A program made the position numbers and the translations under genes. The notes under the pieces are model-generated. The model was not told the DNA's origin, ran no database searches, and was given only the letters and a program-made list of their open reading frames with translations. Positions 1-36,904 of a DNA stretch of 36,904 nt are shown here, one piece after another. The DNA is taken from assembly GCA_027858615.1 (NCBI GenBank), contig JAQICJ010000236.1, forward strand, positions 1 through 36,904, read 5' to 3'. This DNA is from Deltaproteobacteria bacterium. Its GTDB lineage: Bacteria; Myxococcota_A; Polyangia; HGW-17. Each line of letters opens with the position of its first letter. Positions within the stretch are counted from its first letter, which is position 1.

Positions 1-16
1 CAGAGGAAGATAAGCC

Positions 17-451
17 ATGAAAGTCGTCATCGGAAGCGATCATGGAGCTTATGAACTCAAGGAAAAACTGAAGATCCATCTGGTTGGCAATGAATATGAC
101 GTCGATGATATTGGCACTTTTTCAGGTAAATCAGTAGATTATCCCGACATAGCCAGAGATTTGTGTGCTGAAGTACTGCAAAACGAAGGTTCAATGGGTC
201 TTCTGATGTGTGGAACTGGATTGGGAATGTCTATTGCTGCCAATAAAGTTCCTGGAATCAGAGCTGCTCTTTGTTCAGAATCATACAGTGCCACCAAATC
301 CAGACAACATAACAATGCCAATGTGCTGTGTCTCGGTGGCAGAACAACAGGGTATGAACTGGCTCAGCATATAGTCGACACCTTTCTTGACACCGAGTTT
401 GAGGGAGGCCGTCATCTGAGAAGGATCAACAAAATCGAATCTTCGCAATGA
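17..451 (+). CDS. rpiB: Ribose-5-phosphate isomerase B (RpiB/LacAB family)
   Basis: Protein MKVVIGSDHGAYELKEKLK...GSMGLLMCGTGLGMSIAANKVPGIRAAL...NNANVLCLGGR, with classic RpiB motifs; AGAGGAAGA Shine-Dalgarno upstream. Confidence 0.95.
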   Translation: MKVVIGSDHGAYELKEKLKIHLVGNEYDVDDIGTFSGKSVDYPDIARDLCAEVLQNEGSMGLLMCGTGLGMSIAANKVPGIRAALCSESYSATKSRQHNNANVLCLGGRTTGYELAQHIVDTFLDTEFEGGRHLRRINKIESSQ

Positions 452-1596
452 GTAAGGCACAACGGGAATTAATTAGTTCCCGTTTCAGATCAGGAAAGAA
501 TATCAGAGTGCAAAACCAATCCAGGCATGAAAATTTCATGCGTGAAGCCTTCAAATTAGCTGAAAAAGGTCTGGGTCGTACTGCTCCTAATCCTCCTGTG
601 GGAGCTGTTATAGTTAAAAACAACAAAATTATAGGTAGAGGGTGGCATCAAGGAGCTGGTTTGCCCCACGCCGAGATTAAAGCCATCAAAGATGCCGGAA
701 TTGAAGCAAAAGGAGCTTCAATTTATGTAACTTTGGAACCATGCAATCATTTCGGCAAAACTCCTCCCTGTTCCAAGGCCATTAAAAATGCTGGACTCAT
801 CAATGTTTATTTTTCCGTCAGGGATCCTCATCAGAAAGCAGGTGGAGGAGGAGCTTTTCTCAGAAATGCCGGGCTGAAGGTCGAGGGAAATATCCTTCTG
901 GAAGAGGGAGAGGAAATGATAAAAGGTTTTCTTGCCCGTATCCGGAAAAATCGACCTCATGTACTTTTGAAACTGGCTCTTACCCTGGATGGGAAAATTG
1001 CCGATCACACTGGAGAAAGCCGCTATATTTCCTCCTCCGGTTCTCGAAAACTTGTTCATGAATGGCGAAATTTTGCAGATGGAGTCATGGTGGGGGGCAA
1101 TACTTTTGCCAGTGATAATCCAAGGCTTAATTGCCGCTTGCCCCAGGGAAAAGATCCGTTAAGATTTATCCTTGATGCCAAGTTGAAACATTTCAATCTC
1201 CATGCCAATGTTTTTAAAAATGGAGAAGGACAGATTTATTTTGTTGTTTCCGATAAGTTGGAAATATCAGAAAAAGAAATTTTGCCGGCAAAATTAATCA
1301 AAAGTCCGGTTCGACCTGATGGTTATTTTGATCTGCATTTTGTATTCAATAAACTGGCTGAACTCGGTTTAAACCGGGTTATGGTTGAAGGTGGTGGCAA
1401 ATTGGCAGCCTCCTTAATTGAAGAGCAGATTGTTGATGAAATTGCACTTTTTTATGCACCGGTGTTTATGCTTGACAATGCAGCCGTCAATGGGTTTGGT
1501 TCAAAAAAATCATATCTGGTGAAAGATATGAAACGTCTTTCCAGTTATACTTGCAGCAGGATCGGTGATGATCTGCTCCTGCAAGGAAAGTTTTAA
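448..1596 (+). CDS. ribD: Bifunctional diaminohydroxyphosphoribosylaminopyrimidine deaminase / 5-amino-6-(5-phosphoribosylamino)uracil reductase RibD (start uncertain: ATG 448, GTG 508 or ATG 538)
   Basis: Deaminase motifs PHAE and PCNHFGKTPPC; reductase motifs LKLALTLDGKIAD and RVMVEGGGKLAASL. ATGA overlap with rpiB at 448, but roughly 30 non-conserved N-terminal residues cover two inverted repeats. Confidence 0.93.
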   Translation: MSKAQRELISSRFRSGKNIRVQNQSRHENFMREAFKLAEKGLGRTAPNPPVGAVIVKNNKIIGRGWHQGAGLPHAEIKAIKDAGIEAKGASIYVTLEPCNHFGKTPPCSKAIKNAGLINVYFSVRDPHQKAGGGGAFLRNAGLKVEGNILLEEGEEMIKGFLARIRKNRPHVLLKLALTLDGKIADHTGESRYISSSGSRKLVHEWRNFADGVMVGGNTFASDNPRLNCRLPQGKDPLRFILDAKLKHFNLHANVFKNGEGQIYFVVSDKLEISEKEILPAKLIKSPVRPDGYFDLHFVFNKLAELGLNRVMVEGGGKLAASLIEEQIVDEIALFYAPVFMLDNAAVNGFGSKKSYLVKDMKRLSSYTCSRIGDDLLLQGKF

Positions 1597-1604
1597 CAAT
1601 TAAT

Positions 1605-2213
1605 ATGTTTACAGGTATTATTGAAGAAGTTGGAATTCTCAAAGAAACGAGACCAGAAGCGCGATCCTTGAAGGTAGTTGTGCAATCCAAACTTCCTCTG
1701 GACGAAATCAAAATTGGAGACAGCATTTGTGTTGAAGGGATGTGTTTGTCCTGTGTCGGCAAAGATCCCACCAACAAAACTTTTACTGTTGATGCAGTGG
1801 GAGAAACAGTGAAACGTACCACCCTTTCCACTTGGCATAAAGGTCGCAAATTGAATTTGGAAAGGGCTTTGCCGGCAACAGGGCGTTTTGACGGCCATTT
1901 TGTTTCCGGCCATGTTGATTGTCAGGGCAGGGTGGCCAGAATTGTCAACCAGGGACGGCAATTCAATCTGGCTGTTAACTTTCCCGCAGAATACCGGAAA
2001 TTTATTGCCCCCAAGGGTTCTATCACTGTCAATGGTGTTTCCCTTACAGTGGCAGAGATAACCGGTTGCAGATTTACGGTGGCAGTTATCCCCCTCACTG
2101 TCAGGGAAACAACTTTACAATATCTCAGACCGGGGGAGCCGGTAAATATTGAAGTAGATCTTATAGCCAGATATATAGCTAATTTTTTGAGTAATAACCT
2201 TGAAACGAGGTAA
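1605..2213 (+). CDS. ribE: Riboflavin synthase alpha subunit
   Basis: MFTGIIEEVG start, duplicated lumazine-binding domains, GHFVSGHVDCQG and NGVSLTVAEI motifs. Confidence 0.95.
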   Translation: MFTGIIEEVGILKETRPEARSLKVVVQSKLPLDEIKIGDSICVEGMCLSCVGKDPTNKTFTVDAVGETVKRTTLSTWHKGRKLNLERALPATGRFDGHFVSGHVDCQGRVARIVNQGRQFNLAVNFPAEYRKFIAPKGSITVNGVSLTVAEITGCRFTVAVIPLTVRETTLQYLRPGEPVNIEVDLIARYIANFLSNNLETR

Positions 2214-2216
2214 ATA

Positions 2217-3365
2217 ATGTTTTTCAGTGAAAATGAACAGGAAGCCATTTTGCGAGTTGAAAAGGCAATAAAAGAAATTAAAGCTGGAAGGATGGTCATC
2301 CTTACGGATGATGAAGATCGGGAAAATGAAGGTGATCTGGTTCTGGCAGCTGAAAAAGTTACGCCTGAAGCTGTAAATTTTATGGCCAAATATGGTCGCG
2401 GTTTGATTTGTCTCACTCTCATGCCCGATAGAATTGAACAATTGGGTCTTAAAATGATGGTAGACGATAATTCATCCCGTTTTAACACAGCCTTTACCGT
2501 TTCCATAGAAGCTCGCAAAGGAGTTTCCACCGGAATCAGTGCGGCTGACAGGGCTAAAACCATTAAAACAGCTGTTGCCAAAGAGGCGACTTCTGACGAT
2601 TTGATTTCCCCCGGACATATTTTTCCATTGAAAGCCCAAAGAGGAGGGGTTCTGGTGAGAGTGGGACAGACTGAGGGCAGTGTGGATCTGGCACGACTTG
2701 CCGGTCTTTTCCCTGCAGGAGTTATTTGTGAAGTGATGAATGAAGACGGAACCATGGCCAGAAGAGATGATTTGGAAAAGTTCTGCCAGGAACACGAACT
2801 GGCCATATTATCGGTGAATGATCTTATTGTTTACCGGTTGAACCATGAATATCTGGTCAAAGAAAAGATCCATCGCAGATTTCCTTTTGAAATATCCGGT
2901 GAAACCGTTGAAATGGATGTAAGGATATTCACTTCACCTGTAAATGAAAGAGAATTGATGGCTATTTCACTGGGTGAAATTGAAGAAAAAGAGCCAACTC
3001 TGGTTCGAATGCACCGAGGTTGCCATATTTCAGACCTTTTTAGGATTGGACGTTGTAATTGCGGACAAGTGCTGCAGCGTTCCCTTGAAATGATAAAAGC
3101 CGCCGGCAAAGGGATTATTGTATACATTGACGATGGGACTTTCAGTCTGAGTGAATGCATGAATAAGCATATCATTGAACCTCAGGATGAAGATGTTCTT
3201 AACACCAAAAAACATAATTTCGGTTTGGGTGCTCAGGTACTGAAGGAACTTGGGGTGGAAAAATTGAAATTGATCACCGAACATCAGTATGAATTAGCCG
3301 GAATCAAAGCTTACGGTCTGGAAATTGTCGACAGGGTCAGCCCAATCAAAGGAGCCGGTACTTGA
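2217..3365 (+). CDS. ribB: 3,4-dihydroxy-2-butanone-4-phosphate synthase fused to a degenerate GTP cyclohydrolase II-like domain (RibBA/RibBX type)
   Basis: N-terminal RibB motifs DDEDRENEGDLV, SPGHIFPL, GVLVRVGQTEGSVDL. C-terminal RibA-like domain keeps the C-x10-C-x-C zinc site (CHISDLFRIGRCNC) but lacks the EGRG, RDYG and TNNP motifs. Confidence 0.92.
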   Translation: MFFSENEQEAILRVEKAIKEIKAGRMVILTDDEDRENEGDLVLAAEKVTPEAVNFMAKYGRGLICLTLMPDRIEQLGLKMMVDDNSSRFNTAFTVSIEARKGVSTGISAADRAKTIKTAVAKEATSDDLISPGHIFPLKAQRGGVLVRVGQTEGSVDLARLAGLFPAGVICEVMNEDGTMARRDDLEKFCQEHELAILSVNDLIVYRLNHEYLVKEKIHRRFPFEISGETVEMDVRIFTSPVNERELMAISLGEIEEKEPTLVRMHRGCHISDLFRIGRCNCGQVLQRSLEMIKAAGKGIIVYIDDGTFSLSECMNKHIIEPQDEDVLNTKKHNFGLGAQVLKELGVEKLKLITEHQYELAGIKAYGLEIVDRVSPIKGAGT

Positions 3366-5188
3366 TGACAATCTATAACTGGCGGAAGTATATTCGTGCT
3401 TCAACTAAGGATTGTGAAGAAATTTTCAGGGAAATTACAGACGGCAGCAAGGTCTTTATCGGAACCGGAGCGGGAGAGCCTGCTTATTTGGTGGATCAAC
3501 TACTGCCCCTGGTGGAGAAAAAAGGTCTTCATCTTATTTTTGGCTGGTCTTTTCGTGAAGTCCCCCTTCTGAGTTCCGATTATTACCCCAAACCTTCATA
3601 TTATTTTCTGACCAGTAAACAGCGTCAATCTTTTTTGGAAGGCAAGGCCGATTACATTCCCGGACAACCTGCTCAAATAACAGAGTCTTTCAAACACGAC
3701 AAAGCACTGGATGTTGTTTTTATTCAGGTGGGAGTTCCTGACAGTCATGGATATTTCAGCCTGGGGGTTTCAGTAGATATCACCAGAGCGGCTATTGAAG
3801 GTGCAAAATTAGTGGTGGCACAGATTAATCAATTCATGCCCAGAACCCACGGTGATTCATTTCTTCATTTTCGCGACATAGATTATTTTGTAAAACATTC
3901 CGAACCGGTTGTCGAATTCGAGCCTCCCGAACTGTCTCTTGAAGTTGCAGAAAGTATCGGTCGCCATATCAGTTATCTGATTCCAGACAGAGCCACTATC
4001 CAGATGGGAATAGGGCCGGCACCCTGGAATGCTGTAAAGCAGAGTTTCCTGAAAAAAGATATTGGAGTCCATTCTTTTGTAATTTCGGACTGGTTGATGC
4101 ATTTGATCAATGAAGGGGTAGTTACCAACAGATTCAAAGAAGTAAACAGAGGCAAGGTTGTGGCAAGTTTTGCCATCGGCACCAGAATGTTTTATGAATT
4201 CCTTGATGATTCTCCGGTTGTGGAAATGAAAACTGCAGAATATGTGTCTTCCAGTAAAATCATTCGCCAGCATTCCCGATTTATTTCCATCAATACACCT
4301 CAAAAACTTGATCTTTCCGGTCAGGTTTGTGCGGGTCATGACGAGAGAGGGTTTTATTCTGATATTGCCGGCATGGACGAATTTGCCAGTGTAATCAGTA
4401 GGTTTCCCGGAGGGAATTCTATTTTGGCTTTCTCCTCTGTGGACAAGGATGGTGTTTCCAATATTTTGCCGTTTTTCAAAGACGGCGAAGGTATTGTTTT
4501 AAAAAGAAATAATATTGATTATGTTCTTACTGAATACGGTTCGATCAATTTGGCCGGAAAAACATTGACCCAAAGAGCTTTGGGGTTGATTCACATTGCT
4601 CATCCTGATTATAGAAAAGAACTTTACAATCAGGTTGTCAATAAAATTCATTTTCCAGTTCTCAACCCTGTTTTTCTTGATTACAAACCAGAAATTATTT
4701 ATCGCCATCAACTGGACAATGGGAAAAATATCACTATCAAGCAGGCTTTGCCCACGGATCTGGAAGACATCAGAAGAATTTTTCATTCTTTCTCCCAGCG
4801 GGAAAAAATGTTGCGATTTTTCAGTTCAGGGAAAAATATTGGCAAATATCTGTACAAGTCTTTTGAAAAGGAAAATTTCCATATTCTGGTTGCTTTTATC
4901 AAATTAGACGGCAATGAGGAGGCGGTTGGAATGGCTGAATTTTCAAAATCCGGCAAGGAAGCGCAAATTGCTTTTGCAGTTAAAAATACACAGCGCCGCA
5001 GGGGAATCGGCAAAAAATTACTGTCCGCCTGCCTCAAACTGGCTCAAAAAGAAAATATACAAACCTTGAAAGCTCAGGTTCTGGTGCAAAATCGCAAGAT
5101 GGTCAATTTTTTTGAAACAGATTCCAATCCCTGGCAGAAAAGTGACGAGGGCAGGATCATACAATTCAGTCTCGATTTTTCAGACTGA
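3365..5188 (+). CDS. Acetyl-CoA hydrolase/CoA-transferase family protein with C-terminal GNAT acetyltransferase domain
   Basis: GTGAGEP near the N-terminus, GIGPAPWNAV, DLSGQVCAG, LTEYGSINLAGKTLTQRA, then GNAT signature FAVKNTQRRRGIGKKLLSACLKLA. ATG at 3365 overlaps the ribB stop. Confidence 0.88.
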   Translation: MTIYNWRKYIRASTKDCEEIFREITDGSKVFIGTGAGEPAYLVDQLLPLVEKKGLHLIFGWSFREVPLLSSDYYPKPSYYFLTSKQRQSFLEGKADYIPGQPAQITESFKHDKALDVVFIQVGVPDSHGYFSLGVSVDITRAAIEGAKLVVAQINQFMPRTHGDSFLHFRDIDYFVKHSEPVVEFEPPELSLEVAESIGRHISYLIPDRATIQMGIGPAPWNAVKQSFLKKDIGVHSFVISDWLMHLINEGVVTNRFKEVNRGKVVASFAIGTRMFYEFLDDSPVVEMKTAEYVSSSKIIRQHSRFISINTPQKLDLSGQVCAGHDERGFYSDIAGMDEFASVISRFPGGNSILAFSSVDKDGVSNILPFFKDGEGIVLKRNNIDYVLTEYGSINLAGKTLTQRALGLIHIAHPDYRKELYNQVVNKIHFPVLNPVFLDYKPEIIYRHQLDNGKNITIKQALPTDLEDIRRIFHSFSQREKMLRFFSSGKNIGKYLYKSFEKENFHILVAFIKLDGNEEAVGMAEFSKSGKEAQIAFAVKNTQRRRGIGKKLLSACLKLAQKENIQTLKAQVLVQNRKMVNFFETDSNPWQKSDEGRIIQFSLDFSD

Positions 5189-5293
5189 CATTCTTATATT
5201 CCTGTTAAAAGATGGGGCTATAAAGTTGAATAAGGCTTTTGTCCCTGTATTAACAGCATCTTCCGGGTTTATTCTTTAAAACCACTTGTCCTA

Positions 5294-5321
5294 TTTGAAA
5301 ATATATTAATTAGGGTATACT
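5294..5321 (+). promoter_or_regulatory. Candidate sigma70-like promoter (TTTGAA / TATACT, 16 bp spacer) upstream of lipoprotein gene 5458
   Basis: TATACT at 5316-5321 with TTTGAA at 5294-5299, followed by a roughly 130 nt leader. Confidence 0.35.
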
Positions 5322-5457
5322 ATCAATACAACAGAACCTAAAAGGTTTGAAAAACGAACATCAATCATTGATGATTAATTTTGTTCTAAGGCAGAATTTT
5401 CAACTTGGGTTTTTTGTTTTTTTAATCAATTCATATTCTTTACCCAGAATGGAGTAG

Positions 5458-7545
5458 ATGATGTTTTCAAAAAGAATTCTATCCCGGATTTTCATGGTCA
5501 TTGCCGCTTTTGTTTTTATGAGTTGTGCCAATTCTTCAGGCGACAGCAACAATGAAAATAATGTCAACAATACTAACAATCAACATCAAACATGTGAACC
5601 CAGTGAGGAATCTGGTTTTTATCTAGTTCCTGTGGGCAAAGTTGATTTTGAGATAATCACGGGGGAGCAGGTTGTTTTGAAAGCTATGGTTGTCAAAAGA
5701 ACCGAAAGTGAAGACTATCAAGACGGTCTGGCTGCAGGTTATGAGCTTGGTGTCGAAGTAATTGCCGGTGGTGAAGGAGGAGCCCTCAGTTCTAACACCA
5801 TGATTACCGATGCCAACGGAATGGCCACGGTAGAATTTTCCGGATCAAATGCCGGAAGTTATAAAATTCTTGTTTCCGGTGAAGGAGTCTGTTCCCGGCA
5901 ATATTCAGTTGAAGTCAGAGATATACTGGCCAGATTGGAAGCCTTGGATAATCCCTCAGTAACCTATATCGGCCGCAGGATTTCTCTTGGAGTAAGAGCT
6001 TATACAATGATTGGCGGCAGTGGTGAACAAAATCTGTCCAATCGACCCGTAACCTTTGAACTGGTTGAGCCACAGGGCGCTGACACCATACTTGAGGATT
6101 CCAGCGGTGCTCAGAATCAGCAGATTACGGTCAATACAGATGTTGGCGGTCGTGCCTCCATCTTGTTCAATACCGGTACAGCTCCTTATACTGCAAATAT
6201 CCGGGCAACCCTTGATGGTCTTTCAGTTGAACCTGTTTTAATGCAGGTTGAAGTTCAGGACAACGGCAGTGGCGGTCCTTGTGAAAACAATATTGATTGT
6301 CCTGCCATCGCTCCTATTTGTGATGAAGGAGTTTGTATTGAAGTTACCGGCGGCGGCAGTTGTACAACCGATGATGATTGTATCAGTCCTTATATTTGTA
6401 TCGGCGATTCCTGTCTTCCTCCCGGAGATGGTGAAAAATGCGATCTCCTTTCAACCGCCAATCCCTGTCCTGCAGGCAAGGTTTGTATCGGTGGCTATTG
6501 TGTAAACGAACCCGGTAATTGTACAAACAACGACGATTGCCCCACCGGTTTTCTTTGCGAAGACGGTGTTTGTGTGGGAGAAGGCGAAGATAATTGTTAC
6601 GAAGTTCCTTGCTCTGATCCCAACGATGTTTGTATTAACGGCATCTGTATAAATCCCGATGATTGCAATTTGCAGGATTCTCCCACCAGATTGGGTGGAA
6701 CCTGGAATTTTGACTCCATGCTTCACCTCAGGGATGCGGTTCATCCTATCCTGGGTGGTATTCTCACTGCATCAGAAATACTGCGAGATATTATCCTCGG
6801 CAATTTCTCCATTGGGGGGATTCCTTCCTGGCTCATGAGTGCGGTAAATGACTTTTTGCAGGATTTAATCAGTGAATATGTGCCTGGATGGGCTCAAGAT
6901 CTGATTGTCGCCCTGGGTGACGTCAGTGATATCGTAGATGACATGCGTGTTTTGCATACTGTAAATCTTGTAGCCATGGGCAACGATGAATATTATGGTA
7001 CCCAAGTCTGGGATATGGTTGAATTCGAATACAGAGGCAACTATGTTTCTTCTCCACCTGAAGATATTCTCGGGTTCCAGGTTATTCCCGAAGATTTTAC
7101 TTCCCGTGAAATCTGCGGAACCTTCTATATTGACCAGTACTCGATCCAGAATGTGGTAGGAGGCTTAATTCGCTGGGCTATTGATGTAGTTGTGACCGGA
7201 GTCACTTGTTCCAATGGCGGACCCTGTTATTACAGCCTTGAGGATGCACTTGAAGATCTGATTGATTGTGACGCCATAGCTATTGCTATTGACGACTTGA
7301 TTTACTCTATCTGGTCTGACGCTCCCTCTGTGTATAGTCCTGTTTACAGCGCCTGTGACAATAACAAGATGGATGCCATCGACGAAATCATTCAGGCTCT
7401 CGATAATATAGAAGTCAGCCTCAATCTTCTCAGATTAAGAGGTGTTTCTCCAATAGTCAATGATAGCAACATGCAACCAGGTTCCTGGTATGGTACTCTG
7501 TCTGGAGGAAACTTTGACGGTGAATTCACCGCTGTAAAACAATAA
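5458..7545 (+). CDS. Secreted lipoprotein: Asn-rich linker, Ig-like region, five or so Cys-rich C-x(n)-DC...GxC repeats, large C-terminal domain of unknown function
   Basis: Lipobox VFMSC followed by SSGDSNNENNVNNTNNQ; Ig-like segments (DANGMATVEF, TDVGGRASILF); repeats such as CENNIDCPAIAPICDEGVC, CTTDDDCISPYICIGDSC, CTNNDDCPTGFLCEDGVC. Confidence 0.85.
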   Translation: MMFSKRILSRIFMVIAAFVFMSCANSSGDSNNENNVNNTNNQHQTCEPSEESGFYLVPVGKVDFEIITGEQVVLKAMVVKRTESEDYQDGLAAGYELGVEVIAGGEGGALSSNTMITDANGMATVEFSGSNAGSYKILVSGEGVCSRQYSVEVRDILARLEALDNPSVTYIGRRISLGVRAYTMIGGSGEQNLSNRPVTFELVEPQGADTILEDSSGAQNQQITVNTDVGGRASILFNTGTAPYTANIRATLDGLSVEPVLMQVEVQDNGSGGPCENNIDCPAIAPICDEGVCIEVTGGGSCTTDDDCISPYICIGDSCLPPGDGEKCDLLSTANPCPAGKVCIGGYCVNEPGNCTNNDDCPTGFLCEDGVCVGEGEDNCYEVPCSDPNDVCINGICINPDDCNLQDSPTRLGGTWNFDSMLHLRDAVHPILGGILTASEILRDIILGNFSIGGIPSWLMSAVNDFLQDLISEYVPGWAQDLIVALGDVSDIVDDMRVLHTVNLVAMGNDEYYGTQVWDMVEFEYRGNYVSSPPEDILGFQVIPEDFTSREICGTFYIDQYSIQNVVGGLIRWAIDVVVTGVTCSNGGPCYYSLEDALEDLIDCDAIAIAIDDLIYSIWSDAPSVYSPVYSACDNNKMDAIDEIIQALDNIEVSLNLLRLRGVSPIVNDSNMQPGSWYGTLSGGNFDGEFTAVKQ

Positions 7546-7774
7546 GCTTTTTTCAGTCACTCTATCTTTCTGCCTGCTCCCACCTGATTTTTCTGCATAA
7601 AATCCCATGCAAACGGTTTAATTAAAAAAAGCGTATTCATATACAGATTTATTGGGAACTTGTTCATTGTGAGGGAGAGAGTTGAAGAGAAAAATAATAA
7701 ATATTCCAATATCAACTCGACAGAATTCTAAACTTAAACTATACTATTTCAGGCAAATGAATTGTCTGGTATTT

Positions 7775-7806
7775 TTCACAAATTAACCCAGTGGATAATT
7801 TGTGAA
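7775..7806. repeat. Perfect 11-bp inverted repeat TTCACAAATTA-N10-TAATTTGTGAA
   Basis: Arms 7775-7785 and 7796-7806 are exact reverse complements; intergenic. Confidence 0.7.
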
Positions 7807-7860
7807 TTTCCGGATTTCATTTTTCAAAATCGATTTTCGTATTTTTTGACAAAGTATTTG

Positions 7861-7876
7861 CTGTTGGACCCAACAG
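7861..7876. promoter_or_regulatory. Palindromic operator-like site CTGTTGG-AC-CCAACAG
   Basis: Perfect 7-bp arms with a 2-bp centre, 10 bp downstream of a TTGACA hexamer (7846-7851), upstream of lipoprotein gene 8064. Confidence 0.45.
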
Positions 7877-8063
7877 ACACTACATTTTAAATTGAACTAT
7901 GTTTTCGATTTTTGTAATCCCTTGACTAATCCATATTTTATTTTAGAAGTGATTATTAGAGTGATTATATGTTAAAAAAATCTTTCCAAGCCTGATTAAA
8001 TTCAAGTCTGCAAAGGAAACTAAGTAATTATATTCTTTATCCTTAAAATTTCAGAGGTTATAA

Positions 8064-10316
8064 ATGAAAAATTCAAAATTTTTCCTGGTACTGTTTTTGT
8101 CATTGGTTATGTCCAGTTGTTTCAACACGGAAGATTCCGATCCTGATTGTTTCAACAGTTGTACCAATAATAACAATAATAACAACACCAACAATGTAAA
8201 TGAATGTGAACCCGATGAAGACGATGATGGCGATTTCATTTCCAACGGAGATGAAGGCTGCGCCAGCAACCGTGATTCCGATGACGATGGATTTCCTGAT
8301 TATATCGACAAGGATTCCGATGGCGACGGAGTTCCCGATTCAATCGAAGCAGGCGACGAAGATCTTTCTACTCCAGTTCCGGACTATGATGGTGACGGCA
8401 AACCTGATTACACAGATCCTGATAGTGATGGCGACGGAGTTGGTGATGGCGACGAAGATCGCAACGGTGACGGCAAACTTGGTAATTGTAAAGATGTCTG
8501 TGTTTATGGAAGTGAACTCGAAGATGAAATGTGTGGGGATGGTCAGAATTGCCTCGGTGATGGAACCTGTGCTCCCTATTATTCCTTTCAGTGTGCTCAG
8601 GGCGAAACTGATCGTCTGGATCCTGATACAGACGGTGACGGAATTCCTGATGGTGAAGAAGGAACTTTTGTTTGCAATCCAATGAGTGAAGAAAATCCCC
8701 TGGGTCGTAAACCGGTTCAGTTTGTTTCTCTTGATAAAATTGAATTGGCTCTAGCGCAGGATGCTGTGCTCAGTCACCTCATTATATCTAACAAGGGTAC
8801 TTACGAAGCAGCTATTTGCCACGATCTTGAGGATTCCATGTCAGAGGTTGCAGGTTTTACCCTTACTAAATCTCTGGAAGCTGCTGATGGTTCACCAATC
8901 CAAAATATTGATGACAATTTTGCCATCGTTAAAAACCGAATAGAAGAAGCTTTTGGCGAGAATATTATCATGAGGGCTTCAGGTTCCAAAACACTGAGTC
9001 ACGAAGAATATCCAACTTATGTCAATGCTATTTTCGATGTCAGTCTTTCCAATGTAAACATGGCAGGTGGGGTCAGAAATACAGTGCTCCAGGCTATCCT
9101 GGGCAGACCAGGAACCGACTTCCAGGGCCTTCCTGAAGATGATTCCTTTGGCATGAACGATACCAATTTCATTATTTCCATTACTGTTCAAATGGCCGAA
9201 CCAAAAAAGAAAGTTGACGGTGAACAGGTTGTCGAAGAAAGATATTTGGTCGTTCAGGGAGGGGTCGCCAGAAGAGCTAATTATCAAGATTCTTCCAAAA
9301 CATCTATCATGGATTTGGACGATTTTTCCAATTCAACCGGTTTTGCCGGGATTGACGCCGAACATGAAGTCGAATGTGAATCCTACAGTGTAGGAACAGT
9401 ACCCATAGCCGATATTATCTGGGTAATTGACGAATCCGGTTCCATGTATGAAGAACAAAGTTCAGTTGCAGCCAATGCAGTTGACTTCTTCAATAGAGCC
9501 ATCAGTTATGGCCTCGACTTCCGAATGGGAGTTGTTGGTGTAGGTCTTGATCAAGGAGGACATTTCTGTACAGGTCAAGAACAAGCCGATGACTATTTTC
9601 TCACTCCCTCTGATCTTTCCAAGTTCCAGGCTTGTGTCATGGAACCTTTTGGTTCTTATCCTTCAGAAGGTGGAACGGAAAATGGGATAACCTCAGGATA
9701 CGATGCTATTATTAACCATCTTCCCAGACAATCTGGTAATCTTGCTAAAATTCGTCCCAATGCAGCCTTGGTTGTTCTTTATGTTTCAGATGAAAGAGCT
9801 CAGGAACTCAAGGACGATTGTGGTGGCAGCGAAAGTGGCGGTATGGATAATTACGATCCAAATTGTATGTGGAATGTAATTGGACCAACTGTTTCAATTC
9901 TTGAAGGTGCTGAAGACACAGGCGGTGTTGGCAAAGCTCATGCCATCATTGGTCCACCCCCCAATGGTTGTGATTCTGCCAATCAGGTAGGACAAGGTTA
10001 TCTTGATGTTGTTCAGTATTTGGGTGGTCAGGTTGGTTCAATCTGTCAATCAGATCTTGGTCCAACTCTCCAGATAATAATCGAAGACATTGTTGCTTCT
10101 TCTTCACCGGTAAGATTGCACCATGTTCCCATTAGTCTTTCCATTGCAGCCAGTAAAGATGGAGAAGCACTAGAGCGCTCTCGCAGCAATGGTTTTGACT
10201 ACAGAGCCAGTGCCAATGCCATTGTCTTTATCGGTCAAACCTTCGATCCAAACCATCCTTCCGAAGTAATAGTCAGTTATCAGCGTTGGGTAACCGATGT
10301 AGTTCCAGTTGACTAA
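8064..10316 (+). CDS. Lipoprotein with Asn-rich linker, thrombospondin type 3-like Ca-binding repeats and a von Willebrand factor A domain
   Basis: Lipobox VMSSC; NNNNNNTNNVN linker; DSDGDGVPDS, DYDGDGKPDY, DPDSDGDGVGDG; VWA MIDAS IIWVIDESGSMYEE (DxSxS). Confidence 0.9.
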   Translation: MKNSKFFLVLFLSLVMSSCFNTEDSDPDCFNSCTNNNNNNNTNNVNECEPDEDDDGDFISNGDEGCASNRDSDDDGFPDYIDKDSDGDGVPDSIEAGDEDLSTPVPDYDGDGKPDYTDPDSDGDGVGDGDEDRNGDGKLGNCKDVCVYGSELEDEMCGDGQNCLGDGTCAPYYSFQCAQGETDRLDPDTDGDGIPDGEEGTFVCNPMSEENPLGRKPVQFVSLDKIELALAQDAVLSHLIISNKGTYEAAICHDLEDSMSEVAGFTLTKSLEAADGSPIQNIDDNFAIVKNRIEEAFGENIIMRASGSKTLSHEEYPTYVNAIFDVSLSNVNMAGGVRNTVLQAILGRPGTDFQGLPEDDSFGMNDTNFIISITVQMAEPKKKVDGEQVVEERYLVVQGGVARRANYQDSSKTSIMDLDDFSNSTGFAGIDAEHEVECESYSVGTVPIADIIWVIDESGSMYEEQSSVAANAVDFFNRAISYGLDFRMGVVGVGLDQGGHFCTGQEQADDYFLTPSDLSKFQACVMEPFGSYPSEGGTENGITSGYDAIINHLPRQSGNLAKIRPNAALVVLYVSDERAQELKDDCGGSESGGMDNYDPNCMWNVIGPTVSILEGAEDTGGVGKAHAIIGPPPNGCDSANQVGQGYLDVVQYLGGQVGSICQSDLGPTLQIIIEDIVASSSPVRLHHVPISLSIAASKDGEALERSRSNGFDYRASANAIVFIGQTFDPNHPSEVIVSYQRWVTDVVPVD

Positions 10317-10654
10317 ATATCCCCATTACCACCCAAATATTCTCTAAACTGGTCCAAGTTTCTCTCGCTTCTTTTTCCTCTACCAGATTCTTTTTATCAG
10401 TCACACTTCCAACAACTTCCCTTTTTTTTCTGAAATCCTTGCAAAATTGAGCTTGTAGAACCTTTACCAAAATTGTACAATCTGATAAAATACTTTGACG
10501 TTTAGTATGAAAAAGAAAAAGCAGGGGGCAGATCAAATTTGGAAGGTAGTAGAATATCAAAACGAAAGAAAGCTTGAAGATGGTATTGTGGTACTTGAAA
10601 GGGGGAGGCAACAAAGATGGGAAGTTTTAAAAAAGTCTAGATCAGGTGGAGAGA

Positions 10655-11152
10655 TTATAAATGATTCTCAAGGGCATTTTTCAGGACATCCAATTCCTTG
10701 TAGCCTCTCAGTGTTTGAACGATTTTTCCTGACTTGACAATTGCCATATGGGGTACACCTCTAGGTTTATGAGGATCTTTGAGTTCTTTGAGCTTTTTAT
10801 ACAGACTACCATTGTCGAGGCAAATTTTGATATTATCATTGTGAATAAGTTTTTTGACGACTCTTCTGGCTTTATCTCCGCCTCTGCTGTGAACTGAAAG
10901 AATTTTGACCTTGTCTTTCATTGCATCGGCCAATTTATTGAGGACCTTTGCTTGTTTTCTGCAATGGGGACAATTATAAGACCAGACCTCCAAGAGAACC
11001 AGTTTGTTTTGATAATCACTCAGTTTACAGGGTGTTTTATCGATTGATTTGATTTCAAAGTCAGGAGCATCGACTGCTTGTTGCTTTTTTTTGCAACCTG
11101 GGAAAACCAATATCAGGGTCAATAATAAAGTTAGGTTAAGATATTTATGCAT
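10655..11152 (-). CDS. TlpA-like thioredoxin-fold lipoprotein
   Basis: Lipobox VFPGC; VLLEVWSYNCPHCRKQA (CPHC active site), cis-Pro-like VPHMAIV. Confidence 0.88.
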   Translation of the reverse strand: MHKYLNLTLLLTLILVFPGCKKKQQAVDAPDFEIKSIDKTPCKLSDYQNKLVLLEVWSYNCPHCRKQAKVLNKLADAMKDKVKILSVHSRGGDKARRVVKKLIHNDNIKICLDNGSLYKKLKELKDPHKPRGVPHMAIVKSGKIVQTLRGYKELDVLKNALENHL

Positions 11153-11220
11153 TGACAGCTCTACTTTCTATCCAATAAATTACGGGTATCTGGATAAAGG
11201 GTTATTATATGCCAGGATGA

Positions 11221-12261
11221 TTACAAATAATCATCCAGAGTGCTTTTTAAAAGTCGGTAAGGTTTGTAACCTCGCATTATTTTGCGGATATATCCATTTT
11301 TGTCAATAATCATCATATGAGGAACAGATTGTAACTTGTGGTAAGGGGGCAGCTTGGAGTATTTTCTTGATACCCTTCTGTTGTCAAAGCAGAGGGTAAT
11401 GTTTTTGTGTTCAATCATTTTTTTAGCAACCTTGGAATCAGGACCGGCTCCGCTGGTATGAACAGTGATAATCGCCACTTTTTCGGGATTAATCTTGTCT
11501 GCCAGTTTCTTTATTTCTTTAGCTTGTTTTTTGCATTGGGGGCAGTTGAACTTCCAAAATTCCAGGAAAATAGTTTTCCCTTTATAATCTGACAAAGAGC
11601 AACTCTTGCCATTGTTGGCAGCCAAAGTGAAGTTTGGGGCTTTTATAAAAAAAGGAGTTGAATCATAAAAGGGTTGCCAGAACATTATGGTAAAACCGGT
11701 CAAAACAAATGCAAACCAGAGAATAAGTATTGATTTTTTTCTATTTATGTCAATTTCAACTACCTTGTTCCGTTTAAAAATATTGTAACAGGCAAAAGCT
11801 GTAATAATTCCTTCCGCATAGGCCAGAAGTTGAGGGACTGTTACAAAGGGCAGGGGATAGAATGAAAGTTGGGGAAAAATATTCGGGATGCCTTCAAAAA
11901 AAGTCCTGATTAAGAGGGCGGGAGTCCAGACAACAAAGATAAGATGCAGATTCTCTTTGAGTTTTGCCTTTTTGTTTAGGTAAAAATGAAACAAGAGAAA
12001 TAGAAGAAGCAAGGGGATTAGATCGTAAACTGCTACTCTTTTCAAAAAAATAAGGAGTTCAGTGGTGCCCAGACCGGAATTTTTGAGGTAGCCTTCGATT
12101 ATTTTGCCAAGAGGAAAAAGGTGGGAGGCAAAAAGAAAGATGAAGACGAAAGTAAAAAAATCTCCTTTGGTCTTTTCCTTATTTTGTGAAATGCTCTTAA
12201 CACGAGCCGAATTATTAAAGCAGGTGGAAAAAAATTTGTTGAGAAAATTTATGAACATCAT
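11221..12261 (-). CDS. Polytopic membrane protein with C-terminal TlpA-like thioredoxin domain (paralog of the downstream gene)
   Basis: Several hydrophobic segments, then IFLEFWKFNCPQCKKQAKEIKKLAD...VPHMMIIDKNG. Confidence 0.85.
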   Translation of the reverse strand: MMFINFLNKFFSTCFNNSARVKSISQNKEKTKGDFFTFVFIFLFASHLFPLGKIIEGYLKNSGLGTTELLIFLKRVAVYDLIPLLLLFLLFHFYLNKKAKLKENLHLIFVVWTPALLIRTFFEGIPNIFPQLSFYPLPFVTVPQLLAYAEGIITAFACYNIFKRNKVVEIDINRKKSILILWFAFVLTGFTIMFWQPFYDSTPFFIKAPNFTLAANNGKSCSLSDYKGKTIFLEFWKFNCPQCKKQAKEIKKLADKINPEKVAIITVHTSGAGPDSKVAKKMIEHKNITLCFDNRRVSRKYSKLPPYHKLQSVPHMMIIDKNGYIRKIMRGYKPYRLLKSTLDDYL

Positions 12262-12268
12262 GGTTTCC

Positions 12269-13360
12269 TTATTTCTTTTTCAGCCTGCGGTCAGCTGCCT
12301 GCCTTATAACCTGCGGAATATTTCTGGAACGGGCCAGAGATTTCAAATCGTGGGCTCTGATGGAATTGAGCAGGTTCAAAGAGATAGTAATCGGTGTTTT
12401 GGGGTTATGAACCAGGTTTAACTTGATGCGATAAGATTTGATCCACTCTTTCTTTGAAGCAATAAATCTGATGATATCTTCGGGCATCTGTTTGTTTTTG
12501 CTGTATTCTTCAATTTCCCTGTCTGTAATCCTTGGTGATTTAATTACAGCCATATATACCATTTTGCTGCCATCCCTGATCAACTTGGCGCGTTGAAAAC
12601 GATTGCCAACCTGAGCCAGTCTGATTTTGGCTGTTACGGGAAGTTGAGAAATTCTTACAGGACGGGATAAATCCAGTTCATCCTCGTCTTCCTGATCCTC
12701 TTCAATTATCTCTTTTTCTGCATTTTTAAACTTGTGATCCTGTTCAACTGCTTTCAACTCTGCATCTATCGGATCTTCTTCTTCATCAATTTCACTTTCA
12801 ATGGCTTTAATCATTTCGTAATAGGCTTCAAGATTCAATTCAAGCTTGTGTCTGGCAGCCAATTCTATAATTTTGTTGGCAGTGGACATTGGAGTAATTT
12901 CGTTGAGATATAATTTTTCGATAATATCGGGAGCTTTTATGAGACGACGATGGTTGTCCGCGATTATCAATACTATTTCTTCATTTTGGTGACTTGCCAT
13001 TTTGGCCAGAGTTTTGTTTTCAACATTATCGTGGCTGACGATAAGTTTGAGCAGCCCAGTTTCAAAGGGAAAAAAACTCAAATAATGAAGTACTTCTCCA
13101 GATAATTCACCTGAGAGCAGATTGAGAATCATTTTTTTGGGAAATTCAGAGATAGTATTTTCAACGGTATCTCTAAACTCATTATTATTTAAGGCCAGTT
13201 GATAAATGCCATTTATGAGTTGACCTGGTTCGAGACCTGGCAATACTCCCCTGGCAAAAGCCGAATTGATTTTGGCGGAATTTTTTTCCAGAATACTGTT
13301 TACTTTGGTTCCCAGCTCTTGAGGAGACAGGGGGGTTAGTAAGTTGTAGTTTATTTGCAT
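12269..13360 (-). CDS. Conserved hypothetical protein, possibly helical-repeat (HEAT-like)
   Basis: Long ORF in an operon-like series; alternating helical segments; tail KSYRIKLNLVHNPKTPITISLNLLNSIRAHDLKSLARSRNIPQVIRQAADRRLKKK. Confidence 0.7.
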   Translation of the reverse strand: MQINYNLLTPLSPQELGTKVNSILEKNSAKINSAFARGVLPGLEPGQLINGIYQLALNNNEFRDTVENTISEFPKKMILNLLSGELSGEVLHYLSFFPFETGLLKLIVSHDNVENKTLAKMASHQNEEIVLIIADNHRRLIKAPDIIEKLYLNEITPMSTANKIIELAARHKLELNLEAYYEMIKAIESEIDEEEDPIDAELKAVEQDHKFKNAEKEIIEEDQEDEDELDLSRPVRISQLPVTAKIRLAQVGNRFQRAKLIRDGSKMVYMAVIKSPRITDREIEEYSKNKQMPEDIIRFIASKKEWIKSYRIKLNLVHNPKTPITISLNLLNSIRAHDLKSLARSRNIPQVIRQAADRRLKKK

Positions 13361-13370
13361 GATTATTGAT

Positions 13371-14618
13371 TTAATTTCCTGTTCTTAATTTATATCCGAT
13401 ACCTGCCAAATAGCAACTTGAGGATTCATAGTAGTTGTTTCCCGGAATAATTGCAAAAAGCCTTTTTGCCTGCCCCCATAGATACCAGTTTTTGTAAACA
13501 GAAATCCTTGATATCATACTGAACATGTAGTTTTTAGATAGATCTCCTGCCCCATAAAAAGCCAATATAAATTTTTTGGTTATGATAAATTCACCTGACA
13601 TATGAAAAACAGAATTTAAATCAGTATGTTTAATTCCTCCTTCCAGGAACAGATTATCTTTATAACCAAGGAAAAAATCAAAATTTCCTCCCCAGCCGGG
13701 ATTTGTTTTATTGGATAATTTTTCATGCAGAGTTGTTTGTCCGGCATCTATTTCAGAATAATAACGTCTCATCAGATAAAAAGAATCCATCAACCAAGGA
13801 GAAAATTTATCAAATCCTCCGGCTACAGATGTTTTGAAACCCAGTTTGAAATTTTTGGGTTCAAACTTGGCTTCAAGATGAATTTGCCCTCCATAGTAAT
13901 CAAAAGAATCCGGTTTTAATGAGGAGAGGGTGATTCCTGCTGACCAGTATTGATTGAAGTTGAAATTGGCAAAAATTGAACTGTTGAAAAATTTAGTGGT
14001 TGAAAAGGGAGTCAGTTTTCCCCTTTCTTGATCTATATCAATTGAGTGGCTCATATTTTCAGGATCAGAAAGTTCTTTGGGGAATTTATTGTCCAGGAGA
14101 AAAGAAGCTCCTAGCTTATATCTGCTTAAAAAATTGAAAGAAAGTGTGCCGCCAAAAATTTCGGGTTCTACGAAATCATTCATAAATCCCTGCAGATGCA
14201 GATTATCATCTTTCAAGTCGAGGGAACCGCTGCTGTGTTGATGATCCATGAAGATGAGATTGTTGAAGTGATGCATCAAAAGGCTGTTACCCAAAGTGAA
14301 ATTGTATTCTTCTCCTATTCTTATTTGTCCCTTCAATTGATTATGTTGACCACGCCAGCTGAGATAGCGAATAGTGTGAGCATAATCTCCAGGGGAATCC
14401 CAACCTCTGGAATAGAATTCAAAATTGTTATTTTTATATGAGGTAATGAAAGGGGCGACCAGTCCAAAACCAATGGAATCAGAAATTGCATCAAAGCCGA
14501 CTTCAATCTTTCCGGCGGGATTGCCCTGGAACAAACCCCCGCCAAAATTCAATTCAACCTGAGCCGGTGAGTTTTGGGAAGACAGAAAAAGAAATATTGA
14601 AAAAAGAATTGGATTCAT
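13371..14618 (-). CDS. Predicted secreted outer-membrane beta-barrel-like protein
   Basis: N-terminal signal peptide MNPILFSIFLFLSSQNSPAQ, many alternating aromatic/polar strands, ends CYLAGIGYKLRTGN. Confidence 0.65.
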   Translation of the reverse strand: MNPILFSIFLFLSSQNSPAQVELNFGGGLFQGNPAGKIEVGFDAISDSIGFGLVAPFITSYKNNNFEFYSRGWDSPGDYAHTIRYLSWRGQHNQLKGQIRIGEEYNFTLGNSLLMHHFNNLIFMDHQHSSGSLDLKDDNLHLQGFMNDFVEPEIFGGTLSFNFLSRYKLGASFLLDNKFPKELSDPENMSHSIDIDQERGKLTPFSTTKFFNSSIFANFNFNQYWSAGITLSSLKPDSFDYYGGQIHLEAKFEPKNFKLGFKTSVAGGFDKFSPWLMDSFYLMRRYYSEIDAGQTTLHEKLSNKTNPGWGGNFDFFLGYKDNLFLEGGIKHTDLNSVFHMSGEFIITKKFILAFYGAGDLSKNYMFSMISRISVYKNWYLWGQAKRLFAIIPGNNYYESSSCYLAGIGYKLRTGN

Positions 14619-14744
14619 ATGCAGGTATTCTAATCACTTTTGGCCAAAAGAAAAATTTTGGAACCATATTTATGAGGAAATTGAATATCTTGTTTGAAAA
14701 ATGAGAGAAAAACGGAGGGAGAAGGGGTGAAGGAGAAAAGACAA

Positions 14745-16925
14745 TCAGCGAAAGTGAACTATACGCTTTTTTTCCGGGACATCATCGGGGCATTGAAAAA
14801 TAATACTGAAATCGTGAAGGATAGGGGAAACTTCCTTAATTTCTGTTGACATCAGAAAAGTTATTTTGATGTAATCGGAAGGATTGAGGGATAAAGGCCC
14901 TGGAGGATCTGCAAAAACAGCCGGAGAACTATCCCAGGAACCAAATTCGGTAGCCTGGTTGAGTTCATTCTGAACATTTGCTGTCTGGGCAAAAGCCTTG
15001 ACACTGGTGCCGGTGGGCTGAGTGGCAGACCAGACTACTGAATGCCAGGTCGGGGGTCCGCTGGAATCTTCACAAGCAGTAAAAGTGAAAGCGTAAGTTC
15101 CCTGGGGACGAGTGAAATTGTGGAGACCGTAGCCGGTGAAATCGGAATAAGTGTACGGATTACTGCCTACATTAAGAGTCTGCCCGGTACCCGAAGCATC
15201 GCCGGTTGCAGTAATTTCAAGCTTGGTGGCAGTTGAGGCATTGTGACTGATGCCCCAGAGATGTCCATCGAAATCAACTCCCACTCCCCTCATATTACCA
15301 CCATAGGAGTTGGTGTTCATGGTGGTGATGACACTAGCGGGATGATCGCCATCGGGGAGGGTTTCATCAATGCGCAGGAGGCGACCATTGTTATTGTCGG
15401 CAATCCAGACGAAGCCTCTGATATCGGCGGCGACTCCTGCTGTATTGGCTGTATAGGCTATTCTGGACCAGACCCCGTTGGCAAGTTCTGTGTAATAGTC
15501 CGGATCTGAATAGGGAAGACGATTGGGCCTATATCGGTATATGCGGGAGGAACCCCAGCCTCCGAACCAGAGGTTGCCAATTTGATCGACTCCTATTCCG
15601 TAAAACTGGTTGGTTCCATCGGGGTATTGATCATCAACAGCCAGAACTGGTCCAACGGGATGGTTGGGGTCTTGTGTGTCGATAAAAGTAGTAGCGCCGG
15701 CAATAGCTCCACGACCACTGACCCAGAGCATGCCATCGGCATCCACAGCACAACCATAAGCATTAATGCCATCAGGGATAACCGCAAAATCTATAAATTG
15801 ACCGGTGACTCCGTCGATCTGGTAAAAAATATTCTGACTGGAGCTTTGGGGATTGTCAGTGTGGGGAGAGAAGGTTCCAACCCAGACATTAGAAGCACCA
15901 ATGTCCATTGTTCCCTTGTCGAGACACACACTTCTTCCAAGTTGATTGTTTTCAGCATAGTTAACGGTCATGAGGACACATTCGTCGTCAAGTCCATAGA
16001 ATTCTGGAACAGGCAGTCCATTGGTACAAACAGTGTTGATATCATCAAGGAGACCATCTCCATCGCAATCGGGGTTAATATGGCCGTCACTGTCGAGATC
16101 TTCGCTGGTTTGGATGATTCCGTCTTCATTGTGGTCGATGCAATTGGAAAGTTTTGAAGCAATTTTGGTGACTGAAGCTGTTCCGCCGAAAGCTCGGTTG
16201 GCAACCCAAACGTCGAAATTATAATCTACAGCTGTTCGGGAAGGACTGTTGGTGGTAAGTTGAACCTGTTCTCCGTGGACATCGAGGCAATTTCCATTTT
16301 GCAGATAGGCCACCGGTTTGCTGAAACAAGTTGTTGAGAGATAACGGCCAACTTCTGAAACCGTTTTTGTATCGATTTTAGTGACGGTGCCTCGACCATA
16401 GTCATTGGTATTGGCAATCCAGAGATAATTAAAATTGGCGTCTGTCTGATCCAGAATAATATCGCCGTTTGGATCAAGCCCGGTTCCTTCGTTTTCGGCA
16501 TCGGGGTCATCGTCGCCCAGAGGAAGTGGATCAGTGCCATAATCTACCACGTTGCAATTGGAACTGCAGTTGCCGCATTCGTTGAGAACGCCTTCATCAA
16601 TTTGATCATTGCAATTTTCGTCGGCTCCATTACAGATTTCTTGGGTTCCGGGATGAACATATTCGTTTGAATCATTACAATCGGGTCCAAGCTCGCAACC
16701 TTCACCAAATCCGTCACCATCTTCATCAGTTCCGTTGGGGCACAGATCGTTATTGTTGTTGGTATTGTTGGTATTGTTGGTGTTGTTGGTGTTGTTGGTA
16801 TTGTTGATGTTGTTGGTGTTGCTATTTTCGTAAATTCCCGATTCGCCTTCGCAGGAGATAATGAAAATAAAAACTCCACCAAGAATAAATGATAATGCTG
16901 TCTTGTATAAAAATTTTGTTTGCAT
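14745..16925 (-). CDS. Lipoprotein with Asn/Thr linker, one MopE-like metal-binding motif, and an NHL/streptogramin-lyase-like beta-propeller region
   Basis: Lipobox FIISC; (NNT)n linker; DCNDSNEYVHPGTQEICNGADENCNDQIDEG; repeated blades LWIANTNDYGRGTVTKIDT, VWVANRAFGGTASVTKI, FVWIADNNNGRLLRID. Confidence 0.85.
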   Translation of the reverse strand: MQTKFLYKTALSFILGGVFIFIISCEGESGIYENSNTNNINNTNNTNNTNNTNNTNNNNDLCPNGTDEDGDGFGEGCELGPDCNDSNEYVHPGTQEICNGADENCNDQIDEGVLNECGNCSSNCNVVDYGTDPLPLGDDDPDAENEGTGLDPNGDIILDQTDANFNYLWIANTNDYGRGTVTKIDTKTVSEVGRYLSTTCFSKPVAYLQNGNCLDVHGEQVQLTTNSPSRTAVDYNFDVWVANRAFGGTASVTKIASKLSNCIDHNEDGIIQTSEDLDSDGHINPDCDGDGLLDDINTVCTNGLPVPEFYGLDDECVLMTVNYAENNQLGRSVCLDKGTMDIGASNVWVGTFSPHTDNPQSSSQNIFYQIDGVTGQFIDFAVIPDGINAYGCAVDADGMLWVSGRGAIAGATTFIDTQDPNHPVGPVLAVDDQYPDGTNQFYGIGVDQIGNLWFGGWGSSRIYRYRPNRLPYSDPDYYTELANGVWSRIAYTANTAGVAADIRGFVWIADNNNGRLLRIDETLPDGDHPASVITTMNTNSYGGNMRGVGVDFDGHLWGISHNASTATKLEITATGDASGTGQTLNVGSNPYTYSDFTGYGLHNFTRPQGTYAFTFTACEDSSGPPTWHSVVWSATQPTGTSVKAFAQTANVQNELNQATEFGSWDSSPAVFADPPGPLSLNPSDYIKITFLMSTEIKEVSPILHDFSIIFQCPDDVPEKKRIVHFR
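16761..16823. repeat. Minisatellite: seven 9-bp units (consensus ggtRttgtt) encoding the Asn/Thr linker
   Basis: Units at 16761, 16770, 16779, 16788, 16797, 16806 and 16815 with few substitutions, in frame. Confidence 0.9.
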
Positions 16926-17063
16926 GGTTATACCTCTGTTTACATTTTACTCTTTTTTTCTCTCTTTTCAAGTTGTAAAAAAATCAATTAATTTATCAAG
17001 ATGGGTGTTTTTGGTTGTGACCTGAGTTGGTTCGAGTTGGTCCAGGCTGAAAATATCATCAAT

Positions 17064-18404
17064 TTATTTGCCTGCCACGGAAATAGGACCAATCATAATA
17101 GAGGGAATACGATAGGAAGATGGTTGATAAGGATCGTTGCCGATGAATTGAATTTTTTTCCAGAAGGTCTTGTGGTTGTCAGCTATGTTCAATTCTTTGA
17201 TTGGTTGAAATCTTTTGCCGTTTTTAATCAGAAAACCTTTAATCCCATGGGAAAAATCTCCAGTTGTTGAATTGGAATTTCCTCCGTTAAAATGGGTAAT
17301 CAGGATTCCATTGTTCAATTTTTGCAATAAGGCTTCAAGATCGTGTTTTCCCGATTGAACCATAATGTTGCTTCGATCGCCAGTGGTAACATCCATATTG
17401 ATTTTTGTGCCATAATAGGTATCCACATATATGTTATCCAGTTTTCCATTTTTGATGATGGATAATTTTTTGGCTCCTATTCCTTCAGAATCAAAATATC
17501 CTGTTCCCAAACCTTTTGTAAGCAGGGGATTATCAAAAAGTTGAAGTTTTGATGAAGCTATTTGCTTGCCGATTGATTTATCAAAACAGCTCTGCTTGCT
17601 GTGAAAAGCCCGGGCTGAAAGGGGACTCAATAATTCCGCCATTACCCTTCTGGCTGCTCGATTTTCAATGATCACAGGAAGTTTTCCCGATTTAATTTTT
17701 CGGGCACCCAATCTTGAAGTTGTGCGCTCGGCTGCGAGTTTTCCTATTTGAGGAGCTTTGGTAAGATCAGCCAGATATCGAGTTGAAGAAACAGCGTAAT
17801 CTGAAGGTCTTCCTCCGGCCGGGTCCATAATGCTGAGCCCGGCGTAAAGATAAAAGGAAGTGCGTTTTTCAAAGCCGGTGAACCCGTTGCTGTTTACCAT
17901 GAGATATTCCGAGTAATTGTCACCGAACCCTGAAGAGGCTGAAATTAATGTTTTACCTCCATGGCTTCTGGCTGAATCTCCGGCAATTTTTGCAATTTTT
18001 TTACGCTTTGCCAGGTCGAGGGAATCAATATTATTATCAAAAATTTGAAGATTCCCAGGTTTTGATTTGGGATAAAGATCTGGTGAGGGAAGATGTCGGT
18101 CCTTGTCTTTTTCGAGGTATCTGGTCAAGGTAACAGCTTCTTTGATGAATTTTTCCAGACTTTCTTTTTTTAAATCGGAGGTGGAATGACTGGCGTATTT
18201 GCCATCAATATACAATTTGACATTGGCTCCATAGGTGGTGGAACCTTTGATTTCTTCCCACTTTCCATCTCTGTAAGCTACTTTATTGCTACGGTTCTTG
18301 CTAATTTTGGCCGAAATTTGTTTGCAACCTGCTTTTTTTGCTTTTTCAATCAAAAAAGAAGCAGTTTTTTCCATGTGTTTTCTGGAAGATTTTGTATTTT
18401 TCAT
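17064..18404 (-). CDS. pmbA: TldE/PmbA-like metalloprotease-family protein (no signal peptide)
   Basis: TldD/PmbA family features: GKLPVIIENRAARRVMAELLSPLSARAF, NGGNSNSTTGDFSHGIKGFLIKNGK. Confidence 0.85.
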   Translation of the reverse strand: MKNTKSSRKHMEKTASFLIEKAKKAGCKQISAKISKNRSNKVAYRDGKWEEIKGSTTYGANVKLYIDGKYASHSTSDLKKESLEKFIKEAVTLTRYLEKDKDRHLPSPDLYPKSKPGNLQIFDNNIDSLDLAKRKKIAKIAGDSARSHGGKTLISASSGFGDNYSEYLMVNSNGFTGFEKRTSFYLYAGLSIMDPAGGRPSDYAVSSTRYLADLTKAPQIGKLAAERTTSRLGARKIKSGKLPVIIENRAARRVMAELLSPLSARAFHSKQSCFDKSIGKQIASSKLQLFDNPLLTKGLGTGYFDSEGIGAKKLSIIKNGKLDNIYVDTYYGTKINMDVTTGDRSNIMVQSGKHDLEALLQKLNNGILITHFNGGNSNSTTGDFSHGIKGFLIKNGKRFQPIKELNIADNHKTFWKKIQFIGNDPYQPSSYRIPSIMIGPISVAGK

Positions 18405-18441
18405 TTTTTAAGCTCTCCTTAATTGAACTCCTTATTGTGCA

Positions 18442-20061
18442 TTATTGTGCAGTGCCACCAACAGTAATTTTTCCTACTTTTACAGTGGGAATTCCCAGAC
18501 CTACAGGCACGCTTTGTCCGCCTTTGCCGCAGGTCCAACTGCCGTCATCGAGCTTGGAGTCATTGCCGACCATTTTAATATCTGCCAGAACTTCGGGACC
18601 GTTGCCAATGATATTTACGTCTTTTACCGGAGTGGTGATTTTGCCATCTTCAATCAGATATCCGGTTTTGACATAGAAAGTGAAATCTCCTGCACCTATC
18701 ATCACTTGACCGTTGGTAAAAGTTTGAGCGTAGATTCCTTTTTTTACGGATTTGATAATATCTTCGGGTTTGTGAGGCCCGGAAGTCATATATGTATTTC
18801 GCATTCGTGGAAGGGGCATATGACGAAAAGATTGCCTACGGCCGTTTCCTGTGGGTTTGACCCCGAAATGCCTGGCACTGAGTTTGTCATGCATGAAAGT
18901 CTTGAAGATGCCATTTTCCACAAGTTGGGTTTTCTGTGAGTTATTTCCCTCATCGTCCATGTTGATTGAACCCCTCATATTGTCCAAACAACCGTCGTCA
19001 TAGATATTGACAAATTCAGGAGCTACTTTTTCATTTAATTTGTCAGTATAAATGGTGATTTTTTTACGGGCAAAATCAGCTTCCATTCCGTGTCCAATTG
19101 CTTCATGGAGGAGAATCCCACTGCTGCCTGGTCCGAGAACCACTTCCATTTCTCCCACCGGACCAGCGATGCTGTCAAAGAGAATAACTGTTCGGTTGAC
19201 AGCCTGATTAGCGATATCATCGATTTTTGCGGAGGTAAACAACTGAGGTCCTTTGCGGGTTGCAGTACGATAATAGTTGGCTTCTCTGCGATTATTATTT
19301 TCGGCAACGCAGGAAGTTATCAAGGAAGCCATTGGTCGATAATCATAACCGCTTCTTCCTTGTGAATCCATGATGAAAACCTCTTCTTCGGAGTCACTGT
19401 AATAAACTTTGACCTTCTTTATTCTTTTATCTTTCTTGAAAATTTTATCTTCCAGATTTTTGATAATTTTAAGTTTTTTGTTTGGGTTGAGTTGGGAGCA
19501 CACCGGATAATCCGGGTAATATTTTTTGAAAGTGGATGCTTTGAAGGCTTGGGGAATTTTGCCGGGGGTCGAATTGGCAACTGAGGCTGCAATTTTGGCG
19601 GCACTTAAAAGGGATTTTTCATCGAAAGATTCGGAAAAGGCGTAACCGGTTTGCATACCTTTCAGTACTCTGATTCCAACTCCCATATCAATGTTTGTAT
19701 AAGCCTTGTTGACGGAATTGTCTTCTAGACTGAGCCACATTGATTTTTTGCGCTGGAAATACAGATCACAATAATCGCCTCCGGTGGAGAGAGCGGCTGC
19801 CATCAGTTTTGTTGCTATTGCTGTTGAAATGCCAAAACTTTCAAGTTTTTCCATTTTTATACCTGTATTTTTTTCTATATTGTCCGGCGAGGTTACAGTT
19901 GTATTCTTCTGCTTATTTTTGCAGCCGAGCAGAGAAGTTCCCACCCCGAGGGCTGTGGCTCCGGCAGAAAGTTGAAGGAAATTTCTTCTGCTTACTCCAT
20001 TAATTTGTTTTTGTCGGTTGTCGGCAACATTTTTTTTAGTTGTTTCAGAGGGTATTTTCAT
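18442..20061 (-). CDS. tldD: TldD-like metalloprotease with predicted Tat/lipoprotein signal
   Basis: HEAIGH motif (LLHEAIGHGMEADF), YDDGCLDNMRGSINMDDEGN; N-terminus SRRNFLQLSAGATALGVGTSLLGC. In-frame ATG at 20061 is preferred to the upstream ORF start at 20097. Confidence 0.88.
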   Translation of the reverse strand: MKIPSETTKKNVADNRQKQINGVSRRNFLQLSAGATALGVGTSLLGCKNKQKNTTVTSPDNIEKNTGIKMEKLESFGISTAIATKLMAAALSTGGDYCDLYFQRKKSMWLSLEDNSVNKAYTNIDMGVGIRVLKGMQTGYAFSESFDEKSLLSAAKIAASVANSTPGKIPQAFKASTFKKYYPDYPVCSQLNPNKKLKIIKNLEDKIFKKDKRIKKVKVYYSDSEEEVFIMDSQGRSGYDYRPMASLITSCVAENNNRREANYYRTATRKGPQLFTSAKIDDIANQAVNRTVILFDSIAGPVGEMEVVLGPGSSGILLHEAIGHGMEADFARKKITIYTDKLNEKVAPEFVNIYDDGCLDNMRGSINMDDEGNNSQKTQLVENGIFKTFMHDKLSARHFGVKPTGNGRRQSFRHMPLPRMRNTYMTSGPHKPEDIIKSVKKGIYAQTFTNGQVMIGAGDFTFYVKTGYLIEDGKITTPVKDVNIIGNGPEVLADIKMVGNDSKLDDGSWTCGKGGQSVPVGLGIPTVKVGKITVGGTAQ

Positions 20062-20169
20062 GATAATACTCCATAGTAGTATTGAAAAGAGCCCCATTGA
20101 TGTTTTTTGCTTTTGGGAATAATAAAATGAGGCTGTAAAGATTATTAATTGAAGTGATACAACCTGTCA

Positions 20170-20350
20170 ACTTGATAGTTCCCATCCCAGAAGTGGTGTT
20201 TTTGGATGGTGAAGAAGTTTGCCTCAGATGAGCGAAGTAACTTCGCAGACATAGTTTTCACTATTTCAAGAAGTTATGACAAAGCAGATGAGGTAAAATT
20301 CCGTCGCCAGACGATGACATCCATTTTTGGGACGGGAACTTGATAGTTCC
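20170..20350. mobile_element. MITE-like intergenic element (copy A) with terminal inverted repeats and no ORF
   Basis: Left end AGTTCCCATCCCAGAAGTGG-TGT and the reverse complement of the right end AGTTCCCGTCCCAAAAATGGATGT match closely; TGAT directly flanks both ends (20173-20176 and 20341-20344). Core 20212-20315 is repeated inverted at 35911-36014. Confidence 0.6.
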
Positions 20351-20389
20351 ACAACTAAAATTCAGCCTCTAGCCGGGCATCAAAGAATA

Positions 20390-21340
20390 ATGCCGATAAA
20401 TTATTTTCGTAGTTCCCTCAGACACGTAAACATTCCCTCTCATTTGAGCAACCCAGCCTTTTTTTCAGCATGGCATAATCTGGCCGGAGCATTAGAAAAT
20501 TTGAGCAGACTGACTGCAACCCAATGGTTGTTGCAGCCGGGTACCGATTTGGATGCAAAAATCCAATACAAAGGATGGGCTTATCAATACAGTGACGGTA
20601 GTATACTGGGAGCACCGGTTTCGAGCATTGAACAGATAGCAACTGTTGTTTTCAGAAAATACAACTCAAGTTTTTCACCTGCGGGTTGTCTCTGCAATGG
20701 AGATATAGCTTTTTTTGAATTGCTGCTTGCTGTTTTACGTCAGGATCGCCCTTTATACTTCGGAGAAATAAAACTGAGAGTTTCTCCTGAACAAAGAAAT
20801 GAAGGTTATCCTCTCTATCTTGTTTCAACAAAACACAATCTCAAAATTCCGCTTTTTTTATCTCCATCCAAGGCTTTGATAAGTAAAGAATTTCCCGTAA
20901 AAAGAGCGATGGAGTTCAATTTTTTGTTAAAAATAAGCAGAGGTTTCTTAAAATTTGAACAAGTTGACCGAGTAATTGAAACTGGAGGCATGATCTACAC
21001 AGGCTGGCCTGTTTCCAGAGAATATTTTCTTGGTTATGGCAATCTTTGGATTGGTGCAACCTTTGATAATCATAAACTTCAGCCTGCGGGAGAATGGATC
21101 ATGAAACCCGATATATCCAAAAAAATGCCCCTTGATGTTGTTTTGGAAGTGGGTAGAATAAGAATGAAAGGCAAAGATTTGGATTCCCTGGTTGAGGGAA
21201 GTTATATTCCACTTGATATTGAGCCTTCGGGTCAAATTAATCTTACCTGTGACAATCGAGTAATTGCTCGAGGAGAGTTGTTGGTCAGTGGTGGAGAACT
21301 GGTGGTCAAAATTCTTTCAACTGATGGTTTTTGCAATTGA
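20390..21340 (+). CDS. SpoA-domain protein, SctQ/FliN/FliM-like (start uncertain; TTG at 20327 also in frame)
   Basis: C-terminal MPLDVVLEVGRIRMKGKDLDSLVEGSYIPLDIEPSGQINLTCDNRVIARGELLVSGGELVVKIL matches the SpoA (surface presentation of antigens) domain pattern. Confidence 0.7.
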   Translation: MPINYFRSSLRHVNIPSHLSNPAFFSAWHNLAGALENLSRLTATQWLLQPGTDLDAKIQYKGWAYQYSDGSILGAPVSSIEQIATVVFRKYNSSFSPAGCLCNGDIAFFELLLAVLRQDRPLYFGEIKLRVSPEQRNEGYPLYLVSTKHNLKIPLFLSPSKALISKEFPVKRAMEFNFLLKISRGFLKFEQVDRVIETGGMIYTGWPVSREYFLGYGNLWIGATFDNHKLQPAGEWIMKPDISKKMPLDVVLEVGRIRMKGKDLDSLVEGSYIPLDIEPSGQINLTCDNRVIARGELLVSGGELVVKILSTDGFCN

Positions 21341-21528
21341 ATTTATTGTTGAATCCCTTGATACAATTAAATATTAAAATAATTTTGATTGACCCGAAAC
21401 TATTTTTCATTAAAATTAAACTTAAGGTTAAGAATTGTTCACCGGTTAAATTAATCAAAATGAAAATGGTGTTCAATCAGAGCACTAATCACTTCAGTTG
21501 AAGGCGTGGAAGGAAAAATACAAAAGAT

Positions 21529-21873
21529 ATGACATTGAATCCAAGTACAAGAAGAGTCAATCAACGTCACGATGTAAGTATCCCGGGTGTAGTCAAATTG
21601 CCAGAGGGCGACAGGGAAGTGGACATCACCAACCTTTCGGTTGGAGGACTTTATATCAAAGACAATTATTCCTACAAAAATCGCAAGATGTACAAAGTTT
21701 TATTCAGCATTCCCACCTTGAAAGACGAAATCGCAGTCAACATCATGCTCCGCTGGATCGAACGCGATGATAACGGCATCAAAGGTGTCGGCGGTCAGTT
21801 TATCGGTATCAAAGCCAAAGAAGTATGGGGGCTTACTCAATATTTCTCCTCCCTGGACTCCGAAGAAATTTAA
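21529..21873 (+). CDS. PilZ domain protein (predicted c-di-GMP binding)
   Basis: STRRVNQRHDVSIPGVVK ... DITNLSVGGLYIKD ... VNIMLRWIERDDNGIKGVGGQFIG; GGAAGGA ribosome-binding site upstream. Confidence 0.8.
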   Translation: MTLNPSTRRVNQRHDVSIPGVVKLPEGDREVDITNLSVGGLYIKDNYSYKNRKMYKVLFSIPTLKDEIAVNIMLRWIERDDNGIKGVGGQFIGIKAKEVWGLTQYFSSLDSEEI

Positions 21874-22003
21874 TACCTCAGTTTTTTCCTTTCCAACACA
21901 GATCCATCAAATAAACGCATCAGGCGGGAGTTATTTTAGTGCAAAGATCAATGAGTAAAGTTATTATCTATTTTTATATTTATTTTTGAACTTTTGGTGT
22001 TTT

Positions 22004-25000
22004 ATGAAGAAAAAATGTTTTTCCGGTTTATACAAACTTTTCATGAGTTGGGTGTTTTTTTTGATTTCCTGCAATGGTGGCCTTGAAGGAGATGATGAAA
22101 AATCCCTGGAAAAACACGTAATTTTTCAGGAAAATTTGAATACAGCAACTTCTCCTTTGTCAAAAAGCGTTCGTGTTTCCGAAAGCAAGTCCTCCCAGGA
22201 CCGGAAATTGCCAAAAGCTTACTTTGTTTTTCTCGAGGGAGAACCAGCTGTGGTTAAATGGCGGCGTTACAAATTACCCTCTGTAAAAATTAATGATTAT
22301 ATTTCTCATCTGGAACAGAAGCAGAAAAAATTGGAGATGAGGTTGAAAAATCAAAGAATCAGAGTCATTGGTTCAATGACGAGATTAGCCAATCTCCTGC
22401 TTGTTCTGGGAAACGATGATGATATTTCCCTGGCGCAGCGTTTTGCCGGGGTCAAAAAAATAATTCAGGCTCCTGTTTATAAAGCGGCAAAATCTGATTC
22501 CATCCCGCTCCTGGGGGTTGATCAAGCCTGGAGTTTGCATTCTGGTTATACAGGTGAAGGAATAAAAGTGGGAGTTGTTGATACGGGAATAGATTATACT
22601 CATGCGGCCTTTGGCGGTAGTACAATTGATTATCAAGATAACGATCCCGAATTAATTGAAGCCGGAAGTTTTCCTACAGCCAGAGTTGTGGGGGGCTATG
22701 ATTTTGCCGGTGATGCTTACAATGCTTCAGATTATAACAACAATGAGCCACTTCCGGATGAAGATCCACTTGATTGTCCCAGACCTGATTCCAACGGTCA
22801 TGGCACTCATGTAGCCGATATTCTGGCAGGACAGGGAATTTTAGTTGACGGTACTTCATATCAGGGTAGTTATCAGGATTTTTCCTCTGATATTTTCAGA
22901 ACCTGGCCAGGAGTTGCACCCCGAGCCCAACTCTATGCTCTCAAGGTTTTCGGTTGTTCCGGGAGTACGGTACTTACTTCCCTGGCATTGGAATGGGCCG
23001 CAGATCCAAACAAAGATGGTGATTTTTCAGATCGTCTTGATGTGATCAATCTTTCCCTGGGAGGAACTTACGGTAGCAACGAGGGAAGTTTTGAAATAAT
23101 CAGTAATCTCAATGCGTTGGGCACTGTGATTGTTGCAGCCACAGGCAATGCGGGAAGTTCCCGTACTTTTTTTACAACTTCCGCACCTGGTATTTATGAT
23201 CCGGTGATCAGTGTAGGCAACAGTCTCAAAACTTCTACTCTGTATCGAAAACTGGAAGTCAGCGGTTGGGATGCACCTGACATGGCTCTTGCTCCTGCCG
23301 CCAGCACGCCTCATCTTTCCCATTTCGGGGTGATTAAGGGTAAGCTTGCCAGACCCTTGAGCAGGGATGGCTGTACTCCTTTCAAAAATCCTGATGAAAT
23401 AAAAGGCAAAATTGCTCTGCTGGATCGAGGCAATTGCAAATTCAGAGTAAAGTATGAACAGGCCGAAGTAGCAGGGGCACTGGCATTAATTGTGGTGGAT
23501 AACTCAACTCAGGATCTTCCCTGGAATATGGGAGGAGTTGATTCTTCGCTTTTTGGGGGCATGATTCGTAAAACTGATGGAGATCAACTTCATGCGGCTC
23601 TGGATAAAAAATTCGAAGTGGAAGTTAAAATCGATCCTCGAGTCTGGTTTGAAGCTACCCTGGGCCCAAACTACATCTATAACTCAAGTTCCAGAGGACC
23701 AAGACTGGGTGATCTGAAATTGAAGCCTGATTTGGCCGCACCTGGTCGTTCCATCAAGGCAGCTTCATCCGGAAGCGGATTCAATTACACTTACAAGACT
23801 GGATCTTCCATGTCCACTCCCCATGTGGCTGGAGCAGCCGCTTTGATGCTGGAAAAAGAGCCGGAACTTACTCCTTTTCAAGTTAAAGCAGGGCTGATGA
23901 ATACAGCTGTTCAGGTTATCGATCTGGATGGATATAATTTCCCTGTTTCATTAAGCGGAGCCGGCAGAATTGATATTCTGGCAGCTCTTGATAACTCTGT
24001 CTACATGCACAATAATAATGATGATTTGATTTCCCTGTCATTTGGTTTTGTTGAAACAAAAGATGCAACAGTGATTATCAAGGATTTTATCATCGAAAAC
24101 CAGGGAGAGAATCAGCAGAATTACAATCTTTTTGCACAACTCAACCAGAATAAAAGGGGAGTTTCAACTTCTGTTTATCCAACGTATGTCAGCCTTGAAC
24201 CGGGTGAATCAGCCCCGCTTCAACTGACACTGGAAATTGAGCCGACTCAGTTTGAAAACTGGCAGATAGATAATGTTACTCCTTCTGTGGTTCTTGATAA
24301 TATGTCTCGTCATTTTATCAGAGAAATCGATGGTTTTGTGGTAGCAAATCCGGAAAGTAGCAACGGGAAGGTTCTGAGATTGCCTTTTCATTCCATTATT
24401 AGGGCCAGTTCAACCAGAAAGATAGATAATTATCAGGGGTGTGCCCTCAGTGGTCAGGATAAAACAGATATAACAGTTTCTTTTACAGAGAATGAATCCG
24501 AGATTCCCTATGAGTCTGTAACTTCGGCTTTTGTCAATATTCCAGGGGCAGTAACAGAAGAACTTTCAGCTTTGGGCGTTTCAATCTGTGTTCCCCCAGA
24601 TGGCAATTTTGAAAAAGCTGTTTTATTTGCAGGGATGGCAACAAATCAACAGTGGACAGTTCCAGCTTTCGGTTATTTTGGCATTTTGGGTCTTGAACTT
24701 GACACCGATGGTGATGGAGAATTGGACACCAGTGTATCCATCAGTTCGGAAACTACAGCAGACGATGGCGATGAAACCACAAATGCCGATGTTTTTTCTG
24801 TCAGGATTTATTCTCGCAATACTCTGCCGGTGCTTGCAGCCAAAGCTCCCCGAGTTAATTATTTTGAAGTGGAAAAGCTCAACACCCATCTTCATCTCAA
24901 CAATGTTCTGGTTCTTCCAATTCCCCTCAGTAAAATTGGAATTACTGCAGATAGTACCAGGCTTGGAATTCAGGGGTGGACTATCAGTTCAGAGGGTTAT

Positions 25001-25732
25001 TACAGTGCAGGGAGTACCATATATTTCAATCCCTGGGATTTACCCTTTGATACCTGTTCCAATGGAATTGACAATACTCCTTTTTATCAAGGCAAAAAGC
25101 TGCAAATCACTGATTTCAATGGTAGTAATTTTACTTCCAGATCTCCGGAGTTATTATTGTTGCATCACACAAACATGCTGGGAGCAAGGACCGAAAAACT
25201 TATTCCCGACAACGATTATTTGCAAAGAGAAGAAGTTTTTCTGGAAATGGTGGATGGAACTCAGGTAGTTACAGCAGGTCAGACAATTGAGGCAACTTTT
25301 TTGATTGAAAATAGAGGCGATGAGCCCAGAGATGCAACTTTGATTCTTACTCTCGAAGGAAATGCTGTTTTTGCGGATGTTTTTGCCGAAGATGAGTGTT
25401 TTTCAAGTGAAGATGGGAAAAAGATCTCCTGCTTTCTTGCCCAACTAGCCCCGGCCGAAATTGCTCTCAAAGGATTTTCTGTTCTGGGAGTTGAGCAGGG
25501 AGGATTTTCTCTGGAGGCCAAAGTTTATTCCGGACTGGGATGTATTGCTCCTTCCGGTCAGGTTTCAACTTCCAGAGACTATCTGGTCACTAGAGAAACA
25601 GAATCGGATAGCTCATCTTCTTCAGGATGCAGTTGTAACGCTTTTTCTTCTGAAAAAAGCAATACTTCCCTGCAAATAATAGTTTTATTTCTTTCCTTGA
25701 GTGTTTTGTGGTTTAGAAGATTCAAATTCTGA
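22004..25732 (+). CDS. Subtilisin-like (S8) serine protease with I9-like propeptide, inserted PA domain, N-terminal lipobox and C-terminal MYXO-CTERM-like tail
   Basis: Catalytic motifs VGVVDTGIDYTH, NGHGTHVADILAG, GSSMSTPHVAGAAALM; PA-like KGKIALLDRGNCKFRVKYEQAEVAGALALIVVDN; N-terminus FFLISC; C-terminus GCSCNAFSSEKSNTSLQIIVLFLSLSVLWFRRFKF. ATG 22004 preferred to TTG 21986. Confidence 0.92.
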   Translation: MKKKCFSGLYKLFMSWVFFLISCNGGLEGDDEKSLEKHVIFQENLNTATSPLSKSVRVSESKSSQDRKLPKAYFVFLEGEPAVVKWRRYKLPSVKINDYISHLEQKQKKLEMRLKNQRIRVIGSMTRLANLLLVLGNDDDISLAQRFAGVKKIIQAPVYKAAKSDSIPLLGVDQAWSLHSGYTGEGIKVGVVDTGIDYTHAAFGGSTIDYQDNDPELIEAGSFPTARVVGGYDFAGDAYNASDYNNNEPLPDEDPLDCPRPDSNGHGTHVADILAGQGILVDGTSYQGSYQDFSSDIFRTWPGVAPRAQLYALKVFGCSGSTVLTSLALEWAADPNKDGDFSDRLDVINLSLGGTYGSNEGSFEIISNLNALGTVIVAATGNAGSSRTFFTTSAPGIYDPVISVGNSLKTSTLYRKLEVSGWDAPDMALAPAASTPHLSHFGVIKGKLARPLSRDGCTPFKNPDEIKGKIALLDRGNCKFRVKYEQAEVAGALALIVVDNSTQDLPWNMGGVDSSLFGGMIRKTDGDQLHAALDKKFEVEVKIDPRVWFEATLGPNYIYNSSSRGPRLGDLKLKPDLAAPGRSIKAASSGSGFNYTYKTGSSMSTPHVAGAAALMLEKEPELTPFQVKAGLMNTAVQVIDLDGYNFPVSLSGAGRIDILAALDNSVYMHNNNDDLISLSFGFVETKDATVIIKDFIIENQGENQQNYNLFAQLNQNKRGVSTSVYPTYVSLEPGESAPLQLTLEIEPTQFENWQIDNVTPSVVLDNMSRHFIREIDGFVVANPESSNGKVLRLPFHSIIRASSTRKIDNYQGCALSGQDKTDITVSFTENESEIPYESVTSAFVNIPGAVTEELSALGVSICVPPDGNFEKAVLFAGMATNQQWTVPAFGYFGILGLELDTDGDGELDTSVSISSETTADDGDETTNADVFSVRIYSRNTLPVLAAKAPRVNYFEVEKLNTHLHLNNVLVLPIPLSKIGITADSTRLGIQGWTISSEGYYSAGSTIYFNPWDLPFDTCSNGIDNTPFYQGKKLQITDFNGSNFTSRSPELLLLHHTNMLGARTEKLIPDNDYLQREEVFLEMVDGTQVVTAGQTIEATFLIENRGDEPRDATLILTLEGNAVFADVFAEDECFSSEDGKKISCFLAQLAPAEIALKGFSVLGVEQGGFSLEAKVYSGLGCIAPSGQVSTSRDYLVTRETESDSSSSSGCSCNAFSSEKSNTSLQIIVLFLSLSVLWFRRFKF

Positions 25733-25734
25733 AA

Positions 25735-28700
25735 CTATATTTCAGGGGTACAGCAGTTGTTGAGGCAGTAATATCCGGGATCACAGCGAGCAGTGGGACC
25801 ACAATTGTCCATACCATTTGGACATTCGTTGGTTATGCAGTGATCAGGTAATTCTTCCAATGTCATGCCGGGACAAACAATGCACAAGTTGGGATCGCAA
25901 GGTTCTCCGCATTCTGTGCTGGGCGTACAGCGGATGCAGATATCCGGATCGTGGAAAGTGTCGACAGTGCAACCAGGTGAAACAGTTTCAGCTGTAAAGA
26001 TGTTGTCACAGACTCCGTCAACACAGATAGTGCAACAACCCCAGCAGTCACATCCCACTGGCACGTAGGGTTCGCAAAATTGGATACACTCGGCTGGGTT
26101 ATAATGGGGATTGCTTTCATCGTAACAATCGGTGGGAGGATTATCGATACAATATTGATCGTTATTACCGATAAGACAGCATGGATCGAGTTGGCAGCCA
26201 TCATCACCGGCACCACTGTTGCCATCGATAAAACAGTCGTGGTAACCATAAATATCGTTAGGATTATCTCCGGGGATATCGGTTTGGAATTGGCCTTCGT
26301 TGTCATCGGAAGACGAGATACAGGTGGGATCATCGCCATCAATAAGACCATCGCCGTTATTGTCGATGCAGTCGCTGCATTCGGTGCCTCCGTCAGTGCA
26401 ATCGGTAGCCGATACGGTGAGTACTCCCGAAAGAGTGTGATCGTAGGAATCGTTGCCGGCACTGTCGCAATTGCGCCAGGTGAGACCGTCATCCATGGAA
26501 AATCTGTAGGTGTAGTCATAAACACCACCCTCGGGGGTCATGGTGCCAACATATTCATCATAGTCAGTGGCATCGCCGCTGTAGGTGGCATCTATCCAAG
26601 TCCAGGAACTGTCGGGAATTGAATGGCGGGTGCCATAGCCCAACTGACCTGCCAAATCAGTTCCTTGTCCGGCGCTGTCGGTAACTCCTGATTCATAAAC
26701 CTGACCATAGATTTGATCTGTTGACTGGCCAATTTCTATAACCTGTTGCAGGGGACCTGCCAGAATACAGGATTCAACCAGACAGGGTTCATTAAATAGA
26801 CCGGGAGTGCCATAGTCCATTCCGTTATATTGAGAAGGACGGGAAGAACACCAGGATAGTCTCAAATCGTTAAGAATATCGGGACTGAGATCGAGGGCTC
26901 CCGATGACAGGGAGAGAGAATGTCCCGATTGATGTCTCCAGGAGGCATCCCAGGTTACTTGATCGATTAAAATCGGGGTAGCATCGGCACTTTCAATTAT
27001 AATGGTGCCGTTTTCAGAAAGAATGGGCATGGTTGCAAAGAGAATATCTATATTGACATCACCATTGGAAGCTGTTTCATCATTGGGGCCTACAGTAAAG
27101 GAAACTCCGGGCCCTGCCAACATAGTTGGCGAATCCGGAATGGGATAACTGACAGAATCAACGGTGAGGATGGAGCCATTGATCAAAATAGTGGCATCTG
27201 TGGGATTGAATATTTCGAAGTATTGACCGTCAGCTACCAGAGCCAGTTCAGGATTGATCATGATTTCGGAAATTGCCAGGGAGCCGTTGGCAGGGTATTG
27301 GGCTTCCAGACAGGTGTCCGGAGCATTGGGATCTTCCAGGTAGCCACTGTCGCATTTGCAGACGGCATTTTGTGTTTGGGAATTATCCCAGCAGGAGGAA
27401 TTAGGTTGGCAGATGCCTGCATCGAAGATGCCATCACAATTGTTGTCCAGGGAATCGCAGATTTCCAAGGCATCGGGATTGATATCAGGATTTGAGTCGT
27501 TACAATCATCGGAATTGTTGACATAACCCGAAGGAGCGACACAGGCTTCCACCAAGTTGGCGGCATCACCATATCCGTCTCCGTCTGCATCGTAATAGAA
27601 CTCACTCAAGGCGAAGCCGTTGTCGATTACTCCGTTACAATCGTCATCAATGCCATTGCATTCTTCAGTGGCACCGGGGTTAACCAAGTTGTTTTCATCG
27701 TTGCAATCGCCGTAGTCGGTAGCAAAACCGGCTGGCAAAGAGCAAGTTTGGGTGGCATCGGCTGTAAGCCCGTAACCGTCACCATCGTTGTCGCGATAGT
27801 AAGATGTGAGTACACCCTCATCTATTTGACTGTTGCAATTGTTGTCTTTTCCGTCGCAAACTTCGGTATTACCCGGATATTTCTGGTTGTCTCCATCATC
27901 ACAATCACCATTGTCAGTAGCAAAACCGGCCGGAAGAGAACAGGCCTGGGTGGCGTCGGTGGTAAGTCCGTAACCGTCGCCATCGCTGTCGCGATAGTAA
28001 GTTATGAGTACACCCTCATCTATTTGACTGTCGCAATTGTTGTCTTTGCCATCGCAAACCTCGGTATTACCCGGATATTTCTGGTTGTCTCCATCATCAC
28101 AGTCGCCATTGTCAGTAGCAAAACCGGCCGGGAGAGAACAAGCTTCGGAAGTATCGGTAGAAAGTCCGTAATCATCGTCATCGTTGTCGCGATAGTAGGT
28201 TGTGAGTACGCCCTCATCAATTTGACCGTCGCAATTGTTGTCTTTGCTATCGCAGACCTCGGGGTTGCCGGGGAATTTTTCGTTGTCACTGTCATCACAG
28301 TCGCCGATGTTGATCGCAAAACCGGTCGGAAGAGAACAAGCTTGGGTGGCGTCGGTGGTGAGTCCGTAACCGTCACTATCGCTGTCGCGATAATAGGTAT
28401 TGAGCACGCCTTCGTCGGTTTGACCGTCGCAATTGTCATCGAGTCCGTTGCAGGTTTCTGGGGCAGGTAGAACCTCTCCGCTGCAGGAACTCCAACTGCC
28501 GGTGCTGCAAGTTTGTGTGCCTGATGTGCAGATGCCGACACCTTCGGTCCCAGCAGGACCGGGATAGCAGGAGCGTTCCAGATTGTCGTCAATCAGCCCA
28601 TTGCAGTCTTCATCAAGGTTATTGCAAGTTTCTGGTTCCGGAACAACCTGGTTTTGGCAATTGCTCCATTGACCGTCGGTACAAACACTGGTTCCTGTAC

Positions 28701-29274
28701 TGCAACTTCCCTGGCAATCAAAAGTTCCGGAGCCCGGTGAGGTTTCAGTGCAGCCTCCGTCGCCACTGTAACAAACTTCAGTCAACTCTTCGTCGATCTG
28801 TTCGTCGCAATTATTGTCTTTGCCGTCGCAGACTTCAGGATTGCCGGGGAATTTGTCACTATCGTCATCGTCGCAATCGCCGTCGTTTTCGGCAAAGCCC
28901 TCGGGAAGAGCGCAGGCTTCGGTGGCATCGCTGGTGATACCGTAGCCGTCACCATCGTTGTCGCGATAGTAGGTGTTGGCGGCAAGACCTTCATCGATTT
29001 CACCGTCGCAATCGTTGTCGAGATTGTCGCAGCTTTCTTCGGTTTCTTCATAATTTGCTATGCTTGTGTAATCCGGTTCACTCCAGATGAATTCTCCCTC
29101 GGCATTGGTTGTACAAATCTTAACCTGTCCGGTGCAGACACCTGTGGTTTTGGAAGCCAGTGGCGCTTCGCCTTCACAAGTTTGGTTGTTTGTATTGGTG
29201 CTGTCATCATCGCAGGCAGTGATGGAAAAAGAAAAGATAATGAAGAAGGAAAGTAGCAAGAATTTGTTAGACAT
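25735..29274 (-). CDS. Giant lipoprotein: six MopE-like putative metal-binding repeats, Cys-rich modules, lamin-tail-like domain, Cys-rich C-terminus
   Basis: Lipobox ITAC; repeats YYRDxDGDGYG...DCDDxD..K.PGN.EVCDGKDNNCD.QIDEG; SLAISEIMINP...GQYFEIFNPTDATILINGSILTV (LTD-like). ATG at 29274 starts MSNKFLLLSFFIIFSFSITAC. Confidence 0.88.
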   Translation of the reverse strand: MSNKFLLLSFFIIFSFSITACDDDSTNTNNQTCEGEAPLASKTTGVCTGQVKICTTNAEGEFIWSEPDYTSIANYEETEESCDNLDNDCDGEIDEGLAANTYYRDNDGDGYGITSDATEACALPEGFAENDGDCDDDDSDKFPGNPEVCDGKDNNCDEQIDEELTEVCYSGDGGCTETSPGSGTFDCQGSCSTGTSVCTDGQWSNCQNQVVPEPETCNNLDEDCNGLIDDNLERSCYPGPAGTEGVGICTSGTQTCSTGSWSSCSGEVLPAPETCNGLDDNCDGQTDEGVLNTYYRDSDSDGYGLTTDATQACSLPTGFAINIGDCDDSDNEKFPGNPEVCDSKDNNCDGQIDEGVLTTYYRDNDDDDYGLSTDTSEACSLPAGFATDNGDCDDGDNQKYPGNTEVCDGKDNNCDSQIDEGVLITYYRDSDGDGYGLTTDATQACSLPAGFATDNGDCDDGDNQKYPGNTEVCDGKDNNCNSQIDEGVLTSYYRDNDGDGYGLTADATQTCSLPAGFATDYGDCNDENNLVNPGATEECNGIDDDCNGVIDNGFALSEFYYDADGDGYGDAANLVEACVAPSGYVNNSDDCNDSNPDINPDALEICDSLDNNCDGIFDAGICQPNSSCWDNSQTQNAVCKCDSGYLEDPNAPDTCLEAQYPANGSLAISEIMINPELALVADGQYFEIFNPTDATILINGSILTVDSVSYPIPDSPTMLAGPGVSFTVGPNDETASNGDVNIDILFATMPILSENGTIIIESADATPILIDQVTWDASWRHQSGHSLSLSSGALDLSPDILNDLRLSWCSSRPSQYNGMDYGTPGLFNEPCLVESCILAGPLQQVIEIGQSTDQIYGQVYESGVTDSAGQGTDLAGQLGYGTRHSIPDSSWTWIDATYSGDATDYDEYVGTMTPEGGVYDYTYRFSMDDGLTWRNCDSAGNDSYDHTLSGVLTVSATDCTDGGTECSDCIDNNGDGLIDGDDPTCISSSDDNEGQFQTDIPGDNPNDIYGYHDCFIDGNSGAGDDGCQLDPCCLIGNNDQYCIDNPPTDCYDESNPHYNPAECIQFCEPYVPVGCDCWGCCTICVDGVCDNIFTAETVSPGCTVDTFHDPDICIRCTPSTECGEPCDPNLCIVCPGMTLEELPDHCITNECPNGMDNCGPTARCDPGYYCLNNCCTPEI
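27791..28450. repeat. Tandem 198-bp (66 aa) coding repeats in the MopE-like lipoprotein
   Basis: The marker tcgcgata recurs at 27791, 27989, 28187 and 28385, exactly 198 bp apart; further diverged copies lie either side. Confidence 0.85.
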
Positions 29275-29297
29275 GAAAATCACCATTCCATTTGAAT

Positions 29298-29318
29298 TAG
29301 TTCCCATCCCGGGAACTA
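29298..29318. repeat. Inverted repeat TAGTTCCC-ATCCC-GGGAACTA, resembling both ends of the 20170-20350 element joined
   Basis: Perfect 8-bp arms 29298-29305 and 29311-29318; AGTTCCCATCCC is identical to the left end of copy A. Confidence 0.6.
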
Positions 29319-29319
29319 G

Positions 29320-29358
29320 TTAGTTATCGCTATATCATAATATTATAGCAATAACTAA
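29320..29358. repeat. Long inverted repeat TTAGTTATcGCTATA-N9-TATAGCaATAACTAA
   Basis: 15-bp arms (29320-29334 and 29344-29358) with one mismatch, upstream of the - strand lipoprotein gene. Confidence 0.7.
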
Positions 29359-29540
29359 AATAAACTACAAACCGATAATCAGAATTAAAAATATATATTT
29401 TTGGATTGGGTAAAAGATATGGGATTGGGAATTTTGGTTAAACTATTTGTGAAATTTTATAACTCGATAAAATAAATCATTGTAAAAGTGCAATATTTCA
29501 CGAATAAATGATTTTCAGCTGGAAAACTTTCAGGTTAGGT

Positions 29541-29568
29541 TTGACATTGGATTCAAAATAGATAGTAT
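29541..29568 (+). promoter_or_regulatory. Candidate promoter of the por operon: TTGACA-16 bp-TAGTAT
   Basis: Consensus -35 at 29541-29546 and -10-like TAGTAT at 29563-29568, about 200 bp before the first gene. Confidence 0.5.
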
Positions 29569-29579
29569 CGTGAACGCCT

Positions 29580-29612
29580 GATTCAGATCTGTAATATTTT
29601 CAGATCCGAATC
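29580..29612 (+). promoter_or_regulatory. Stem-loop at the predicted 5' end of the por leader
   Basis: GATTCAGATCTG-N9-CAGATCCGAATC, 11 of 12 pairs. Confidence 0.6.
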
Positions 29613-29769
29613 TGCCACAGTTGTTCCCAAAGTTTATTTTTTCAAATTTTTAGTTCCTGTCTCTAAATATAGATGATTTCATCCTTAATCAAACAACAGG
29701 AACAGATTTATTCATCATTATTATATGTGGAACACTGACTGGCGCTTAAACGCAGGAAGGAGCAAATGA

Positions 29770-30324
29770 ATGCTTGAATTTAGGTTTCATGGCCGAGGTG
29801 GTCAAGGTTCGGTAACTTCAGCTGAGTTGTTGGCAGTTACTGCAGTGGCTGATGGTAAATTTGCCCAGGCTTTTCCAAGTTTTGGACCGGAAAGACGTGG
29901 AGCACCACTGGAGGCATATGCCAGAGTAAGTGACGAGAAAATCAGAACAAGAAGCAAGGTGTACAAGCCTGAAGTTGTATTAGTTCTGGATTACTCATTA
30001 CTGGCCATCACAGACGTAACCAAAGGGCTCAAAAAAGACGGTCTTCTGATTATATCCACTAATCAGGACGTCGAACAAGTCAGAGAAGAAACCGGTTGGC
30101 AAGGCAGATTAGCCATTGTCGACGGCATCAAAATAGCAATGAAACACATCAAAAGGCCTATCAACAACACTGTTATGCTGGGTGCTCTCATCAAAGCCAG
30201 TAAATGTGTCACCATGAAAAACATGGAAGAGGCTGTACAAAATCGCTTCGGAAGAATTGCAAAAATTAATCAGAATGCAATGGAAGAAGCTTTTGATGTG
30301 GTTACAATCTCGGAGGGCAAATAA
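29770..30324 (+). CDS. porC: Pyruvate:ferredoxin oxidoreductase, gamma subunit
   Basis: MLEFRFHGRGGQGSVTSAELLAVTAVADGKFAQAFPSFGPERRGAPLEAYARVSD, with AGGAAGGAG ribosome-binding site. Confidence 0.93.
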   Translation: MLEFRFHGRGGQGSVTSAELLAVTAVADGKFAQAFPSFGPERRGAPLEAYARVSDEKIRTRSKVYKPEVVLVLDYSLLAITDVTKGLKKDGLLIISTNQDVEQVREETGWQGRLAIVDGIKIAMKHIKRPINNTVMLGALIKASKCVTMKNMEEAVQNRFGRIAKINQNAMEEAFDVVTISEGK

Positions 30325-30620
30325 TGACCAAGAAAAAAGATCCTCTCAAATTAACCTGGAAAGAAATCCCTTTGGGGTTTGTTCACAGTGATTACATGTC
30401 CAGTCTCAAAAACCATACAGGTTCCTGGCGTTCGGAAAGACCTTTGTGGGATGAAGAACAGTGCATCAAATGTGGAGTTTGTGCCATGTTCTGCCCCGAA
30501 GCCTGTATCAAAGAAGATGAAAATGGCTATTTCCATGCAGACCTTGATTATTGCAAGGGTTGTGGAGTATGTGCGCAGGAATGCTGGACTGGATGCATAA
30601 CCATGAAAGCGGAGGAATAA
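30324..30620 (+). CDS. porD: Pyruvate:ferredoxin oxidoreductase, delta (2x[4Fe-4S]) subunit
   Basis: CIKCGVCAMFCPEAC and CKGCGVCAQECWTGC; GSWRSERPLWDEEQC typical of the delta subunit. Confidence 0.92.
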   Translation: MTKKKDPLKLTWKEIPLGFVHSDYMSSLKNHTGSWRSERPLWDEEQCIKCGVCAMFCPEACIKEDENGYFHADLDYCKGCGVCAQECWTGCITMKAEE

Positions 30621-30623
30621 TAT

Positions 30624-31796
30624 ATGGGTAAAAGAAAAGGAATAGAAAGTTCAATAGCTTTGGCTGATGCGGCTGCCATGTGCAGAGTAGATGGTATTTC
30701 CGCTTATCCGATTACTCCCCAGACACACATTGTCGAGCACCTTTCAGAATGGGTTAACGACGGCAAACTCGATGCAGAATTTGTCCCTGTTGATTCTGAA
30801 CACAGTGCCATGAGTGCTGCTTGCGGTTTAAGCTCTGTCGGAGCCCGCACCTTCACAGCTACCAGTTCCCAAGGCCTGGCTCTGATGCATGAGATACTTT
30901 TCATAGCCTCATCCATGAGATTTCCAATGGTAATGGCAGTTGCCAATCGTGCTCTCAGCGCTCCCATCAGTATCTGGAATGATCATTCCGATATCATGGC
31001 AGAACGAGACATCGGCTGGATTCAGTTATTTGCCGAAAACGGCCAGGAATGTTTTGATTTGACTCCCCTTTGTTTCAGGGTTTCCGAAGACAAAAGAGTA
31101 GTTCTTCCTTCCCTGTTGAATTTCGACGGGTTTATTGTCAGTCACATGATTGAACCAATCGAATATTGGGATCAGGAACAATTCGACGCATTTTTGCCTC
31201 CCTTTGAGCCTCAAATCAGACTGGATGTCAAAAATCCCACCACCATGGGTGTTGTCGGGGTTCCTGAAATCTATTATGAAACAAAAATGGTTCATCATGA
31301 TGCTCTCAGAAAAGCAAAAGCAGTTGTTAAAGAAGGCTTTGCCGAGCTCGAAAAAACAGTGGGCCGCAAATATGAAGTAGTTGAAAAATACAAAGCTGAC
31401 GATGCTGAAGTTGCCTTGACAATACTCGGTTCCCTGGCTGAAACAGCCATGACCGCTGTTGATAATCTGCGCAAGAAAGGACACAAAGTGGGGCTGGTCA
31501 GGCCGCGCCTCTGGAGACCTTTCCCCGATGAAGAATTCATCGAAGCTGTCAGCAACATTCCTGTTCTGGGAGTAGCTGACCGTGCCTATACTTTCGGGGC
31601 TGCCCATCATCCGGTTGCATCCGAAGTCAAATCAGTTCTGTTCAACGAAGAAAAACGCCCCAAAGTTCTTGAGTTTGTATTGGGAATCGGTGGTCGTGAC
31701 GTTAAAGTTGAAGAGTTCGAAGAAATGTTTATGAAAATGATCAAAGTCAAAGACGGCGCCAAGCCATTTGGCATCGAATATGTGGGAGTGAGGTAA
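30624..31796 (+). CDS. porA: Pyruvate:ferredoxin oxidoreductase, alpha subunit
   Basis: YPITPQTHIVEHLSEWV, VDSEHSAMSAACGLSSVGARTFTATSSQGLALMHE, ANRALSAPISIWNDHSD. Confidence 0.94.
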   Translation: MGKRKGIESSIALADAAAMCRVDGISAYPITPQTHIVEHLSEWVNDGKLDAEFVPVDSEHSAMSAACGLSSVGARTFTATSSQGLALMHEILFIASSMRFPMVMAVANRALSAPISIWNDHSDIMAERDIGWIQLFAENGQECFDLTPLCFRVSEDKRVVLPSLLNFDGFIVSHMIEPIEYWDQEQFDAFLPPFEPQIRLDVKNPTTMGVVGVPEIYYETKMVHHDALRKAKAVVKEGFAELEKTVGRKYEVVEKYKADDAEVALTILGSLAETAMTAVDNLRKKGHKVGLVRPRLWRPFPDEEFIEAVSNIPVLGVADRAYTFGAAHHPVASEVKSVLFNEEKRPKVLEFVLGIGGRDVKVEEFEEMFMKMIKVKDGAKPFGIEYVGVR

Positions 31797-31799
31797 ATA

Positions 31800-32738
31800 A
31801 TGGAATATTTAAACGTATATGCTTCCAAACTTATCCCTGAACGTGAACTTTTTGCTTCCGGACACAAAGCCTGTCAAGGTTGTGCTCCTGCATTGGCTTT
31901 GAGGTATCTGCTCAAAGCAGCAGGACCCAATACTATTGTCTGCAATGCTACCGGTTGTATGGAAATCATCTCATCAGCCTATCCTGATATCTCCTGGGGA
32001 GTTCCCTGGATACATGTTGCTTTTGAAAATGCTGCTGCTGTTGCTTCCGGGGTTGAAGCCGGAATTAAAGCACTTCAAAGGAAAGGCAAAATTTCCAAAG
32101 GCAAAGTCAACATCATTGCTATTGGTGGTGATGGAGCAACCTTTGATATCGGAATGGGACCTCTCTCCGGCCTGCTCGAAAGAGGACACGATGTTCTTTA
32201 TCTGTGTTACGACAACGAAGCCTACATGAATACCGGTATTCAAAGAAGTTCCGGTACTCCCAAATATGCTTCAACTACAACTTCTCCAGCCGGAGATGTT
32301 ATTCCCGGTCAGCAGACAGTTAAAAAAGATCTGGCACAGATTGCTATTGCCCATCAGGTATCTTATGTGGCAACAGCCAGCACATCTTATCCTGTAGATT
32401 TTATTGAGAAAGTCAAAAAGGCACTGGCAACAGATGGAGCCAAGCTCATCCATATTTTTGCACCTTGTCCAACCGGATGGCGTGCAAAACCTAAAGATAT
32501 CATTAAATTGGGACGTTTAGCAGTTCAGACTGGTCTTTTCCCTATTTATGAATATTGCAATGGTCGTTACAAGATGACTTTTGATCTGCCTTTCCTCAAA
32601 TCGATCAAGTACTATCTCAAGATTCAAGGCCGCTATCGTCATCTCACCGAAGAAATGATCAAAGAGCTCGACGAAGATCTCAAGCAACGCTATCGCTGGC
32701 TCGAAACACTGGCTCGAGAGACCAAGGAGGCCAAATAA
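31800..32738 (+). CDS. porB: Pyruvate:ferredoxin oxidoreductase, beta (TPP-binding) subunit
   Basis: SGHKACQGCAPALALRYLLKAAGPNTIVCNATGCMEI, IGGDGATFDIGMGPLSGLLERGHDVLYLCYDNEAYMNTGIQRSSGTP. Confidence 0.94.
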   Translation: MEYLNVYASKLIPERELFASGHKACQGCAPALALRYLLKAAGPNTIVCNATGCMEIISSAYPDISWGVPWIHVAFENAAAVASGVEAGIKALQRKGKISKGKVNIIAIGGDGATFDIGMGPLSGLLERGHDVLYLCYDNEAYMNTGIQRSSGTPKYASTTTSPAGDVIPGQQTVKKDLAQIAIAHQVSYVATASTSYPVDFIEKVKKALATDGAKLIHIFAPCPTGWRAKPKDIIKLGRLAVQTGLFPIYEYCNGRYKMTFDLPFLKSIKYYLKIQGRYRHLTEEMIKELDEDLKQRYRWLETLARETKEAK

Positions 32739-32740
32739 CT

Positions 32741-33214
32741 ATGGATATGCAAAAAGTAGATGCCATAATCGAAAAATATAACAAGGATGAAACCGCACTG
32801 CTTGCAGTATTACAGGACATTCAGGCCGAAAAGAACTATTTGCCCAGGGAAGCCATGGAAAGGGTAGCCGAAATAATGGAAGTACCTTTTTCCAGAGTTT
32901 CATCACTGGCAACTTTTTTCTCTTCCTTCAGTCTTGAACCTCGCGGTGAGCATATTGTCACCATCTGTATGGGAACAGCCTGTCACGTCAGAGGAGCACC
33001 ACTGGTACTCAAAGAGGTTGAACGTGAACTGGGTATCGCCAACGGTGAAACCACTTCTGATCTCAAATTTACTATTGAAACAGTTAATTGCGTAGGTGCC
33101 TGTGCTTTAGGACCTCTGGTAATTATCGACGAAAATTATCATGGTAATATCAGTACTTCGGAAGTGGAAGAAATGCTGGAACAGTATCAAAATCCTTCAA
33201 AGCAAGAAGGGTAG
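32741..33214 (+). CDS. NuoE/HydC-like [2Fe-2S] thioredoxin-fold subunit
   Basis: [44 protein letters not shown]...[14 protein letters not shown]. Confidence 0.92.
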
Positions 33215-33224
33215 GGAGTGTAAT

Positions 33225-35132
33225 ATGGTAAAAGTAAATTCTCCTAAAGCCTTGGAAGAAATTATACAAAAAAAGAAAAAAGAAAGTGGCAAAGAAGGCA
33301 CCTATATTTCAATCTGTGGTGGTACAGGCTGTATTGCCAGTGGAGGGAATGGTGTTCTTGAAGCTTTTCAGGAAGTTATAGCCGATGATCCTGATGTCAA
33401 ACTGGTAAGAACCGGTTGCCATGGTTTTTGCGAAAGAGGTCCCCTGGTAGTTATTCAGCCCCAGGGTATTTTGTATCAAAAGGTCAAGCCTGGTGACGCC
33501 GCGGATATATACGAGAAAACAATCAAAAATGGGGAGATTATCAAAAAACATCTCTACCGTGATCAAAAGAAACAAGCTTACGAAAAAGAAGCTGATGTTC
33601 CATTTTACAAGTTTCAAAAACGCATAGTTTTCAAGATGAACGGGCACATTGATCCCGAAAAAATCGATGATTATCTGGCAATGGATGGTTACAGCGCCTT
33701 GTCCAAGGTTTTAACCTCCATGAAACCCGACCAAATTATCGACACTGTCATTAAATCTGGATTGCGTGGCCGAGGCGGCGGTGGTTTTCCTGCTGGAATC
33801 AAATGGAAAAGCACCAAAGCAGCAACTGGTGATAAAAAATATGTTTTGTGCAATGCTGACGAGGGTGATCCAGGAGCATTCATGGATCGTTCCATCATGG
33901 AAGGTAATCCCCACAGCGTAATCGAAGGCATGTTGATTGGCGCCTATGCCATCGGATCAGACGAAGGATATATTTACATCAGAAACGAATATCCCCTTGC
34001 CATCAAACGCCTCAAAGTTGCATTGGAACAGGCCAGGGAATACGGCTTCCTCGGAAAAAATATCCTGGGAACCGATTTCTCCTTTGATATTAAGATAAAT
34101 CGCGGTGGTGGTGCTTTTGTCTGTGGTGAATCTACAGCGCTCATGCTTTCCATCGAAGGCAAGGTCGGACGACCCCGTACCAAATACATCCATACCGCTG
34201 ATTCGGGCTTGTGGGACAAACCAACCAATCTTAACAATGTTGAAACCTGGGCCAATATTCCCCATATCTTCAACAAAGGAGTTGACTGGTTCACATCCAT
34301 TGGCACCGGTGATGTTTCCGAACATCCCTGGGGAGGTTCCAAAGGCACCAAAATCTTCTCTTTGGTTGGTAAAGTCAACAACACAGGCTTGGTTGAAGTA
34401 CCTTTTGGTATAACCCTGCGCGATATTATTTTCAAAATAGGCGGCGGCATTAAAAACTCCAAAAAAGGCCGTAAATTCAAAGCCGTGCAAACTGGCGGCC
34501 CCTCAGGCGGTTGCATACCTGAAAAACATCTTGATGAACCTGTCGATTTTGACGGTCTCACTAAAATGGGCTCAATGATGGGTTCAGGCGGCATGATTGT
34601 CATGGACGATCATACCTGCTTGGTCGAAGTTGCCCGTTATTTTGTTGATTTTCTCAAAGATGAATCCTGTGGCAAATGTACACCCTGTCGTGAAGGTTTA
34701 CGCAGGATGTCACAAATTCTCAACCGCATAGTTGTTGGTGAAGGCAAAGAAGGCGATATTGAACTTCTCGAAAAATTGGCCTCGGCCATGGAAATATCTT
34801 CTCTCTGCGCTCTTGGTCAGACAGCAGCTTATCCTGTTTTGTCCACTATCAAATACTTCCGTGAAGAATATGAAAGACACATTAAAGACGGCTATTGTGA
34901 TGGAAAACAATGTACCGAACTTATCAGGTATAATATTGATGAAGACGCCTGTACCGGTTGTTCCATCTGCGCCAAAAAGTGCCCCACCAAAGCTATTTCA
35001 GGGGAACTCAAAAAGACCTATCGAATCGATCAGAGTGAATGTGTTCGTTGTGGTGTCTGCTTTAACGTGTGTAATTTCAATGCTGTTGAAATACTCAGCG
35101 GTTCGGAAATAAAAGAAAAGATGGGTGAATAA
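33225..35132 (+). CDS. HydB/HndC-like NAD(P)-binding flavo-iron-sulfur subunit (NuoF core with N-terminal [2Fe-2S] and C-terminal 2x[4Fe-4S] domains)
   Basis: N-terminal CGGTGC...[34 protein letters not shown]-terminal [16 protein letters not shown] and [19 protein letters not shown] 33225 follows a GGGAG ribosome-binding site. Confidence 0.93.
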
Positions 35133-35133
35133 T

Positions 35134-35856
35134 ATGGAAATTAAACTCAATGGAAAAAAAGTAAAAGCTAACGAAGGCGAATACATTCTTGACGTTGCCC
35201 AACGCGAGAACATCTATATTCCTACTCTTTGTGATCATCCGGCTGTAAAACCCACAGGGGCCTGCAGGATGTGTCTGGTGGAAGCCGGCGTGGAAGGCAG
35301 GAAGAAAAAAATTGTCACTTCTTGTGCTTTTCACGTTAAGCAAGGACTTGAGGTTAATACAGATACTCCTACAATCAAAGAAGCCAGAAAAGTGGTTATG
35401 GATCTGTTGTTGGCTCGAGCTCCCAATTCAGAAAGTCTCAAAGAGATGGCCCAAAAACTGGATATGGAGACGGTTTCAACTTTTGAACCAGTAGAAAATG
35501 CCGGCGATTGTATTCTTTGTGGACTTTGCACCAGAGTATGTGATGAGGTGGTCGGAGCCAATGCCATCAGTTTCAATTCCCGTGGAGCTGACATGGATGT
35601 AGGCGGTCCATTGCTGGATGTTCCACAAGATTGTATAGGATGCGGTGCCTGTGCCTATGTTTGCCCTACAGATTGCATAGGACTCAAAGACGATGGCGAA
35701 AAGCGCTATCTGGAAAAATGGGACAGAGAGCTGCCCCTGATGAAATGCCGAGAATGTGGCTGGCCTTTCATGCCCGCATTTCAAGCTATTAAGTTCAATG
35801 AATCCACCAAAGTTCCCAAAGACTTCTTTAAGCTTTGTCCCGACTGCAGAAACTAA
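35134..35856 (+). CDS. HydA-N-terminal/HoxU-like iron-sulfur subunit ([2Fe-2S] plus 2x[4Fe-4S]) with C-terminal zinc-ribbon-like CxxC...CxxC
   Basis: IPTLCDHPAVKPTGACRMCLVE, CILCGLCTRVC, CIGCGACAYVCPTDC, tail MKCRECGWPF...LCPDCRN. No H-cluster motifs. Confidence 0.88.
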   Translation: MEIKLNGKKVKANEGEYILDVAQRENIYIPTLCDHPAVKPTGACRMCLVEAGVEGRKKKIVTSCAFHVKQGLEVNTDTPTIKEARKVVMDLLLARAPNSESLKEMAQKLDMETVSTFEPVENAGDCILCGLCTRVCDEVVGANAISFNSRGADMDVGGPLLDVPQDCIGCGACAYVCPTDCIGLKDDGEKRYLEKWDRELPLMKCRECGWPFMPAFQAIKFNESTKVPKDFFKLCPDCRN

Positions 35857-35910
35857 TCCCTCCTTCTTTTCTATCTGACGAATAATTCTCCCATTACAAA
35901 AAAGAAGATC

Positions 35911-36014
35911 ATCGCCTGAACACGGAAATTTACTTTATCTGCTCCGTCGTAACTTCTTGAAATAGTATTAACTATATCTGCGAAGTTTCTCCGCGCATCT
36001 GAGGCAAAGTTCTT
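35911..36014. repeat. Dispersed repeat copy B (inverted relative to copy A at 20212-20315)
   Basis: Gapless by-eye alignment to the reverse complement of 20212-20315 gives about 86 of 104 identities, including AACTTCTTGAAATAGT and TCTGCGAAGTT. Confidence 0.85.
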
Positions 36015-36046
36015 ATTCAGTCAAAAAAACCCGTTCTTGGATAATA

Positions 36047-36904
36047 TCAATTCACAACCATAAAATAGTGATTGTTAAGTAGTCTGCGACCACCGGTGCT
36101 TAATTCAACATGCCAATTGCCAAGGGTTTTTATGGTACTGAGGTTACTATATTCCATACTTGTCCAGAGAAGATAATCTCCGTTTCCCAATTTCAGTTTT
36201 TTGACATCTTTCTTCAGCAGTGTTTCTCCGTTTCTGCTCCAGATGTGGGTAAAAGTATCACGAGGATACATTGGTGTTTCAAGAATGTTGATACAATAGA
36301 GTTTCTTCTTTTTGAAATCATTCTCGTGGATTTTTCGTACACCGGCAAAGGGGGATTTTTGAAATTGATCAGGAGTAACAGCCGTGATTGCGGTTTGGGA
36401 AATTTTGTAGGGAGCTGCAGGAACAAGAATTTCTGCTTGATGGCAGCCATAACCAATGACGAGTCCAGAGATTATTATCCAGCGTAATTTACCTTTTTTA
36501 AAAATAAGCTTGGGATAGTGCAGGGCAATAAACCCAAAAACACTCAAAAAAGCTGCCAAAGGAAGAATGTATCTGGTTGGAATTGGAATGAACAGAGGAA
36601 GCAGCAGATCAAAACTGGCAAAAAGACAGAGGGTATAATAGGTTGCCCGTAAAATCTTATTCTCCATGAGCCAGTTGTCGAAAATAAGATCCTGGGTGGA
36701 TAAAACAGCCAGAATGCCCAAAAGCAGTGTAAAACCAATATTCAACGAATTGAGAACCGAGGCCTCCCAGAAAAAAGGCAACATGAAGAAATAAAGGGCC
36801 TGGTACATATTTTTCATGATAAAATTGAGTAGAACTTTTGTCCCTCTTTTTTGTTTGCCTGTTTTGTTTTCATAAGCTGCTACCCGGTCAAAGATAATAA
36901 GCAG
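36047..36904 (-). CDS. DUF2914-like membrane protein, N-terminally truncated by the window edge
   Basis: Multiple TM segments, then a C-terminal domain ending HIWSRNGETLLKKDVKKLKLGNGDYLLWTSMEY...GNWHVELSTGGRRLLNNHYFMV. The frame is open from ATG 36817 to the edge (LLIIFDRVAAYENKTGKQKRGTKVLLNFIMKN...). Confidence 0.7.
   Translation of the reverse strand: MLIIFDRVAAYENKTGKQKRGTKVLLNFIMKNMYQALYFFMLPFFWEASVLNSLNIGFTLLLGILAVLSTQDLIFDNWLMENKILRATYYTLCLFASFDLLLPLFIPIPTRYILPLAAFLSVFGFIALHYPKLIFKKGKLRWIIISGLVIGYGCHQAEILVPAAPYKISQTAITAVTPDQFQKSPFAGVRKIHENDFKKKKLYCINILETPMYPRDTFTHIWSRNGETLLKKDVKKLKLGNGDYLLWTSMEYSNLSTIKTLGNWHVELSTGGRRLLNNHYFMVVN

Follow-up and report, generated by a model that had tools for sequence, protein, structure and literature searches.

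Pyruvate oxidation stands at a central branch point in the metabolism of anaerobes and is usually taught as linked to ferredoxin only (PFOR), to formate (PFL) or to NAD (PDH). The window analyzed here (36,904 nt, contig JAQICJ010000236.1 of assembly GCA_027858615.1, Deltaproteobacteria bacterium) raises the question of whether a pyruvate oxidoreductase and a diaphorase-like Bfu core, encoded side by side, form one enzyme that reduces NAD+ and ferredoxin together. Schut et al. (2022) named such a system Por-Bfu (A-G), placed its BfuB in clades 35, 44 and 45 and suggested just this coupling (PMC9304861); it has been known as a prediction since 2022 and is hence not a new kind of system. The literature search returned no later paper on Por-Bfu and no report of a purified Por-Bfu, or of pyruvate-dependent coupled NAD+/ferredoxin reduction by one.

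Operon structure and gene assignments

The genes porC-porD-porA-porB-bfuC-bfuB-bfuA form one operon (29770-35856, + strand), with junctions ranging from a 1-nt overlap to a 10-nt gap and the identity of each gene backed by family models. ORF coordinates and models thus bear out the tight succession of seven por and Hyd-like genes (gaps of about 0-10 nt) in the original prediction; its phrase "POR fused in one operon" holds for the single operon, but the genes are separate and not fused. The oxidoreductase genes are porC (30324 being its last nucleotide; 29770..30324, +; 184 aa, gamma subunit of 2-oxoacid:acceptor oxidoreductase; PF01558, 120 bits; TIGR02175 PorC_KorC, 202 bits, above cut-off), porD (30324..30620, +; 98 aa, delta subunit, 2x[4Fe-4S]; TIGR02179, 95 bits, above cut-off), porA (30624..31796, +; 390 aa, alpha subunit, 2-oxoacid/TPP domains; PF01855, 228 bits, and PF17147) and porB (31800..32738, +; 312 aa, beta subunit, TPP binding and proximal [4Fe-4S]; PF02775). 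They are followed by bfuC (32741..33214, +; 157 aa, HydC/NuoE-like with one [2Fe-2S], C1; PF01257, 168 bits), bfuB (33225..35132, +; 635 aa, HydB-like; PF01512, PF10589 and PF00037) and bfuA (35134..35856, +; 240 aa, Type 2; PF13510 and Fer4 matches). The bfuB start was set at the ATG at 33225 on the basis of the ribosome site there; a longer ORF from 33141 overlaps bfuC.

Neither a hydrogenase nor an FDH nor any further catalytic gene was found 3′ of bfuA in the window using ORFs and family models, and the next ORF (36047-36817, − strand; DUF5924/DUF2914) is convergent with the operon. The operon is therefore hydrogenase-less, as had been claimed, and a downstream catalytic partner, whose presence would have spoken against a pyruvate-linked complex, was looked for and is absent.

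Oxidoreductase module and its substrate

PorA-D make up the complete set of a four-subunit pyruvate:ferredoxin oxidoreductase, with the TPP site, the proximal [4Fe-4S] of PorB and the 2x[4Fe-4S] of PorD. All eight cluster cysteines of PorD, and C25, C28, C53 and C223 of PorB, are invariant in 24/24 Por-Bfu operons. The best solved relative of PorA is the PFOR alpha subunit of 9bt4 (E 1.5e-98), PorB matches the beta subunit of the same structure (E 2.6e-86), and the best family models for both are pyruvate synthase, with scores slightly under the cut-offs of the best equivalog models. T31 and R109 of PorA, both invariant in 24/24 operons, align with pyruvate-type enzymes; oxalate oxidoreductase has Arg at the T31 position.

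Clusters and ligands of the BfuABC core

BfuC matches HydC of 8a6t (E 1.4e-43) and 7t2r (E 1.1e-40), and the four cysteines of its thioredoxin-like [2Fe-2S] are invariant (35/35). BfuB, aligned to 8a6t_B and matching 9mqx_B (E 4.4e-232) and 7t2r_B (E 9.3e-231), carries an N-terminal thioredoxin-like [2Fe-2S] (B5), the FMN/NAD site, a [4Fe-4S] (B1), the B2 ligand set and a C-terminal 2x[4Fe-4S] (B3, B4), so that the domain matches confirm the additional N- and C-terminal Fe-S domains described earlier for the HydB-like subunit. The B2 ligands C465, H552, C558 and C563 (Acetomicrobium mobile C438, H525, C531 and C536) are conserved in all full sequences, and all full Por-BfuB sequences likewise retain B5, B3 and B4. 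The fifth B2 position is Val503 in the window BfuB (the V of RIV within an aligned ten-residue stretch), C476 in A. mobile and Thr in roughly two-thirds of family members; it varies across relatives (C/T/S/V/A) and is thus not strictly conserved.

BfuA contains an N-terminal [2Fe-2S] (A1), two [4Fe-4S] (A2, A4) and a C-terminal CxxC/CxxC, the cluster names being matched to motifs by our own assignment, and the twelve cysteines of A1, A2 and A4 are invariant (30/30). Aligned to HydA, it lacks the His-Cys3 stretch (A3), A5 and the catalytic domain; the last subunit is thus Fe-S-only, its 240 aa containing neither an H-cluster nor any other catalytic domain, as the first reading held. Its only full-length match is 9mqx_A (247 aa, E 2.7e-44). 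In the AlphaFold model mean pLDDT is 74 and falls below 50 at residues 145-168, within the Fe-S region, values too low to support a fold search or a distance argument. Type 2 Bfu enzymes are defined by a BfuA with A1, A2 and A4, without A3 and A5, plus extra catalytic subunits (PMC9304861). Apart from the variable fifth B2 position, the Fe-S ligand set of a Type 2 BfuABC core and of a four-subunit POR is present in full and is invariant in the 24 Por-Bfu operons. With no catalytic domain of its own, a Type 2 BfuA requires a partner, for which Por is the sole candidate in the operon.

Comparison with known systems

The predicted Por-Bfu (A-G) of Dehalococcoides and syntrophic Proteobacteria shares the four clustered Por and BfuABC genes, a BfuA with A1, A2 and A4 only, and a BfuB with B1-B5 (PMC9304861). 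The window differs in its lineage, which is new for the system, in an apparently fermentative genome with relatives labeled Deltaproteobacteria/Myxococcota, in a paralogous Vor-Bfu and in the Val at the fifth B2 position. The characterized Wor-Bfu (BfuABCSL) of A. mobile has a Type 2 BfuA and a low-potential donor tightly coupled to NAD+ plus ferredoxin (PMC9304861); the third substrate there is an aldehyde, oxidized by a tungsten enzyme, whereas here it would be pyruvate with TPP, and the tight coupling is predicted. The solved BfuABC-like chains A/B/C of 9mqx gave the only full-length BfuA match and the best BfuB match, but PorA and PorB found no match among the 9mqx chains, so that 9mqx is not a Por-Bfu; the literature search for its source paper gave chance string matches only. 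[FeFe] HydABC and NiFe-Bfu (8a6t, 7q4v, 7t2r) have the BfuBC core in common with the window system, but possess hydrogenase domains or subunits and the BfuA His-Cys3 cluster, which are absent here. The phenylglyoxylate:NAD+ oxidoreductase PadEFGHI is alike in being a 2-oxoacid oxidoreductase linked to NAD+, but uses a different NADH subunit (PadH), not BfuBC; no PadH-type gene occurs in the por-bfu operon, where Pad models score far below cut-off.

Conservation in relatives and genome context

Identical seven-gene order was found in 21 operons, which belong to members of the window's class and to Dehalococcoidia, Syntrophaceae, Thermodesulfobacteriota and SAR324. The 20 operons other than the window's, with PorA identity down to about 50%, recur far beyond chance, and the missing synteny that would have counted against the unit was looked for and not seen. 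PorB-to-BfuC distance lies within about 10 nt of zero in 19/23 operons. A PorA with at least 55% identity occurs in 19 genomes of the class; BfuC lies directly 3′ of PorB in 16 of them, and the other three have contig ends or breaks in porB; in 59 relatives, each close PorA with a readable downstream side is Bfu-linked. No intact stand-alone porCDAB was present in either set. A 1556-aa ORF in one relative (L060), resembling a PorA-PorB-BfuC-BfuB fusion, was rejected as an artefactual reading frame that crosses GC-rich DNA and joins onto bfuB. In other PorCAB sets of the window's class (G010:C110, G047, G038, G029) the linked partner is an NAD(P)H subunit of GltD type, and Bfu is absent.

The genome is a MAG (93% complete), and absences from it are accordingly provisional. 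No PFL, PDH E2, or stand-alone PFOR or other Por was found in it, and Por-Bfu is its sole detected pyruvate-to-acetyl-CoA enzyme. It also encodes an FeFe-Bfu hydrogenase (elsewhere, C50), Rnf, and Vor-, Kor- and Ior-like enzymes. The hydrogenase and Rnf, with no other pyruvate-oxidizing enzyme detected, suggest a fermenter.

A sister Vor-Bfu operon and the evolution of BfuA and BfuBC

A sister operon, vorDBAC-bfuCBA-ferredoxin ("Vor-Bfu"), occurs in the window genome and 15 relatives and is absent from the main text of PMC9304861. In the BfuB tree the window BfuB groups with Por- and Vor-linked BfuB, including those of Dehalococcoidia and Syntrophaceae, and is separate from the FeFe and Nfn sequences. 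BfuA splits by partner (Por or Vor) in a single step, with moderate support (91/86). BfuB needs five partner changes, and a single Por clade is rejected both for BfuB (AU p = 4e-51) and for BfuC (AU p = 4e-4). Holding the Por and Vor BfuA of one family together was rejected for family f8 (p = 0.002) and not rejected for the window's family (AU p = 0.215). These trees suggest that BfuA tracks its partner oxidoreductase and that BfuB and BfuC track lineage, a pattern that looks like a partner-specific adaptor (BfuA) on an exchangeable core (BfuBC). In two genomes (G049, G051) the vor operon retains bfuA and appears to lack bfuCB, and G019 appears to carry bfuCB in tandem. The two bfuB genes of the window's family have a third-position identity of 0.46, near the between-genera value of 0.41, which speaks against ongoing gene conversion and points to an old exchange in that family. 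In G009 (L231) what looked like a fossil of core transfer, a remnant of porB lying between vorC and bfuC, proved to be a scaffolding chimera, marked by 10 consecutive N and by a 30-nt bfuC start that is present twice.

A tentative wider reading, to which we give slightly less than an even chance, is that BfuBC serves in this class as a common bifurcating core, repeatedly copied between Por and a VorB-type enzyme, each connected through its own BfuA adaptor, with the Vor+BfuA units of some genomes relying on the BfuBC of another operon. Pyruvate and a further 2-oxoacid would then both be oxidized with obligatory joint reduction of NAD+ and ferredoxin, and Vor-Bfu would be an undescribed Bfu member.

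Proposed mechanism and alternatives

Por-Bfu is probably a seven-subunit soluble complex in which PorCDAB oxidizes pyruvate and BfuABC splits the electrons between NAD+ and ferredoxin, tightly coupled and reversible. By homology to purified Bfu enzymes, the basis for predicting the complex itself, the path of the electrons, their bifurcation and the substrate pyruvate, PorCDAB would convert pyruvate + CoA to acetyl-CoA + CO2, and PorD would be the electron exit towards BfuA, feeding A4/A2/A1. BfuA would act as the adaptor that links Por to BfuBC, and this core (FMN, clusters B1-B5, C1) would pass half of the electrons to NAD+ and half to ferredoxin: 2 pyruvate + 2 CoA + NAD+ + Fd(ox) <-> 2 acetyl-CoA + 2 CO2 + NADH + Fd(red, 2 e-). 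Wor-Bfu and Nfn-Bfu have been shown to be tightly coupled, and the por-bfu genes of D. mccartyi have similar expression levels (PMC9304861). At the level of sequence, the gene order shared with relatives, cofactor ligands kept without exception, the Type 2 character of BfuA and the lack of a hydrogenase speak for the pyruvate-linked bifurcating complex originally predicted, a kind of system that had already been proposed (PMC9304861). The Val at the fifth B2 position and the moderate support for the split of BfuA by partner weigh on the other side.

Were the complex to pass electrons to NAD+ only, or merely through BfuBC, it would be a non-bifurcating pyruvate dehydrogenase like PadEFGHI. NAD-linked 2-oxoacid oxidoreductases do exist, Pad models were matched (far below cut-off), the class has the GltD-linked PorCAB sets, and pyruvate to NAD+ alone is strongly exergonic; we nevertheless regard this as improbable, since all full Por-BfuB retain B5, B3, B4 and the His and Cys ligands of B2, non-bifurcating homologues are without B2-B5 (PMC9304861), and the retained 2x[4Fe-4S] ferredoxin entry would be useless in NAD-only transfer. 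Still less probable are two enzymes from one operon: a POR of the classical kind, with free ferredoxin as its acceptor, and a BfuABC that works with that ferredoxin, NADH and a third partner encoded elsewhere. The completeness of the POR with its own PorD and the clear exchangeability of BfuBC cores between operons fit such a division, but the strict por-bfu linkage over very large distances, with no intact stand-alone porCDAB of this type in 59 relatives, the same arrangement with the distantly related Vor, the tracking of partner by BfuA, and the want of a known function for a lone BfuA without catalytic domain argue against it.

We give least credence to another main substrate (2-oxobutyrate or 2-oxoisovalerate): PorA-type enzymes can be broad and the PorA/PorB scores fall just short of the equivalog cut-offs, but the proximity to pyruvate synthase models and 9bt4, the invariant T31/R109, the separate Vor-, Kor- and Ior-like enzymes and the lack of a further detected pyruvate route point to pyruvate. 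The proposed bifurcating complex might also run in reverse in vivo, with NADH and reduced ferredoxin together driving pyruvate synthesis by confurcation, an alternative of direction only that overlaps with the preferred reading. Schut et al. proposed this for Dehalococcoides and syntrophs (PMC9304861), Bfu reactions are reversible, and Rnf and FeFe-Bfu are encoded; it is rather unlikely here, as the genome appears to be that of a fermenter.

Implications

With pyruvate and ferredoxin at about −500 mV and NAD at about −280 mV (PMC9304861), the coupled reaction was computed to release about 21 kJ more per pyruvate than ferredoxin reduction alone. Pyruvate alone is reducing enough for ferredoxin, so coupling is not thermodynamically required, as is also admitted in PMC9304861. 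The gain could pull pyruvate oxidation at several-thousand-fold less favorable concentrations with half of the electrons still saved as ferredoxin, and in reverse the ferredoxin cost of pyruvate synthesis could be halved.

New here are the seven-gene order in 21 operons, the sole-route genome context, the Vor-Bfu operon, and the partner-specific BfuA set against a lineage-bound BfuBC. The paired Por-Bfu and Vor-Bfu operons constitute a natural swap experiment on the contributions of BfuA and BfuBC, a question dating from the family's proposal. If Por-Bfu is the sole route, NADH:ferredoxin output would be fixed at 1:1, the ratio consumed by the genome's FeFe-Bfu hydrogenase, and calculations of fermentation and H2 yield would change for many uncultured anaerobes.

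Operon layout and borders

The genes porC (29770–30324), porD (30324–30620), porA (30624–31796), porB (31800–32738), bfuC (32741–33214), bfuB (33225–35132) and bfuA (35134–35856), on which Pfam and NCBIfam agreed throughout, lie on the plus strand exactly as originally predicted, with spacing from a 1-nt overlap up to 10 nt. A bfuB start at 33141 from a mechanical ORF list was rejected in favor of the better ATG at 33225, behind ggagtg. Upstream lies the gene of a large, apparently secreted protein (25735–29307), in which eight MopE-type metal-binding repeats and a weak match to a lamin-tail domain were identified, and the next ORF downstream is a DUF5924/DUF2914 ORF (36047–36817). Since both are on the minus strand, the operon is closed at either end and contains no hydrogenase or formate dehydrogenase of its own. 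Elsewhere in the window, positions 17–5188 carry rpiB, the riboflavin biosynthesis genes ribD, riboflavin synthase and ribBA, then a fusion of an acetyl-CoA hydrolase/transferase with a GNAT domain (3362–5188).

Relation to the predicted Por-Bfu enzymes

The original prediction of a pyruvate-linked bifurcating complex was right in kind, as operon, ligands and synteny indicate, but not new: Schut et al. (2022; PMC9304861) name Por-Bfu (A–G), assign it to BfuB clades 35, 44 and 45, from Chloroflexi and from syntrophic Proteobacteria, and back the one-complex view with co-expression in Dehalococcoides mccartyi 195. No report of purified Por-Bfu was found in the literature searched. With good support, the window operon joins this predicted kind as a new member.

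Residues and cofactor ligands

PorA has the pyruvate-type residues T31 and R109 (in the alignment, T31 is Arg in oxalate oxidoreductase), PorB has four Cys for the proximal cluster, and both [4Fe-4S] motifs of PorD are complete. Electron-bifurcating HydB proteins aligned to BfuB over its full length (9mqx_B, 775 bits; Acetomicrobium mobile NiFe-Bfu 7t2r_B, 771 bits), whereas complex I NuoF matched far more poorly (best ∼365 bits). The B2 His and three Cys, the mark of a bifurcating BfuB according to PMC9304861, are present as C465, H552, C558 and C563. A fifth ligand position of this proposed bifurcation cluster (equivalent to A. mobile C476), which most Bfu family members fill with Cys or Thr, is Val503 in the window and C/T/S/V/A among relatives, and is thus not a universally required ligand. 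BfuA (240 aa) contains an N-terminal [2Fe-2S] motif, two [4Fe-4S] motifs and a C-terminal CxxC...CxxC stretch shared with 9mqx_A; sequence and alignment revealed neither the His-Cys3 cluster nor a catalytic domain, and its motifs place it in Type 2 as Schut et al. define that type for BfuA (A1, A2 and A4 only). In the Por-Bfu operons compared, the cluster ligands of PorB, PorD, BfuC, BfuB and BfuA were all invariant wherever the sequence was complete.

Synteny of por with bfu

Among 59 related genomes (own genome included), 19 encoded a PorA at least 55% identical; bfuC directly followed porB in 16, and in the remaining three the contig ended or broke in porB. None of the 59 showed a porCDAB of the window type that was both intact and on its own. 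A BfuA profile scan of genome contigs recovered the same seven genes in identical order from another ten named genomes, those of Dehalococcoidia (L091, L095), Syntrophaceae (L100, L102, L106), SAR324 (L092), Thermodesulfobacteriota (L090) and organisms labelled Deltaproteobacteria (L093, L097, L099). In total, 21 complete operons keep the order, bearing out the conserved synteny proposed as a check, with PorB–BfuC separations, estimated from alignment ends, of ∼0–24 nt (∼55–65 nt in Syntrophaceae). The BfuA of Deltaproteobacteria bacterium ZodW_Metabat.263 (L155, G062), a MAG, is 65% identical to that of the window.

Distant PorA proteins (36–42%) belong to other operons, which include a GltD-like flavoprotein; at four loci (L206, L207, L208, L209), distant PorC/PorA/PorB sets (36–41%) are accompanied by a GltD-like NAD(P)H oxidoreductase, predicted to be another way of linking POR to NAD(P), without Bfu.

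A Vor-Bfu sister operon

The same genome carries vorD-vorB-vorA-vorC-bfuC-bfuB-bfuA plus a ferredoxin-like 4Fe-4S protein resembling the PadI N-terminus (L013, contig C96, 712–7146). Its VorB reaches 509 bits with the VorB model (above cut-off), and the enzyme is a putative VorB-type 2-oxoacid oxidoreductase. The main text of PMC9304861 does not mention a Vor-type Bfu enzyme. VorB was at least 54% identical in 21 class genomes and Bfu-linked in 16 (the window's genome and 15 more); two loci ended at contig edges and one (G037) was a stand-alone vor of different gene order. In the other two, bfuA directly follows vorC without bfuC or bfuB and without N in the assembly (L232, G049:C436, 5042–8449; L233, G051:C198, 6084–10020), an arrangement read as retention of the adaptor BfuA without a local BfuBC core. 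Several class contigs break inside bfuC or bfuB, as expected from the near-repeats that these genes form. A porB tail beside vorC (L231, G009:C137, 3164–3420) was rejected as a scaffolding chimera, with 10 N between and a repeated bfuC start. Two loci (L218, G010:C28, 672–8663, followed by bfuCBA; L167, 3995–9073, with a BfuA-like frame) encode a different KorA/VorB-like oxidoreductase and a GltD-like flavoprotein, perhaps another 2-oxoacid-Bfu variant.

Histories of BfuA and BfuBC

Between Por- and Vor-linked copies in one genome, BfuB is 66–72% identical, BfuA only 36–43%. The window BfuA shares 42% identity with a Dehalococcoidia Por-BfuA and 36% with the Vor-BfuA of the same genome, whereas for the window BfuB the order is reversed, with 69% to the Vor-BfuB of the same genome and 60% to the Por-BfuB of Dehalococcoidia. 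Trees built on the same 30 operons gave one partner change for BfuA (support 91/86), five for BfuB and six for BfuC. A single Por clade was rejected for BfuB (AU p = 4e-51) and BfuC (AU p = 4e-4). In the converse test, forcing the Por-linked and Vor-linked BfuA from a single family together was rejected for family f8 (p = 0.002); for f1, to which the window belongs, it was not (p = 0.215). Core exchange between por and vor in f1 is old. In G019 the vor operon has a second tandem bfuC-bfuB (L085, G019:C9, 5445–9654), whose bfuC shares an identical 127-nt stretch with the por-operon bfuC (L204), without N in the assembly; this is likely a snapshot of core copying. BfuA homologues of ∼660–725 aa (L073, L080, L076, L081, L083, L069) have a long C-terminal part that gave no match to HydA or Nfn queries.

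Genome context

The genome is a 3.67-Mb MAG, 93% complete, with FeFe-Bfu (C50), Nfn-Bfu (C116), Rnf (C9) and a Kor-type enzyme (C296). Searches with positive controls found neither PFL nor a 2-oxoacid dehydrogenase E2, and Por-Bfu is the sole pyruvate-to-acetyl-CoA enzyme detected in it. Adjoining FeFe-Bfu, a protein with a [FeFe]-hydrogenase-like domain and a histidine-kinase-like region (L014, C50, 2307–4364, minus strand) is a probable H2 sensor.

Proposed electron path and alternatives

By analogy with characterised Bfu enzymes, electrons would pass from the TPP of Por through the PorB and PorD clusters and A4, A2 and A1 of BfuA to the FMN of BfuB, where one pair would reduce NAD+ and the other would reach ferredoxin via C1, B2, B3 and B4, the two branches being tightly coupled. 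The proposed output, NADH and ferredoxin at 1:1, would equal the FeFe-Bfu substrate ratio. Electron transfer could instead run to NAD only; the enzyme could operate in reverse; or its substrate could be another 2-oxoacid.

Por and Bfu could also be two separate enzymes. Read most simply, the trees make BfuBC a core that can be exchanged and BfuA an adaptor fitting one particular oxidoreductase; a partner-specific BfuA with a swappable core is therefore indirect evidence that Por touches BfuA and that Por-Bfu forms one complex. The main additions here are the sister operon Vor-Bfu and the mismatch between the histories of BfuA and BfuBC; through them, the question of one complex or two enzymes becomes testable by swapping.
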